Positions 1 through 64,000 of a stretch of 64,000 bases of DNA are shown here, one piece after another (the first letter of the stretch is position 1; every line of letters starts with the position of its first letter). The position numbers and the translations under genes were made by a program. The notes under the pieces were generated by a model. The model worked only from the letters and a program-made list of their open reading frames with translations. It was not told the origin of the DNA and did not search any database. This DNA is from Pleomorphomonas diazotrophica (GTDB lineage: Bacteria > Pseudomonadota > Alphaproteobacteria > Rhizobiales > Pleomorphomonadaceae). Where the stretch lies: NCBI RefSeq assembly GCF_002844595.1, contig NZ_PJNW01000002.1, forward strand, positions 62,001-126,000, in the 5' to 3' direction.

Positions 1-1219
1 TCTGCAGGTTGCCCCCCGATAAGCCGCTCGCCTCGGCCTCCGCGCCGGAGGTGCGCACGTCGTGATCGGCGATGCAGCGCCGGGTGAACTCGGTAGCCTG
101 CGCCATGGCGATCAGCCCGTGCCGTACCAGACCCAGCGGGTGGGCGGTGAGGAGGCTGTTGCGCGCAAGCGACATGCCTTGCACCGCGCCACGGCCGAGG
201 CGGTCTTCCGGCACGAAGGCAAAGCCGAGTTGTCGCCGTTCGGCGGGGCCGAGATGGCCCACCGGCTCGCCCATCATCTGGACCTGCTCGCGGTTCTCGA
301 AGGGCAGCCGGATCTCGCCGGAGATCAACTCGGAAAGCTCGGCCTGCCCGTTGCCGGAAATGCCGGCGATTCCCAGGATTTCGCCAGCCCTGAGGGTGAG
401 CGCCACATCCTTGAGCGGCATGCCGAAGGGATCGTCCGGCGTGTAAGTCAGCCCGATCAACTCCAGCATGGTCTCACCCGGCTCCGATGGTGTCCTCGGC
501 GGTGGCTCGGGCATGTCGCGGCCGATCATCATGCGGGCAAGGTCATGAGCGTCGTGTTCGCGGGGATCGACGTGGCCGGTGACCTTGCCGGCGCTCAGGA
601 TGGTCGCGCGGTCGCAGATGGCGCGGATTTCCTCGAGCTTGTGCGAGATGAACAGCACCGACACGCCACCGTCGCGCAGCCTCAGCAGCGTATCGAACAG
701 CTTGTCCACCGATTGGGGTGGCAGCACGGAGGTCGGCTCGTCGAGGATCAACAGCTTCGGATCGGTCATCAGGCAGCGGATGATTTCCACCCGCTGGCGT
801 TCGCCGACCGACAGTTCGTGGACATGGGCATGGGGATCGACCTCAAGGCCGAACTCGGTGCCCAGTTCCCGAATGCGCGCGATCAGCGCCCTTGTTTGCC
901 CCGGCACCACGAGGCGGATGTTTTCAATGACGGTCAGCGTCTCGAACAGCGAGAAATGCTGAAACACCATGCCGATGCCCCGCCGGCGGGCCGCCGCCGG
1001 CGAGGCCAGTTTCAAGGGCACGCCCTGCCAGAGCATCTCCCCGCTGTCCGGCGTCTCCACGCCATAGATGAGCTTCATCAGCGTGGACTTGCCCGCGCCG
1101 TTCTCGCCCAGGATGGCGTGGATCGATCGTGGCGCGACGTCGATATCCACGGCCTGATTGGCCCGGACCTCGCCGTAACGCTTGGAGATGCCGCGCAATG
1201 ATAGGAGGGGCGCCGCCAT
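1..1219 (-). CDS. BMP-family (purine/nucleoside-type) ABC transporter ATP-binding protein, 3' end cut by window
   Basis: Double-domain sugar/nucleoside-type ABC ATPase that would energise import of the ligand bound by the neighbouring BMP lipoprotein-like protein. The first domain has Walker A GENGAGKST near residue 38, a Q-loop (VFQHFSLF), the signature LSVGERQR and Walker B LLILDEPTS. A second domain follows (GISGNGQAEL replaces a true Walker A), and its signature GLSGGNLQ lies at the window edge (bases 2-25), so the C-terminus is outside. The start ATG at 1217-1219 is preceded by the stop of the BMP gene 6 bases upstream, so it is the last visible gene of the operon that begins near 5861. 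Permease genes would be expected to the left. The substrate is inferred from context only. Confidence 0.93.
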   Translation of the reverse strand, partial: MAAPLLSLRGISKRYGEVRANQAVDIDVAPRSIHAILGENGAGKSTLMKLIYGVETPDSGEMLWQGVPLKLASPAAARRRGIGMVFQHFSLFETLTVIENIRLVVPGQTRALIARIRELGTEFGLEVDPHAHVHELSVGERQRVEIIRCLMTDPKLLILDEPTSVLPPQSVDKLFDTLLRLRDGGVSVLFISHKLEEIRAICDRATILSAGKVTGHVDPREHDAHDLARMMIGRDMPEPPPRTPSEPGETMLELIGLTYTPDDPFGMPLKDVALTLRAGEILGIAGISGNGQAELSELISGEIRLPFENREQVQMMGEPVGHLGPAERRQLGFAFVPEDRLGRGAVQGMSLARNSLLTAHPLGLVRHGLIAMAQATEFTRRCIADHDVRTSGAEAEASGLSGGNLQ

Positions 1220-1225
1220 GGCCGG

Positions 1226-2323
1226 TTATTTCGGCAGTGGCGAGGTGACGCCCTTCACATGCCAGTCCATGGCAACGATGGCGGCGTCGTCCAACGTGGC
1301 GCCGGCCGCCACGCCCTCGCTGCCGTCGGCCTTGGCGATCGGACCGGCAAAGGGCGAGAAGCTGCCGTCGGCGATCTTGGCTTCGATCTCAGTGATCTTC
1401 GCCTTGGTTTCGGCCGGAATGGCCGGGTTCCAGTCGACGGTCTGCACCACCTTGTCGGCGACGCCAAGGAAGGCGCTGGCGCCGGTGAACTTGCCAGCCA
1501 GATGGGCATCGACCTGCGCCTTGAAGTAGGGCGACCAGTCGGTGGCGACGCAGCCGAGATAGGTTTTCGGCGCGTAGCTCTTCATCGAGGAGTTGAGATT
1601 GAAGGCATAGACGCCGGCCTCCTCGCAGAGCGAGATCACCGAGGGCGTATCCTGCGCGTTGGAGAAGATGACGTCGCAGCCTTGCGCGATCAGCGCCTTG
1701 GCGGCTTCCTGCTCCTTGGCGGGGTCGAACCAGGAGTTCACCCAGACCACCGACACCTCGATGGCCGGGTTGATCGCCTGGGCGCCCAGCGTGAAGGCGT
1801 TGATGGAGGTGATCAGCTCGGGGATGGCGAAGGCCGAGACCGAACCGAGCTTGCCGGACTTGGACAGCGCGGCCGCCGCCATGCCCATCAGATAGGTGCC
1901 CTGGTAGTATCTCGCCGCAAAGGGCGAGAAGTTCGGAGCCACCATGTAGCCGGAGGCATGCAGCACCGAAACGTCCGGATTGCGCTTGGCGATCTGCATC
2001 GCGCCGTTCTGGTAGCCGAAGGAGCCGGCGACCAGGAACTTGTTCCCGTCGGCGACCGTCTTGTTCATGATGCGGTCGGCGTCCGGGCCTTCGGGAATGT
2101 TCTCCAGCACGGTGATCTTGACGGCGTCGCCATAGGCGGCCTTCACCGGATCGAGCCCCGCCTTCAGCGCGTGGCCCCAGCCGACATCGCCGATGGGCGA
2201 GGGCACGACGAGCGCTATGCCCAGCGGCTCGGCGGCGACGGCGAAACGGCCGCCGACCGTGGTGGCGACGCCGGCGAGTGCCGCCGTCTTGATCAGGTTG
2301 CGACGGGTAATGCCTCTGGTCAT
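1226..2323 (-). CDS. BMP family ABC transporter substrate-binding protein (Tat-type signal)
   Basis: 365-residue periplasmic binding protein of the BMP/Med family (PF02608 type), whose known members bind nucleosides or purines. The N-terminus reads TRRNLIKTAALAG..AVAAEP, a twin-arginine signal with a hydrophobic stretch and an A-x-A cleavage site, so folded export by Tat is likely. The family pattern is visible as IGDVGWGHALKAGLD, followed by blocks on ancestral nucleotide-sugar folds such as ASGYMVAPNFSPFAARYYQGTYLMGMAAA. The start is the ATG at 2321-2323. Longer in-frame extensions upstream run into the preceding amidohydrolase reading region and lack a signal. It lies 26 bases after the amidohydrolase gene and 6 bases before the ATPase gene. 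The ligand is unknown; the gene neighbours suggest a modified purine. Confidence 0.92.
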   Translation of the reverse strand: MTRGITRRNLIKTAALAGVATTVGGRFAVAAEPLGIALVVPSPIGDVGWGHALKAGLDPVKAAYGDAVKITVLENIPEGPDADRIMNKTVADGNKFLVAGSFGYQNGAMQIAKRNPDVSVLHASGYMVAPNFSPFAARYYQGTYLMGMAAAALSKSGKLGSVSAFAIPELITSINAFTLGAQAINPAIEVSVVWVNSWFDPAKEQEAAKALIAQGCDVIFSNAQDTPSVISLCEEAGVYAFNLNSSMKSYAPKTYLGCVATDWSPYFKAQVDAHLAGKFTGASAFLGVADKVVQTVDWNPAIPAETKAKITEIEAKIADGSFSPFAGPIAKADGSEGVAAGATLDDAAIVAMDWHVKGVTSPLPK

Positions 2324-2349
2324 TCTGGTACGCCCCTCTCTCGGCTGGA

Positions 2350-3729
2350 TCAGAAGTCGATGGTTGCAAGCGTGGCCTCGGCATCGGCGGCCATTTCCGC
2401 CTCGTCGATGCCGGGGAACTCTCCGTTGGCCCAGACGATGCGGCCGTTGATCATGGTGAGGTCGGTGGCCATGCCGATACCGAGCTTGGCCGGCAGGCTC
2501 AGCGGGTCGTGGCGCGTGCCGACGTAATCCATGCGCCGCGTGTCGATGGCAAAGAGATCCGCCGCCATGCCCGGCACGAGGCGGCCGATGTCGGTGCGCC
2601 CGAGAAGGGCCGCGCTGCCGGTCGTCGCATAGCGAAGGAAATCGACGGGCGCCGGCACCGGATGGCTGCGGGACGACGCGACAAGGCATTGCAGCATGTA
2701 GGCCGAGTGGATGCAGTGCATCAGATTGGAGTTGTCGTTGGAGGCCGCTCCGTCGCAGCCGAGGCCGACGCGCACGCCGAACGCCGCCATGGCGGGAATG
2801 TCGGTCACCTCGGTGCCAACGAGATAGACCGGCTCCGGACAATGCGAGACGCCGGTCCCTGAGGCGGCCAGCTTGGCCAGTTCGGCATGGGTCAGTTCCC
2901 AGCAATGGGCGTAGAAGACGTCCGGGCCGGCGAAACCCATCTCTTCCAGATAGTCGACCGTTCGCTTGCCATGGCGGGCCTCGATCACCGGGCTTTCGCC
3001 CTCGCCGACATGGGTATGCAGGAGAACGCCCTTGTCGCGGGCCAGCGCCACGGATTCCACGAAAGTCTCGCGGTAGCTGTTGACCGGCTGGCAGGGCGAG
3101 ACCACCACCTGCCTGAGGCTGAAGGGCGATCCGTCGTGGTAGCGGTCGATCAGCCGCTCGCAGTCGGCAAGGAACTCGTCGGTGGTCTCCAGCATCGCAT
3201 CGGGGATGGTGGAGCCTTCGGATTTCGGCAGCGTGTTGCCGCCGCGCCCGGCGTGATAGCGGATGCCCAGCCGCTCGGCCGCCTCGAACTGCCGATCGAC
3301 CAGATATTTTCCAGCATGGCGCGGGAAGCAGTATTGGTGGTCGAGCGCAGTGGTGCAGCCGTGCTTGATGAGTTCGGCCATCGCCGTCAGCGACGAGTGA
3401 TAGAAGCAGTCCTCGGTGAGCTGCGAGAAGATCGGATAGATCCGATCCAGCCATTCCAGTACCGACAGTTTCGTCCAGTCGAGGTCGGCGCGATTGCGCA
3501 CGAAGGTCTGGAAGAAATGGTGGTGGGTGTTGACGAGGCCCGGATAGACGAACCAGCCGGAGGCGTCGATCACTTCGGCGCCCTCGGCCTCCGGCGTTGC
3601 GCTGAGGTTGGGAGCGATGGCCTTGATGGCCGGGCCGTCGGTCAGAAGGTCGACGTCACGGCGAACGCGTGGGCCGGCGCCGTTGTCCACCATCACCGCC
3701 GCGCAGTTCCTGAGAAGATAGTTGCCCAT
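2350..3729 (-). CDS. Amidohydrolase, 8-oxoguanine deaminase-like
   Basis: 459-residue metal-dependent hydrolase of the amidohydrolase superfamily (AtzA/TrzN/guanine deaminase branch). The metal-binding H-x-H is in PGLVNTHHHFFQ at about residues 63-74; LLHTHVGEGES carries the next histidine, YAHCWELTH another, and GLGCDGAASNDNSNLM the catalytic aspartate. The NTHHH-x-x-Q and DG-x-ASND-x-SNL patterns are, from memory, typical of bacterial 8-oxoguanine deaminases, which convert 8-oxoguanine to urate and ammonia. That exact substrate is an inference. The start ATG (3727-3729) is one base after the stop of the GST gene. It could also be a hydroxytriazine or other aminopurine hydrolase. It lies between oxygenase genes and a BMP importer. 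Confidence 0.88.
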   Translation of the reverse strand: MGNYLLRNCAAVMVDNGAGPRVRRDVDLLTDGPAIKAIAPNLSATPEAEGAEVIDASGWFVYPGLVNTHHHFFQTFVRNRADLDWTKLSVLEWLDRIYPIFSQLTEDCFYHSSLTAMAELIKHGCTTALDHQYCFPRHAGKYLVDRQFEAAERLGIRYHAGRGGNTLPKSEGSTIPDAMLETTDEFLADCERLIDRYHDGSPFSLRQVVVSPCQPVNSYRETFVESVALARDKGVLLHTHVGEGESPVIEARHGKRTVDYLEEMGFAGPDVFYAHCWELTHAELAKLAASGTGVSHCPEPVYLVGTEVTDIPAMAAFGVRVGLGCDGAASNDNSNLMHCIHSAYMLQCLVASSRSHPVPAPVDFLRYATTGSAALLGRTDIGRLVPGMAADLFAIDTRRMDYVGTRHDPLSLPAKLGIGMATDLTMINGRIVWANGEFPGIDEAEMAADAEATLATIDF

Positions 3730-3730
3730 G

Positions 3731-4393
3731 TCAAACCGTCTCCGGCATGTCGGAAACCGGTTCCGGCTTGAGCTCGTGCAGGCGATGGATGCCGGGCATC
3801 TCGATGAAGCCGGGCAGCATGCGGATGGCCCGCATCCACAGGCGGATCGACGGGTAGGGATCGAGCGACAGGCCGCCGTCCGGGGCGAGCGCCACATAGG
3901 GGAAACAGGCGATATCGGCGATCGTCGCCCGGTCGGCTGCCAGGAAGCACTGGCCGACGATGCGCCGCTCGGCGAGGGCGGCTTCAACTTCGCGGAGATC
4001 GACGGTGCCGGCCCTCTGCAAGCTTGGCAGGTCGCCGGGCTCCACCAGCATTTCCGTGGCGCGTGCGCCACCCAGGTGGTCGGTCAGCCGGCGCGAGAAG
4101 GAGAGCCATTGCTGGATGCGAGCCGCGTCCGCCGCGTCGTTTTCGCCGAGCCACTCGGGCGCAGCGAGCTTGGCCAGATAGACCAGCATGGCCGCGCTCT
4201 CGGTGAGGATCAGGTCGCCATCGACCAGGATCGGGATCGAGCCGGCCGGATTGAGTGCAAGCAAGGGCTCGGACTGGTGTTCGCGGCCGGGATGCATGTC
4301 CACCGCCCAGAGTTCCAGTTTCAGGCCGGTGAGCGCCGCCATCAGGCGCACCTTGTAGGCATCGGGCGAGAGTATGTAGTCGTAGAGGATCAT
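3731..4393 (-). CDS. Glutathione S-transferase family protein (NdmE-like in context)
   Basis: 220-residue two-domain GST. The N-terminal thioredoxin fold begins MILYDYILSPDAYKVRLMAAL, carries the cis-proline region NPAGSIPILVDGD and the glutathione gamma-glutamyl site LTESAAM, and is followed by an all-helical C-terminal domain. The start ATG overlaps the stop of the oxygenase gene (ATGA at 4390-4393), implying translational coupling. In the known caffeine N7-demethylation system a GST-like protein (NdmE) structurally holds a Rieske-less oxygenase (NdmC) together with its reductase (NdmD). The same combination of a Rieske-less oxygenase and a GST occurs here, so a scaffolding role is plausible. 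Ordinary GST catalysis remains possible. Confidence 0.9.
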   Translation of the reverse strand: MILYDYILSPDAYKVRLMAALTGLKLELWAVDMHPGREHQSEPLLALNPAGSIPILVDGDLILTESAAMLVYLAKLAAPEWLGENDAADAARIQQWLSFSRRLTDHLGGARATEMLVEPGDLPSLQRAGTVDLREVEAALAERRIVGQCFLAADRATIADIACFPYVALAPDGGLSLDPYPSIRLWMRAIRMLPGFIEMPGIHRLHELKPEPVSDMPETV

Positions 4394-5235
4394 TGGGCCA
4401 CCAGCTGCGCGCCATAGGTGAACTGATGCCGCTTCAACCAGCGGCGATAGGCGACCGAGGTGAGGTCGGCGCGGGTGGGAATCTCCCGCCCCGGGTCCAG
4501 CGGCAGCAGGCGGGGGATCTGGTTTTCCAGGATCGAGCGGTCCTGCAGGAAGATCATCTGCTGGAAATGGATGAGATCGGTCAGCGCCGTCTCATCGTCG
4601 AACAGCGCCATCCACGGCCAGACGTCGCAGAGCTCTTCTGTGAGCGGCTGCACGAAGAGCGTGATCACGTCCCATTCGCCCGGCCGCGCCGGGCAGGTCT
4701 TGTAAAGCACCGTCGAGGTCGGTGCCGGCACCCGATACATGTAGTCGGTGGTGATGCCGCCGGTGGCCGATTTGGCGGCCTGCGGCTGGTAGAACTGTAC
4801 CTTGGTCGCCCAGACCTCGTCCTCCTTCTCGCGGATCTCGACGTCATATTTGCCGACTTCGGTATGCGGTTCGGCGCCCAGGATGTCGGTGTGAACGAAG
4901 GGGAAATGGGCGATATCCAGGAAGTTCTCCACGGCCCTGAGCGGCGAGCAGCGCACCCGCACGACGCCCACCTCGACGAGACGACGGCCGGGCTGATCGG
5001 CTTCGGGGATGTCGAACAGGTCTTTTGACGGTTCGCCCAGCGACGTCCAGACGTGGCCGTAGCGGAGGGTGACCCTGAGGTCGCGGCCGTCGCCGGTGAC
5101 GACGCGGACCGGATCGCCGGGAAGAACCCTGATCGCTGTGCCCATCAGCTGCGTGGTGCGGCCCTCTGGCGGCAGTTGGCTGGCGAGAGCCACCGGGTAC
5201 CACTGGTCGATCATTGCGTGGTGGCCGATCGTCAT
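4390..5235 (-). CDS. Rieske-cluster-less non-heme iron oxygenase alpha-type subunit (NdmC-like)
   Basis: 281-residue protein built like the alpha subunit of Rieske oxygenases but lacking the [2Fe-2S] ligands. The N-terminus (IDQWYPVALASQLPP, residues 9-23) matches a Rieske-oxygenase start, but the C-x-H and C-x2-H motifs are absent and the chain passes directly to LRYGHVWTSLGEP. The catalytic domain is intact: ENFLDIAHFPFVH (residues 103-115) supplies bridging Asp107 and iron ligands His110 and His115, and FLQDRSILENQ supplies Asp232. NdmC of Pseudomonas putida caffeine degradation is the best-known oxygenase of this kind; it receives electrons through a Rieske domain on a partner. The gene overlaps its neighbours on both sides by ATGA, with the small Rieske protein immediately upstream. 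Not a frameshift remnant, because the reading frame and both overlaps are clean. Confidence 0.88.
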   Translation of the reverse strand: MTIGHHAMIDQWYPVALASQLPPEGRTTQLMGTAIRVLPGDPVRVVTGDGRDLRVTLRYGHVWTSLGEPSKDLFDIPEADQPGRRLVEVGVVRVRCSPLRAVENFLDIAHFPFVHTDILGAEPHTEVGKYDVEIREKEDEVWATKVQFYQPQAAKSATGGITTDYMYRVPAPTSTVLYKTCPARPGEWDVITLFVQPLTEELCDVWPWMALFDDETALTDLIHFQQMIFLQDRSILENQIPRLLPLDPGREIPTRADLTSVAYRRWLKRHQFTYGAQLVAQ

Positions 5236-5861
5236 GATGCGAGCTCCTTGACGCCGAGCTGTTCGCATTCGCGCCGCCATCCCTCGGCGGCTCGCGAGAC
5301 GGTGACGCAGTCGCTCTCCGTGGCCGCTGCGTCGACCATGAGATGGGCGACCGTTTCGCTGCCGCTGATCCCGACGATCAGCAACAACACATCGACGCCG
5401 GCCAACCGCGTCCGAACATCGCCGGTCGCGGAGATGAGCTTGGCGTCTACCTCGAGAGTGATCGAACGGAGCGGCTTGAATCCCTCCAGCGCCGGCGGCG
5501 GCGCTTTGGGTTCGCCCAGCGCGATCCAGATCACGCCGTTCCGCTCCTCGGTCGGGTAGCTCGCCGCCTTGATCGCGGCCGGCGGGGTCAGGTCGGGGTG
5601 GGCGGGAATGCGCCGGCATTGGCCGTTCTGGCCGTAGCTCCAGCCGTGATAAATGCAGGACAGCGCCTCGCCGCGCACGAAGCCATAGGACAGGCGCATG
5701 CCGCGATGCGGGCAGCGATCTGCCAGGGTGGCGAGCTCGCCATTTGCGCTACGCCACAGTGCCAGGATGCCGGATGGCGTGTGCGCGGGAATTACCGTTG
5801 CGGCCGGCAGATCGGCAGAAAGGGCCACTGGGATCCAGTCGCGCAGCGTCACAACGGGCAT
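5232..5861 (-). CDS. Rieske [2Fe-2S] protein, separate electron-transfer partner of the oxygenase
   Basis: 209-residue soluble protein. The Rieske fold occupies roughly residues 1-115, with cluster ligands Cys50-His52 in CPHRGMRL and Cys69-His72 in CIYHGWSY, exactly the C-x-H, C-x2-H pattern. After the Rieske domain (GVIWIALGEP) come only about 90 residues, far shorter than an oxygenase catalytic domain and without the E/N-x-x-D-x-x-H-x4-H iron site. Its start DWIPVALSADLP resembles the start of the next gene product, WYPVALASQLPP, suggesting that both derive from one ancestral oxygenase and then lost complementary parts. It is the first gene of the operon; its ATG is at 5859-5861. The reductase that would feed it is not seen in the window. 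The tail domain is unassigned. Confidence 0.88.
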   Translation of the reverse strand: MPVVTLRDWIPVALSADLPAATVIPAHTPSGILALWRSANGELATLADRCPHRGMRLSYGFVRGEALSCIYHGWSYGQNGQCRRIPAHPDLTPPAAIKAASYPTEERNGVIWIALGEPKAPPPALEGFKPLRSITLEVDAKLISATGDVRTRLAGVDVLLLIVGISGSETVAHLMVDAAATESDCVTVSRAAEGWRRECEQLGVKELAS

Positions 5862-5927
5862 GGATTCGTCTCAGATCAAAGCGGTCAAGAGGGGCGGAAA
5901 TCGTAGGAGCGCTTCCGTCTCACCCTG

Positions 5928-5993
5928 ATCTAAGTAGATATCCTATGCCCAATAAATTCTCATCTGCGAGGCAGGTGTAAATTTAGGCAGATG
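5928..5993. promoter_or_regulatory. Candidate operator region upstream of the Rieske/purine operon
   Basis: The 200-base gap upstream of the Rieske gene is AT-richer than its surroundings and holds two dyads: ATCTA-AG-TAGAT at 5928-5939 and CATCTGC...GCAGATG with arms at 5961-5967 and 5987-5993. Their position 65-130 bases before the first start codon suits a regulator site. No regulator gene lies adjacent, and I cannot name the binding protein. Confidence 0.35.
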
Positions 5994-6062
5994 CATGGCT
6001 TGCCTGCTGATATCGAAGGCGAAAGCCTCAACAACGAGCATTCGCTTGATTTTGCCCGTTGG

Positions 6063-6314
6063 CTATCGCCACTCCGGATCGGAGGAGCGCTCGATGGCGT
6101 CCACCCAGACATCAATGGGGCCGAGCAGGCAGCCCATTTCCATGGCGTCGATCAAGTCGGCCGGGCCGCGAACGTCGATGTCCACCCGCTCGGCATCGGC
6201 ATGGCGGATCTCGCCATCGAGGCCGAGACGGGCCGCGTGACGGGCGACCCACGGCAAAAAGCTGTCTGCGCCGAGGTTGCCGCGGATCGTCAGGCGTTCA
6301 CGAGCGGTGGGCAT
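6063..6314 (-). CDS. Acylphosphatase-like protein with degenerate active site
   Basis: 83-residue protein whose length and alternating pattern fit the acylphosphatase fold (ferredoxin-like alpha/beta sandwich): RLTIRGNLGADSFLPWVARHAARLGLDGEIRHADAERVDIDVRGP.. . In true acylphosphatases the loop G-x-VQGVGFR provides the catalytic arginine, and a later asparagine (VRN-x-x-DG) positions water. Here the loop is LGADSFLPW and the asparagine site reads IRHADAE, so neither catalytic residue is visible. A non-catalytic, possibly regulatory or structural role is inferred. Start ATG at 6312-6314, stop TAG at 6063. It lies downstream of prmA on the same strand, about 95 bases away, so co-transcription is possible. 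Confidence 0.72.
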   Translation of the reverse strand: MPTARERLTIRGNLGADSFLPWVARHAARLGLDGEIRHADAERVDIDVRGPADLIDAMEMGCLLGPIDVWVDAIERSSDPEWR

Positions 6315-6409
6315 TGGCAGGGCGTTCCCATTCAGTCGGCCCGGACGCTACCAGATGACCGACCATCGTTGCCAGTCCTGGCGATCCGCTCGTTCGCGAT
6401 GTGTCGACC

Positions 6410-7282
6410 TCAGCCGGCGTAACGCAGCACCAGCGTGCTCCAGACGTCCTTGACGAGGTGGCGCTCGCGCACGAAGCCCTGCGCGCGGAAGGCGGCCAGC
6501 ACGCTTTCGGCCTGCGTCCGCAGAATGCCCGAGAGAACCACGGCGGCGCCCGGCAGGGCGTGGGCGCGAAACTCAGGCGACAGCATCTTCAGGGGATCGG
6601 CCAGGATATTGGCGACGATCAGGTCGAACTTGCGGCCGACGATGGCCGGATGGGAGAAACCGGCGGCGGTGACGGCCGTGACGAGGTTGGCGGCGCCGTT
6701 GATCTCGGCGTTCTCCAGCGCGATCTCCACCGCCAAGGGGTCGATGTCGGAGGCGAGCACCGGCCGCTTGGTGGCGCGCGCAATGCCGATGGCGAGGACG
6801 CCCGATCCGGTGCCGAGGTCGAAGACGCTGTCGAAGCGGTAGACGGCGAGGAGGCGCGTCAGCGCCGTGAGGCAGCCCCAGGTGGTCGGATGATGGCCGG
6901 TACCGAAGGCCTGGTTGGCCTCGATCTGCAGGCCGATCAGTCCCCTGGGAATGCGGTCGCGGTCGTGGGCGCCGTGCACCACGAAGCGGCCGGCGATCAC
7001 CGGGCTCAGTCCTTCGAGGCTCTGGGCCACCCAATCGACATCCTCGGGTACCGGCTCGACCGTCAGGGCACTGACATCGGCGATGCCTGCCAGCGCGGCG
7101 CGGGCGGGCGCCAGGATCTCCTCACCATCCTCGGCGAAGAAGAAGCCATCCACCGCCCAGCCGCCGTCGGTCTCATACCAGGATACCGGACCGGCCTCGA
7201 CGAAGGCGGCCTCGATGGCATCGGCGATCGTCTCGGCGGCCGCCGCATCGGCGGCGGGCATGTGAAGCTGGTACTGGCGCAT
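6410..7282 (-). CDS. prmA: Ribosomal protein L11 methyltransferase
   Basis: 290-residue SAM-dependent methyltransferase that trimethylates ribosomal protein L11. The N-terminal L11-recognition domain (residues 1-110) is followed by the PrmA linker signature IEANQAFGTGHHPTT, the SAM motif DLGTGSGVLAIGIA, the acidic loop ASDIDPLAVEIA and motif IV DLIVANILADPL, which are diagnostic of PrmA. The start ATG is at 7280-7282. Length agrees with family members. It is transcribed away from the TetR gene at 7439. Confidence 0.96.
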   Translation of the reverse strand: MRQYQLHMPAADAAAAETIADAIEAAFVEAGPVSWYETDGGWAVDGFFFAEDGEEILAPARAALAGIADVSALTVEPVPEDVDWVAQSLEGLSPVIAGRFVVHGAHDRDRIPRGLIGLQIEANQAFGTGHHPTTWGCLTALTRLLAVYRFDSVFDLGTGSGVLAIGIARATKRPVLASDIDPLAVEIALENAEINGAANLVTAVTAAGFSHPAIVGRKFDLIVANILADPLKMLSPEFRAHALPGAAVVLSGILRTQAESVLAAFRAQGFVRERHLVKDVWSTLVLRYAG

Positions 7283-7399
7283 GGCGGTTCCTGAAAAGGG
7301 TTCCGGGAGGGTTCCTGCGCTTTAGTCGGTGGCCGGGGTCTTGTCAAAGCGCAACGGCCTCCGCGCGGCGGTACCGTGTTGCAAACCGCCTCGATCTGA

Positions 7400-7421
7400 T
7401 ATATGTACACGTGAACATATA
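7400..7421. promoter_or_regulatory. 22-bp TetR operator candidate upstream of the RND efflux regulator
   Basis: A nearly perfect palindrome: left half TATATGTACAC, right half GTGAACATATA, centred on CACGTG, with one mismatched pair. It ends 17 bases before the TetR start codon at 7439, which suits autorepression, and the AT-rich flanks probably include the promoter. It may also act on prmA, whose start is about 120 bases away on the other strand. Confidence 0.75.
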
Positions 7422-7438
7422 GCAGATGGGTATCGAAC

Positions 7439-8077
7439 ATGGACAAACCGACAGCACCGCGCGGGCGGCGGACCAAGGACATGCCGAGCGGGCGCGAGGC
7501 GCTGCTGGCCGCGGCCGTTCGGCTGTTCGCGGCGCATGGCTATGACGGCACGGACATTCGCAGCGTGGCGTCGGCCGCCGGCGTCGGCGCCAACCTCGTC
7601 CGGGTGCATTTCGGCGGCAAGGCGGAGCTCTGGACGGCGGCCGCCGAGCGGATTCTGTCGCGCGCCGAGCCGATCATGGAGATGGTGGCGCAGCTCTCGG
7701 GCGATCACGGTCTGAAGGTCGAGGAGCGGCTGGCGATCATCATTCAGAAGACGGCGGACTTCTACCGGGACAACCCGGAGATCCGCGACTTTGCCTTCAG
7801 GTCGATTGCCGACGGCGGCGAGCGGGCCGACTTCATCGCCGAGAAGCTGCTGGCGCCCGCCTATGCCGCGGGGAAGGCCACCTTCGAGGAGGCGATCGCG
7901 GCGGGGCGCATTCGCAGCCGTCATCCGGCGCTGTTCTTCCTCATCCTGACCAGCGCGCTCAGCCAGCCGCACGGCTTTGCCGACACGCTGTCGAAGCTGG
8001 CGCCCGAAATACCGAGGGATGATGCCTATCTCTACCTGTCCATGTCCGTGACGGAGCTGTTCCTGCACGGCATTTAA
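7439..8077 (+). CDS. TetR/AcrR family repressor, probable regulator of the downstream RND pump
   Basis: 212-residue regulator. The N-terminal helix-turn-helix is clear: REALLAAAVRLFAAHGYDGTDIRSVASAAGVGANLVRVHFGGKAELW (residues 20-66 approximately), followed by an all-helical ligand domain. The recognition helix has VGANLVRVHFGGK, typical of AcrR-like regulators. Upstream is the 22-bp palindrome at 7400-7421; downstream a terminator-like hairpin and then the adaptor and pump genes, the usual arrangement for a drug- or solvent-responsive efflux locus. The inducer cannot be read from the sequence. Confidence 0.92.
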   Translation: MDKPTAPRGRRTKDMPSGREALLAAAVRLFAAHGYDGTDIRSVASAAGVGANLVRVHFGGKAELWTAAAERILSRAEPIMEMVAQLSGDHGLKVEERLAIIIQKTADFYRDNPEIRDFAFRSIADGGERADFIAEKLLAPAYAAGKATFEEAIAAGRIRSRHPALFFLILTSALSQPHGFADTLSKLAPEIPRDDAYLYLSMSVTELFLHGI

Positions 8078-8126
8078 CATCTTTGCTGCTTGCAGCGTCA
8101 ACGACTTGTCTCCGGGTGGCCGCGTG

Positions 8127-8156
8127 AGCTCCCCGGCAGGCGGAGCTTTGTTTTTT
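8127..8156 (+). terminator. Rho-independent terminator after the TetR gene
   Basis: AGCTCC and GGAGCT (8127-8132 and 8142-8147) form a stem around a GC-rich loop, followed by a T-rich run to 8156 (TTTGTTTTTT). It lies only 36 bases before the adaptor start, so it ends tetR transcription or partly attenuates read-through into the pump genes. Confidence 0.65.
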
Positions 8157-8191
8157 CGCGGGGCGTCACCCGCAACATGAAAGGTGCGACG

Positions 8192-9274
8192 ATGCGTGGT
8201 TGGTCTTTGGCGGCGAGTGTCGCGACGGCGATGGTGGCCTGCCTGTTGGGTGGATGCGAACAGGACAAGCCGCCGGCGCCGGAGGTTCGTCCCGTCAAGT
8301 CGGTGGTGGTCGGTCAGCGGCCGGCCGGTGAGCCGGTGGCGCTGACCGGGCAGGTGCGGGCGCGCACCGAAATCAACCTGGCCTTCCGCCTGAGCGGGCA
8401 CATGATCGATCGGCTGGTGCGCGTCGGCGACCAGGTGGAGCCGGGCCAGGTGGTCGCCCATCTCGACGATCAGATCCAGAAGAACACGCTGCTCCAGACC
8501 GAGGCACTGCTGTCGGCCGCCCGGGCGCAGCTCGTCGAGGCGCGCAACACCTATGCGCGGCAGAACGGCCTGCTCAGCAAGGGCTTTGCCAGCAACGCCC
8601 AGTTCGATCAGGCTCAGCAGGGGCTGGAATCGGCCGAGGCGCAGGTCGCCTCCGCCGAGGCGCAGGTGAAGAGCGCCGAGGAGCAGCTGAGCTATACCAT
8701 CCTGACCGCCGACGCCGCCGGCACCGTCATCGCCACCGGCGCCGAGGCCGGGGAGGTGGTGGCCGCCGGCCAGCCGGTGGTGCAGATCGCCAGCGACGGC
8801 GGCCGCGACGCGGTGTTCGCGGTGTCCGGCCAGATCATGCGCGCCCTGCCGGCCGATCCGGCCTTCAGCGTCGCCCTCACCGAAGACATGGGTATCGTCG
8901 CCCAGGGCCACATCCGCGAAATCGCCCCGCAAGCCGATCCCGTCACCCGCACCTACACGGTGAAGGTGGCGCTCGACAATCCGCCGGAGGCCATGCAGCT
9001 CGGCTCGACCGTCTCCGGCACCACGCGGCTCGATGCGCCCAAGGGCATGGAAGTGCCGTCGTCGGCCATCGTCTACGGCGGCGCCGCCAGTGCCGTCTGG
9101 GTGGTGGACTCCAAGGAGCTGACCGTCTCGCTGCGCGAGGTGTCCGTCGCCCGCTACGAGCCGGCCAGCGTCATTCTCTCCGGCGGATTGCAGCCGGGCG
9201 AAACCATCGTCACCGCCGGCGTTCAGTCGCTGCATCCGGGGCAGAAGGTACGCCTTCTGGGGAGCTCGTCATGA
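8192..9274 (+). CDS. RND efflux periplasmic adaptor subunit (HlyD/MFP family), lipoprotein
   Basis: About 360 residues. The chosen ATG (8192) follows AGGTG at a good distance; an in-frame ATG at 8177 and longer extensions are possible but add no signal-like sequence. The N-terminus is a lipoprotein signal (MVACLLGGC, lipobox cysteine followed by EQDKPPAP). Then come the barrel/lipoyl half (GQVRARTEINLAFRLSGHM..DRLVRVGDQVEPGQVVAHLDD), a long alpha-hairpin (LLQTEALLSAARAQLVEARNTYARQ..), the second lipoyl half and beta-barrel, as in MexA/AcrA. It would link the inner-membrane pump to an outer-membrane channel, which is not encoded nearby. Its stop overlaps the pump start (ATGA). Confidence 0.93.
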   Translation: MRGWSLAASVATAMVACLLGGCEQDKPPAPEVRPVKSVVVGQRPAGEPVALTGQVRARTEINLAFRLSGHMIDRLVRVGDQVEPGQVVAHLDDQIQKNTLLQTEALLSAARAQLVEARNTYARQNGLLSKGFASNAQFDQAQQGLESAEAQVASAEAQVKSAEEQLSYTILTADAAGTVIATGAEAGEVVAAGQPVVQIASDGGRDAVFAVSGQIMRALPADPAFSVALTEDMGIVAQGHIREIAPQADPVTRTYTVKVALDNPPEAMQLGSTVSGTTRLDAPKGMEVPSSAIVYGGAASAVWVVDSKELTVSLREVSVARYEPASVILSGGLQPGETIVTAGVQSLHPGQKVRLLGSSS

Positions 9275-12200
9275 ACAAGGGCTTCAACCTCTCCACCTGG
9301 GCGATCGGCAACCGGTCGCTGATCCTCTACTTCATGCTGGTGATCTCGCTGGCCGGCGCCTGGTGCTACACCGGCCTCGGGCGCGGCGAGGATCCCTCCT
9401 TCACCATCAAGACCATGGTCGTCGTGGCACAGTGGCCCGGTGCAACCATCGAGGAGACGCTGAAGCAGGTCACCGAGCGCATCGAGCGCAAGCTCCAGGA
9501 GACGCCGCATCTCGACTACGTCAAGAGCTATACCCAGGCCGGTGTGACCACCATTTTCGTGACGCTCCAGGGATCGGCACCCAAGGACGAGGTGCCGGAC
9601 ATCTGGTACCAGGTGCGCAAGAAGGTCGGCGACATCAAGGACACGCTGCCGCAGGGCACCCTCGGCCCCTGGTTCAACGACGAGTTCGGCGACACCTACG
9701 GCATCGTCTACGGCTTCACCTCCGACGGTTTTTCCAGCCGCGAGCTGCGCGACCAAGTGGAGGATATCCGCTCCCGCCTGTTGCAGATCCCCGACGTGTC
9801 GAAGATCGAGATGCTCGGCGTGCAGGACGAGCGGATCTACGTCGAGTTCTCCAGCGATCAGATCGCCGGGCTCGGCCTCGACAAGACCTCGCTGATCGCC
9901 GCGCTGATGGCTCAGAACGCCATCGCCCCGGCCGGCGTGGTGGAGACGTCCGCCGAGAAGATCCTGGTGCGCACCTCCGGCGGCTTCAAGTCGGAGAAGG
10001 ACATCCTGGCCGTCAACTTCGCGGCCAACGGCCGGCTGATCCGCCTCGGCGACATCGCCAAGGTGACGCGCGGGCCGTCCGATCCGCCGCAGCCGCTCTT
10101 CCGCGTCAACGGCAAGGAGGGCATCGGCCTTGCCATTTCCATGCGCGACGGCGGCGACGTGCTGGTGCTCGGCGAGAACATCCGCGCGGCGATGGCTGCC
10201 ATCACGGCCGACCTGCCGGTCGGCATCGAGACGCATGAGGTGGCCGATCAGGCGGCCACCGTCGAGCACGCGGTGGGCGAGTTCACCGAGGCGCTGTGGG
10301 AGGCCATCGGCATCGTTCTCATCGTCAGCGTGGTCAGCCTCGGCTTCCGGGCCGGCTCCATCGTGGCGCTGTCAATCCCGCTGGTGCTCGCCATCGTGTT
10401 CATTGCCATGCAGATCCTCGGCATCGACCTGCAGCGCATCTCGCTCGGCGCGCTGATCATCGCCCTCGGCCTCCTGGTCGACGACGCCATGATCACCATC
10501 GAAAGCATGATCACCCGGCTCGAACGGGGCGAAAGCAAGGAGGCGGCGGCATCCTTCGCCTACCGGTCCACCGCCTATCCGCGCCTTGCCGGCACGCTGG
10601 TGACCATCGCCGGCTTCGTGCCGATCGGCTTTGCCAAGTCGATGGCCGGCGAGTACACCTTCTCGATCTTCGCCGTGGTGGGCATCGCGCTCATCGCCTC
10701 CTGGTTCGTGGCGGCCCTGTTCTCGCCGCTGCTCGGCGTGTGGATCCTGAAGGCGCCGAAGGGCGCGCATCACGAGGCGGGCAACGGGCCGATCCTCCGG
10801 GCCTTCCGCGGCGTCCTCACCGCCGTCATGACCTGGCGCTGGGCGACGATCGGCGTCACGCTCCTCGTGCTCGCCGTCGCCGTCTACGGCATGCGCTTCG
10901 TGCCGGAGCAGTTCTTCCCCTCGTCGGACCGCCCCGAACTGCTGGTCGACCTCAAGCTGCCGCAGAACGCCTCCATCGAGGCCTCGCGGGACATCTCGGC
11001 CCGGATCGACAAGATGCTGGCCGAGGATGACGACGTCGAGCACTTCAGCACCTACGTCGGCCGCGGCGCCGTGCGCTTCTACCTGCCGATGGACCTGCAA
11101 CTGCCCAACGACTTCTTCGCCCAGTCGGTGGTGGTGACCAAGGGCCTCGCCGAGCGCGATCGGGTCAAGGCCAAGGTGGAGCGCGCGCTGACCGAGGACT
11201 TCCCCAACGTCATCGGCCGCGTCTATCCCTTGGAGCTCGGCCCGCCGGTCGGCTGGCCGATCCAGTACCGCGTCAGCGGCCCGTCGGAGGACAAGGTTCG
11301 CGAGATCGCCTTCCGCGTCGCGGCGGCGATGAACGCCGACGGGCGCGTTCAGAAGATCAACTACGACTGGATGGAGCCGGTGCGCACCCTGCAGATCCAC
11401 GTCGATCAGGATCAGGCGCGGCTGCTCGGGCTCAGTTCGCTCCAGGTGTCGCAGGCGATCAACGCCACCGTCTCCGGCGGCACCGTCACCCAGGTGCGCG
11501 ACGACATCTATCTAGTCAACGTCGTCATCCGGGCGAAGGCCGACGAGCGCATGTCGCTGTCGACCATCCGCACCCTGCAAGTGCCGCTTCAGAACGGCAA
11601 GTCGGTGCCGCTCAGCCAGGTTGCTCGGGTCGATTATGGCCTCGAAAGCCCGCTTATGTGGCGGCGCGACCGGCGGCCGACGCTGACCATCGAGGCCGAT
11701 ACGGCGCCGGGCGCCATGCCGGCCTCCGTGGTCGAAGCGCTGAGCGGGCCCATCCAGGACATCTCCGCCAGCCTTCCCCAAGGCTATCGCATCGACGTCG
11801 GCGGCGCCGTCGAGGAAAGCGGCAAGTCGCAGGCCTCGGTGATGGCCGTGGTGCCATTGATGCTGCTTCTCATGGTGACCATCCTGATGGTGCAGCTCCG
11901 CTCGTTCAACGGCGTGTTCATGGTGCTGAGCGTGGCGCCGCTCGGGGTGATCGGCGTGGTGATGGCGCTGTTCGTGGCGCAGAAGCCGCTGGGCTTCGTC
12001 GCCATGCTGGGCATTCTCGCCCTCGTCGGCATGATCGCCCGCAACTCGGTGATCCTGATCGACCAGATCGAGCAGGAAAAGCGGGCGGGTCTCGATCCGT
12101 GGAACGCGGTGATCGAGGCGGCGGTGGTGCGCTTCCGGCCCATCCTGCTCACCGCTTCGGCAGCGATCCTGGGCATGATTCCCATCGCACCGACCATCTT

Positions 12201-12345
12201 CTGGGGGCCGATGGCCTTCGCCATCATCGGCGGCCTCGCGGGGGCCACCGTGCTGACGCTGTTGTTCCTGCCGGCGCTCTATGTGGCCTGGCACCGGATC
12301 CGGCCGGTGCCCGCCATACCCGTCGGGCAGGCGGAAGCCACCTGA
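9271..12345 (+). CDS. RND family efflux transporter permease (AcrB/MexF-like)
   Basis: 1024-residue inner-membrane proton/drug antiporter, normal length for HAE1-type RND pumps. One membrane helix near the N-terminus (SLILYFMLVISLAGAWCYTGL), a large periplasmic porter loop, then helices 2-6 including LALGLLVDDAM with the paired aspartates of the proton relay, a second periplasmic half and helices 7-12 (LALVGMIARNSVILIDQIE, the family signature). Translation is coupled to the adaptor gene by a 4-base overlap. The substrate cannot be deduced. Confidence 0.96.
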   Translation: MNKGFNLSTWAIGNRSLILYFMLVISLAGAWCYTGLGRGEDPSFTIKTMVVVAQWPGATIEETLKQVTERIERKLQETPHLDYVKSYTQAGVTTIFVTLQGSAPKDEVPDIWYQVRKKVGDIKDTLPQGTLGPWFNDEFGDTYGIVYGFTSDGFSSRELRDQVEDIRSRLLQIPDVSKIEMLGVQDERIYVEFSSDQIAGLGLDKTSLIAALMAQNAIAPAGVVETSAEKILVRTSGGFKSEKDILAVNFAANGRLIRLGDIAKVTRGPSDPPQPLFRVNGKEGIGLAISMRDGGDVLVLGENIRAAMAAITADLPVGIETHEVADQAATVEHAVGEFTEALWEAIGIVLIVSVVSLGFRAGSIVALSIPLVLAIVFIAMQILGIDLQRISLGALIIALGLLVDDAMITIESMITRLERGESKEAAASFAYRSTAYPRLAGTLVTIAGFVPIGFAKSMAGEYTFSIFAVVGIALIASWFVAALFSPLLGVWILKAPKGAHHEAGNGPILRAFRGVLTAVMTWRWATIGVTLLVLAVAVYGMRFVPEQFFPSSDRPELLVDLKLPQNASIEASRDISARIDKMLAEDDDVEHFSTYVGRGAVRFYLPMDLQLPNDFFAQSVVVTKGLAERDRVKAKVERALTEDFPNVIGRVYPLELGPPVGWPIQYRVSGPSEDKVREIAFRVAAAMNADGRVQKINYDWMEPVRTLQIHVDQDQARLLGLSSLQVSQAINATVSGGTVTQVRDDIYLVNVVIRAKADERMSLSTIRTLQVPLQNGKSVPLSQVARVDYGLESPLMWRRDRRPTLTIEADTAPGAMPASVVEALSGPIQDISASLPQGYRIDVGGAVEESGKSQASVMAVVPLMLLLMVTILMVQLRSFNGVFMVLSVAPLGVIGVVMALFVAQKPLGFVAMLGILALVGMIARNSVILIDQIEQEKRAGLDPWNAVIEAAVVRFRPILLTASAAILGMIPIAPTIFWGPMAFAIIGGLAGATVLTLLFLPALYVAWHRIRPVPAIPVGQAEAT

Positions 12346-12411
12346 CCAAAGGCGGCTCTCCGGCGAAACGGCCGGGGAGCTGCCTGCAACCTCGCTTGCG
12401 ATGAGACCTTC

Positions 12412-13083
12412 GTGACCTCCGATCCACATCCATCCATCGGCCCGCCTTCGCGGCGCCCGCCGGTCCCTGCTTTCCTGTCGCGGCTTCTGGCGCTGTTGGC
12501 CGGCGCGCTCGCCGCCGATCGCGACAGACACGCCGACCGCTTTAGCGGTCCTGCCTGCTGGCGCCGGATGGTGGCGCTCGGCTCCATGCTGGCGGGGCTC
12601 GCCGGCATTCCCGTGGTGTCCTTCATCGCCTATGGGCTCAATGGCGGCGGCTATTTCCCCGGCATGGCCTCGATCTTCGGCGGCTTTCTGCAGATCATGC
12701 TGATCCTGAAGATCGCCAGCCCCGACATCTACCTCGACTGGCTCATCATGGGCGCCTTCGACGTGTTGATCGGCGCGCTGCTGCTCATCGACCCCGGCCT
12801 TGCCTCGGGCCTGTCGCTCGTGGCCTTCGCCCTGTGCCTTGCGGCGTCCTCGCTCAGCCGCCTCATGATCGGCGTCACCGTCCACGACGCCAGCGCCTTC
12901 ACCTGGGTGGGGGCGAGCGGCCTCGTCGGCCTGTTCCTACTCGGCTGGTTCCTGACGGTGGTGTTTCTGACCAGTGACGGCCGGCTCGATCTTCCCATGG
13001 CGGCCGACCTGGTGCTGAGGGCCGACCTGACGCTGCGCGGGGCGGCCATCGTCGGCTTCGGGCTGTCGCTGCCGCGCGGCTGA
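12412..13083 (+). CDS. HdeD-like (DUF308-type) multi-pass membrane protein, function unknown
   Basis: 223 residues, starting at a GTG at 12412, about 65 bases after the pump gene and perhaps in the same transcript. After a proline-rich cytoplasmic segment there are about five to six hydrophobic helices, for example MVALGSMLAGLAGIPVVSFIAYGL, LIMGAFDVLIGALLLI, GLSLVAFALCLAASSLSRLMIG and GLVGLFLLGWFLTVVFLT. The repeated helix pairs with small residues resemble the HdeD/DUF308 acid-resistance membrane family, but identity is weak. It could be an accessory of the efflux locus. Confidence 0.7.
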   Translation: MTSDPHPSIGPPSRRPPVPAFLSRLLALLAGALAADRDRHADRFSGPACWRRMVALGSMLAGLAGIPVVSFIAYGLNGGGYFPGMASIFGGFLQIMLILKIASPDIYLDWLIMGAFDVLIGALLLIDPGLASGLSLVAFALCLAASSLSRLMIGVTVHDASAFTWVGASGLVGLFLLGWFLTVVFLTSDGRLDLPMAADLVLRADLTLRGAAIVGFGLSLPRG

Positions 13084-13116
13084 TCCCATCGGGCGTTTCT
13101 TCGAGCGTGCTTGCGT

Positions 13117-13156
13117 AAAAAACGACGGGCGGAGCCTGGAACCCCGCCCGTCGCTT
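13117..13156 (-). terminator. Bidirectional terminator between convergent genes
   Basis: CGACGGGCGG (13123-13132) pairs perfectly with CCGCCCGTCG (13144-13153). The TAAAAAA on the left gives a U-run for minus-strand transcription of the 5'-nucleotidase gene, which ends at 13179. Confidence 0.85.
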
Positions 13157-13178
13157 CGATTGATGTGCGGCGCCGAAC

Positions 13179-14813
13179 TTACTTCTTCGGCGGCACGTAG
13201 TCGGCCGGCGTCGCATCGGTGATGCGACCGTCGGTATAGGGCTTGTAGGGGTTGTGGGTGGTCAGGTACTCGGCCACGACCTCTTCGAGGTTCGGGCCGT
13301 AGTCGTAGGCATTGGCCGCCTTCTCGGCGAAGGTCTTGAAGCCGTCGCCGCCGCCGCGGACGTAGTTGTTGGTGACGACGCCATAGGTCTTGGCCGGATC
13401 GAGCGGCACGAATGCGTCGCCGTCCTTGACCTCGACGCTGGTGACGCGGCTGCCGACCGGCTTCGAGCGATCGAAGGTGTATTTCAGGCCCGAGACCTGC
13501 GGGAAGCGGCCGGCGCCCTCGTCGACCTGGCTGACGCCGTTCTCCAGCGCTTCCTTGATGCCGGCACCGTCGATCTGGAAGGTGGCCAGCGTGTTCTGGA
13601 AGGGCAGGACCGTCAGCACCTCGCCCATGGTGACGTCACCGGCGTCGATCGACGCGCGGAGGCCGCCGCCGTTGGCGATGGAAATGGTGACACCCTGGCT
13701 GGCGACGCGCTCGAGCGCCGCGTCGGCGACGAGGTTGCCCATGGAGCATTCGACGGCGCGGCAGGACTTGCGGTCGCCGTCGATGGCCTCGGCGGCCGAA
13801 CCCACCACCTTGGCCTTCAGCTCTTCGAGCGGCTTGCCGAGCTCCTTGACGCGGGCGGCGTAGCCCTCGTCCGGCGTCACCGAGGCGTCGAGCAGGATCG
13901 GCGCGCCCTTGGTGGCGGTGACGACGCCCTGGTCGTTGAAGTTCACTGTAAGGTCGCCGAGATACTTGGAATAGGCGTAGGCGGTGACGATCGGCACGTC
14001 GACGCCCGATGGGTTCTTCACCAGCGTCGGATAGGGGCCGGACGCCTTCTCGTCGGTGGACGACAGGTAGGTGTGGCTGTGGCCGCCGACGATGACGTCG
14101 AGGCCGTCGACCTTGGCGGCGATCTCCTGGTCCTTGACGTAACCGACATGGGTGAGCGCGATGATCTTGTTGACGCCCTCAGCCTCGATCTCCTTCACCG
14201 CCTTCTGGAGATAGGTGACCTCGTCCTCGAAGGTGATGTCCTTGCCGGGCGATGACGTTTCGGACGTGTCGGTCGCCAGCACCGAGACGACGGCCACCTT
14301 CTCGCCGCCGAACTCCTTGATGACGTAACCCTTGTACTTGCCGTCGAGCAGCGAGCCCTTGGCGGCGACGGTGTTGCCGGAGATGATCGGGAACTTCACC
14401 GCGCCGATCAGCTTGTCGAGCTCGGCCGGGCCGTCGTCGAACTCATGGTTGCCGATGGCCATGGCGTCGAAGCCGATGCCGTTCATGAACTCGGCCACCG
14501 GCGCGCTCTTGAAGGTGCTGTAGTAGAGCGAACCCTGGAACTGATCGCCGGCATCGAGCACCAGAAGGTTGGTGGCTTCCAGTTCCTTGCGTTTGGCGTC
14601 GATGGCGCTCTTCACGCGGGCGATGCCGCCGAAGCACTCGCCGGCGTCGCTCTCCTTGGCCGAGCAGGTGGAGTCGAACTTGTTGATCGGCTCGATGCGC
14701 GAGTGAAAATCGTTGATGTGCAGGATGGTGAGCTGGAAGTCGGCCAGTGCCGTGCCGGCCGAAAGCGCCAGTGCGCCCGCCGCGAGAATGCCGACGGCAA
14801 GTCTATTCGTCAT
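13179..14813 (-). CDS. Periplasmic bifunctional metallophosphatase/5'-nucleotidase (UshA-like)
   Basis: 544 residues. A Sec signal (LAVGILAAGALALSAGTALA) is followed by the dimetal phosphoesterase motifs LTILHINDFHSR, LDAGDQFQG, IGNHEFD, ALTHVG and VGGHSHTY, then the C-terminal 5'-nucleotidase domain with NGGGLRASIDAG and the substrate-stacking region. It hydrolyses extracellular nucleotides to nucleosides plus phosphate, which would supply purines to the kind of importer at the left end of the window. Two cysteine pairs (STCSAKESDAGEC and SCRAVEC) probably form disulfides. The start ATG is at 14811-14813, just before the signal peptide. Confidence 0.94.
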   Translation of the reverse strand: MTNRLAVGILAAGALALSAGTALADFQLTILHINDFHSRIEPINKFDSTCSAKESDAGECFGGIARVKSAIDAKRKELEATNLLVLDAGDQFQGSLYYSTFKSAPVAEFMNGIGFDAMAIGNHEFDDGPAELDKLIGAVKFPIISGNTVAAKGSLLDGKYKGYVIKEFGGEKVAVVSVLATDTSETSSPGKDITFEDEVTYLQKAVKEIEAEGVNKIIALTHVGYVKDQEIAAKVDGLDVIVGGHSHTYLSSTDEKASGPYPTLVKNPSGVDVPIVTAYAYSKYLGDLTVNFNDQGVVTATKGAPILLDASVTPDEGYAARVKELGKPLEELKAKVVGSAAEAIDGDRKSCRAVECSMGNLVADAALERVASQGVTISIANGGGLRASIDAGDVTMGEVLTVLPFQNTLATFQIDGAGIKEALENGVSQVDEGAGRFPQVSGLKYTFDRSKPVGSRVTSVEVKDGDAFVPLDPAKTYGVVTNNYVRGGGDGFKTFAEKAANAYDYGPNLEEVVAEYLTTHNPYKPYTDGRITDATPADYVPPKK

Positions 14814-14949
14814 GCTTCTGTCTCCCCATTCACAAGCTGCCCATGGTCTGAGCCGCCTAAGCAATCTTGGCGTGTTCGGACGCCCGGCTTCAAGCGTTAA
14901 TGCGCAGTTTTGCACGGTGAGGACAGGCTTTTATGACGATTGAGGCCAG

Positions 14950-17367
14950 TCACGCCTTGTCGAGGAAGCTGTCCACCACCCGTTTCTGGCCGGCCTTGTC
15001 GAAATCGACGGTGACCTTGTTGCCGTCGACGGCGGCAACCGAGCCCGGGCCGAACTTGACGTGGAACACCCGGTCGCCCACGCCGAACTTCGGCGCGCCG
15101 TCCACCACCGACTTGGCGATCAGCTCGCCCTCGATCAGTTTGGGCTGGGTGCGGCCATAGGATTGCTGGGCCGGCGAGGAGAAGCCTCCGCGGCCTCCGC
15201 CGGCTGCCTTCTGGGCCTTCTGCGCGCGCTGCCAGCCGGGTGTCTCGTAATTCGACTGGAAGCGCTCGACGCTGTCGAAGCGCGAGGCGCCGTAGGGGTT
15301 CTGGCGGCCGAAGGAGGAGCCGTAGCCGCCATAGGCGCTGCCGGTTTCCTTGATCTCCACATGGGCGGCCGGCAGCTCGTCGAGGAAGCGCGAGGGAATC
15401 GACGACTGCCAGGAGCCGTGGATGCGGCGGTTGGAGGTGAACCAGATCAGGCAGTGTTTCTTGGCACGCGTCAGGCCGACATAGGCGAGGCGGCGTTCCT
15501 CTTCGAGCCCGGCTCTACCGCCTTCGTCGAGGGCACGCTGGTGCGGGAACAGGCCCTCTTCCCAGCCGGGCAGGAAGACGGTGTCGAACTCCAGGCCCTT
15601 GGCCGAATGCAGCGTCATGATGGAGACGGCGTCGAGCTCCTCGCCGCTGTCGCGGTCCATCACCAGCGAGATGTGTTCGAGGAAGCCTTCCATGCTCTCG
15701 AACTCGTCCATGGAGCGGATGAGTTCCTTGAGGTTTTCGAGCCGGCCCGGCGCTTCGGCCGAGCGGTCGTTCTGCCACATGGCGGTGTAGCCGCTCTCGT
15801 CGAGGATCAGCTCGGCGAGCTCGGTGTGCTTCATGGCCGGCAGAAGATCGCGCCAGCGATCGACGCTGTCGAGGAAGTCGCGCAGGGCGGTGCGCGTCTT
15901 GCCCTTGAACTCCTCGGTGGCGACCAGTTGCCGCGTCGCCTCGGTGAGCGGCACCGTCTCGGCGCGGCCGTAGTCGTGCAGGGTGCGGACGGACGTGTCG
16001 CCGATGCCGCGGCGCGGCGTGTTGACGATGCGCTCGAAGGCGAGGTCGTCGGCCGGTTGCATGACCAGGCGGAAATAGGCGAGGGCGTCGCGGATCTCGG
16101 CGCGCTCGTAGAACCGCGGGCCGCCGATGACGCGATAGGGAATGCCCGAGGTGACGAAGCGGTCTTCGAACTCGCGCATCTGGAAGGAGGCGCGCACGAG
16201 GATGGCGATGTCGTTGAGCGGCGTGCCGCCCCGCTGGAAGCGCTCGATCTCATCGCCGATGGAACGGGCCTCTTCCTCCGAATCCCAGGCGGAGGCGACG
16301 AACACCTTGTCCTCGTCGTCGTCCTGCGGCAGGTCGGTGAACAGCGTCTTGCCGAGCCGCGCCTCGTTGTGGGCGATGAGATGCGAGGCGGCGCCGAGGA
16401 TGTGGGCGGTGGAGCGGTAGTTGCGCTCGAGCCGGATCACCTTGGCGCCGGGGAAGTCGCGCTCGTAGCGCAGGATGTTGTCCACCTCGGCGCCGCGCCA
16501 GCCGTAGATCGACTGGTCGTCGTCGCCGACGCAGCAGATGTTGTGCGAGCCCTGGGCGAGCAGGCGCAGCCAGAGATACTGGACGACGTTGGTGTCCTGA
16601 TACTCGTCGACCAGGATGAAGCGGAACCGCTTGTGATAGTCGGCGAGAACGTCGGGGTTCTGGCGCAACAGCGTCACCGCTTCGAGCAGCAGGTCGCCGA
16701 AGTCGACGGCGTTCAGCACCTTGAGCCGCGCCTGATAGGCGGCATAGAGCTCGCGGCCCCGGCCGTTGACATAGGCGCGCGCCTCGCCTTCCGGGATGTC
16801 GGCCGGGCGCAGGCCCTTGTTCTTCCAGCCGTCGAGCGCCGAGGCGAACTGGCGGGCCGGCCAGCGCTTCTCGTCGATGCCCTCGGCCTGGATCAGCTGC
16901 TTGATGAGGCGGATCTGGTCGTCGGTGTCGAGGATGGTGAAGTTGCTCTTGAGGCCGACCAGTTCGGCGTGCTTCCTGAGCATGCGCACGCCGATTGAGT
17001 GGAAGGTGCCGAGCCAGGGCATGCCCTCGACGACGCCGCCCACCAGATGGCCGACGCGCTCCTTCATCTCGCGCGCCGCCTTGTTGGTGAAGGTCACCGC
17101 GAGGATCTGCGAGGGAAAGGCGCGGCGCGTCGCCAGGATATGGGCGATGCGGGTGGTCAGGACGCGCGTCTTGCCGGTGCCGGCGCCGGCCAGCACCAGC
17201 ACCGGACCATCCAGCGTTTCCACCGCTTCGCGCTGCTCGGGGTTCATGCCCTGCAGATAGCCGACGGCGCCAGCGCCGGGGCGGGCGGCAGCCATGGCAC
17301 GGGCGGCGATGCCCAGCGAGGGAGAGGCGTCGAAGTCGGTCTGGTCGTGATTCTGGGAAGCAGTCAT
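14950..17367 (-). CDS. uvrD: UvrD/PcrA/Rep-type DNA helicase
   Basis: 805-residue superfamily 1A 3'-5' helicase for nucleotide excision and mismatch repair. Motifs in order: GMNPEQREAVETLDGPVLVLAGAGTGKTRVL (Q-motif and Walker A), TFTNKAAREM, LVDEYQDTN, GDDDQSIYGWRGA, LERNYRS, TLHSAKGLEFDTVFLPG, and YVGLTRAK. The C-terminal 60 residues (FGVGDRVFHVKFGPGSVAAVDGNKVTVDF) form the Tudor-like RNA-polymerase-binding domain of UvrD/PcrA. Start chosen at the ATG at 17365-17367 (MTASQNHDQ); a longer in-frame extension of about 40 residues upstream is not conserved-looking. No strong ribosome-binding site is visible. Confidence 0.95.
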   Translation of the reverse strand: MTASQNHDQTDFDASPSLGIAARAMAAARPGAGAVGYLQGMNPEQREAVETLDGPVLVLAGAGTGKTRVLTTRIAHILATRRAFPSQILAVTFTNKAAREMKERVGHLVGGVVEGMPWLGTFHSIGVRMLRKHAELVGLKSNFTILDTDDQIRLIKQLIQAEGIDEKRWPARQFASALDGWKNKGLRPADIPEGEARAYVNGRGRELYAAYQARLKVLNAVDFGDLLLEAVTLLRQNPDVLADYHKRFRFILVDEYQDTNVVQYLWLRLLAQGSHNICCVGDDDQSIYGWRGAEVDNILRYERDFPGAKVIRLERNYRSTAHILGAASHLIAHNEARLGKTLFTDLPQDDDEDKVFVASAWDSEEEARSIGDEIERFQRGGTPLNDIAILVRASFQMREFEDRFVTSGIPYRVIGGPRFYERAEIRDALAYFRLVMQPADDLAFERIVNTPRRGIGDTSVRTLHDYGRAETVPLTEATRQLVATEEFKGKTRTALRDFLDSVDRWRDLLPAMKHTELAELILDESGYTAMWQNDRSAEAPGRLENLKELIRSMDEFESMEGFLEHISLVMDRDSGEELDAVSIMTLHSAKGLEFDTVFLPGWEEGLFPHQRALDEGGRAGLEEERRLAYVGLTRAKKHCLIWFTSNRRIHGSWQSSIPSRFLDELPAAHVEIKETGSAYGGYGSSFGRQNPYGASRFDSVERFQSNYETPGWQRAQKAQKAAGGGRGGFSSPAQQSYGRTQPKLIEGELIAKSVVDGAPKFGVGDRVFHVKFGPGSVAAVDGNKVTVDFDKAGQKRVVDSFLDKA

Positions 17368-17531
17368 GATGAGAACAATAAAGCAACAGAGCGCCGGGCG
17401 CGAGAGTGTCGTGGCCTTTTGGAGATCCTGTCGTTCCCACCATCGGAAATAACGTTCTGGTTGTGTTTCTCCCGACTTGACCTTCTGCACTCCGTGTCCA
17501 GAAGCTGTGTGGGATTTCGTGGGAGGGGCGC

Positions 17532-18320
17532 ATGGAGACGGATAGTCGGCCGAAAAGATATCTCTGGCTGCGCCTTGCTGCCTTTCTAGTTGATTTCGCG
17601 CTCGCCTACGCCTTGGCGGTAGTCATTCTCACAGCCGTTGATGCAGTCACAGGAGGGGACTTTTACTATTGGAAAGGGGTTTATAGTCAAACCGCTTGCG
17701 TGACTGCTCCCCCGTCTGCCCTTCTGGACGAACTCACCACGGCCCTTCCCCCTGTTCCAGACTGGCAAAGAACTGAGGTCGTCTGCCGAACCCTGCCCGC
17801 AGGTGGAAAGGCGAGTTACGTGCTCACTGTGAAAAATGAAGCACGGGAGGGTAAAACCGCTCGTTCCCAGTATGTTAGCGTTGGGGTTACCGCTTCGGGT
17901 GATCGGCTTGATACCAGTTTCAAGCTCGATCCAACGGTCTTTGTCGCCTATCTGTTTATGCTTGCTTGGGCGCGTTATTTCGGGCGTTCGCCTGGCAAAC
18001 GTTGGCTCCGGCTCACTGTAATAGAGCGGGGAGGTGAGAATGGAACTTCTCCCCGGTTATTCCGGCGTGAGTTGTTACGTCTCGGGCCGCTAATGCTGTT
18101 CTCTATGGTCGGCGTTGTCGTCGCTCTGACCGCATGGTGTCTTGTTGGCTCAGATCCGATGCGGCTGATAAGGCAAATGCAGGCTGCTCCTATTGCATGG
18201 GCTGCCCCTAACGCTGTCCTGAGTTTGGCTCTTGCCGTCTATTATCTCTTTCCCTTTCTGCACTGGCGAGGCCAGTCCTTCTACGACAAGTTTGCGGGAA
18301 CGATGGTGACGCGCGGTTGA
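17532..18320 (+). CDS. RDD family membrane protein
   Basis: 262-residue integral membrane protein. RDD hallmarks are present: KRYLWLRLAAFLVDFALAYA (first helix with R and D), FGRSPGKRWLRLTVIE after the second helix, and QSFYDKFAGTMV at the C-terminus. Between the first two helices is an unusually long (about 100 residues) extracytoplasmic loop with two cysteines (TACVTAP, TEVVCRT), likely a disulfide-bonded domain. Codon use is clearly less GC-rich than in the neighbours, which may mean recent acquisition. The family is linked to ion transport in some bacteria; no substrate is inferred here. Confidence 0.85.
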   Translation: METDSRPKRYLWLRLAAFLVDFALAYALAVVILTAVDAVTGGDFYYWKGVYSQTACVTAPPSALLDELTTALPPVPDWQRTEVVCRTLPAGGKASYVLTVKNEAREGKTARSQYVSVGVTASGDRLDTSFKLDPTVFVAYLFMLAWARYFGRSPGKRWLRLTVIERGGENGTSPRLFRRELLRLGPLMLFSMVGVVVALTAWCLVGSDPMRLIRQMQAAPIAWAAPNAVLSLALAVYYLFPFLHWRGQSFYDKFAGTMVTRG

Positions 18321-18556
18321 TGCTGCCGTTGGCCCTGGCTCAGTTAATAGGTGGTAATTCACTCGGCATTTCTAACTATAAAAGTGTGTTTTTGTGCGTC
18401 TCATAAGGAAAACATAGCACTTCGTTTTTACGTAATCTCTTTGTCTATCCCCAATGGCGAACGGGTTTATGCTCTGAGTTTACTTGTTGTTCAGAGGTCG
18501 GGTCTCAGATTGTCTTATCGGCCGCCAGTCACGCCTTTTCTTGGTGGGAATGAGAC

Positions 18557-18772
18557 ATGATCGCGACTTCAGACGGGATGCCTTCCGGGATCTACACCTA
18601 TTTCGTCGCGCAGCCTTCGGTCGACGCAGGACTCGCTTTGGCGGCCTATACGAGCGACGCCGACAGTCCGGCCTGGCGGCTCGAACCCGGCGACTATCTC
18701 GACATGGCAGGTGGACTCGTCGCGGCGACTCCGGAGCTGGCGGCACTTGCCATCTCCTGGTCGCGCGGCTGA
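18557..18772 (+). CDS. Small hypothetical protein (71 aa)
   Basis: ATG at 18557 after GGTGGGAATGAG, a weak Shine-Dalgarno. The product (MIATSDGMPSGIYTYF...LAALAISWSRG) has no signal or motif I recognise. The third codon positions are strongly GC, as in the genuine genes of the window, while the 230 bases upstream (18321-18556) are AT-rich and hold no convincing gene. Its stop codon ends at the first base pair of the structured repeat at 18773. It could be the surviving piece of a larger gene. Confidence 0.45.
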   Translation: MIATSDGMPSGIYTYFVAQPSVDAGLALAAYTSDADSPAWRLEPGDYLDMAGGLVAATPELAALAISWSRG

Positions 18773-18964
18773 GATCCTAACCTGAAACTCTACTGGCGCG
18801 GGCATCCCTGGCGTCCACTTGGTCCGAAAAGTCTTCAACTTTTCGGGCGGATGCCCTTGCTTCGAGTTCTGGGCTTCCGGTGCTCACGAACCTCAACTTC
18901 GCTCCGCTCCGGTTCTCTTTCCTCTCGCCATCTGGCCCACGCCAGCGAGTTTCAAGTCAGGATC
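18773..18964. repeat. Dispersed structured repeat, copy 1 (ligA 3' end)
   Basis: About 190 bases with terminal inverted arms: GATCCTAACCTGAAACTC.. at the left and its near-complement ending ..TTTCAAGTCAGGATC at the right, continuing as CTGGCG/CGCCAG. The mismatches between arms become G-U pairs on the minus strand, that is in the ligA transcript, whose stop is 11 bases away. The centre contains GCTTCCGGTGCTCACG and CTCCGCTCCGGTTCTC, both nearly identical in copy 2 at 51305-51448. Confidence 0.8.
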
Positions 18965-18974
18965 TGTGCTCGCG

Positions 18975-21167
<2,193 letters not shown>

Positions 21168-21199
21168 TTAGACCGTAAGCCTCGGTGCCGTGCAAGATC

Positions 21200-21769
21200 T
21201 CAGAGGGCGGCGACAGCCGTCGTCACCGTCAGCGTGCCGGCGAAGGCGGCGAGCACGGCGGCGGTGGCCCGGTTGAGGGCGCCCGTGCCGACGTAGCGTC
21301 GACCGAGGCGGCCGATGACGAGGCCGGCAAGGCCCCAGACCACCGTCGCAAGAACAATGGATGCGGCTGTTCCCAGAAGCAGGACCGGCGGCGGCGGGCC
21401 GGGCGGCAGGATGGCGAAGGCCAGCACCAGCGCCTTGGGATTGATCAGCGTGATGACGAACACCCGGCGCGTCGGCACCGCCGTTCCGGCCGCTGGATCT
21501 GAGTGCCAGATTTTCACCGCCGAGAAGAGGAGCGCCACGGACGCCAGGAGCTTCAGAAGGGGAGCGGCGGCCGGTGCCGCCTCGACGAGCGTGCCAACGC
21601 CCACGCCGAGCAGCGCCAGTGCGATGCCATACGCGACGAGGACCGCGCCCACCACGCCAGGCAGCCGGCCGGCTCCGCCCGTCGCCGTGGCCGCGGCGAC
21701 CAATGCGTTGGTTGGTCCGGGCAGCAGCAAGAGCAGCAAGGCGGCGGACAGCGTTGCGGCGAGGGTCAT
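21200..21769 (-). CDS. LysE/RhtB family amino-acid exporter-like permease
   Basis: 189 residues, slightly shorter than the usual 200-210. Six hydrophobic segments are visible, starting LSAALLLLLLPGPTNALVAAAT, whose PGPTN matches the conserved PGP motif of the LysE/RhtB superfamily; LINPKALVLAFAILPPGPPP is the second conserved NPK block. It would export an amino acid or related metabolite. Start ATG at 21767-21769; a longer frame upstream has no family features. Confidence 0.85.
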   Translation of the reverse strand: MTLAATLSAALLLLLLPGPTNALVAAATATGGAGRLPGVVGAVLVAYGIALALLGVGVGTLVEAAPAAAPLLKLLASVALLFSAVKIWHSDPAAGTAVPTRRVFVITLINPKALVLAFAILPPGPPPPVLLLGTAASIVLATVVWGLAGLVIGRLGRRYVGTGALNRATAAVLAAFAGTLTVTTAVAAL

Positions 21770-21917
21770 GACGGTTCACGGGTAACTCTGAAAAGATCAC
21801 CCCGAATAGCATATTTAGGGCTCGCGAAAAGTGGTGGTCGCTGGCTTGGGAATGGTGAACTATGTCTTAATCCCCGTTTCCCAGCGGCCTTCCGATTTGC
21901 TAAGTCTTCGGTGAGGG

Positions 21918-24900
21918 GTGACGGCGCGGTGGTGCGAAGCTTGCACGGCGACGCGATGGTCTGAAGGGGCGGCGGCGCGGCGGGGCAGAGCGCCGCCATC
22001 GTCTCAAGATGGGTACACGGGAGCCAAGACGCTGAATTCGCTGTATTTCGGTATCGGATTCACGGTCATCCTGGCGCTCCTCGTGGCGCTGGTCGGGCCG
22101 CTGTTTGTCGATTGGACGGCCTATCGGGCCGCTTTCGAGACGGAAGCGGCGCATGTTCTGGGACATAAGGTGTCCGTTCGCGGGACGGCCGACGCCAATC
22201 TCCTGCCTTACCCTTCTCTGTCCTTTTCCGACGTGGTGATCGGCGACGACCCCAATGCGCCGCTGATGACCGTCGGCCGCTTCAACATGGAAATCGAGCT
22301 GTTTCCGCTGTTGTCGGGTGAGATCCACGTCACCGAGATGCAGGTGGTCCAGCCGCAGCTCAACGTTCGCGTCGACGAGAACGGTGCTTACGAGTGGATG
22401 TCTTCGGAAGAAGGCATAGGCATCAATCCCAGCCGGGTCATGCTGTCGGGCGTCGACATCGAGGACGGCCGCCTCGTCATCGCCGACGCGCGCCACAGCC
22501 AGCCGGTGGTGGTGGATGGCATCAAGGCCCGGCTCGACGCGCCGGCCCTGGCCGGTCCCTACAAGATGGAGGGCACGGCGCGGGTCGGCGGCGACACCTT
22601 GACCATCAAGGCGGCGACCGGCGCCGCCGACGGCAGTGGCGCCTTCGCGCTGAAAGCCAACGTGCGCTCGGCCGTTCATCCTGTGGCGGCGAGCTTCGAC
22701 GGCCAGCTCAAGATCGCCAACCATCGTCCGACCTGGGCCGGCAAGGCAAGGCTCGATCGGGTGATCGCCAAGGAAGACCAGGCGACCTTGCCCTGGTCGC
22801 TCACCGCCGATCTCGACGTGTCCAACCGAGCGGTGCTGGCCAAGACGCTGGAGTTCCGCTACGGCGCCGAAGAGCGGCCGTTCACCATCTCCGGCGCCGC
22901 GACGCTCGACCTCGCGGCGGTGCCGAGTTTCGAGGCGGTGCTGTCGGCCCGCCAGATCGACCTCGACCGCACGCTGGGCGCCGGGCCGGACAAGCCCGTC
23001 TCGTTGGACGGCGCACTCACTGCCTTCGGCGCGGCCATCGCCGGCCTGCCGGTGCCGAGCGTGCCCGGCCGCATCGGCTTCGACATTCCCGGCGTGGTGG
23101 TCGGCGGCAGCATCATCGCCGATCTGCGGGCGGACCTCGTCACCGCCAACTCCGGCTGGACTATCGACACGCTGGAGGCGACGCTGCCGGGCAAGTCGTC
23201 CTTCACGGCACGCGGCCGGCTCGCCATCGCGCCGACCATCGGTTTCGACGGTGACGTGACGCTCGCCTCAGACCAGCCGGCGACGCTGATCGCCTGGTGG
23301 GCGCCCGCCGGGCCGAAGGTCGGGCTCGATCCCTTCCGCATCTCGGCCAAGGTGGCCGCCTCGGCGGACGGGCTGCGGCTCGACGAGGTCGACGCCCGCC
23401 TCGACGAGGGGCGGGTCAGCGGTTCGCTCGATTTCGCGCCCGGTGCGGCCGGCCGCAAGCCGCGCCTGACGCTGGCGCTCGACGCCGATCAACTGAGGCT
23501 CACCGACGTCCAGACGGTGGCCGGTCTTGCGACGGGGCAGGGCGCCGGCGCCGACATGGTGATCAAGGCGGCCGTCGGCACGCTGATCGCCGGCGACGCA
23601 CGCGCCGAGGGCTTCGACGTGTCGGCATCGCTGGTCGATGCGACGCTGGATGTCGACCGCCTGTTCGTCCGCTCGCTGTCGGGCGCCCGCGTCACGGCGG
23701 CCGGCACCATTCGCGACGTGACGACGACGCCCGACGGCTCGATCCAGATGCGCGTTTCGGCGGAGAAGCTCGATGGCCTCGCCGATCTCGTCCGCGCCCT
23801 TTCGCCTAATGCGCCGGTGGCTGGTTTTCTGCGCGACGCCGCCCCGCATCTCGGGCCGGCGAGCGTCGAGGGCACCGTGCTCGCCAAGGCGTCGGGCGAG
23901 GGCACCGACATCAAGGTGGAGCTGAACGGGTCGGCCGCCGCCACCGATATCCGCGGCGAACTGGCTTTCAAGGGCCGCATCGACGCCTGGGATGCCGCCG
24001 ACATTTCCACCGACATCAGCCTGACCGGTCCCGACGGCGCCGAACTGATGCGCCAGTTCGGCCTTGAAGTGCCCGAGGTCGGCAAGCCCGGCGCCGGCAG
24101 CCTGACGCTGTCGGCCATGGGCAAGTCGAAGGACGGCCTCGCGGTGGTGCTGCGCGGCGCCATGGGGCCGACGGACGTGACGCTCAACGGTTCGGCGACG
24201 CTCACGCGCGGCGCCGCGCCCAGCGCCGAGCTCGATCTCGACCTGAAATCGCCGGATGTCGGCTCACTGCTGGTGCTCTCCGGCAACATCGTCCAGGGCG
24301 TCATGGCCTCGACGCCGGCCGACGTGGCGGCCCACCTGTCGATCGGTAACCGCAAGGTCCTGGTCAACCGCATCGAGGGCAAGCTCGCCGAGGTGCCGAC
24401 CGTCGGCGACATCACCGTCGACTTCGCCCCGGCGGTGCCGCGGGTGACCGGCGCGCTCTCCTTCGACGAGGGAACGCTGGCCGGCCTCGGCGAGGCCGTT
24501 CTCGGCCCGGCATCCCTTGACTTTCCGATCGTCCAGAGCCGCAATCCCTGGCCGGAGGCGCCGTTCGGCGCGGCGCTGATCGACGGCTTCGACACCGATC
24601 TGGCGCTGAAGTTCGGCCGGCTCGACATCGAGGGCGGACTGGTGGCCAAGGGCGTGGCGCTGTCGATTGCCAGCTCCGCCTCGGGTACGGGGATCGACGG
24701 CATCGAGGCGACGCTGGCCGGCGGCAAGCTCTCCGGCGACCTGATGATCAAGCGCGACCTCGACGGCACGGCCGGCGTGTCCGGCACCCTGCGCCTCGAC
24801 GGCGCGGCGGCCGAGGAACTGTCGTGGCAGCGCGACGGTCGGCCGCTGGTCACCGGCGCCTTCAACATCGACGCCCAGGTCAACGCCACCGGGCGGACGC

Positions 24901-25709
24901 TGGCCGGCTGGATGTCGTCGCTGACAGGCGGTGGCAGCTTCTCGCTCCGGAGCGGCCGGCTCGCCCACATGACGACGCGCGCCTTCGGTCAGGTGATCCG
25001 GCTGGCCGACGCCGGCAAGGAACTCAGCGAGGACCGCATCCGGCAGGCCTTCACCGACAATGTCGACATGGGTGATCTCGCCTTCGACCGGCTCGATGCC
25101 GCCTTCACGCTGGCCGGTGGCACGCTTCGGGCACCCAACATCGTGGTGACGGCGAAAGACGGCGCCACCTCGGGCTCGGCGACAGTGGATCTCGGCCGCC
25201 TCAGCGTCGACAGCGAGTGGCAGCTGTCGCTCGATGCGGGCGACGCGGCTGCCGCCGGCGGCGTGCCGCAGGTGTCGGTGCTGTTCAAGGGGCCGGTCGC
25301 CGACCCGTCCCGGCGCATCGACGTTACCGCCTTCGCATCCTATCTCGGCATCCGCGCCCTCGAGAAGGAGACGCAGCGGGTGCTGACCATGCAGGCCGAC
25401 ATTCTCGAACGCGAGCTGCTGTCGCGGCAGGTGCTGCGCGACCGCGAGGCGCTTGAGCGCCGCAACCAACTGATGCTGGAGGCGCGCGAGCGAGCGGCTG
25501 CGGCGGCGCTGGCCGAGAAGGCCAAGGCGGCGGCGATCCTGGCTGCCCAGAAGGCACGGGCGGAGAAGGCGGCGGGCGACCCGCTCGATGCCATCGGCAA
25601 GATCCTGGAAAACGGCGCGGCGCCGGCGGAGCCGGGCACCAAGCTCAAGGAGCTGCCGCGGTCCGACGTCGGCCTGCCGCCCGGCGGCGTGACGGGGAGC
25701 GCGCCATGA
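21918..25709 (+). CDS. AsmA family outer-envelope protein
   Basis: Large AsmA-like protein of about 1260 residues. An N-terminal membrane anchor (SLYFGIGFTVILALLVALVGPLFVDW) is followed by the AsmA start signature with LGHKVSVRGTADANLLPYPSLSFSDVVIGDD, a very long beta-rich domain of repeating strands (bridge-like lipid transport fold), the C-terminal AsmA_2 region (LAGWMSSLTGGGSFSLRSGRLAHM) and an alanine/lysine-rich coiled tail. AsmA-like proteins are implicated in phospholipid traffic to the outer membrane. The start is uncertain: only GTG at 21918 is in frame before the anchor, giving about 37 unusual residues; a non-standard start closer to the anchor is possible. Its end overlaps the GNAT gene by ATGA. 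Confidence 0.88.
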   Translation: MTARWCEACTATRWSEGAAARRGRAPPSSQDGYTGAKTLNSLYFGIGFTVILALLVALVGPLFVDWTAYRAAFETEAAHVLGHKVSVRGTADANLLPYPSLSFSDVVIGDDPNAPLMTVGRFNMEIELFPLLSGEIHVTEMQVVQPQLNVRVDENGAYEWMSSEEGIGINPSRVMLSGVDIEDGRLVIADARHSQPVVVDGIKARLDAPALAGPYKMEGTARVGGDTLTIKAATGAADGSGAFALKANVRSAVHPVAASFDGQLKIANHRPTWAGKARLDRVIAKEDQATLPWSLTADLDVSNRAVLAKTLEFRYGAEERPFTISGAATLDLAAVPSFEAVLSARQIDLDRTLGAGPDKPVSLDGALTAFGAAIAGLPVPSVPGRIGFDIPGVVVGGSIIADLRADLVTANSGWTIDTLEATLPGKSSFTARGRLAIAPTIGFDGDVTLASDQPATLIAWWAPAGPKVGLDPFRISAKVAASADGLRLDEVDARLDEGRVSGSLDFAPGAAGRKPRLTLALDADQLRLTDVQTVAGLATGQGAGADMVIKAAVGTLIAGDARAEGFDVSASLVDATLDVDRLFVRSLSGARVTAAGTIRDVTTTPDGSIQMRVSAEKLDGLADLVRALSPNAPVAGFLRDAAPHLGPASVEGTVLAKASGEGTDIKVELNGSAAATDIRGELAFKGRIDAWDAADISTDISLTGPDGAELMRQFGLEVPEVGKPGAGSLTLSAMGKSKDGLAVVLRGAMGPTDVTLNGSATLTRGAAPSAELDLDLKSPDVGSLLVLSGNIVQGVMASTPADVAAHLSIGNRKVLVNRIEGKLAEVPTVGDITVDFAPAVPRVTGALSFDEGTLAGLGEAVLGPASLDFPIVQSRNPWPEAPFGAALIDGFDTDLALKFGRLDIEGGLVAKGVALSIASSASGTGIDGIEATLAGGKLSGDLMIKRDLDGTAGVSGTLRLDGAAAEELSWQRDGRPLVTGAFNIDAQVNATGRTLAGWMSSLTGGGSFSLRSGRLAHMTTRAFGQVIRLADAGKELSEDRIRQAFTDNVDMGDLAFDRLDAAFTLAGGTLRAPNIVVTAKDGATSGSATVDLGRLSVDSEWQLSLDAGDAAAAGGVPQVSVLFKGPVADPSRRIDVTAFASYLGIRALEKETQRVLTMQADILERELLSRQVLRDREALERRNQLMLEARERAAAAALAEKAKAAAILAAQKARAEKAAGDPLDAIGKILENGAAPAEPGTKLKELPRSDVGLPPGGVTGSAP

Positions 25710-26230
25710 GCCCGTCGTCCGACCGCCCCGGCCGTCATCGTCGCCCCAAGCCGACCACCCGCGCCGCCACGCCCGAGGATATCGAGGTGATCGCCGGCTT
25801 CGTCCGGTCGCTCGCCGCCTACGAGAACCTCTCCGAGAAGATGGTGGCGACGCCGGAGGATTATGCGGCCGCCTTCTTCGGCGACAATCCGCGCGTCTTC
25901 TGCGAACTTGGCTTCATCGGCGACAAGCCGGCCGGCATCGCCGTCTGGTTCTATTCCTTCTCGACCTTCCTCGGCCGCCACGGGCTCTATCTCGAAGACA
26001 TCTTCGTCGACCCGGCGGCGCGCGGGCAGGGCGTCGGCAAGGCGCTGCTGGCCCGGCTGGCCCGGCGCTGCGTCGATGAGGGGCTCGGGCGCTTCGAGTG
26101 GACGGTGCTCGACTGGAACAAGTCGGCCATCGGCTTCTATGCCGCGATGGGCGCGCCGCTCAACGATGCCTGGGTGCCGGTGCGCATGACGCGGGAAGCC
26201 ATCGAGAAACTGGCGAAGGAGTGCCCGTGA
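25706..26230 (+). CDS. GNAT family N-acetyltransferase
   Basis: 174 residues. The GNAT core shows RAATPEDIEVIAGFVRSLAAYE at the start, GLYLEDIFVDPAARGQGVGKALLARLA as motif A with the acetyl-CoA pyrophosphate loop (RGQGVGK), and EWTVLDWNKSAIGFYAAMGA as motif B. The pattern is that of the diamine/thialysine acetyltransferase subgroup (SAT-like). It starts within the end of the AsmA gene and ends within the start of folA, so the three are translationally coupled. Confidence 0.92.
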   Translation: MSPSSDRPGRHRRPKPTTRAATPEDIEVIAGFVRSLAAYENLSEKMVATPEDYAAAFFGDNPRVFCELGFIGDKPAGIAVWFYSFSTFLGRHGLYLEDIFVDPAARGQGVGKALLARLARRCVDEGLGRFEWTVLDWNKSAIGFYAAMGAPLNDAWVPVRMTREAIEKLAKECP

Positions 26231-26742
26231 CCGAGCCGTTCCTCGACATCGTCGTTGCCATGGCGGAGAACGGCATCATCGGCCGCGACGGCGACATGCC
26301 CTGGCACCTGTCGACCGATCTCAAGCATTTCAAGGCGCTGACGCTCGGCCGCCCGATGGTGATGGGACGCAAGACCTTCGAGGCGATCGGCAAGCCGCTG
26401 CCCGGGCGCGAGACCTTAGTGGTGTCGCGCGATCCGGCCTTCGCGCCGGATGGCGTCACGGTGCTTTCCGATCTCGACGCGGCGCTTGAAGCGGCAAGGG
26501 CGAGCGCCGTGGCGAAGGGCGTTCCGTCCTTCGTGGTGGCCGGTGGCGGCGTTCTCTATGCGGCGACGATTGAGCGCGCCGACCGTCTCTTCGTCACCCG
26601 CGTCGCCGCCGCGCCGGAAGGCGACACCCGATTCCCGCCGATCGACCCGGCGCGGTGGGAGCTCACGGCCAGCGAGCCTATGGTGCGCGGGCCGCGCGAC
26701 AGCGCCGACGCCACCTTCGAGACCTGGACCCGGCGCCGCTGA
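26227..26742 (+). CDS. folA: Dihydrofolate reductase
   Basis: 171 residues. Starts at GTG 26227, which overlaps the upstream stop (GTGA). Conserved features: IVVAMAENGIIGRDGDMPWHLSTDLKHFKALT (active-site W and the D that protonates substrate), VMGRKTFEAIGKPLPGRETLVVSR (NADPH binding) and FVVAGGGVLYAATIERADRLFVTRV. Makes tetrahydrofolate, functionally linked to thyA at 32 kb. Length agrees with bacterial DHFR. Confidence 0.95.
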   Translation: MTEPFLDIVVAMAENGIIGRDGDMPWHLSTDLKHFKALTLGRPMVMGRKTFEAIGKPLPGRETLVVSRDPAFAPDGVTVLSDLDAALEAARASAVAKGVPSFVVAGGGVLYAATIERADRLFVTRVAAAPEGDTRFPPIDPARWELTASEPMVRGPRDSADATFETWTRRR

Positions 26743-26947
26743 GCTGCCGCGAAAGAATCGCTGGCGGACGGTTGATCGGCAGGGCTTCGCACCCCAAATG
26801 GCGTTTGATCTGTATGCGCATTGATGACAGGGGGCTGGCCTCCTATGATCGCCGCACCAGACAAGCCGGAGCGTTTCCCGGTCGGGCGATATTGCTCGGT
26901 CGATCAGGAAGCGCTCCAGATTTTTGCATTCGGAGGAAGGGACCCAT

Positions 26948-28072
26948 ATGCCCTGGAGCAATCAGAGTGGTGGCGGCGGCTGGAAAGGCGGCGGCAATGG
27001 ACCGTGGGGGCAGCCGCCCCGTGGGCCGCAGGGCGGCGGAGGCAACGAGCCCCCCGACCTTGAGGAACTGCTCCGACGCGGACAGGACAAGATCCGCCGG
27101 CTTCTTCCCGGCGGTGGCGGTGGGCGCCCCGGATCGGGCGAGCCCACTGGTTTCCTGACGGCGCTGCCGCTGATCGCCGTGGCAGCCGTCGGCTTCTGGC
27201 TCTATCAGAGCATCTACGTCGTCCAGCCGGACGAGGTCGGCGTCGAGCTGTTCTTCGGCAAGGTGAAGCCGGAGCTCAACGAGCCGGGCATTCACTTCGC
27301 CTTCTGGCCGATCGAGCAGGTTGAAACGCCGGCCGTCCGCACGGAAAACCAGGAAGTGATGGGTGGGGGCGCATCGACGGGCGCCGATTCCATCATGCTC
27401 TCGGGCGACCAGAATCTGGTCAGCGTCGAGTTCTCGGTGCTGTGGAAGATCGAAGACCCCATCAAGTATCTGTTCCGGGTCGCCGACCAGCGTGAGCTGG
27501 TGCGCAAGGTGTCGGAATCGGTGATGCGTGAGGTGGTTGGCCGCACCCGTGCCGACGAGTTCCGCACCACCGGCCGCGAAGCTGCCCAGACGGCGGTGCG
27601 CGACCGCGTGCAGCAGACGCTCAACGCCTACGATGCGGGCGTGTCGATCACTGCCGTCAACGTCACCCGTGCCGACCCGCCACTCGAAGTGCAGGACGCC
27701 TTCGGCGAGGTGCAGCGCGCCCAGCAGGACCAGGACAAGTTCAAGCAGGACGCCCAGGCCTATGCCAACAAGCGGCTCGGCGAGGCGCGCGGCGAGGCGT
27801 CGCAGATCCGCGAGGCGGCGCTCGGCTATCGCGATCAGGTGATCGCCGAGGCGACCGGTGGCGCCCAGCGCTTCACCTCGGTCTACCAGCAATACATCAA
27901 GGCGCCCGACATCACGCGTGAGCGCATCTACCTCGAAACCATGGAGGGCGTGCTCTCCAAGACCAACAAGGTGCTGCTCGACAGCGGTTCGACGCAGGGC
28001 GTTCTGCCCTACCTGCCGCTGCCGGAAGTCGGGCGCCCGACGACCCCCTCGAGCACGGGAGCCGCCCAGTGA
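26948..28072 (+). CDS. hflK: FtsH protease activity modulator HflK
   Basis: 374 residues. ATG at 26948 follows GGAGGAAGGG. A glycine/proline-rich cytoplasmic start (SNQSGGGGWKGGGNGPWGQPPRG) precedes one membrane helix (ALPLIAVAAVGFWLYQSIYVV) and the SPFH/prohibitin domain (VQPDEVGVELFFGKV.. PGIHFAFWPIEQV). It forms with HflC the large periplasmic-facing cage around FtsH and limits degradation of membrane proteins. Overlaps hflC. Confidence 0.96.
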   Translation: MPWSNQSGGGGWKGGGNGPWGQPPRGPQGGGGNEPPDLEELLRRGQDKIRRLLPGGGGGRPGSGEPTGFLTALPLIAVAAVGFWLYQSIYVVQPDEVGVELFFGKVKPELNEPGIHFAFWPIEQVETPAVRTENQEVMGGGASTGADSIMLSGDQNLVSVEFSVLWKIEDPIKYLFRVADQRELVRKVSESVMREVVGRTRADEFRTTGREAAQTAVRDRVQQTLNAYDAGVSITAVNVTRADPPLEVQDAFGEVQRAQQDQDKFKQDAQAYANKRLGEARGEASQIREAALGYRDQVIAEATGGAQRFTSVYQQYIKAPDITRERIYLETMEGVLSKTNKVLLDSGSTQGVLPYLPLPEVGRPTTPSSTGAAQ

Positions 28073-28986
28073 TGCGCACGATCGCCTTGCCCTTCGTCCT
28101 GATCGTCGTCGCGGTTCTCGCGCTGGTGGTCTATTCGTCGACCTTCATCGTAACCGAACGCGATCAGGCCATCCAGCTGCGCTTCGGCGAGATCCAGAGG
28201 GTGATCACCGAGCCCGGCATCTATTTCAAGCTGCCGACCAACATGGTGGACAGCGTCCAGATCGTCGACAAGCGTCTCAACACCATCGAGATCGACAACA
28301 ATGTCGTGCAGGTTCGCGACAGCCGCCAGTATGTGGTGGATGCCTTCGCCGCCTTCCGCATCGTCGATGTCCGGGCCTTCCGCGAAAGCGTGACCGGCAA
28401 CATGGCGCTCGCCGAGACGCGGCTGACGACCCGGCTCGATTCGGCGTTGCGCCGCGTCTACGGCACGCGTTCCTTCGGCGACGCGCTGTCCGAAGAGCGT
28501 GGTGCCATGATGCGCGAAGTGGCCGACTTCGTCCGCCCGGAGGCGGCCAATCTCGGCTTCGACATCGTCGAACTCAGGATCCGCCGCACCGAGCTGCCGA
28601 ACAACGTGCTCGAGCAGACCTATGACCGCATGCGTTCGGAGCGTCTCGCCGAGGCGGCCGAACTCAGGGCCGAGGGCACGCAGGAAGCGGCGCGCATTCG
28701 CGCCGAGGCCGACCGTCAGGCGACGGTGCTCCTGGCCGAGGCGCGGCGAGACGCCGACATCCTGCACGGCGAGGGCGATGCCGAACGCAACCGCATCTTC
28801 GCTGAAGCCTATGGCGCCGACCCGAGCTTCTTCGAGTTCTACCGCTCGATGCAGGCCTATGCGTCGTCGCTGGCCAGCGGCACGACCATGCTGCTGCGGC
28901 CGGACTCGGAGTTCTTCCGCTTCTTCGGCGGGCCGTCGGGCGCTGCGCCCGCGGCGTCGACTCCGGCCGCTCCGACCGCGCCGTGA
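28069..28986 (+). CDS. hflC: FtsH protease activity modulator HflC
   Basis: 305 residues. The start is either GTG 28069 or ATG 28072, both overlapping or touching the hflK stop. N-terminal membrane helix (ALPFVLIVVAVLALVVYSSTFIV) and SPFH domain (VTERDQAIQLRFGEIQRVITEPGIYFKLP), then a charged helical stalk (AEAAELRAEGTQEAARIRAEADRQATVLLAEA) and the conserved YRSMQAY segment. Partner of HflK in the FtsH complex. Confidence 0.96.
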   Translation: MMRTIALPFVLIVVAVLALVVYSSTFIVTERDQAIQLRFGEIQRVITEPGIYFKLPTNMVDSVQIVDKRLNTIEIDNNVVQVRDSRQYVVDAFAAFRIVDVRAFRESVTGNMALAETRLTTRLDSALRRVYGTRSFGDALSEERGAMMREVADFVRPEAANLGFDIVELRIRRTELPNNVLEQTYDRMRSERLAEAAELRAEGTQEAARIRAEADRQATVLLAEARRDADILHGEGDAERNRIFAEAYGADPSFFEFYRSMQAYASSLASGTTMLLRPDSEFFRFFGGPSGAAPAASTPAAPTAP

Positions 28987-28993
28987 GGTCGTC

Positions 28994-29182
28994 TTGAACG
29001 ACTTCCTGGTTGCCATCGGTCTGATGGCCGTCATCGAGGGGCTGCTCTACGCGGCAGCCCCTTCATTGATGCGCAAGGGGCTTCGTCAAATGCTCGCGGC
29101 GTCCGACTTCTGGCTCCGAACCGGCGGTGTCGCCGCGATGGCGGTGGGTGTCGCCCTTGTCTGGGCCGTGCGGGGCGGGTGA
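28994..29182 (+). CDS. DUF2065 family small membrane protein
   Basis: 62 residues, starting at TTG 28994 with GAGG 6 bases upstream. Two hydrophobic helices (FLVAIGLMAVIEGLLYAAAPSLM and GGVAAMAVGVALVWAV) joined by a basic loop (RKGLRQML), the standard form of DUF2065 (YjeT-like) proteins. In alphaproteobacteria such genes commonly sit right after hflC, which supports the call; function unknown but probably membrane quality control. Confidence 0.8.
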   Translation: MNDFLVAIGLMAVIEGLLYAAAPSLMRKGLRQMLAASDFWLRTGGVAAMAVGVALVWAVRGG

Positions 29183-29435
29183 TCCTCTCCCAAGTGGCTT
29201 CCGGGTGGGGTTTGTCTCCATCCGGGAAACAGATTATGACTTCGCCGAATGCTTGGAGCGCCGGTCGATCGGGTTGATCCAACCTGGTCGGCCGGCGGCT
29301 CTGCTGAGAATGCGACAAGTGCGCGGTCGCCGGATCGCGCCGTTCGGGAACAGTGGGCCGTCGGCCTTTGTTTTCCGGCTCACGTTATCTGGCGTCCCGT
29401 TTCCAAAAGGACGCCCCAGGGGAGGAAGACCGGCT

Positions 29436-30986
29436 ATGGTCTCATGGAACAGGACAGTGCCGGGCGTCGGAGGACGACGCGGACCCGGTCTTGCGGCACT
29501 GACGCTGGCGGCAACGCTCGCCCTTGCGGGCGTCGGACCGACCGCCGCCGAGCAGGGGCCGGATTCGGTGGCCGACCTCGCCGAGAAGCTCATCGGCGCG
29601 GTCGTGAACATTTCCACCACCCAGACGGTGGCCGAAACGCGGCAGGTGCCGCTGCCGCAGGTGCCGGAGGGTTCACCCTTCCAGGACTTCTTCGACGAGT
29701 TCTTCGACAAGAAGGGCGGCGGCAACGGCGACGGCATGGGCGAAGGCGGCGGGGACGAGGGCGGCTCCGATGAGGGCGGCTCAGGCGAGGGCGGCGACCC
29801 GCGCAAGGTGCAGTCGCTCGGTTCGGGCTTCGTGATCGATGCCACGGGCATCATCATCACCAACAACCACGTGATCGAGGATGCCGACGAGATCATCGCC
29901 AACTTCTCCGACGGCACCAAGCTGAAGGCGGAACTGGTCGGCCATGACGCCAAGACCGACCTCGCGGTGCTGCGCGTCAAGCCGGACAAGCCGCTCACCG
30001 CCGTCAGCTTCGGCGACAGCGAGCACATGCGCGTCGGCGACTGGGTGATGGCGATCGGCAATCCGTTCGGCCTTGGCGGCACGGTGACCACCGGCATCAT
30101 CTCGGCCCGCAACCGCGACATCAACTCCGGTCCCTACGACAACTACATCCAGACCGACGCCGCCATCAATCGCGGCAACTCGGGCGGCCCGCTGTTCAAC
30201 GAGAAGGGCGAGGTGATCGGCATCAACACCGCCATCATCTCGCCGTCCGGCGGTTCGATCGGCATCGGCTTCGCCATTCCCTCGGAGATCGCCGTCGGCG
30301 TCGTCGACCAGTTGCGCCAGTTCGGCGAGACCCATCGCGGCTGGCTCGGCGTCAACATCCAGGAAGTGACCGACGACCTGGCCGAGAGCCTGGGCATCGC
30401 CAGCCCGCAGGGCGCGCTGGTGGCCGGCGTCACCGAGGGCGGACCGGCGGCGGTGGCCAAGGTCGAGCCGGGTGACGTCATCGTTGCCTTCGACGGGCAC
30501 GCCATCAAGACCATGCGCGAGCTGCCGCGCCTCGTCGCCAACACGGCGGTGGGCAAGGAAGTGTCGATCACGCTGATCCGCAAGGGCAAGGAACTGACGC
30601 TTCCCGTCAAGCTTGGCCGTCTTGAGGAGGGCGAAAAGGTCGCCGAGGCGCAGGGCGAGGAGCCCGCTGCCGAGCCGCCGAAGGACGAAACCAAGATCCT
30701 TGGCCTGACGCTCGGCGCACTCGATGACGCCGCCCGCGAGAAGTACAAGCTCAACGCCGAGGTTCGCGGCGTGGTGATCACCGGCGTGGAGCCCACAAGC
30801 ACGGCGGCCGAAAAGGGCATCGCGGCCGGCGATCTCATCGTCGAGGTGGCGCAGGAAGAGGTGCTGACGCCCGAGGACGTCGCCAAGACCGTGGAGAAGC
30901 AGAAGACGATGGGCCGCAAGTCGGTGCTGTTGCTCGTCTCCAACGCCGGTGGCGACCTGCGCTTCGTCGCGGTGAAGATCAACTGA
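29436..30986 (+). CDS. Do-family periplasmic serine protease (DegP/MucD-like)
   Basis: 516 residues. ATG 29436 follows GGGGAGGAAG; signal peptide LAALTLAATLALAGVGPTAAE. Trypsin-like domain with catalytic triad in ITNNHVIED (His), KTDLAVLRVK (Asp) and NRGNSGGPLFN (Ser). Two PDZ domains follow (GWLGVNIQEVTDDLAESLGI.. and LGLTLGALDDAAREK..). The LA-loop region carries an unusual Gly/Asp/Glu-rich insertion (nucleotides 29713-29805). Degrades or refolds misfolded periplasmic proteins; follows the hflKC locus as in many alphaproteobacteria. Confidence 0.95.
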   Translation: MVSWNRTVPGVGGRRGPGLAALTLAATLALAGVGPTAAEQGPDSVADLAEKLIGAVVNISTTQTVAETRQVPLPQVPEGSPFQDFFDEFFDKKGGGNGDGMGEGGGDEGGSDEGGSGEGGDPRKVQSLGSGFVIDATGIIITNNHVIEDADEIIANFSDGTKLKAELVGHDAKTDLAVLRVKPDKPLTAVSFGDSEHMRVGDWVMAIGNPFGLGGTVTTGIISARNRDINSGPYDNYIQTDAAINRGNSGGPLFNEKGEVIGINTAIISPSGGSIGIGFAIPSEIAVGVVDQLRQFGETHRGWLGVNIQEVTDDLAESLGIASPQGALVAGVTEGGPAAVAKVEPGDVIVAFDGHAIKTMRELPRLVANTAVGKEVSITLIRKGKELTLPVKLGRLEEGEKVAEAQGEEPAAEPPKDETKILGLTLGALDDAAREKYKLNAEVRGVVITGVEPTSTAAEKGIAAGDLIVEVAQEEVLTPEDVAKTVEKQKTMGRKSVLLLVSNAGGDLRFVAVKIN

Positions 30987-31011
30987 CGGTCAATACCGTT
31001 CGGAAAGAGAT

Positions 31012-31044
31012 GCGGCCGGTTCCCGAGGGGACCGGCCGTTTTCG
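31012..31044 (+). terminator. Terminator after the Do-protease gene
   Basis: CGGCCGGT pairs with ACCGGCCG around TCCCGAGGGG (31013-31038), followed by TTTTCGTT. Ends the hflK-hflC-DUF2065-degP unit and faces the convergent DUF4424 gene. Confidence 0.8.
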
Positions 31045-31065
31045 TTGGAAAAGGGGAAGCGGCCG

Positions 31066-32082
31066 TCAGTCGGTCGGGCGGCGTATCAGGGCGATGTCGA
31101 TGTTGCGCTCGGGGTAGAAGTCGGTCGCGGTGATCTCGAAGGTGGTCGGGCCGGTCTTCTTGACGCCGTCGCCACAGAAGGACACCAGCGTGTCCGGGTC
31201 GCCCTTGTCGACCGTCAGATGGAAGCGGCCGATGGTGCCGCCCCAGTTGGCGCCGGTGGTGAGCACGTAGGAAATCCAGCTCTGCTGCAGATAGCCGTCC
31301 TCGGCCCGCGTGGCGTCGAGGCGCTTGGCGACCGCCCGGACGAAGCCGTCGTCGAAGCAGAAGCGCTGCTTCTCGCGCTCGAAGTTCTCGCCGGAGAATG
31401 GAGCGTTCTCGTCGGGCCCGACGAAGTTGAGCCCTGCGGTGGCGCCGACGCTCGGCGTATAGCGATGGGCGACCTTGAGGTCGCGGCCGGCCGGGAAGGT
31501 GGTGCGCCACCAATAGGTGGTCTTGAGCTTCCACACCGGCACGTATTCCGTTTTCCAGCCCTTGCCGTCGTCATACTCCATGGGAATGACGATGCCGCGC
31601 TCGATCCAGTCGGTGATCAACTCCTTCGGGAGGGCGGCGAGGGCCTCGGCGGTAGCGACGCCGAACGGTAGCAGGGGGACGTCGTGCTCGACGAGCAGAT
31701 CGGTGACGTCGACATCGACGGCAAAGGCGTGGCGATCGATCTCCGTTTTGACCGGTTCACCGTCGACGGTCACCGAGAAGTTCATGAAGTTGTTGGCGTC
31801 CGGATTGGGAACCGAGATCATGAAGTCGCCGCTGCCCTCGATGTCCGGCATGGGGAAGGCAACCACGGTGGTGCGATCACGGTCGCCACTGTTGTGGAAG
31901 ACGTAATCGACGCGCACTTCCTTCGGCGAAATGTAGAGGTCCTCGCTCTGCATCTGGACGTTTTCGGCATAGACGAAGGTCAGCCCGCCGGCCGCCAGTT
32001 CCGCCATTGTGTCGTTGGCGTGAGCCAGCACCGGCATCCCTGTCAGTGCGGCGGCAATCCCGACGGCAGGCAGCGTCTTCAT
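31066..32082 (-). CDS. DUF4424 family secreted protein
   Basis: 338 residues with a signal peptide ([21 protein letters not shown]). The mature start [31 protein letters not shown] is typical of DUF4424, as are [22 protein letters not shown] and the later [23 protein letters not shown]. Function unknown; a beta-rich periplasmic protein. Its start overlaps the thyA stop (ATGA), an odd pairing without an obvious pathway link. Confidence 0.85.
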
Positions 32083-32873
32083 ACGGCGACCTCGGCCTTG
32101 ATGTGCGGGTGCGGATCATAGCCCTCTATGGCGACATGCTCGAATCGGAAATCCCGCACGTCATTTATCCCTTCGGCGAGCGTCAGCCGGGGCAGGGCGC
32201 GCGGCGCGCGGGTGAGCTGCAGCCGGGCTTGATCGAGGTGATTGCGGTAGAGATGGGCGTCGCCGAGCGTGTGCACGAAATCGCCCGGCTCGAGACCGGT
32301 CGCCCGCGCCATCATGGCGGTGAGCAGCGCATAGGACGCGATATTGAAGGGCACGCCGAGAAAGACGTCGGCCGAGCGCTGGTACATCTGGCAGGAGAGG
32401 CGGCCGTTCGCGACATAGAATTGAATGAGTAGGTGGCAGGGCGGCAGCGCCATCTTCGGCACGTCGGCCGGATTCCAGGCGGTGACGATCAGGCGCCGCG
32501 AGTCGGGATTGCGGCGGATCATATCTTGCACCTGGGCGATCTGATCGATGGTGCCGCCGTCCGGCGTCGGCCAGGAGCGCCACTGGTGGCCATAGATCGG
32601 GCCGAGGTTGCCGCGCTCGTCGGCCCATTCGTCCCAGATGGAAACGCCATTGTCCTTCAGGTACTTGATGTTGGTGTCGCCCTGAAGGAACCAGATCAGC
32701 TCATGGACGATCGACTTGATGTGCAACTTCTTGGTGGTCAGAAGCGGAAAGCCGTCGGCGAGATTGAAGCGCATCTGATGGCCGAACACCGACAGCGTGC
32801 CGGTGCCGGTACGGTCCTCCTTGGAGGCGCCGGTATCGAGGATGAGCTTCAGGAGGTCGAGATATTGCTGCAT
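32079..32873 (-). CDS. thyA: Thymidylate synthase
   Basis: 264 residues, the standard bacterial length. Key blocks: [34 protein letters not shown], the catalytic cysteine in [42 protein letters not shown] and [13 protein letters not shown]. Methylates dUMP using methylenetetrahydrofolate, producing dihydrofolate for FolA. Start ATG at 32871-32873. Confidence 0.98.
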
Positions 32874-33019
32874 GACGGTCCGCTTGCTGGCGTGGGGCGA
32901 GAGAGATTAGCCGGAGTCGGGCAGCGAGTCAGCCGCCCCGAGTCGGTTGCAGGCTCCGATCTGGGGGCGATCGTTTGCCGCCTCTTCACAGGCGAGGCGC
33001 TTCACCCTATATGTCTTCC

Positions 33020-33345
33020 TGCCGGAGCAATCCGGCTATGGTGATAAACGGACTGCGTAATAAACCATTCGGACCCGGGGGCGGTACCCGGCGCCTCCAC
33101 CCAAGGCCTTGCAAAGCCATCTGGCGCAAGGCTTTCGGCGGGGGCGAAATAGGATCGACGGGGGCGTAAAGGCGGCTCTTTCACTCGGCATTGTACCACC
33201 GTTATCGGGCTAAACCTATAGTTGCGAATGACAACTATGCTCCGGTGGCCGTCGCCGCGTAATGCGGTGCCCAAACTGGGAATCAAGCCCTAAGGGGTTG
33301 CACCTTTAGGCGGGGTTCGGAGGCACCTGGCAACAGAAGCCTCCA
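33020..33345 (+). ncRNA. ssrA: tmRNA, circularly permuted two-piece form
   Basis: Recognised from GGGGGCGAAATAGGATCGAC at 33140, the 5' acceptor strand and D-like region of the coding piece, whose GGGGGCG pairs perfectly with CGCCTCC at 33092-33098, the 3' acceptor strand of the upstream piece. The acceptor end is encoded ACCCA rather than ACCA, so the CCA must be made after processing. The linker 33100-33139 folds through GCCTTGC/GCAAGGC and would be excised. The tag frame GCG...TAA at 33224-33262 encodes ANDNYAPVAVAA, the alphaproteobacterial form. The coding piece probably ends with the hairpin GGAGGC/GCCTCC (33319-33344). Outer ends are approximate. Rescues stalled ribosomes and tags products for ClpXP. 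Confidence 0.93.
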
Positions 33346-33493
33346 CTCAATCTTCTCCCAACAAAGTCAGAGTTTCCCCGCGCTTTCGGCCATGCGCCGC
33401 GAGGGCGTTTACACTCTTGCGCCCGATGCTTTAGACTGGCGGCGACGACGCGGCCCGATCGGTCGCCCGCGACTTCCTCAAGGCGGAGCCTCA

Positions 33494-34111
33494 ATGCCCA
33501 AGGACATGATCCGTTACGACGTTCTGGCTCAGGAAGCCTTCCGTGGCCTCGTGAAGAAGGTGCTGGCGGAAGTGGCTCACGCCGGCCTGCCGGGCGAGCA
33601 TCATTTCTACATCATCTTCGATACCAGGGCGCCCGGCGTGCGCATTTCCACCCGGCTCAAGGAGCGCTATCCGGACGAGATGACCATCGTCATCCAGCAC
33701 CAGTACTGGGAGCTGGTGGTCAACGAGACCAGCTTCGAGATCGGCCTGTCCTTCTCCGGCGTGCCGGAAAAGCTGGTGGTGCCCTTTGCGGCGGTGCGCG
33801 GCTTCTTCGACCCGTCGGTGGAGTTCGCGGTGCAGTTCCCGCTGGTCGACGAGAGCGGCAACGCCGCCGACATGCCCGAGGAAGGCCCGCTCAAGGCGAT
33901 CGGTCCGGCCAGCGGCGGTCCCAAGGCGGCGCCACGCCCGGCGGCGAAGGCACCCGCCGCCAAGGAATCGGCCTCCAAGGACTCCAAGCCGGCGAAGCCC
34001 GCAGCGGAGACGGCTAGGACATCCGAAGAGCCGAAGCCGGACGCCAAGCCGGCCGATGACGCCAAGGGGCCGACGGTGGTCTCCCTCGACGCTTTCCGCA
34101 AGAAGCCCTGA
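33494..34111 (+). CDS. sspB: SspB family ClpXP adaptor
   Basis: 205 residues starting at ATG 33494. The N-terminal SspB fold is clear: IRYDVLAQEAFRGLVKKVLAEVA, EHHFYIIFDTRAPGVRIS, YPDEMTIVIQHQYWELVV and KLVVPFAAVRGFFDPSVEFAVQF. A long Ala/Lys/Pro-rich disordered linker ends in PTVVSLDAFRKKP, the conserved C-terminal ClpX-binding tail. SspB tethers ssrA-tagged proteins to ClpXP. It lies about 150 bases downstream of ssrA, so tag maker and tag reader are neighbours. Confidence 0.94.
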   Translation: MPKDMIRYDVLAQEAFRGLVKKVLAEVAHAGLPGEHHFYIIFDTRAPGVRISTRLKERYPDEMTIVIQHQYWELVVNETSFEIGLSFSGVPEKLVVPFAAVRGFFDPSVEFAVQFPLVDESGNAADMPEEGPLKAIGPASGGPKAAPRPAAKAPAAKESASKDSKPAKPAAETARTSEEPKPDAKPADDAKGPTVVSLDAFRKKP

Positions 34112-34118
34112 GGCGGCG

Positions 34119-34328
34119 ATGGGCGACCTTGTCAACCTCCGCCGGGCGCGCAAGGATCGCGACCGCCGTCGCCGCGAGGATGAGGCGGCGGAAAACCGCG
34201 TCAAGTTCGGCCGCAGCAAGGCGGAGAAGCAGACGGCCAAGGCGCAGGACGCGCTGGAGACGCGCCGCCTCGACGGTCACCGCCTCGACACGCCCGCCGA
34301 TCCGGAGACACCGGACGCCTCGTCATGA
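34119..34328 (+). CDS. DUF4169 family small basic protein
   Basis: 69 residues, ATG at 34119 only 7 bases after sspB and ending in overlap with the next gene. Highly charged helical composition (LVNLRRARKDRDRRRREDEAAENRVKFGRSKAEK), matching DUF4169 proteins that sit beside the RHH protein in alphaproteobacteria. Function unknown; possibly nucleic-acid associated. Confidence 0.78.
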   Translation: MGDLVNLRRARKDRDRRRREDEAAENRVKFGRSKAEKQTAKAQDALETRRLDGHRLDTPADPETPDASS

Positions 34329-34561
34329 ACGTCAAGCGGTCGCTGTCGCTGGCCGGGCATCGGACCAGCCTGGCCCTCGAACCGGAGTTCTGGGGCGCGG
34401 CCGAGCGGCTGGCCGACCGGCGCGGCCAGAGCCTTGCGGCCTTCGTTCTCGACATCGACCGGACGCGCGGCGACCGCAACCTGGCGAGCGCCGTCCGCGT
34501 GGCCGTGCTGGCCGATCTCACCGCGTGCCTTGCCGATCCTGAGCGCGCCGCTTCCTCCTGA
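34325..34561 (+). CDS. Ribbon-helix-helix domain protein
   Basis: 78 residues. NVKRSLSLAGHRTSLALEPEFWGAAERLADRRGQSLAAFVLDIDRTRG has the arrangement of the RHH_4 family (strand, then two helices). Small DNA-binding regulator of unknown target, overlapping the DUF4169 gene by four bases (ATGA), so the two are co-translated after sspB. Confidence 0.82.
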   Translation: MNVKRSLSLAGHRTSLALEPEFWGAAERLADRRGQSLAAFVLDIDRTRGDRNLASAVRVAVLADLTACLADPERAASS

Positions 34562-34588
34562 ACTCCTCCCTCCAGATCCGGGCGCATC

Positions 34589-35377
34589 GTGGCCGACCTC
34601 TCCCTGCATATTCTGACGGCGCTGTTCTTTGCCGCGCTGCTCGCCGGTTTCATCGACTCGATCGCCGGCGGCGGCGGCCTCATCACGGTGCCGGCGCTGA
34701 TGCTGGCAGGGCTGACGCCGATCCAGTCGCTCGGTACCAACAAGCTGCAATCGCTGTTCGGCTCGGCGTCGGCCACGATGGCCTATGCGCGGGCAGGGCA
34801 GGTGAACCTCCGCTCGCAGCTGCCGATGGCGCTGATGTCGGGCGGCGGCTCCATCCTCGGGGCGCTGCTCGCCACGGTGCTGCCGGGCGATTGGCTGCGC
34901 GTCGCCATGCCGGTGATGCTGGTGGCGATCGCCGTCTATTTCGCCTTCAAGCGCGGCCTCAACGATCAGGACCGTCAGGCGCGCATGACGCCCTTCCTGT
35001 TCACCCTCGTCTTCGTGCCGGTGATCGGCTGCTACGACGGGCTGTTCGGGCCGGGCACCGGCTCGTTCTTCATGCTGGGCTTCGTGTCGCTGGCCGGCTT
35101 CGGCCTTCTGAAGGCGACGGCGCATACCAAGCTGCTCAACTTCGCGAGCAACGTCGGCAGCTTCGTGGTGTTCGTGCTGTCGGGCGTGGTGATCTGGAAG
35201 GCCGGCCTCGTCATGGGCGCCGGGCAGTTCCTCGGCGCGCAGATGGGGTCGCGGCTGGCCGTTCGGGGCGGCGCGAGGATCATCCGGCCGCTCCTCGTCA
35301 TCACCTGCATCGGTCTCGCCATCCGCTTGCTGGCCGATCCGGCCAATCCGGTGCGCGTGTGGGTGATGGGAATGTAG
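34589..35377 (+). CDS. TSUP family (TauE/SafE-like) sulfite/organosulfur-type permease
   Basis: 262 residues, start GTG 34589. Two repeats of hydrophobic helices with the family signatures FIDSIAGGGGLITVPALMLAG and LGTNKLQSLFGSASATMAYARAGQ in the first half, and GPGTGSFFMLGFVSLAGFGLLKATAHTKLLNFASN in the second. Members move sulfite, sulfoacetate or similar anions; the substrate here is unknown. Confidence 0.9.
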   Translation: MADLSLHILTALFFAALLAGFIDSIAGGGGLITVPALMLAGLTPIQSLGTNKLQSLFGSASATMAYARAGQVNLRSQLPMALMSGGGSILGALLATVLPGDWLRVAMPVMLVAIAVYFAFKRGLNDQDRQARMTPFLFTLVFVPVIGCYDGLFGPGTGSFFMLGFVSLAGFGLLKATAHTKLLNFASNVGSFVVFVLSGVVIWKAGLVMGAGQFLGAQMGSRLAVRGGARIIRPLLVITCIGLAIRLLADPANPVRVWVMGM

Positions 35378-35407
35378 GAGACCTAGGTGTTGTGCCTCTT
35401 TCTGCCC

Positions 35408-35495
35408 GAGGTCCTGCGCCTTCGCGCAGGATGACAAAATTATGTAACAAAAACATATGCATAGATTGTCATCCTGCGCGAAGGCGCAGGACCTC
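35408..35495. repeat. Perfect 30-bp inverted repeat with REP-like arms
   Basis: The left arm (35408-35437) is exactly complementary to the right arm (35466-35495), separated by 28 AT-rich bases. Each arm is itself a small palindrome, CCTGCGC/GCGCAGG. It lies between the TSUP gene and convergent serB, so it can act as a bidirectional terminator. It resembles dispersed REP/MITE-type elements. Confidence 0.85.
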
Positions 35496-35542
35496 AGGAC
35501 GAGAAAGCGAAAGGCCGGTATAGGTCGTCCCGATAGGCAAGC

Positions 35543-36433
35543 CTAAACCGCCGCGAAGTCCTCGCGGGCGAAGCCTTGCAGATAGAGCACGGCGGTGAGA
35601 TCGCCGTGGCGGATCGACACCTCTGCCGCCTCGGCCACCTTGGGCTTGGCGTGATAGGCGACGCCGAGGCCGCTCTCGTTGATCATGTCCAAATCGTTGG
35701 CACCGTCGCCGATCGCCACTGTTTCATGATGGGCAAGGCCGCGCGCCTCCCGGAGCTCGATCAGGGTGGCGAGCTTGGCCGCCTTGCCGAGGATTGGCTC
35801 GGCGACGAAGCCTGATAGCTTGCCGTCCTCGGTGAGCAGGCAGTTGGAGCGGTCTTCATCGAAGCCGATCCTGTCGCGGATGCGGTCTGTGAACAGGGTG
35901 AAGCCGCCGGAGACCAGCGCCGTGTAGGCGCCGTGCGCCCGCATGGTGGCGATCAGCTCGCGGCCGCCCGGCGTCAGCGTGATGCGCTCGCGCAGCACGT
36001 CGTTGACGACGCTGGTGTCGAGGCCCTTCAGGAGGGCGACGCGCTCGCGCAGCGCCGGCTCGAAGGCGATCTCGCCGCGCATGGCCCGTTCGGTGATGGC
36101 GGCGACGTGCTCCTTGAGGCCGACGAAGGCGGCGAGTTCGTCGATGCATTCCTGGCCGATCATGGTGCTGTCCATGTCGGCGACCAGCAGTTTCTTGCGT
36201 CGGCCCTCGGTGGGCAGCACCGCGAAATCGACGGCGACCTCGCCGACCACCTCGGCAACCCGATGCATCGCCTCGCTGCGGGAAAGATAGTCGCCGACGG
36301 CGATATCGGCGGCGATACCCTCGGCCAGCACCCTGTGGGCGTCGCCACCCAGCCGCCGCGACACGCTGGCAATCAGGCGATCTGTCACTTGCGGATCGGC
36401 CGGAGATGAGACAAGCGTTGCGACAAGCGACAT
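35543..36433 (-). CDS. serB: Phosphoserine phosphatase
   Basis: 296 residues. HAD motifs: VADMDSTMIGQECIDEL (nucleophile Asp and general acid Asp), ALVSGGFTLF (motif II Ser) and AIGDGANDLDMI (motif IV), all typical of SerB; the N-terminal 80 residues form the small regulatory domain (SLVATLVSSPADPQVTDRLI). Last step of serine synthesis. Start ATG at 36431-36433; the divergent miaA start is only 14 bases away, so their promoters must overlap coding sequence. Confidence 0.95.
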   Translation of the reverse strand: MSLVATLVSSPADPQVTDRLIASVSRRLGGDAHRVLAEGIAADIAVGDYLSRSEAMHRVAEVVGEVAVDFAVLPTEGRRKKLLVADMDSTMIGQECIDELAAFVGLKEHVAAITERAMRGEIAFEPALRERVALLKGLDTSVVNDVLRERITLTPGGRELIATMRAHGAYTALVSGGFTLFTDRIRDRIGFDEDRSNCLLTEDGKLSGFVAEPILGKAAKLATLIELREARGLAHHETVAIGDGANDLDMINESGLGVAYHAKPKVAEAAEVSIRHGDLTAVLYLQGFAREDFAAV

Positions 36434-36447
36434 GGGAGGCTCCGGGC

Positions 36448-37383
36448 GTGACGGCGACGGGAGAAAGACGCGCGGTTCTGATAGCCGGCCCGACGGCGAG
36501 CGGCAAGTCGGCTCTGGCGCTCGCCATTGCCGAACGCTGCGGCGGCGTGGTGGTCAACGCCGATTCCATGCAGGTCTATCGCGAGCTCAGCATCCTGACG
36601 GCACGCCCCACCGTGGAGGACGAGGCGCGGGCGCCGCACCGCCTCTACGGTCATGTCGCCAGCAGCGACGGCTATACCGTTGCGCGCTACCTCGACGATC
36701 TCGAAAAGACGCTGAAGGACATCGATGGCCGGCCAGCGGTGATCGTTGGCGGCACCGGGCTCTATTTCAACGCCATGACGCAGGGCCTCTCCGACGTGCC
36801 GCCCATCGACGAACGGGTCCGCGCCTTCTGGCGCGAGCGGGCACGGACGGCGAGCCCGGCAGCCCTGCACAAGGAACTGGCGGTGGTCGACCCGGTGCTC
36901 TACGGGCGGCTGCATCCCAACGACACGCAGCGGGTGCTGAGGGCGCTGGAGGTGGCCGACAGCACGGGACGGCCGCTGTCGGAATGGCAGGAACAGCGGT
37001 CGCGGCCGCTGATCTCGGGCGGGCATGTGTCGCATGTCGTCATGGCGCCTGAGCGCGACTGGCTGCACGCCCGCATCGACGAACGATTCCGCGCCATGGC
37101 GGCAGGTGGCGGGCTTGAGGAGGCACGGGCCTTTGCCGACCTTCATCTCGACCCGGCATTGCCGGCCATGAAGGCGATCGGCGTGCCGGAAATGATCGCG
37201 GCGGCGCGGGGAGAGATGACCGTCGAGGACGCCGTCGAAGCGGCGATCACCGCGACGCGGCAATATGCCAAACGGCAGGAAACCTGGTTCCGCAACCAGA
37301 TGCCGGACTGGCCACGCCTCGATCCGGCGGCGACGCGACATTTTCTTGCTGTGGCCGACGATATCGCGCAACGAATGAAATAG
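36448..37383 (+). CDS. miaA: tRNA dimethylallyltransferase
   Basis: 311 residues from GTG 36448, which has GGGAGGC about 10 bases upstream. An in-frame ATG at 36406 would extend into the serB coding sequence and is less likely. Signatures: AVLIAGPTASGKSALALAIAE (P-loop), VVNADSMQVYRELSILTARPT, VIVGGTGLYFNAMTQGL and AITATRQYAKRQETWFRNQ. Adds the isopentenyl group to A37 of tRNAs reading UNN codons. Confidence 0.95.
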   Translation: MTATGERRAVLIAGPTASGKSALALAIAERCGGVVVNADSMQVYRELSILTARPTVEDEARAPHRLYGHVASSDGYTVARYLDDLEKTLKDIDGRPAVIVGGTGLYFNAMTQGLSDVPPIDERVRAFWRERARTASPAALHKELAVVDPVLYGRLHPNDTQRVLRALEVADSTGRPLSEWQEQRSRPLISGGHVSHVVMAPERDWLHARIDERFRAMAAGGGLEEARAFADLHLDPALPAMKAIGVPEMIAAARGEMTVEDAVEAAITATRQYAKRQETWFRNQMPDWPRLDPAATRHFLAVADDIAQRMK

Positions 37384-37460
37384 GCTCTTGACCGACCCGC
37401 CGTGTGTCGGTAGTTTGCCGGCCATTCCGGGGTGTCCCGGCGTTCGAACCAGAGGGCGGC

Positions 37461-37517
37461 ATGCGTTCCCTTCTCGTAGTACTTAGATGGCGCACCGTGT
37501 CGGAGGTCTCCTGCTGA
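37461..37517 (+). CDS. ilvBN leader peptide
   Basis: 18-codon frame preceded by AGAGGG; product MRSLLVVLRWRTVSEVSC. The run Leu-Leu-Val-Val-Leu followed by two further Val codons is what a branched-chain amino-acid attenuator needs. The stop is 33 bases before the terminator hairpin at 37550, and the leader's GCGCACCGTG can pair with CATGGTGCGC downstream (about 37489-37498 and 37533-37542), giving alternative structures set by ribosome position. Confidence 0.85.
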   Translation: MRSLLVVLRWRTVSEVSC

Positions 37518-37549
37518 GGCCTGCCGGTAAATCATGGTGCGCGGAAGTC

Positions 37550-37572
37550 GGGTCCCTAACGGGGCCTTTTTT
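37550..37572 (+). terminator. ilvBN attenuator terminator
   Basis: GGGTCCC (37550-37556), loop TAAC, GGGGCCT (37561-37567) and a run of six T. It lies 60 bases upstream of the ilvB start and downstream of the leader peptide, so it works as a transcription attenuator rather than as the end of miaA. Confidence 0.85.
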
Positions 37573-37632
37573 ATTACCCGAAAAACGCAATAGACCCCGG
37601 AACGACGGGACGAGAGCTTGAGGTAACAGGCG

Positions 37633-39399
37633 ATGACACGGCAGATGACAGGCGCGGAAATGGTCATCCAGGCGCTGATCGACCAGGGCGTCGACACCAT
37701 TTTCGGTTACCCCGGCGGCGCGGTGCTGCCGATCTTCGACGAGCTGTTCCAGCAGGAAGAGGTTCGCCACATCCTGGTCCGCCATGAGCAGGGCGCGGGA
37801 CACGCCGCCGAGGGCTATGCCCGCTCGACTGGCAAGGTCGGCGTGGCGCTCGCCACCTCCGGTCCCGGCGCCACCAACATGGTGACGGCGCTGACCGACG
37901 CGCTGCTCGATTCCATTCCCATGGTCTGCATCACCGGCCAGGTGCCGACGACGCTGATCGGCACCGACGCCTTCCAGGAGGCCGACACCGTCGGCATCAC
38001 CCGTCCCTGCACCAAGCACAACTGGCTGGTCCGCCGCATCGAGGACCTGCCGGCCATCCTGCACGAGGCCTTCCGCATCGCCACCACCGGCCGCCCCGGG
38101 CCGGTGCTGGTCGACATCCCCAAGAACATCCAGTTCCAGATGGGGACCTACGATAACTGCAAGGACAAGGCGCTGACGCAGTATCATCCGGCGGTGAAGG
38201 GTTCCGACGCCGCCATCCGCGAGGCCGTCGAGCTGATGGCCGCCGCCAAGAAGCCGATCCTCTACACCGGCGGCGGCGTCATCAACTCCGGCCCCAAGGC
38301 GGTGGCGCTGCTGCGCGACCTCGTCAAGATGACCGGCTTCCCCATCACCTCGACGTTGATGGGCCTCGGCGCCTATCCGGCCTCGGGCAAGAACTGGCTC
38401 GGCATGCTCGGCATGCACGGCACCTACGAAGCCAACCTCGCCATGCACGACTGCGACGTGATGGTCTGCATCGGCGCGCGCTTCGACGACCGCATCACCG
38501 GCCGCATCGACGCCTTCTCACCCAAGTCGAAGAAGATCCACATCGACATCGATCCGTCGTCGATCAACAAGAACGTGGTGGTCGACCTGCCGATCGTCGG
38601 CGACGTCGGATCCGTTCTGGAAGACATCATCGCCGCCTGGAACGCCCGCAAGCCGGTGCAGGACAAGGCGGCGCATGCCGCCTGGTGGAAGCAGATCGAC
38701 GGCTGGCGGGCCAAGAAGTGCCTCGCCTACCGTCCGTCGGCCGAGGCGATCATGCCGCAATACGCCATCGAGCGCCTGCATGCGCTGACGGCGGGCCGCG
38801 ACACCTATATCACCACCGAGGTGGGCCAGCATCAGATGTGGGCGGCGCAGTATTTCGGCTTCGAGGAGCCGAACCGCTTCATGACCTCCGGCGGCCTCGG
38901 CACCATGGGCTACGGACTGCCGGCGGCCATCGGCACCCAGCTCGCCCACCCCGGCGCGCTGGTCATCGACATCGCCGGCGATGCCTCGATCCAGATGAAC
39001 ATCCAGGAACTGTCGACGGCGGTGCAGCACAATGCGCCGGTCAAGGCCTTCATCCTGAACAACCAGTACATGGGCATGGTGCGCCAGTGGCAGCAGTTGC
39101 TGCATGGCAACCGGCTCAGCCATTCCTACGTCGATTCCCAGCCCGACTTCGTGCGTCTCGCCGAGGCCTATGGCGCGGTGGGCATTCGCTGCTCCAAACC
39201 TGCCGACCTCGACGACGCCATCGAGGAGATGATCCGCATCGACCGTCCGGTGCTGTTCGATTGCCACGTGGTCAGCCTTGCCAACTGCTTCCCGATGATC
39301 CCCTCGGGCAAGGCGCATAACGAGATGCTGCTCGGCACCGACGTTTCCGACGAGGAGATCGAAACGGCCATTGGCGCCGCCGGCAAGGTTCTGGTGTGA
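37633..39399 (+). CDS. ilvB: Acetolactate synthase large subunit
   Basis: 588 residues. Thiamine-diphosphate enzyme of valine, leucine and isoleucine synthesis. FGYPGGAVLPIFDEL and LVRHEQGAGHAAEGYARSTGKVGVALATSGPGATN contain the catalytic glutamate region; the FAD/central domain follows (GGGVINSGPKAVALLRDLV); the TPP motif is IAGDASIQMNIQELSTA...NNQYMGMVRQWQ. Start ATG 37633. Regulated by the upstream leader peptide and attenuator. Confidence 0.97.
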   Translation: MTRQMTGAEMVIQALIDQGVDTIFGYPGGAVLPIFDELFQQEEVRHILVRHEQGAGHAAEGYARSTGKVGVALATSGPGATNMVTALTDALLDSIPMVCITGQVPTTLIGTDAFQEADTVGITRPCTKHNWLVRRIEDLPAILHEAFRIATTGRPGPVLVDIPKNIQFQMGTYDNCKDKALTQYHPAVKGSDAAIREAVELMAAAKKPILYTGGGVINSGPKAVALLRDLVKMTGFPITSTLMGLGAYPASGKNWLGMLGMHGTYEANLAMHDCDVMVCIGARFDDRITGRIDAFSPKSKKIHIDIDPSSINKNVVVDLPIVGDVGSVLEDIIAAWNARKPVQDKAAHAAWWKQIDGWRAKKCLAYRPSAEAIMPQYAIERLHALTAGRDTYITTEVGQHQMWAAQYFGFEEPNRFMTSGGLGTMGYGLPAAIGTQLAHPGALVIDIAGDASIQMNIQELSTAVQHNAPVKAFILNNQYMGMVRQWQQLLHGNRLSHSYVDSQPDFVRLAEAYGAVGIRCSKPADLDDAIEEMIRIDRPVLFDCHVVSLANCFPMIPSGKAHNEMLLGTDVSDEEIETAIGAAGKVLV

Positions 39400-39459
39400 G
39401 GCGCGGCTGCTGACGCAGCCCCTCGCATCCCCACGCAACGCTTTATCGGAATTGACATC

Positions 39460-40017
39460 ATGATGATCGTCGCAGGTCAGTCCCAGTCCGCCTACTTCCT
39501 CGAGGAAGAGCTACCCTCCACCGAGCGCAGCCACACGCTGTCGGTGCTGGTCGACAACGAGCCCGGCGTCCTCGCCCGCGTCGTCGGCCTGTTCTCGGGC
39601 CGCGGTTACAATATCGAAAGCCTCACCGTCTCGGAGATCGAGCATTCGAGCCACATGTCGCGCATCACCATCGTGACGACGGGCCGGCCGCCGGTCATCT
39701 CGCAGATCATGCATCAGCTCGGCCGCCTCGTGCCGGTGCACAAGGTGGTCAACCTTACCTGGGCCGGCGATGCGCTGGAGCGCGAGCTGGCCTTGGTCAA
39801 GGTGTCCGGCAGAGGCGAGATCCGCGACGAGGCGCTGCGTCTCGCCCAGGCCTTCAACGCCCGCATCGTCGATGCCACGCTCGACAGCTATGTGTTCGAG
39901 ATCACCGGCGCCCCGGCCGACATCGACCGCTTCGTCGGCCTGATGAAGGACTGCGGCCTCGTCGAGCTGGCCCGCACCGGCCTCGCGGCGCTGGCGCGCG
40001 GCAAAGCCGGTATTTGA
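39460..40017 (+). CDS. ilvN: Acetolactate synthase small (regulatory) subunit
   Basis: 185 residues. N-terminal ACT domain (HTLSVLVDNEPGVLARVVGLFSGRGYNIESLTVS) that binds valine for feedback inhibition, and the C-terminal activation domain (RGEIRDEALRLAQAFNARIVDATLDSYVFEITG). The start is ATG 39460 or the next ATG 39463. Follows ilvB by 60 bases in the same attenuated unit. Length is that of the IlvH/IlvN long form. Confidence 0.95.
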   Translation: MMIVAGQSQSAYFLEEELPSTERSHTLSVLVDNEPGVLARVVGLFSGRGYNIESLTVSEIEHSSHMSRITIVTTGRPPVISQIMHQLGRLVPVHKVVNLTWAGDALERELALVKVSGRGEIRDEALRLAQAFNARIVDATLDSYVFEITGAPADIDRFVGLMKDCGLVELARTGLAALARGKAGI

Positions 40018-40027
40018 AGCGAGCGCG

Positions 40028-40684
40028 ATGGCCGGCCTTGAGCTCGACCACGTCTTCGTCTTCGTCGATGAGGCGGAGACGAAACCCAAAGGTGGTTTGG
40101 TCGAGCGGCTTTCCGCGCTCGGTCTGGAGCCGTCGTTCATGCGCCGGCACATGGGGCAGGGCACGGCCAACCTCTGCTATGCCCTAGATAACGCCTATCT
40201 CGAACTGCTCCACGTCGTCGACGAGGATGAGCTGAAAGCCTCGCCGCTCGGCCGCGCCGGCTTTGCCGAGCGAGCCAACTGGCGGAAAACCGGCGCCTCG
40301 CCTTTCGGCATTTCTTGCCGGGGTGCGCTGCCGGGCGAGAGCTGGACGTATCGCAACCCGGATTTTCCGCCCGGCGTGTCGATCGCCATTTCCGTGGAGA
40401 GCGACGATCCCGCAATGCCCTTCGTCTTCTCTTCACCGGGCAAGGCGCAGCCGTCCGAATGGACCGACGGGCGGGCAGGGCGGCAGCAGACGGCGGCCGG
40501 CTTTACGCGCCTCACCATCGAACGCCTCACGCTGCCGAGACTGCCGGCGGCGGGCGGTGCGCTTGATGCTTTCCATCGCGCCGGTCTGATCAAGGAACTG
40601 GACATCGCCGAGGGCGAGCCGGAGCTGCTGATCGGCCTGGAGCCTGACCGTCGGCTCCGCCTGCCGTCGTTTATGACTGTTTAG
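40028..40684 (+). CDS. VOC family (glyoxalase-like) protein
   Basis: 218 residues starting at ATG 40028, ten bases after ilvN and so probably co-transcribed. The opening GLELDHVFVFVDEAETKPKGGLVERLSALGLEPS and the ANLCYALDNAYLELLHVVDEDE block fit the Glyoxalase_3 branch of the vicinal-oxygen-chelate superfamily: His in LDHV and Glu in LELLHV would bind metal. Substrate unknown. Its last 14 bases overlap the convergent gene at 40671. Confidence 0.85.
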   Translation: MAGLELDHVFVFVDEAETKPKGGLVERLSALGLEPSFMRRHMGQGTANLCYALDNAYLELLHVVDEDELKASPLGRAGFAERANWRKTGASPFGISCRGALPGESWTYRNPDFPPGVSIAISVESDDPAMPFVFSSPGKAQPSEWTDGRAGRQQTAAGFTRLTIERLTLPRLPAAGGALDAFHRAGLIKELDIAEGEPELLIGLEPDRRLRLPSFMTV

Positions 40685-40973
40685 TTGATGCATTGGCGGC
40701 CTGGGAGAGGCGCCACTTGGCCGCTTCAAAGACCGATTTAGAGAACTCATTCGAGAACAGTATTACAGCTTGCTCAATAGTGTAATCTTTTAGTCCAAGC
40801 TCGATTAAACGCCTAAATCCGCTTTGAACTTCCCCACTGGCGACAAGTCTTGATATGGCTGTTACGGTCCCATAGCGTTGGCGCATGCCGATGAACGTTG
40901 TCGGATGATATCCGTGCACACTGGATATGCGGATGGTTTCATCAATAAACGAATCTAGACTACGGCTCTCCAT
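40671..40973 (-). CDS. Small hypothetical protein (100 aa), helical
   Basis: Starting at ATG 40971-40973 the product is MESRSLDSFIDETIRISSVHGYHPTT..., all-helical and without signal or membrane segment. The pattern HGY-x-PT-x-F-x-x-MR-x-x-YG...SGF-x-RL-x-ELG-x-x-x-x-(S/T)(V/I)E resembles, from memory, a domain found in small stand-alone proteins and next to nuclease domains, but I cannot assign it a function. Base composition is clearly AT-richer than the neighbours, and its 3' end overlaps the VOC gene, suggesting an inserted or horizontally acquired gene. A longer upstream frame to 41102 lacks support. Confidence 0.7.
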   Translation of the reverse strand: MESRSLDSFIDETIRISSVHGYHPTTFIGMRQRYGTVTAISRLVASGEVQSGFRRLIELGLKDYTIEQAVILFSNEFSKSVFEAAKWRLSQAANASTKQS

Positions 40974-41141
40974 CTCGATCCTCCTCCATACTTTTAAAAT
41001 TATACAGAAAGGTTGTAGGCTTTCGAAGCCCGACTTTTGAAATGTAGCTCTAGGATGAGACTGGATTCTCGACCTGAAGGTTGCTTGTGCCGCGAGGGTC
41101 ACCGGACTATCGTCGCGCGTCCCAACTTCAGGCGCCTAGCG

Positions 41142-41891
41142 ATGTCCCACACCAAGCTCTCCGTCAACGTCAACGCCATCGCCCACCTGCGCAATCGGCG
41201 CGACCTGCCGTGGCCGTCGGTCGTCGGCCTTTCCCGCATCGCGCTGGAAGCGGGGGCCGCCGGCATCACCGTGCATCCGCGCCCGGACGAGAGGCACATC
41301 CGCCGCACCGACGTGTTCGCCTTGCAGGAGATGCTGAGAACTGACTGGCCGGGCCGCGAATACAACATCGAGGGCTATCCGACCGAGGATTTCCTGAAGC
41401 TCTGCGAGGCGGCGCGCCCCGATCAGGTGACGCTGGTGCCGGACATGCCGGGGCAGAACACCTCCGACCACGGCTGGGACTGCGTCACCAACCAGGCCTT
41501 CCTGTCGGAGGTGGTGGGGCGCATCCAGGGCGAGGGCATGCGCGCCTCGATCTTCATCGATGCCGACCCCACGCAGGCGGCCGCCGCCGCGTTGACTGGC
41601 ACGCGGCGCATCGAGATCTACACCGGCCCCTATGGCCACAGTTTCGATCCCGTGGAGCAGCGGGCTAGGCTCGAGGAGGTTGCGGTGACGGCCGACGCGG
41701 CGGTCAAGCTCGGCATGGCCGTCAACGCCGGCCACGACCTGACGCTCGACAACCTGCCGCCGCTGGTGAAGAGAACGCCGCATATCGCCGAGGCGTCGAT
41801 CGGCCACGCGGTGATCGCCGATTGCCTTGTTTACGGCATGGCCGAGACGGTGCGCCGCTATCGCTGTGCGCTGGGGGATTCGGACGCGTAA
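41142..41891 (+). CDS. pdxJ: Pyridoxine 5'-phosphate synthase
   Basis: 249 residues. Family signatures: KLSVNVNAIAHLRNRR, AGAAGITVHPRPDERHIRRTDVFAL, NIEGYPTEDFL, VTLVPDMPGQNTSDHGWD (a little diverged from the usual TLVP), SIFIDADPTQ, RIEIYTGPY and VNAGHDLTLDNL. Closes the pyridine ring from amino-acetone phosphate and deoxyxylulose phosphate in vitamin B6 synthesis. Start ATG 41142; the stretch before it is AT-rich and non-coding. Confidence 0.95.
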   Translation: MSHTKLSVNVNAIAHLRNRRDLPWPSVVGLSRIALEAGAAGITVHPRPDERHIRRTDVFALQEMLRTDWPGREYNIEGYPTEDFLKLCEAARPDQVTLVPDMPGQNTSDHGWDCVTNQAFLSEVVGRIQGEGMRASIFIDADPTQAAAAALTGTRRIEIYTGPYGHSFDPVEQRARLEEVAVTADAAVKLGMAVNAGHDLTLDNLPPLVKRTPHIAEASIGHAVIADCLVYGMAETVRRYRCALGDSDA

Positions 41892-41967
41892 GGGCGCCTG
41901 ATATCTTCGTTGCACCTCAGGCAGGAGAAGGCAAGGGGCCGGTATAGGGCACCCTTGCGGAACCTGA

Positions 41968-42681
41968 TTACTCCGCAGCTGCCTTCATTTCCCCCGCCAG
42001 CGCGAAATCCGCCGCCGCCGCCGCATGGATGGCCGTGCTGTCGAAGCCCGGCAATGGCAAGGCGTTCGGGTCGAGCAGCAGGCAGATTTCCGTGCAACCG
42101 AGGATGACGGCGTCGCAGCCCTCGTCCTTGGCCTTGGCGATCAGGTCGAGGAAGGCGGCGCGCGAGGCGTCGCGGACGGTGCCGGCACAGAGTTCGTCGA
42201 AGATCACGTTGTGAACGATGGTGCGTCCCGCCTCGCCGGGCGTGGTCATGGCAAGGCCGTGCGCGGCCATCCGGCAGGCGTAGAAGCCCTGCTCCATGGT
42301 GTAGCGGGTGGCGAGCAGCAGCGGCCGGCGGATGCCGGCGGCGCTCAGCACCTTGGCGGTCTCGTCGATGATGTTGAGAAGGGGGATGTCGACGGCGGCG
42401 GCCACCTCGTCGGCAACGAGATGCATGGTGTTGGTGCAGATCAGCACGCAGTCGGCACCGGCCCGCTCCAGCCCTTGCGCCGCCTTGCCGAGGCGGGCGG
42501 CGGCAGCGTCCCAGCGACCGGCCTTCTGCAGGTCGACGATCTCCTGGAAATCGACCGAATGTAGGACGATCTCGGCCGAGTGCAGGCCGCCGAGCCGGGT
42601 TCGCACCGCCTCGTTGATCATCTTGTAATAGATCGTGGTGCTCTCGAAGCTCATGCCGCCGATGAGGCCAATGGTGCGCAT
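41968..42681 (-). CDS. Aspartate/glutamate racemase family protein
   Basis: 237 residues. The Asp/Glu racemase fold shows TIGLIGGMSFESTTIYYKMINE at the start, the first catalytic cysteine in VLICTNTMHLVAD and the second in AVILGCTEICLLL. The C-T-N-T-M-H and G-C-T-E-I patterns are those of the YgeA/RacX-type amino-acid racemases. Divergent from the Lrp-type regulator gene at 42845, which may control it. Start ATG at 42679-42681. Confidence 0.92.
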   Translation of the reverse strand: MRTIGLIGGMSFESTTIYYKMINEAVRTRLGGLHSAEIVLHSVDFQEIVDLQKAGRWDAAAARLGKAAQGLERAGADCVLICTNTMHLVADEVAAAVDIPLLNIIDETAKVLSAAGIRRPLLLATRYTMEQGFYACRMAAHGLAMTTPGEAGRTIVHNVIFDELCAGTVRDASRAAFLDLIAKAKDEGCDAVILGCTEICLLLDPNALPLPGFDSTAIHAAAAADFALAGEMKAAAE

Positions 42682-42844
42682 GACATATCCCCTTGTCGCG
42701 ATGGCCGATGATAGCCTCGGCCATGCGCAAGGCGTTTGCGAGCATCGGCGCAAGATGACCCGGTGACGCAAGAATGTGGCGCTTATCGTCGATATAGTGC
42801 AAAATGGACGCGCTAACTCAACTGCGAGAAGGAATCGCAGGCGC

Positions 42845-43309
42845 ATGCTCGACGAACGCGATCGCAAGCTCCTGGAACTGCTGCAATGCGATGCCGGCCT
42901 CTCGGTGGTCGATCTTGCCGACCGCGTGGCGCTGTCTGTCTCGGCCTGCTCGCGGCGCATCCAGCGGCTCGAAGCTGAGGGTTACATTGCCCGCCGCACG
43001 GTGGTGCTCGACCGCGGAAGGCTCGGCGTGCCGACCACCGTCTATGCGCTGATCCGCACCGCGCACCACTCGTCGGAGTGGATGGAGCGCTTCGCCGCCG
43101 TCATCGCCGACATCCCCGAGGTGGTGGAGGCGCACCGCCTCACCGGCAATGTCGACTACATCCTGAAACTCGCCCTGCCGCGCGTCGAGCACTACGACGT
43201 CATCTACAAGAAGATCATCCGCAAGGTGGAACTGTTCGACGTTTCGGCGTCCATTTCCATGGAAACGCTGAAGGATGGGGCGCCGCTGCCTGTCGATTAT
43301 GCATCATAG
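42845..43309 (+). CDS. Lrp/AsnC family transcriptional regulator
   Basis: 154 residues from ATG 42845. Winged-helix domain LDERDRKLLELLQCDAGLSVVDLADRVALSVSACSRRIQRLEAEGYI and a C-terminal RAM/ACT-like domain (VVEAHRLTGNVDYILKLALPRVEHYDVIYKKIIRKVE). Lies back-to-back with the racemase gene, 163 bases apart, so an amino-acid response controlling that gene is likely. A longer in-frame start at 42776 adds a basic stretch with no homology. Confidence 0.93.
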   Translation: MLDERDRKLLELLQCDAGLSVVDLADRVALSVSACSRRIQRLEAEGYIARRTVVLDRGRLGVPTTVYALIRTAHHSSEWMERFAAVIADIPEVVEAHRLTGNVDYILKLALPRVEHYDVIYKKIIRKVELFDVSASISMETLKDGAPLPVDYAS

Positions 43310-43423
43310 CGCTGTTCACAAGGACAAAACGGCTATTTCTTGCGCATCGGGAAACATCTAGAGGGTTTCTTAACCGCAGTCATGCAAACAAAACCATATA
43401 TCGGGCGTATGTGGGAGGAATGC

Positions 43424-45109
43424 ATGGCCCTTAAAAATCTGCGAATTTCGCTGAAGATCGCGATTTCGCTCGTCTCCATCATCGTCTTTTCGCTGGCGGC
43501 CATCTTCTACGCCGCCGAAAGCATGATGAAGCTCAACGCCGAGCAGGCGCAGTTCATCGACCGGGACGCCCAGTCCAGCCTTCTCGGCAAGGACATCGAG
43601 GGCGCCGCCTACCGGCTCAACACCACACTCTACCGGCTGATCACCACCTTCGACAGCGAGCAGCTCGACAAGCTGACCGCCGAGGTGCAGAACGCCGAGC
43701 CCGAGTTCCGCGCGGCGATCGAGGATATCCGCGCGCGCCGGGCCGATCTGTCGACCGATCTCGACGCCGTTGCCGCGCCGCTCGACGAACTCGGCCCCAA
43801 GATCAAGGAGGTGATCGAGGCGGCCAAGCTGATGGACTCCGGCCACGGCCGCGAGGTGATCTCCGGCGAGGTGGAGCCGCGCATCGACGCCATGCTGCAG
43901 GCGACGGCCAAGCTGCAATCGACCATCGAAACGCAGCTCGTCGCCAACCGCACGGCGCTCGACGCCGAAGCCGGTTCCGCCGTCATCGTCATGGTGGCGA
44001 TGGTGGCCGGCGGGCTGATGGCCGGCCTTCTGGTGGCACTGGCCATCTCGCAACGCGGCATCGCGGCGCCCATCCGGCGCCTGTCGGCCGCCATGTCGCT
44101 CTACGCCAAGGGCGAGTTTTCCGAAGTGCCGCAGGGCACGGAACGCAAGGACGAGATCGGCGCCATGGCGCGGGCGCTCGCCGTGTTCCGCGACAGCGGC
44201 ATCGAGGCGGAACGGCTGCGCGCCCAGCAGCGCGATACCGAGGCGGCGCGCGAGCGCGATCGTCAGGCCTTGCTGGCCGAGCTTGCCAGCGACTTCGAGG
44301 GCACCATGGGCGGTGTCGTCGAGGCGGTGGGCAAGGCGGCCGCCCAGATGAACCAGGGTGCGTCGTCCTTGCAGACGGCCACCGAGCGGACGGCGTCGAC
44401 GGCACGCAGCGTCTCGGCTTCGTCGCAGGTGATGTCGCAGAACGTGCAGGAAGTGTCGGCGGCCGCCGGCCAGATATCCTCGTCCATCGAGGACATCTCC
44501 CGGCAGGTGGAGAGCGCCAAGGGGATCGCCGAGGAAGCCGGCACCCAGGCGACGCAGACGGCGGCCATCGTCGGCGATCTCAGCCAGGCGACGCATCGCA
44601 TCGGCGAGGTGGTGAGCCTCATCACCTCGATCGCCGACCAGACCAACCTCCTGGCGCTCAACGCCACCATTGAAGCGGCGCGGGCCGGTGAAGCCGGCAA
44701 GGGCTTCGCCGTGGTGGCCGGCGAGGTGAAGGCGCTGGCCGGCCAGACCGCCAAGGCCACCGAGGAAATCTCCGGCCATATCTCCACGGTGCAGGACGTG
44801 ACCGACCGGGCGGTGAAGGCGATCAACCGCATCTCCACCACCATCGGCGAGATCAAGTCGGTGAGCGTCATCATGTCGGCGTCGATGCAGGAGCAGATGG
44901 CGGCGACGCAGGCGATCGTGCAGAACGTCACCTATGCCGCCTCCGGCGCGCAGGAAGTGTCGGCCGGCATCAACGGCGTCGCCGAGACGGCCCAGACCTC
45001 GGGCGCGGCGGTTGCCACCATCTGCGACATGTCCGGCGAGTTGCTCGGCACCGTCGATCGGCTGAAGTCCAAGTCGTCGGAATTTGCGACGCGCATCCGC
45101 GTCGGTTGA
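43424..45109 (+). CDS. Methyl-accepting chemotaxis protein (HAMP and MCP domains), receptor 1
   Basis: 561 residues from ATG 43424, with GGGAGG 6 bases upstream. One membrane helix near the start ([24 protein letters not shown]), a periplasmic helical bundle of about 150 residues rich in charged residues, a second helix ([23 protein letters not shown]), HAMP ([23 protein letters not shown]) and the cytoplasmic signalling hairpin, whose tip is [35 protein letters not shown]. Feeds a CheA kinase not encoded here. The ligand is unknown. Confidence 0.94.
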
Positions 45110-45227
45110 GCGGATCTCGCACCGTACAAGAGGGGCCGGGCGGCGCGGGCTGACCGGCCCCTTTCGCTTGCGCTGGTGACAGGTCTTGTCGGTTCTGGCG
45201 GCGATACTGCGGCCAAAGGAGCGCAAG

Positions 45228-45737
45228 ATGATCCGTCTTCACGACATTTCCGTACCGGTGTTCGGCCGCTATCTGGAACGGCTCGACGGGCTCGTCATCA
45301 TCGCCGCAGCCCATATGGCCGATCGCGGCCTGCCGGAGGCGGCGCTGCTTCAGTCGCGTCTTGCGCCGGACATGCTACCCTTCGAGGCGCAGGTCAGGAT
45401 TGCCGCTCGCTTTCCGCTACGGGCGTTGCGGCCGCTGGTGCCACGCCTGCCGGACCTCCAGTTCGCGGAAGCCGAGTCCTTCGCCGCCCTCAGGGACGAC
45501 GTCGCCGCCGCCCTCGACGCAGTGTCTAGGGTTGAGCCGGCCGATCTCGAAGGGCGGGAAGCGGAAATCGTCACCGACCGCGCTGGCCTCGCCGAGGTCG
45601 CCCTGCCGGCGGCCTGCTTCGTCGTCGACTACGCGCTGCCCAACATGCTGTTCCACCTCTCCATCGCCTACGCCATCGCGCGCTGGGAAGGCGTGAAGCT
45701 CGGCAAGGCGGACTTCGACGGCTGGCACAGGTACTGA
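45228..45737 (+). CDS. DUF1993 family protein
   Basis: 169 residues from ATG 45228 (AAAGGAGCG upstream). MIRLHDISVPVFGRYLERLDGLVIIAAAHMADRGL..., with ALPNMLFHLSIAYAIARWEGVKLGKADFDG at the end, follows the DUF1993 (DinB-like four-helix) pattern. Soluble, no known reaction. Convergent with fumC, four bases between the stops. Confidence 0.88.
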   Translation: MIRLHDISVPVFGRYLERLDGLVIIAAAHMADRGLPEAALLQSRLAPDMLPFEAQVRIAARFPLRALRPLVPRLPDLQFAEAESFAALRDDVAAALDAVSRVEPADLEGREAEIVTDRAGLAEVALPAACFVVDYALPNMLFHLSIAYAIARWEGVKLGKADFDGWHRY

Positions 45738-45741
45738 CGGC

Positions 45742-47136
45742 TCACTCCGGCCCGATCATCCGTTCGGGCCTGACCAGGGCATCGAACTCCGCGTCGGTGA
45801 CGTAGCCGCCGCCGACGGCTTCCTCGCGCAGCGTTGTGCCGTTCTTATGCGCCGTCTTGGCGATCTTGGCGGCGATGTCGTAGCCGACCTTGGGGGCGAG
45901 GGCGGTGACAAGCATCAGGGAGCGGCCAAGGGCGGCCTTGATGTTGTCCTCGCGCGGCTCGATGCCGACGACGCAGTTGTCGGTGAAGGAGATGGCGGCA
46001 TCGGCGAGCAGCGTCACCGACTGCAGGAAGTTGTAGGCCATCACCGGATTGTAGACGTTGAGCTCGAAGTGACCCTGGCTGCCGGCGAAGGTCAGCGCGG
46101 CGTGGTTGCCGAACACCTGGACGCAGACCATGGTCAACGCCTCGCACTGCGTCGGGTTGACCTTGCCCGGCATGATCGACGAGCCGGGCTCGTTCTCCGG
46201 CAGCGACAGTTCGCCGAGGCCGGAGCGCGGACCGGAGCCGAGCAGGCGGATATCGTTGGCGATCTTGAACAGGCTCGCCGCCACCGTGTTGAGGGCGCCG
46301 TGGCTCATCACCACGGCGTCGTGGGCGGCCAGTGCCTCGAACTTGTTGGGCGCCGAGGTGAAGGAATGGCCGGTCAGCTCGGCGACGCGGGCGGCGATCT
46401 TCTCGGCAAAGCCCTTGGGCGCGTTGAGGCCGGTGCCGACGGCGGTGCCGCCTTGGGCGATCTCCATCAGCATCGGCAGCGTCTGCTCGATGCGCTTGAT
46501 GCCGTTCTCCACCTGCTTGGCGTAGCCGGAGAATTCCTGGCCGAGGGTGAGGGGAGTGGCGTCTTGCGTATGGGTGCGGCCGATCTTGATGATGTCGGCC
46601 CAGCTCTTCGCCTTGGCGTCGAGTGCCTTGTGGAGGTGGTGGAGCGCCGGCAAGAGCTTCTCGATCACCTCCGAGGCGGCGGCGATGTGCATGGCCGACG
46701 GATAGGTGTCGTTGGACGACTGGCTCATGTTGACGTGGTCGTTGGGATGCACCGGCTTCTTGGAGCCGAGCGTGCCGCCCAGGATCTCGATGGCCCGGTT
46801 GGAGATCACCTCGTTGGCGTTCATGTTGGTCTGGGTGCCGGAGCCGGTCTGCCAGACGACGAGCGGGAAGTGGGCGTCGAGCTTGCCGTCGATCACCTCT
46901 TGCGCGGCGGTGACGATGGCTTCGCAGAGCTTGGCGTCGAGCTTGCCGAGATCGCGGTTGACCTCGGCGGCAGCGCGCTTCAGGACACCCAGCGCCTTGA
47001 CGATGGCCTTGGGTTGCTTCTCCCAGCCGATCTTGAAGTTGCCGAGGGAGCGCTGCGTCTGCGCGCCCCAGTAGACCGATGAGTCAACGTCGATGGGGCC
47101 GAAGGTGTCGGATTCGATGCGGGTGGACAAACGCAA
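45742..47136 (-). CDS. fumC: Class II fumarate hydratase
   Basis: 464 residues. Converts fumarate to malate in the TCA cycle without an iron-sulfur cluster. Signatures: [82 protein letters not shown] and the superfamily motif [16 protein letters not shown]. The only in-frame start near the usual N-terminus is TTG at 47134-47136 (another TTG follows six bases later), so the start is a non-ATG codon. Confidence 0.96.
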
Positions 47137-47299
47137 ACTCCCTGCTGTCTTGCCTGTCGTCCGGGGCGGCCGGACGTTAGGCGATTTTCATGAGGGATTC
47201 CACCCATGCCTAAGGAGAAAGGCGGAGGCTTCACCGAAATGTGGTCGGACCTCGCGGGCGCTTGACAAGACCGGACGCAAGACCTAAAACGTCGGAACC

Positions 47300-47313
47300 G
47301 TACCGTACGGTAC
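47300..47313. promoter_or_regulatory. Palindromic TetR operator candidate
   Basis: Perfect 14-bp palindrome GTACCGTACGGTAC, extended on the left by AACC. It lies immediately upstream of the TetR gene, eight bases from the TTG start and about 40 from the alternative ATG, where it would block the promoter. It is also about 165 bases from the divergent fumC start. Confidence 0.7.
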
Positions 47314-47320
47314 ATGAGAT

Positions 47321-47977
47321 TTGGCCCGGCTGACAGAGAGCGAACGCAGGATCATGGAGCCCTTCACCCCCCGCCAGAATGCCGTGCTGGAGTGCGCGCT
47401 GCAGCTCCTGGTCGCCGGTGGCGAGCGGGCGCTGACCACCGCTGGTCTGGCGCGGGCGGCCAACTGCTCCAAGGAAAGCCTCTACAAGTGGTTCGGCGAC
47501 CGTGACGGCCTGTTGGCGGCGATGATCACCTACCAGGCGAGCAAGGTGCGGACGCCCGGTCCGCGCGAGAGCATGCCGACGCTGGAGGATTTCAGTCGCA
47601 GCCTTGCGGTGTTCGCCGAGGATCTGATGGGTGTGCTCGCCGGCGAGGTGTCGCTGGCGCTCAATCGCCTCGCCATCGGCCAGGCCGACCGTGACGGTGC
47701 CCGGCTGGGCGCCCTGGTGCGGGAGCATGGCAGGCTGCCGATCGAGACGCGCGCCCGCGCCCTGCTTGAGCTCGGCCGGCGGCACGGCTATCTCAAGTTT
47801 TCCGACACGCATGAGGCCTATGAGACGCTCTATGGCCTCATCGTACGCGACAGTCACGTCCGCATGCTGCTCGGCGAGCCGCCTGTGGGCACATCCGACG
47901 ACCTGCCGAGGCGGGCGCGGCTGGCGATCGCCCAGTTTTTCCGTCTCCACGGGCACGGCGCCCAGGACATCGACTAA
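47321..47977 (+). CDS. TetR/AcrR family transcriptional regulator
   Basis: 218 residues if started at TTG 47321; ATG 47354, preceded by GCAGG, would give 207 residues and keeps the whole helix-turn-helix. DNA-binding domain: RQNAVLECALQLLVAGGERALTTAGLARAANCSKESLYKWFGDRDGLLAAM. The C-terminal ligand domain resembles the AefR-like group. Located between fumC and ilvC, 76 bases before ilvC; either may be its target, besides itself through the palindrome at 47300. Confidence 0.88.
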   Translation: MARLTESERRIMEPFTPRQNAVLECALQLLVAGGERALTTAGLARAANCSKESLYKWFGDRDGLLAAMITYQASKVRTPGPRESMPTLEDFSRSLAVFAEDLMGVLAGEVSLALNRLAIGQADRDGARLGALVREHGRLPIETRARALLELGRRHGYLKFSDTHEAYETLYGLIVRDSHVRMLLGEPPVGTSDDLPRRARLAIAQFFRLHGHGAQDID

Positions 47978-47990
47978 CCCAGGTTCATGA

Positions 47991-49275
<1,285 letters not shown>

Positions 49276-49337
49276 TCGATTTCGACGGTTGGAGCGTAAG
49301 GCTCGCAACAGCTAAGCGTGTCAGTCTTTAAGATGAC

Positions 49338-49376
49338 AAAGCCGGAAAGCCACGAGGCTTTCCGGCTTTTTATTTT
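49338..49376 (+). terminator. Strong rho-independent terminator after ilvC
   Basis: Stem GCCGGAAAGCC (49341-49351), loop ACGA, GGCTTTCCGGC (49356-49366), then TTTTTATTTT; the A-run on the other side would make it work in both directions. Confidence 0.93.
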
Positions 49377-49630
49377 CTGAAGACACAGGGAACAGACGCA
49401 ACCAAAGATAGAACAACGTTTCCCATAAACCAGTCATCGTTATCGACGGTGAGGATTGTACCGAAAGGTGTGCAACTTTGGTTCATGATCGCCCGTATTT
49501 GTCCAACTGTCCGATACAGTTCATTGGAAACAATCCACGCGTTAATCACTCGGCAATGGAAACATTTCTATTCTTCTGTTCAGTCAGCCCTCTCCCAATC
49601 AAGACTGACGACGTTTGCGGAAGCTAGAAA
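49377..49630. other. AT-rich intergenic stretch before receptor 2
   Basis: About 250 bases of clearly lower GC than the genes. A 61-codon open frame (49449-49634) has no coding character. Presumably the promoter and leader of the chemoreceptor gene; no clear operator is seen. Confidence 0.5.
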
Positions 49631-51304
49631 ATGAAGATCCAAGGAAAGCTCTATTCGATCGTCGCCTTGCTAGGCGTGATCGCCATCGGCGTGGCCTTGC
49701 TCGGCATCCGTCTCATGCAGGGCTACAACGAACAGGTCGATGCCTTCCAGTTGGCCTCGCAGCGCGCCTATGACGGCGAGCATCTCAACCGGCTGATCAC
49801 CGCCGTGGTGATGGATTCGCGCGGCGTCTATGCCGCGAAGGATGTCGAGAAGGCCAAGCCCTTCGCCGAAGGCATCGTCAAGAGCCTCAAGGCGATCGAC
49901 GAGTTGCTTGTCGACTGGTCGGCACGCGTGCCGGATGACCGCAAGGCGGCGTTCGATGCAGTGGTGGCCAAGGCCAAGGAATTCAAGACCTTCCGCACCG
50001 AGACGGCCCGTCTCGGCACCGAGGAGTCGCCGGCCGCCGCCAACGAGCAGGGCAACAATGACGCCAACCGAAACAACCGAAAGCAGCTTCAGGCCGATGT
50101 CGACAAGCTGGTCGAACTCGATCGGCAGGATCTCGACGCGGTGCGTGCCTCGATCCAGGAATACTATGTCGCCGGCCGCCAGACCCTGATCATCTTCGCC
50201 GTCGTCGGCATCCTGGCCGGCATCGCCATTGCCTCGTGGATCGGAGCGGCCAAGATCGCCGGCCCGCTCAAGCGCGTCAACGGTGCCCTCGGCGACCTGA
50301 CCCAAGGCAAGATGGACGTTTCCATCCCCGTCAAGATCGGGCGAGACGAGATCGGCCTCCTCTGGAGCACCGTCGGCACCTTCCGCGACACTCTGGTCGA
50401 GACCGAGCGGCTCAAGGCGGCGCAGGCCGAGACCGAGGCGCAGCGGCGCGCCGAACAGAAGGCGCTGCTCGATCGGCTTGCCCGCGAGTTCGAGACCGAG
50501 GTCGGCGAGGTGCTCGCCGCCGTGACTCAGACCGCGCAGTCGACGCTGAAGGCGGCCGAGGTGATGGTGACAGACGCCGAGGAAACCTCCGGCCGGTCGA
50601 TCGCCGTGGCCAGCGCCTCCGAGCAGACGTCGGCCAACGTTCAGGCCGTGGCCGGTGCGTCGGAAGAACTGTCGTCGTCGATTTCCGAAATCGGCCGTCA
50701 GATCGGCGAAGCGTCGACGTTGATTGGCGCGGCCGTCGAGCAGGCGCGCCTCACCGATCACGACGTTCGCTCGCTGGCCGACAGCGCCTCCAAGGTCGGC
50801 ACCATCGTCGCCATGATCCAGGCGATTGCCGAGCAGACCAACCTTCTGGCCTTGAACGCCACCATCGAGGCGGCGCGGGCCGGCGAGGCGGGACGCGGCT
50901 TTGCCGTCGTCGCCTCGGAAGTGAAGGCGCTCGCCAGTCAGACGGCCAAGGCGACGCAGGACATCGAGGCGCAGATGGGCACCATCCAGGGCGCCACCCA
51001 GCAGTCGGTGGAGAAGATCGCCGACATCTCCCGCCGCATTGCCGAACTCGACCACATCACCTCGTCCATATCGGGCGCGGCCACCCAGCAGAACGCGGCA
51101 ACCGGCGAGATTGCCCGCAACATCTCGGAAGCGGCCGTCGGTGCCGCCGAGGTGGCGCAGACCATCGTCGGCGTCCGCACCACGGCCGAGAAGAGCGGCG
51201 CTGCTTCGCGAGATCTTCTCGATCGCATGTCGCACCTTGCCAAGCAGTCGGCGGTGCTGGAGCAGAAGGTATCGGCGTTCGTCGGCACCATCCGAGCCGC
51301 CTGA
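49631..51304 (+). CDS. Methyl-accepting chemotaxis protein, receptor 2
   Basis: 557 residues. First membrane helix ([23 protein letters not shown]), a periplasmic four-helix-bundle sensor of about 165 residues, second helix ([22 protein letters not shown]), HAMP ([23 protein letters not shown]) and an MCP signalling domain with the conserved tip [35 protein letters not shown]. No C-terminal CheR-binding pentapeptide is visible (ends FVGTIRAA). The gene is followed directly by the structured repeat at 51305. Confidence 0.94.
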
Positions 51305-51448
51305 GAGCCTGACTGGAAATTCTACTGGGATGCGGCATCTAGCTTAGTCTTCTGCGCTTCCGGTGCTCACGGACCTTTAAGTCCGCTCCGCTCCGGTTCT
51401 CGAAGCCGTCGCTACCTGCCGCATCCCAGCGAATTTCAGCTCAGGCTC
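51305..51448. repeat. Dispersed structured repeat, copy 2 (receptor 2 3' end)
   Basis: About 144 bases starting right after the receptor stop. Terminal arms GAGCCTGACTGGAAATTC..CTGGGATGCGGCA and the complementary TGCCGCATCCCAG..GAATTTCAGCTCAGGCTC pair over about 30 positions. The central blocks GCTTCCGGTGCTCACGGACC and GTCCGCTCCGCTCCGG match copy 1 (18773-18964), though the arms differ in sequence. It can end or stabilise the upstream transcript. Confidence 0.82.
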
Positions 51449-51590
51449 CATGCGATCCCTGGATTACTTCAATCCCTGCCGGCCTCCGGCGGGGATTCTC
51501 GTTTGATCGCTGAAGGCGTCTTCCTGTGGTCGTCTTGACGGCCTAGGGTTGATCGACTCAACCGATCGACCGGCCTTTCCGGAACCTCCC

Positions 51591-52301
51591 ATGCTCCACG
51601 ACATAACCGACGTCCGCCTTCGCCTCCGTTCCGGCGCGTGGCCCATCGACGACGACTTGCGCCCCAGGATCGAGGCGCATTGGGCGGCTTGCCTCGCCGC
51701 CAACCCGCATCTCTGGAACGGCCGGGTGCTCGGCACCATCGCGCCGGGCGAGCCGGGCGGCATTGCCATTGATGGCGGCGTGCTGACGGGCGAGGCGGTG
51801 GAGGGAGACTTCGCCGGCTTCCTGGCTTGGCGCGACTGGGGCTTTCCTGAGATCGGCATCCGCAACCTGTTCGGCTCGGCGCTGGTGATGTCGTCTGACG
51901 GCGCGCTGATCCTCGGCAAGATGGGGGCGACGACGGCCAATGCCGGTCGCATCTATCCGCCCGGCGGCAGCCTGGAGCCGTCCGACGTCGATGGCGATGG
52001 CAATGTCGACGTGATCGCGTCCATCGAGCGGGAGCTTCGCGAGGAGACCGGCCTTCTGGCCGCCGAAGCGGTCATGGAGGGCATGCTGGCGGCCTTCGAC
52101 GGGCCGCGCGTGTCGATCGGCCGGGTGTTCCGCTTTCCGCTTCCGGCTGACGAACTGGTCGCCGTCATTATGGCGGAACTCGACCGGCAGGAGGACCGCG
52201 AGCTGGAGCAGGTCATCGCCTTCCGCACCGCCGCCGAACTCGACCGCCCGGAGGTGACCGCCTACAGCCGTGCCTTTGGGCGCCGGCTGCTCGCTGATTA
52301 A
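51591..52301 (+). CDS. Nudix hydrolase family protein
   Basis: 236 residues from ATG 51591. An N-terminal extension of about 95 residues precedes the Nudix fold; the Nudix box is recognisable as PPGGSLEP..(insert DVDGDGNVD)..VIASIERELREETGL, with the catalytic REL-x-EE intact but a longer loop than the consensus between the first glycine and the helix. Hydrolyses a nucleoside-diphosphate-linked compound; substrate unknown. Confidence 0.87.
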   Translation: MLHDITDVRLRLRSGAWPIDDDLRPRIEAHWAACLAANPHLWNGRVLGTIAPGEPGGIAIDGGVLTGEAVEGDFAGFLAWRDWGFPEIGIRNLFGSALVMSSDGALILGKMGATTANAGRIYPPGGSLEPSDVDGDGNVDVIASIERELREETGLLAAEAVMEGMLAAFDGPRVSIGRVFRFPLPADELVAVIMAELDRQEDRELEQVIAFRTAAELDRPEVTAYSRAFGRRLLAD

Positions 52302-52303
52302 TA

Positions 52304-52338
52304 GAAAAACCGCCCGCCGGGAGGTCACGGCGGGCGGA
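52304..52338 (-). terminator. Terminator between convergent Nudix and BA14K genes
   Basis: CCGCCCGCCG (52310-52319) pairs with CGGCGGGCGG (52328-52337); the AAAAA at 52305-52309 supplies a U-run for the minus-strand BA14K transcript. Confidence 0.82.
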
Positions 52339-52376
52339 TGAGGTACTGCGATCTGCCTGGGGTGGTGGCTTTCCGG

Positions 52377-52814
52377 TCAGCCGCCGAAATACGGCGACTG
52401 ACAGGGGCGCAGGTTTCCGCGGTTGTCGACCCACGTATTGTCGTAAGAGTTGTAGGAGCGATAGCGGCCCGAGCACCACGCCTGGTGTTCAGCCGACATC
52501 GGCGCTGCCACATAGATCGGGGCCGGCTGGCGATAGACCGGAACCGGAGCCGGCCGGTAGACGACCGGCGGCGGGGGCGGCGCGTAATAGACCGGCGGGG
52601 CCGGCTCATAGTAGACCGGTGGGGACGGCGGCGAAGCTAGCGCGGCGCCGAGCAGGGCGCCCCCCAGCAGGCCGATCGCTCCGGCGGCCGCGACGTCGCC
52701 GCCATCGTAACGATGGTGACGATGATGGTAGCCATCCGCCATGGCCGGCAGTGCCAGCGTGGACAGGACGGCGGCAATGGCGACAGGGGCGGCAATCTTC
52801 GAGAGCCTGGACAT
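52377..52814 (-). CDS. BA14K family secreted protein
   Basis: 145 residues. Signal peptide (AAVLSTLALPAMADG), a His-rich segment (YHHRHHRYDGG), a glycine/alanine hydrophobic stretch (AAAGAIGLLGGALLGAALA), a Pro/Tyr-rich linker with repeated PPVYY units, and the C-terminal BA14K lectin-like motif QAWCSGRYRSYNSYDNTWVDNRGNLRPC. Family members in Brucella are surface immunoreactive proteins with lectin-like activity. Probably anchored in or exposed from the envelope. Confidence 0.87.
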   Translation of the reverse strand: MSRLSKIAAPVAIAAVLSTLALPAMADGYHHRHHRYDGGDVAAAGAIGLLGGALLGAALASPPSPPVYYEPAPPVYYAPPPPPVVYRPAPVPVYRQPAPIYVAAPMSAEHQAWCSGRYRSYNSYDNTWVDNRGNLRPCQSPYFGG

Positions 52815-52998
52815 TTCTCGTCTCCACGCCCGGTCCCCGAAGCTTGACGGACCGGTGCATCCTTTCCGTTAGTCATAGCTGGTAATTTTGGTCGCATTTT
52901 GGAAGGCCCGTGGTGAAATTCGGGTGATAACCGACGTGGACTAACGTCCGCGCCGTCTCTATGGTGGCCGGCACCCGTGTGCCTCAGGAGAGAACCAA

Positions 52999-53910
52999 GT
53001 GGCTCGTCGATATGCGATTCTTGATGTTTTCACCGCGAAGGGACTGACGGGTAACCCGCTGGCGGTCGTTCTGGACAGCGCCGGCCTCGACAGCGCTGCC
53101 ATGCTGGCGATCACCAAGGAATTCAATCTGTCCGAGACCGTGTTCGTGGAGCCGCCGTCGCGGCCCGGCACGTCGGCCAGAATCCGAATCTTTACGCCCG
53201 GTCGTGAGCTGCCCTTCGCCGGCCATCCGACTGTCGGCACGGCGGTGCTGCTCGCCCATGAGCGCCTGCAAGGCATCGAGCGTGAGACGGACGCCATGGT
53301 GGTGCTGGAGGAGCAGGTGGGTGTCGTCCGCTGTGGCGTCACCATCTCGCCGGAGCGCTCTGGCCGCGCCGTGTTCGACCTGCCGAAGCTGCCGGAGGAG
53401 CGTCCGTTCCATGGCGACGTCGGCCTCGCCGCCTCGGCTCTGGGCCTCAATCGCGGCGATATCGGCTTCGAGAACCACGTGCCCTGCGTCTTCGATGGCG
53501 GCGGGCCGGTGTTCGTCTTCCTGCCGCTGGCCGGTCTTGACGCCATGCGCCGCATCCGCGTCGACAAGTCGCTGTGGGCGAGCGCCTTCGGTTCTGCCGA
53601 GCTCGACCTGTTCGTCTACACGCGCGACGTGGTGACCAACGGACATGATTTCCATGCTCGCATGTTCGCCCCCAACCTCGGCATCGGCGAGGATCCGGCC
53701 ACCGGCTCGGCCGCCGCTGCCTTCTCGGCCGTGGTGCGCCGCTTCGACCGGCCGGCCGACGGCGAGCACAAGCTGATCATCGAGCAGGGTTTCGAGATGG
53801 GACGGCCGAGCCTCATCGAGCTGGAAATCATCATCGAGAAGGGCAAGCTCACCGGCGGCCGCATCGGCGGCGAGGCGGTGATCGTTGGTCGCGGCGAACT
53901 TTACGTCTGA
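52999..53910 (+). CDS. PhzF family phenazine biosynthesis-like isomerase
   Basis: 303 residues, GTG start. RRYAILDVFTAKGLTGNPLAVVLD is the usual opening, SETVFVEPP follows (Glu of the catalytic site in FNLSETVFV), FTPGRELPFAGHPTVGTAVLL is the first diaminopimelate-epimerase-like half and MFAPNLGIGEDPATGSAAAAFSAV the second. Housekeeping PhzF-like proteins have no firm substrate; no phenazine genes are nearby. Confidence 0.93.
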   Translation: MARRYAILDVFTAKGLTGNPLAVVLDSAGLDSAAMLAITKEFNLSETVFVEPPSRPGTSARIRIFTPGRELPFAGHPTVGTAVLLAHERLQGIERETDAMVVLEEQVGVVRCGVTISPERSGRAVFDLPKLPEERPFHGDVGLAASALGLNRGDIGFENHVPCVFDGGGPVFVFLPLAGLDAMRRIRVDKSLWASAFGSAELDLFVYTRDVVTNGHDFHARMFAPNLGIGEDPATGSAAAAFSAVVRRFDRPADGEHKLIIEQGFEMGRPSLIELEIIIEKGKLTGGRIGGEAVIVGRGELYV

Positions 53911-53935
53911 GCCCAAGCAACCCCGTTGCAAGGCA

Positions 53936-53972
53936 ACAGCGGCGGCCCTAACGGTGCCGCCGTTTGCTTTTG
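53936..53972 (+). terminator. Terminator after the phzF-like gene
   Basis: CGGCGGC (53940-53946) and GCCGCCG (53956-53962) form the stem, followed by TTTGCTTTTG. Confidence 0.75.
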
Positions 53973-54154
53973 CATGGCCCGACGTCGGAACCTAGCTTCG
54001 TCTCCGGTGCAACGCGTATTCGTGGCTAGCCATTTGAAATCAAAGCGCATTCATTTTTTTCGCCTAAGGGGTCGAAAAGGGCTTGCGCCCAATCTCCGGC
54101 ATGGTTATAAGCCGCCATCGCTTCCGGACGACACCAACGTCCGGCGAGAAAAGT

Positions 54155-54230
<76 letters not shown>

Positions 54231-54337
54231 CTTTTCCCAAAGACGATCAGACATGTGCCGCTGACTTGTGGTTGCCGAGTCATCAGCTGCCGCGACGTTC
54301 CCGCTGATTTGCTCTCAAAGCTTCAGTCTCCTATATT

Positions 54338-54350
54338 GATGACGGTCATC
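54338..54350. promoter_or_regulatory. Operator candidate upstream of the TetR gene
   Basis: GATGACGGTCATC, a 13-bp dyad in the context ATT-dyad-AT, 35 bases before the TetR start. The same motif (GATGACGATCATC) occurs upstream of the SDR gene. Confidence 0.75.
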
Positions 54351-54384
54351 ATCTATTGGATATGGCCGTGTCGGGAGAGGCGCA

Positions 54385-54936
54385 ATGAAGGTCAGCCGTG
54401 AGCAGATGGCGGAGAACCGCATCCGGATTCTGGACGAGGCCGGTCGGCTGTTTCGTGAGAAGGGCTTCGAGGCGGTGACTGTCGCCGAGGTCATGAAAGC
54501 GGCTGGCCTCACCCATGGCGGTTTCTATGGTCATTTCGCCTCCAAGGACGACCTGATCGCGCATGCGCTCCAGCGTGACCTCAAGGCCAGTGTCGCCAAG
54601 ACTTCGGATTTCAGAGCTTTCATCGACGGCTATCTGTCGCGGGCGCATCGGGACAATCCCGGCAACGGATGCCCGACCGCGGGATTGGCGGCTGAAACCC
54701 GCCATGAAGGTTTGTCCGCCCGGGCGGCGATGACGGTCGGGTTGCGTGAGCAGATCGATCATGTGAGCCGCCTGCTTCCGGAGGGCAACGACGCAGACAG
54801 GCGTCGGCGGGCAATCGGAAGCTGGGCGGCGATGGTCGGTGCCATCATTCTTGCCCGCGCCGTCGACGATGCCTCGCTTTCGGACGAGGTGCTGGAGCAG
54901 ACGCGCGCCTGGATCGACGCCGGCCTGGACGACTGA
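54385..54936 (+). CDS. TetR/AcrR family regulator (NemR-like)
   Basis: 183 residues. Helix-turn-helix NRIRILDEAGRLFREKGFEAVTVAEVMKAAGLTHGGFYGHFASKDDLIAHAL, then a ligand domain with the pattern FIDGYLSRAHRDNPGNGCPTAGLAAETR, whose single conserved cysteine in N-x-GCP is typical of the group that includes reactive-electrophile sensors. Followed after 174 bases by the SDR gene, whose promoter carries the same dyad, so it probably represses both. Confidence 0.92.
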   Translation: MKVSREQMAENRIRILDEAGRLFREKGFEAVTVAEVMKAAGLTHGGFYGHFASKDDLIAHALQRDLKASVAKTSDFRAFIDGYLSRAHRDNPGNGCPTAGLAAETRHEGLSARAAMTVGLREQIDHVSRLLPEGNDADRRRRAIGSWAAMVGAIILARAVDDASLSDEVLEQTRAWIDAGLDD

Positions 54937-55030
54937 GCCTCCCGCTCGCTCCACGGATCCAAAGGGCGCTCGGTTCTCCGGCAAACACGATCTCTTGAAC
55001 CGGCGGGTGTCGGATCGCCTTCATCCGGCG

Positions 55031-55081
55031 TTGACATATTCATGATGTACGTCATATTTACGTTTATTGATGACGATCATC
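55031..55081 (+). promoter_or_regulatory. Promoter and operator of the SDR gene
   Basis: TTGACA at 55031-55036 and CATATT at about 55053-55058 suit a -35/-10 pair with 16-base spacing. ATGATGTACGTCAT (55042-55055) lies between and over them, and the dyad GATGACGATCATC (55069-55081) lies at or just after the start of transcription. It matches the dyad at 54338. Confidence 0.7.
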
Positions 55082-55110
55082 ATAAATAGTCACCCAGCAA
55101 GAGACGCATT

Positions 55111-55896
55111 ATGACCAAGCCCTCAGTTCTGATCACCGGCGCCTCCACGGGCATCGGCGCCACCTATGCCGACCGCTTCGCCCGGCGCGGTCATGACCTC
55201 ATCCTCGTCGCCCGCGACAAGGCACGGCTGGAAACACTGGCCGCCCGCCTGCGCGGGGAGAACAAGGTGGCGGTCGAGGTCTTACAGGCCGACCTCACCA
55301 ATGCCGACGAACTCGCGGTGGTGGAGACCAGGCTTCGCGATGACCGTCGGATCGGCATCCTCGTCAACAATGCCGGCATGAGCATCGGCAAGACTTTCGT
55401 GGATCAGGCGACCGACGACATCGATCGGCTGGTCGCCTTGAATGCGGTCGCCGTCGTCCGTCTGGCCAGCGCCGTGGCGCCTCGTCTGGCCAGTGCCGGG
55501 GAGGGGGCGATCATCAACATATCCTCGGTGGTCGGGCTGGCCCCCGAGTTCGGTTCGACGGTGTATGGCGCGACGAAGGCCTTCGTGACGTTCCTGTCGC
55601 AGGGGTTGAGCCTCGAACTCGGCCCGAAGGGCGTCTATGTCCAGGCGGTTCTGCCGGCGGCAACGCAGACCGAGATCTGGCAGCGGTCCGGACGGGATGC
55701 CGCCTCCCTTCCGCCGATGATGGAGGTGGGCGAACTCGTCGATGCCGCGCTGGTCGGTTTCGATCGCCGTGAAGCCATAACCATCCCACCACTGCCGGAA
55801 GCCGGAGGGTGGGACGCCTACCAGGCGGCACGCAAGGCGATGATCCCGGGCTTTGCCGAGATCCACCCGGCGACGCGCTATCGGGTGGCCGGCTGA
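55111..55896 (+). CDS. Short-chain dehydrogenase/reductase family oxidoreductase
   Basis: 261 residues. Classical SDR: VLITGASTGIGATYADRFARRG (TGxxxGIG cofactor site), ILVNNAGM (NNAG), INISSVVG (catalytic Ser) and VYGATKAFV (YxxxK). The basic residue after the first strand (VARDKARLE) suggests NADPH. Probable target of the adjacent TetR-type regulator, the pair resembling a detoxification response. Confidence 0.93.
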   Translation: MTKPSVLITGASTGIGATYADRFARRGHDLILVARDKARLETLAARLRGENKVAVEVLQADLTNADELAVVETRLRDDRRIGILVNNAGMSIGKTFVDQATDDIDRLVALNAVAVVRLASAVAPRLASAGEGAIINISSVVGLAPEFGSTVYGATKAFVTFLSQGLSLELGPKGVYVQAVLPAATQTEIWQRSGRDAASLPPMMEVGELVDAALVGFDRREAITIPPLPEAGGWDAYQAARKAMIPGFAEIHPATRYRVAG

Positions 55897-56024
55897 GCGC
55901 TGCGAGACAGGCAAGGGCGCGGTCCGGTTCCGGGCCGCGCGACCTTCGGTCGTTCAGTGCCGTGACGGCGCGACACCGGCAAGGTCTCGCACAATCCGAG
56001 CCCGGATTGTTCCTCAGCGCGTGG

Positions 56025-57377
56025 TCATTGCATGTAGCTTTGATTTCGCCCGTTCTTCTTGGCGACATACATGGAATCGTCGGCTCGCTGGATGAGGTCC
56101 ACCGCCAGATCCTCGGAGGAGAGGAAGGACACCCCGATGCTGATCGTGGCGCTTCTATCGAGCTGCTCGAGTTTGGTGTTCTCGGCGGCGATGCGAATAC
56201 GCTCGGCGATCGACAGCGCCTCAAGCTTGTCCGTTTCGACGAGGATGACGGCGAACTCCTCGCCGCCATAACGGCAGGCGGCGTCGGTCGCCCTCAGCCC
56301 CTTTTTCAGAACGGACGCCATGGCTCTCAGCACCTCGTCGCCGACCACATGCCCGTGGCGATCGTTGACCTCTTTGAAGTGGTCGATGTCGATGAAAAGC
56401 AGGGAGAGGGGCCGATTGTAGCGTTGCGCTCTCTGGATTTCCTGATCGAGCCGCTCGTCGAAGGCCCGCCTGTTGAGCAGTCCGGTCAGCGAGTCCGAGT
56501 TGACGAGCCGTTCGAGCTGTTCGGTTCTCTGGGCGACCAGATGTTCCAGTGTCGCGGTCGTCTCCTTCATGGCGGTGACGTCGGTATCGGCTCCGATGAG
56601 GCCGACGAACCGGTTCTCGTCGAGCCGGGGCATGACCTTCTCCAGAACCCATTTCAAATGGCCGTCCTTGGCGCGAATCCGATACTCGATCAGGCCGGCG
56701 TCGTGTTGACGCAACCGCTCGTCCAGAAACGACCTGTAGCGCTCCCGGTCGTCGGTGTGCAGGAACGAACTCCAGTCCGCGGCCCGCATTTCGCCTTCCG
56801 TGAGGCCCATGAACTCCGACCACTCCCGGTTCACGAACTCGCGCGCGCCGGACGTTCCAGCAAACCACAGCATGGTCGGCGCCTGTTCGGCCAGCTGACG
56901 GAAGCGGCGCTCGGATTCGTTGAGCGCGGCGATCAGGATCTCCTGCACCGAGAGGGATGGGGCGTCTCCATCGTCGCGGTCCGGAAGGGCGTGAACCATG
57001 CGATGGTCGAGCTTCAGAATGTGGGTGACCAGCCAGTTGACGAGAAAGTTGAGAATCTCGTTCACCGCCTCGGCCTGCTCGAGGTCGGACTTGGCGGCAA
57101 TCGCCTGGACGCGGCTGTCGAACGCCCGGTGCGCGCAGATGTGCTGTTGCTTTTTCGACGCCGTGAGCGACGAGCGGCACATCAGCTTCTCTTCATCGCA
57201 GAAGTGCGTTTTGGCATAGTCGATGAGTTCGGCCAGCAAGGCTGGAACGTCCGGCAGTGAGCCCTGTCCTGAAACCGCGTCGGCGATGTTGTTGGTCAGT
57301 TCAAAAAGCCGCTTGTGCTGGCCGTCGATCTGATGGTTTCCGGTTTCGAGATGCGTGTTCCAGTAGAAGAGTGCCAT
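56025..57377 (-). CDS. Bacteriohemerythrin-PAS-GGDEF diguanylate cyclase
   Basis: 450 residues in three domains. Hemerythrin (1-140): HQIDGQHKRLFEL, HFCDEEKLM, HICAHRAF and HILKLDHRM supply the His/Glu/Asp ligands of a di-iron oxygen-binding site. PAS (about 155-275): PTMLWFAGTSGAREFVNREWSEFMGLTEGE plus the PAC segment. GGDEF (about 290-450): DSLTGLLNRRAFDERL, IDIDHFKEVNDRHGH and the active loop RYGGEEFAVIL, intact for c-di-GMP synthesis. It would couple oxygen or redox state to the motile/sessile switch. Confidence 0.94.
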   Translation of the reverse strand: MALFYWNTHLETGNHQIDGQHKRLFELTNNIADAVSGQGSLPDVPALLAELIDYAKTHFCDEEKLMCRSSLTASKKQQHICAHRAFDSRVQAIAAKSDLEQAEAVNEILNFLVNWLVTHILKLDHRMVHALPDRDDGDAPSLSVQEILIAALNESERRFRQLAEQAPTMLWFAGTSGAREFVNREWSEFMGLTEGEMRAADWSSFLHTDDRERYRSFLDERLRQHDAGLIEYRIRAKDGHLKWVLEKVMPRLDENRFVGLIGADTDVTAMKETTATLEHLVAQRTEQLERLVNSDSLTGLLNRRAFDERLDQEIQRAQRYNRPLSLLFIDIDHFKEVNDRHGHVVGDEVLRAMASVLKKGLRATDAACRYGGEEFAVILVETDKLEALSIAERIRIAAENTKLEQLDRSATISIGVSFLSSEDLAVDLIQRADDSMYVAKKNGRNQSYMQ

Positions 57378-57451
57378 GCGTCACGTTCCGGCCTTCATGC
57401 CCGTCGATCCCGGCATTTATCGCGGTGAGGCGGATGCTTTCCATGTAGCCT

Positions 57452-60262
57452 TTAGGCGTTCTTGGTGAAGCTTCGGGTGATCAGCTTGACCGCCTCGCGC
57501 AGCCAGAGCACCGAGCTTGCGACGGCGGCACAAAGCAGCCAGTCGGCCGCGCTGAGAGGCGTGGTGGAAAAGGCCTGTTGCAGGAAGGGGATGTATACGA
57601 CGAAGGCTTGCAGGAGGAGAGAGACGCCCACGGCGACCCACAGCCAGCGGTTCGCGATCACGCCCCGGAAGGCGCTCGCGTGGTCGGAGCGGGCGTTGAA
57701 CACGTTGAAGAGCTGGAACAGGGTCAGCGTCGTGAAGGCCATGGTCTGGGCGTAACTTATGGTGCCGCTGCCTTCGATGAGGCCGCCGGGTAGCGAGGCG
57801 TCGAGCACGGCGAGCGTGCCCACGGCCATCACCAAGCCCACGAGCACGATGCCCGCCCACATGGCCGGGGTTATGACGCTCTCGTCCCGCGGGCGCGGCG
57901 GTTCGCGCATGACGGCGGTCTCCGCCGGGTCGACGCCGAGCGCCAGTGCCGGCGCGCCATCCGTGACAAGGTTGATCCACAGGATCTGGGTGGCGAGCAG
58001 CGGCAGGACGATGCCGTCGGCGCCCGACGGGGTGAGCCCGATCGTCCCGGCCAGCAGAACGCCGAAGAACATCGTCATGACCTCGCCGATGTTCGACGAC
58101 AGGAGATACCGCAGGAACTTGCGGATGTTGGCGTAGATGGCACGGCCTTCCTCGACCGCCGCGACGATGGAGGCGAAGTTGTCGTCGGCCAGCACGATGT
58201 CGGCCGACTGCTTGGAGACGTCGGTTCCGGTGATGCCCATGGCGATGCCGATGTCGGCGGTCTTGAGGGCTGGGGCGTCGTTAACGCCATCGCCGGTCAT
58301 GGCGACCGTCTTGCGATGCCGCTGCAAGGCCTTGACGATGCGGAGCTTGTGTTCGGGGCTGACGCGGGCGAAGACCGACACCTCCCGCACCGTCTCGTCG
58401 AGCGCGTCCTCGGTCATCGCCTCCAGTTCGGCGCCGGTGACGGCGCGGCCGTCGGAAAGGCCGAGCTCGGCGGCGATGACGGCTGCGGTGACCGGATGGT
58501 CGCCGGTGATCATGATAGGACGGATGCCGGCCGCCTTGGCCCTGACGATGGCCGCCTTGGCCTCGTCGCGCGGTGGATCGATCATGCCGACGAGGCCGAG
58601 AAAGACCAGGTCGCGCTCGACGCCGTCGTCGAAGGCCTCGGCCGGCGCACCCTCGTGGGGCAGGGTGCGGAAGGCAAGGCCGAGCGTCCTGAGCGCCTCG
58701 CCGGCCAGACTGTCGTTGAGAGCGGCGATCTCCTGGCGCCGTTCCTCCGACAGCGGCCGCGCCTCACCGGCTACCAGTTCGTGCGAACATCGTTCGAGCA
58801 GCACATCCGGCGCGCCCTTGGTGAGAACCCGGAGCCGCCCCGGCTTGTCGCTGTCGGTGTGGACCGTGCTCATCAGTTTGCGTTCGGAGGAGAAGGGCAC
58901 CTCGCCGACGCGATCGAAGCGGGCGTCGAGCCCTTCCGGCTCCAGGCGGGCCTTGCGGGCGGCCACGATCAACGCCCCCTCGGTCGGGTCGCCCTCGATC
59001 GACCAGCGACCATCCCGCTCCAACAGCACGGCGTTGTTGGCGCGGTCGGCGGCGACCAGCGCCCGCAGCGTTTCGTCGAGATGATCGCCGGCGAGGGCAT
59101 CGCCGTCATTGCCACTGAGGTCGCCTTCCGGGGCGTAGCCAGTGCCGCTGAAGGTGGCCCTGCCGCTCGCCGTGACCACCACGCGCACCGTCATCTCGTT
59201 GCGGGTGAGCGTGCCGGTCTTGTCGGAGGCGACGACATTGGCCGACCCCAAGGTTTCCACGGCGGCGAGATGGCGGACGATGGCGTTGCGCCTCGCCATC
59301 CGCTGGACGCCGATGGAGAGCACCGCCGTCACGATGGCCGGCAGCCCCTCGGGGATGGCGGCCACCGCCAGCGCCACGCCGAGGATCAGCACGTCGAAGA
59401 TCGCCGAGAGGCCGCGCACGTGCTCGACCAGAAGGATGGTGCCGATCATCACGACGGCGATCACCACGACGATGGCTCCGAGGAGACGACCCACCTTGTC
59501 GAGCTCCCGTTGCAGTGGCGTGGCCTCCTCGGATGTGCCCTCCAGCATGCCGGCGATGCGGCCGATCTCCGTGGACATGCCGGTTGCCACGACCACGGCG
59601 CGACCACGCCCATAGGTCGCCGCCGTGCCCGAGAAGATCATGTTGGCGCGGTCCCCGAGCGGGACGTCGGAGAGGATCGGCGCGACGGTCTTCACCACCG
59701 GCAGGCTCTCGCCGGTCAGCGGCGCCTCCGCCATCTGGAGCGAGACGGCCTCGATCAGCCGGGCGTCGGCCGGGACCGTGTCGCCCTCCTCGATGAGGAT
59801 GATGTCACCGGGAACGATGTCGGTCGCCGGCACGCTCTGACGCGTGCCGTCGCGCAGCACGGTGGCGTGCGCCGCCGACATCTTCTGCAGCGCGGCGACC
59901 GCCTGTTCGGCGCGGGATTCCTGGAGATAGCCCATGACGGCGTTGAGGATGACGATGGCGAAAATCGCCATGGCCTCGAAGGGCATGGCGGAGTCGCGCT
60001 CGTAGAGCCAGAGACCGGCCGACACCAGCGCGGCGGCGAGCAGCAGGGCGACCAGAACGTTGGCAAACTGTGCCAGGAACTTCTTCCAAGCGGGCACTGG
60101 CGCTTCCTCGGCGAGAGCGTTCGACCCGGCCTGCCGCAGTCGCTCCTCCGCCTCCTCCCCGGCAAGGCCGCGTCGTGCGTCGGTGCGGAGATCAGCGAGA
60201 ACCTCATCGGCCGTCCGCATGTGGGGGACGGTGGCTTCGGTTCGAGACAATGCGCTGTCCAT
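57452..60262 (-). CDS. Cation-transporting P-type ATPase (Ca2+/SERCA-like P2A)
   Basis: 936 residues from ATG 60260-60262. N-terminal cation ATPase domain (TADEVLADLRTDARRGLAGEEAEERL), actuator domain with TGES in APLTGESLPV, M4 motif VAAIPEGLPAIVT, phosphorylation site VVASDKTGTLTRNEMTV, N-domain (KGAPDVLLERC) and hinge MTGDGVNDAPALKTADIGIAMG. PEGL in M4 places it with Ca2+ or Na+/K+-type pumps (Pmr1/SERCA) rather than heavy-metal CPx ATPases. Transported ion not proven. Confidence 0.94.
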   Translation of the reverse strand: MDSALSRTEATVPHMRTADEVLADLRTDARRGLAGEEAEERLRQAGSNALAEEAPVPAWKKFLAQFANVLVALLLAAALVSAGLWLYERDSAMPFEAMAIFAIVILNAVMGYLQESRAEQAVAALQKMSAAHATVLRDGTRQSVPATDIVPGDIILIEEGDTVPADARLIEAVSLQMAEAPLTGESLPVVKTVAPILSDVPLGDRANMIFSGTAATYGRGRAVVVATGMSTEIGRIAGMLEGTSEEATPLQRELDKVGRLLGAIVVVIAVVMIGTILLVEHVRGLSAIFDVLILGVALAVAAIPEGLPAIVTAVLSIGVQRMARRNAIVRHLAAVETLGSANVVASDKTGTLTRNEMTVRVVVTASGRATFSGTGYAPEGDLSGNDGDALAGDHLDETLRALVAADRANNAVLLERDGRWSIEGDPTEGALIVAARKARLEPEGLDARFDRVGEVPFSSERKLMSTVHTDSDKPGRLRVLTKGAPDVLLERCSHELVAGEARPLSEERRQEIAALNDSLAGEALRTLGLAFRTLPHEGAPAEAFDDGVERDLVFLGLVGMIDPPRDEAKAAIVRAKAAGIRPIMITGDHPVTAAVIAAELGLSDGRAVTGAELEAMTEDALDETVREVSVFARVSPEHKLRIVKALQRHRKTVAMTGDGVNDAPALKTADIGIAMGITGTDVSKQSADIVLADDNFASIVAAVEEGRAIYANIRKFLRYLLSSNIGEVMTMFFGVLLAGTIGLTPSGADGIVLPLLATQILWINLVTDGAPALALGVDPAETAVMREPPRPRDESVITPAMWAGIVLVGLVMAVGTLAVLDASLPGGLIEGSGTISYAQTMAFTTLTLFQLFNVFNARSDHASAFRGVIANRWLWVAVGVSLLLQAFVVYIPFLQQAFSTTPLSAADWLLCAAVASSVLWLREAVKLITRSFTKNA

Positions 60263-60431
60263 CCCCAGCTCCGATCTGCGACCGGCAGCGCCCGGTGCAT
60301 CGGGCCTGTCCGCTCGGCTTCTCAACCCTATCGGGATATGGCGACGACAGCCATGGTTTCCAGGGGGCTGCCAAAGCAAAGCCCCGCGCTTTGGGCACGG
60401 GGGGCGTCACTGACCGGAGATTGCGTGGCCG

Positions 60432-62126
60432 TCAGGCGGCCTTGAGGTTCAGGACGAAGGTCTCGACCTCCCGCCGCAGCGTTGCCGAGTTGCCGTTCAT
60501 GGCGTCCGACAGGCCCATCAGTTGGGTGGCGGCGGCGCCGGTCATCTCGGCGGCGGTGCCGACACCGGAGATGTTCTGGTTGACGGCAGCGGTGCCCTGA
60601 GCGGCGCGCTGGGTGTTCTGGGCGATCTCGCTGGTGGCCGCGCCCTGCTGCTCGACCGCGCCGGCGATCGCCTCGGCCGCCGTCTGGATGGTGTCGATGG
60701 TCCTGACGATCTTGGAGATGGAGTCGACCGCGACGCCGGTCGCCGACTGGATCTCGGTGATCTTGCTGTTGATCTCGGTGGTTGCCTTGGCGGTCTGATC
60801 GGCAAGCTGCTTGACCTCGGCGGCAACGACGGCAAAACCCTTGCCCGCTTCACCGGCCCGCGCCGCCTCGATGGTGGCATTGAGCGCCAGGAGATTGGTC
60901 TGGGCGGCGATGTTGCTGATCAGCTCGACGACCGTGCCGATCTGCTGGGCCGACACCGACAGCGACTGGACATTCTTGCTGGAGGCGGCCGCTTCTGCCG
61001 CCGCTTCCTGGGCGATCTTCGAGGAGTTGGTCACCTGTTGCGAGATCTCTCCGATCGACGCGGTGAGTTCCTCGGTACCGGCGGCCACGGTCTGGACGTT
61101 GGTCGATGCCTCTTCCGACGCACCGGCGACCGACTGGGCCTGCCGCGCCGTTTCCTCGGCGGTGGCCGAGAGATTCTTGGCGGCGTCGGCGACCTCGATG
61201 GACGATCCGGAGAAAGAAGCGGAGAGGTTTTCCATGCGCTCCACAAACTCGTCGGTCAGATCTGAGCGACGCTTCAGCTCCGCCGCTTCAGCCGCCTTGA
61301 TCGCCTCGGCGGCGTGCCGGGCCTCCTCGGCCAGCTTGAGGGCGGAGCGGAACTCTTCGAGGCTGTTGGCGATCCGGCCGATTTCTTCCTTGCGATCCCG
61401 GTTCTCGATGATCACGCCATAGTCGCCGTCCTGCATCGCCCGCATCTGCCGCAGCAGAAGCGCCAGCGGCTGCACGACGGACCTCCGCATGCCGACGATC
61501 GCGATGCCGCCGATGATCAGCGTCGCAAGCAGAATGCCGGCGAGAGTGAACCAGATGGTCTGCGTGACCTTGGCGTGGTTGCTGGCGATCTGAGCGTCGA
61601 CGTTCTTCAGGACCTCTTCGTTGAAGGCCACCGTATCCTGCTGGATCTTGTTGATGGCCGGCTGGCAATCGCTGATCAGCAGTTGGAGCGCCTTGGCGGT
61701 TACTTGAGGGTCGGTGCTGGCGGACAAGCTCACCACTTCAGCGCAGGTGCCGGTCAGCACGGTCTTGATCCGATCGGAGAAGCCATTGATCTCACTTGCT
61801 TGCTGGGGAAGACGCTCGGCCGCGTTGCCGAAGTTGGCCTGCGCGTCGGCAAGCGCCTTGTCACGAGAGGCGGCGGCATCGGCGTTGTCCTTTTCCGTGG
61901 TGGCCGCGGCGTTCTTGAACAGCGAGGCCACGACGTCGGACATGTTGCGGTTGGCCCGTGCCATCAGGAACGGCGCCTTGGCATTGTTCTGCAGCAACTC
62001 TTCGTAGCTCTGGCTCACCGTGTTGGTCTGCCAGCCGAAGTAGGTGGCTCCCGAAATGGCGACAAGCCCGATCGCGCTGGCGACCCAAACCACTTTGGCG
62101 AGCAGGGAAAGATTCTTCAGTGACAT
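60432..62126 (-). CDS. Methyl-accepting chemotaxis protein, receptor 3
   Basis: 564 residues. First membrane helix ([25 protein letters not shown]), periplasmic helical bundle of about 155 residues with two cysteines (TGTCAEVV and SDCQPA) that could form a disulfide or redox switch, second helix ([21 protein letters not shown]), HAMP ([21 protein letters not shown]), and signalling domain with tip [36 protein letters not shown]-terminus ends FVLNLKAA with no pentapeptide tether. Confidence 0.94.
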
Positions 62127-62483
62127 CGAGTTCTCCGGTCAAGTACGTACCCAAAAGGCCTGCCGGCGCTTAACAAGGGATAAAGTTGACCCTCTCAGAC
62201 TCGATGCATTCTGCCGTTCATCCGTCTGCCGTCGGACGACGTGAACGGGGTCTTTCACCTCCTGACGAAAGTGCCAATGCCTCGCAATTTCATTTACTGC
62301 CGATTTTGGGTCCGGCAACCGTCGAGGCGCTTCAGAGCTGCGACCCTCTTCGAGAGACTGCCTTTTTGAGCGCTGGCGCGAACAAAGCGCCACGCCGGGT
62401 GTTGTAGCCCTCTCGCCGTCGTCTGGCGCCCCGTTTGCTCGGCTCACGCCTGCTCGCCGGCGATCAGACATAGGAGGCTCACG
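62127..62483. other. Intergenic region between divergent receptor 3 and DUF305 genes
   Basis: Holds the promoters of both genes. AGGAGG at 62472 is the ribosome-binding site for the DUF305 gene. Short open frames here show no coding character; no clear operator or RNA gene is seen. Confidence 0.5.
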
Positions 62484-62978
62484 ATGCAGAAACGCGCGAT
62501 CTTGTTTGCCATGGTGCTCATCGCGCCCGCGTCCGCTTCATTCGCCCAGGAGGCGGCGAGCGGCGACGTGGCGGTTCTGCCGCAGGCTTGCCGCGCCGCC
62601 ATGATGTCCGCCGACCACACGATGGCCGGACCCAGCGCGGCCGGCAACGGCGGCGCGGAGGCTTCCAAGGCCATGCCGGGCATGGACATGACCAAGCCAG
62701 CCGACGATGCGGCCATGGGCGGTGCCCAGCAGGAGGCCCTCGACGCCGTCAACCGCATGCACGAGCCTATGATGGCGGCGGCCAGGATCGCCGACCCCGA
62801 TCTCGCCTTCAACTGCGGCATGCTCGTCCATCATCAGGGGGCGCTCGACATGGCGCGGATCCAGCTCAAATACGGCAAGGATGCCTGGAGCAAGACGATG
62901 GCCGAGATGATCATCAATGCGCAGACAAAGGAAATCACCGAGATATCGGCGCATGTCGAGGCGATGACCAAGCAGTAG
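62484..62978 (+). CDS. DUF305 family periplasmic protein (CopM-like)
   Basis: 164 residues. Signal peptide (LFAMVLIAPASASFAQE). The mature part is rich in Met and His: AMMSADHTMAG, KAMPGMDMTK, VNRMHEPMMAAARI and GMLVHHQGALDMARIQLKYGKD. The M/H pattern with HHQGA is the DUF305 signature, whose members bind copper or silver in the periplasm. Divergent from receptor 3 and convergent with the DUF411 gene, inside a small metal-handling group. Confidence 0.9.
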   Translation: MQKRAILFAMVLIAPASASFAQEAASGDVAVLPQACRAAMMSADHTMAGPSAAGNGGAEASKAMPGMDMTKPADDAAMGGAQQEALDAVNRMHEPMMAAARIADPDLAFNCGMLVHHQGALDMARIQLKYGKDAWSKTMAEMIINAQTKEITEISAHVEAMTKQ

Positions 62979-63025
62979 GCCAGGAGTGGCGCGGCCGGCG
63001 GAACACCGCCGACCGCGCTCCTTTG

Positions 63026-63481
63026 TCAGCCCCGATCGGGCTCGACGCTGGCAAACACCGTGGTGCTGCCATCCTTGCCGATCAACAGCACGTCGTAGGG
63101 CTCGGCATCGGCGTCGGCGCCCATGCCGGGCGAGCCGAGCGGCATGCCGGGAGCGGCGAGGCCGACGGCGTCGGGCTTCTCGGCGAGCAGCCGATCGACC
63201 AGTGCGGCCGGCACGTGGCCCTCGATGGCGTAGCCACCGACCATGGCGGTGTGGCAGGAGACGGCATCGTCGGGAATGCCGACCTCCTTCTTCCTGGCGG
63301 TGATCGCGTCATAGTCCAGTTCGGTGGCGTTCACCTCATAGCCGGCGGCCTGCATGTGGCTGATCCACTCGTGGCAGCACATGCAGCCTTCGTTGAGCAC
63401 GACGTCGACCTTCTGGCCGGCGGCGCCGGCAAGCGAGGTGGACGCGGCGAGGACGATGAGGGCGAGGAGTTGGGATTTCAT
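63026..63481 (-). CDS. DUF411 family metal-binding protein
   Basis: 151 residues. Signal peptide (LLALIVLAASTSLAGAAG); cysteines in NEGCMCCHEWISHM and later VSCHTAMVGGYAIEGHVPA, the signature of DUF411 proteins (thioredoxin-like, often beside copper-resistance genes). Likely chelates copper or silver in the periplasm. Start ATG at 63479-63481. Confidence 0.88.
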   Translation of the reverse strand: MKSQLLALIVLAASTSLAGAAGQKVDVVLNEGCMCCHEWISHMQAAGYEVNATELDYDAITARKKEVGIPDDAVSCHTAMVGGYAIEGHVPAALVDRLLAEKPDAVGLAAPGMPLGSPGMGADADAEPYDVLLIGKDGSTTVFASVEPDRG

Positions 63482-63572
63482 GGTTTTGCCTGTGATGCTG
63501 TCTGAACGGTCGCGGCGCGCGGTCGGCGCCTGCGACGACAGGGAATATGGAAAATAGTGAACTGGAAGCCGC

Positions 63573-63917
63573 TCAGGCGCGCGGCGGTTCCAGCAGTGGC
63601 CTCGGCGACCGGCCTTCGAGTTCGCCCATGATGCCGGACGGGGCGGCAAAGAGCTCGGCGGTCTGGGCAAGGGCCGGCGAAGCCGGCAGCAGGGCGGGGG
63701 CGATCATCGGGCAACCCAGGCCGAAGCATTTGTTGCCCAGGCTCGCCTTGTCGGCCGTGACGCCTCGGTCCTTGTCGCAACAGTCATGTTCGCTATCGGC
63801 GGTCATCGCCATTTCCGCATGCGCAGCAGCCACGGGCAGCACGATGCTCCGGCCGGCCAGAAGGCCGATCAGGGCGGCGGCAACGAGAACGAGGCGGAGA
63901 GCGGCGAGAAAGCGCAT
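63573..63917 (-). CDS. Small Cys-containing secreted hypothetical protein
   Basis: 114 residues from ATG 63915-63917 (a longer frame reaches 63956). Signal-like helix LRLVLVAAALIGLLAGRSIVLPVAAAHA, then HDCCDKDRG and KCFGLGCPM: four cysteines and two near-histidines that could hold a metal. The rest is Ala/Pro-rich. Likely co-transcribed with the DUF411 gene 91 bases downstream; a role in copper handling is inferred from position only. Confidence 0.6.
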   Translation of the reverse strand: MRFLAALRLVLVAAALIGLLAGRSIVLPVAAAHAEMAMTADSEHDCCDKDRGVTADKASLGNKCFGLGCPMIAPALLPASPALAQTAELFAAPSGIMGELEGRSPRPLLEPPRA

Positions 63918-64000
63918 GCTGGCAGTCTCGCATCCTTTGATGCATCTCGCCAGCATGGATTGATGCGGATGGCCAAGGCCATGCTTTTGCCGCAGAGGCG

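Follow-up and report, generated by a model that had tools for sequence, protein, structure and literature searches.

A conserved bacterial gene pair likely encodes two subunits of a Rieske oxygenase of the NdmCDE kind

Introduction

Electron transfer in Rieske oxygenases runs between chains, the Rieske cluster of one supplying the iron of its neighbor. In the canonical single-chain form, the Rieske cluster and the mononuclear iron are both present on every chain. A departure from this plan is NdmC-NdmD-NdmE, the N7-demethylase of 7-methylxanthine from Pseudomonas putida CBB5, where the catalytic subunit has no cluster, the Rieske domain is carried by another chain and a GST-like partner completes the set, as described in PMC4408171, according to which NdmA and NdmB also demethylate purines. 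The chlorophyllide a oxygenase (CAO) of Micromonas pusilla likewise consists of two polypeptide chains; it has been purified and was active in vitro with a foreign reductase, VanB. An earlier suggestion was a heterodimer, and the authors of the study consider a trimer of dimers likely (PMC9615114).

Here, a 64,000-nucleotide stretch of the Pleomorphomonas diazotrophica genome was analyzed (hereafter the window; positions 62001-126000 of its contig), together with the 4.5 Mb genome from which it comes. Two adjacent genes, termed RSK and CAT, share with NdmCDE the cluster-less catalytic subunit, the Rieske domain on a different chain and the GST-like partner, and neither product carries both metal sites. 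The original prediction, made from the window's sequence alone, had named NdmC as the exception to the rule of one chain for both sites; the exception is sound, but the list was incomplete, as Micromonas CAO is also described as two-chained in PMC9615114.

Results

Two adjacent genes with complementary metal sites

RSK (5232..5861, minus strand), a Rieske [2Fe-2S] protein of 209 aa, and CAT (4390..5235, minus strand), a mononuclear non-heme iron oxygenase of 281 aa, open an operon-like run on the minus strand. The run continues with a GST-like protein of 220 aa, an NdmE-type partner (3731..4393, minus strand; Pfam GST_N, 4.2e-13), an 8-oxoguanine-deaminase-like amidohydrolase of 459 aa (2350..3729, minus strand; NCBIfam PRK08203 and PDB matches), a BMP-family substrate-binding protein of 365 aa related to AtzT (1226..2323, minus strand; Pfam Bmp, 1.6e-42), an ABC transporter ATPase that runs off the window (1..1219, minus strand) and, beyond the window, two permease genes (L001 9712-13219). 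The predicted ATGA overlap is read directly from the sequence, the stop of RSK and the start of CAT sharing 5232..5235 of the minus strand, and the CAT and GST-like genes also overlap by four bases. A scan of positions 5700-6500 found no promoter or terminator. Upstream of RSK lies an acylphosphatase-like gene of 83 aa (6063..6314, minus strand; Pfam PF00708, 1.2e-5), and a gene annotated as such is found upstream in R. ruizarguesonis, R. johnstonii and Qingshengfaniella too.

Residues 9-91 of RSK form a Rieske domain (Pfam PF00355, E 1.1e-18) with the four expected ligands Cys50, His52, Cys69 and His72, and a Pfam search of the protein gives no catalytic family. The iron motif DxxHxxxxH occurs in 0/111 RSK rows of the wider alignment, a count that is not circular, while the presence of the cluster motif in 111/111 is circular because the rows were preselected for it (the L178 reductase, without the cluster motif, and a low-scoring fragment in L167 were left out of this set). 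The remainder of the protein seems to be an eroded relative of the catalytic domain. In structure comparisons, the AF2 model of RSK, which may be biased toward the known fold, aligns with oxygenases along some 206 residues (within residues 1-208), tail included; in the tail, R196 is conserved in 107/111 rows and E200 in 105/111. The tail match itself spans 24 columns at an hhalign probability of 73%, and the comparison of the tail with single-chain oxygenases scores 16.1, a value that falls among those of the controls. The best PDB sequence match of RSK is SxtT/GxtA (SxtDIOX; 3.2e-28), also its best structural match. Sequence and model together suggest that RSK consists of a live Rieske domain (about residues 1-121) and an eroded catalytic-type domain (about 122-209), i.e., a complete oxygenase scaffold that has lost its iron site.

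CAT is the reverse case, with a VanA_C domain (Pfam PF19112, E 1.5e-21), a sub-threshold match to KshA_C, and no Rieske domain in a Pfam search. Asp107, His110, His115 and Asp232, all present as predicted, are invariant in the 117 CAT rows of the wider alignment, whose CAT and RSK rows include near-copies; the corresponding Rieske-motif count (0/117) is circular, as three rows with the motif (L147, L150 and L153), which group among single-chain oxygenases, had been removed beforehand. Residues 1-65 align with the Rieske domain of RSK (hhalign E 1.9e-11), so that the resemblance of the two N-termini, noted at the outset, reflects homology. CAT would comprise a remnant Rieske base (about residues 1-57) and a live catalytic domain. 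The four cluster ligands are indeed gone from CAT, but the loss is larger than the prediction had it and takes in the whole cluster-binding segment. Part of the contrast within CAT is ordinary, since in single-chain oxygenases the Rieske part is also the more variable (59.4% versus 71.6% for the catalytic part; 6 sequences). The best PDB sequence matches are SxtDIOX and SxtT (3.4e-23), followed by NdmA; the AF2 model (pLDDT 57.9) is too poor for structural detail, and a fold search with it agrees with the oxygenase fold. To speak of half-enzymes, as was done initially, is right in that the two proteins are complementary and conserved together, but too weak, as each seems to retain a whole-oxygenase scaffold from which the other metal site has been erased.

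Free, fused and intermediate arrangements

Among 27 wider loci, a fused Rieske-reductase of NdmD type (574-588 aa) is found in L113, L114, L115, L117, L118, L167, L172, L173, L175, L176 and L177, and a free RSK (197-256 aa) in L116, L119, L160-L164, L166, L168, L169, L171, L178 and L179. CAT lacks an RSK within the stretch examined in 2/27 (L165 and L170), both on contigs that have another CAT with RSK, and a GST gene is present within that stretch in 24/27, the exceptions being L165, L167 and L170. CAT precedes RSK in L164, L166 and L168, and in L116 RSK and GST lie on the opposite strand. An architecture between free RSK and NdmD is found in L174 (6803-7996, minus strand), where a fusion of 397 aa joins a Rieske module to a plant-type 2Fe-2S ferredoxin and Pfam finds no flavin or NAD domain. 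Sinorhizobium and relatives (L117, L172, L173 and L175) have a single NdmD-type gene for two tandem Rieske-less CAT genes; the tandem CATs may act on different substrates. L178 (7325-10275, plus strand) has free RSK, CAT, a GST-like gene and then a separate reductase gene in a row, possibly representing a step before fusion; its CAT frame as called is short at the start (230 aa).

The CAT phylogeny separates CAT from 15 single-chain oxygenases, outgroup rows selected for their resemblance to CAT, by one branch (100/98), and the Rieske phylogeny likewise separates RSK and NdmD-type Rieske domains from single-chain oxygenases (96/92). With each set on one side of a single branch, the pair is most simply read as having arisen once. 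According to the original prediction, homologs of the second protein with a normal Rieske domain would have pointed to a local deletion; such relatives do exist, but they are the separate single-chain clade just described (15 rows, 100/98).

Mapping free and fused forms on the CAT tree requires at least four changes. In the Rieske tree, a group of 15 (99/94) contains the 11 fused rows and has a free row as its first branch, and other free rows fall outside, so that the fusion to a reductase looks later than the free form, with modest support: the branch between the fused rows and nearby free rows (92/90) lies below the program's mark, and support for the inner forks is weak in both trees. The weak forks, and the fact that the NdmD-type fusion is the form known from experiment, would allow the opposite polarity, RSK having shed an NdmD-type reductase by gene fission. 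Given the placement of the fused rows and the existence of a cluster with a separate reductase gene (L178), such a fission is a tentative alternative that we consider rather doubtful.

A likely guanine-like substrate

The rest of the operon is predicted to import and deaminate a guanine-like purine, and the oxygenase would then probably oxidize or N-demethylate such a purine. The amidohydrolase scores 371 bits against the 8-oxoguanine deaminase model PRK08203 of NCBIfam, under its cut-off of 532, and its closest PDB entries are 3hpa (6.8e-84) and 7ww2, an 8-oxoguanine deaminase (5.6e-82; searches with a query lacking the first 7 residues). The closest PDB entry of the binding protein, searched without its first 6 residues, is AtzT (6pi5, 7.9e-81), whose apparent native ligand is guanine according to PMC6834077; 5/7 AtzT contact residues are identical (Ser97, Phe98, Glu165, Trp194 and Asn218). 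Furthermore, CAT adjoins a gene annotated guaD in R. tumorigenes, and related clusters contain genes annotated hpxO and nucleobase:cation symporters. The amidohydrolase, the AtzT-like binding protein and the guaD neighbor together make a guanine-like purine the likely substrate on sequence grounds. Demethylation of 7-methylguanine, by analogy with the NdmC reaction, would be a guess; a search of open-licence papers for 7-methylguanine catabolism gave none on this subject by title.

The pair could also work as proposed on another heterocycle, such as a pterin or a triazine-like compound. The amidohydrolase, besides scoring under the deaminase cut-off, has triazine hydrolases and a putative cytosine/guanine deaminase among its matches, and the binding protein departs from AtzT at Tyr45 (Trp), at Asn220 (Asp, with an adjacent one-residue insertion) and, in the second shell, at Asn169 (Ser). 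Set against the guanine ligand and shared contacts of AtzT and the purine-type genes of the related clusters, these departures make a different heterocycle conceivable, if not the expected outcome. The nearest single-chain oxygenases (L147-L153) adjoin BMP-type ABC transporter genes, with a guanine-deaminase-like gene in 4/7 of these loci (L150-L153); the purine setting may therefore predate the split.

Conservation of the pair and its electron supply

The order RSK, CAT, GST-like gene is present in 80/80 close loci, i.e., the best 80 of 470 CAT relatives, where, with no rows dropped, the Rieske motif is found in every RSK and absent from every CAT (80/80 each). Of the ATGA overlap, which had been proposed for a search in other genomes, the four-base length recurs in 73/80 of them with script-called starts. 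The closest named CAT homolog among the matches listed, from which the window's own or nearest genome may be absent, is that of Pleomorphomonas oryzae (94%). In a phylum sample of 398 genomes, 22 have a CAT match at E <= 1e-30: in seven, a Rieske match lies within the same open frame, indicating single-chain oxygenases, and in the other 15/15, CAT has an RSK or NdmD-type match at most 7 kb away. In a class sample of 385 genomes (E <= 1e-8, 24 genomes), CAT occurs at 45% identity or more in eight, with RSK, free or fused, nearby in 8/8; the other 16 (identity up to 38%) include 15 with an abutting same-strand Rieske match, as in single-chain oxygenases, and one (G079, L102) with a partial catalytic match alone.

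No NdmD-type reductase domain was found by tblastn in the same best 80 of 470 loci (0/80; 8.6-12.8 kb of each). In the window genome, PF00355 (E <= 0.001) matches RSK and two other places, read from their neighbors as NirD and the cytochrome bc1 Rieske protein; no other Rieske oxygenase was thus found there. The reductase search of this genome used PF00175, PF00970, PF00111 and PF14759. PF00175 and PF00970 (E <= 0.001) match one place each, the same open frame on another contig, read as an FpR-like protein of 284 aa, so that no NdmD-type reductase was found in the window genome; PF00111 matches six further places. Candidates for a part in the electron supply are this FpR-like protein, a ferredoxin reductase with a Reductase_C domain and a 2Fe-2S ferredoxin, all three encoded away from the pair.

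RSK might instead be an ordinary Rieske ferredoxin for several enzymes, its tail an unrelated extension and CAT served only loosely. A plain ferredoxin of this kind is a Rieske domain alone of about 100 aa, unlike RSK, whose model, tail included, matches oxygenases and whose tail residues R196 and E200 are kept; RSK moreover keeps company with CAT in the close loci and in both genome samples, and the window genome yielded no other Rieske oxygenase for it to serve, making the ferredoxin explanation unlikely. Finally, the idea of a local deletion, a pseudogene or a misassembly confined to a single genome, for which nothing speaks beyond the odd architecture itself, can be dismissed, as the two genes recur in 80/80 close loci (best 80 of 470) and in further families, with the iron ligands kept in 117/117 CAT rows. 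The split between RSK and CAT is real and conserved.

Discussion

Together, RSK and CAT probably make up a single heteromeric Rieske non-heme iron oxygenase of the NdmCDE type, with each subunit derived from a whole oxygenase. The ancestor of RSK would have kept its Rieske cluster while its catalytic domain shrank, and that of CAT its iron site while its Rieske domain shrank. The RSK cluster would be charged by NAD(P)H and a reductase from a separate gene; RSK would bind CAT much as neighboring protomers bind each other in a usual oxygenase trimer, and electrons would pass via Asp107 to the CAT iron, which would activate O2. The GST-like protein probably aids assembly, as proposed for NdmE.

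With the Rieske site alone on one chain and the iron alone on the other, the crossing of electrons between chains could be studied one direction at a time, each metal site being separately changeable or labellable. The pair further hints at where the unusual Rieske domain of NdmD came from, and draws attention to an uncharacterized purine route on many Rhizobium plasmids. More speculatively, these genes could represent a family of hetero-oligomeric Rieske oxygenases, widespread in bacteria, that arose once, through reciprocal erosion of two whole-oxygenase copies; the free Rieske subunit would be older, NdmD with its "extra" cluster would result from a later fusion of the decayed subunit to a reductase, and in rhizobia and relatives the system would import, deaminate and demethylate a modified guanine, e.g., 7-methylguanine from RNA. 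This full scenario is offered as possible rather than probable.

Among described proteins, SxtT and GxtA (SxtDIOX) are the closest PDB sequences to RSK and CAT, but combine the two metal sites in a single chain. NdmA, NdmB and dicamba monooxygenase share the fold of the RSK and CAT models in structure comparisons at 14-22% identity in the aligned parts, and are also single-chained. Micromonas CAO resembles the pair in its reported two chains, and differs in belonging to an alga and acting on a chlorophyll substrate. Which of its metal sites lies on which chain is reportedly dealt with by Kunugi 2013. NdmCDE has its Rieske domain joined to the reductase, as NdmD, whereas RSK stands free at 209 aa, with no reductase gene of that kind close by. 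The GST-like protein shares 42% identity with the GST encoded next to NdmC/NdmD-like genes in P. putida KF715, and plasmid homologs with the NdmC/NdmD-type layout are 43-47% identical to CAT, where NdmC-like denotes likeness to plasmid clusters in the kinds of host listed in PMC4408171, presumably the same clusters. The view that a free Rieske donor is an undescribed arrangement agrees with a search of open-licence papers, in which no description was found of a free-standing bacterial Rieske partner without reductase or of reciprocal erosion. NdmCDE and the two-chain Micromonas CAO mean that the principle of splitting is already known; what seems new here is the free bacterial Rieske partner together with the apparent reciprocal erosion, a variant of the NdmCDE-type split.
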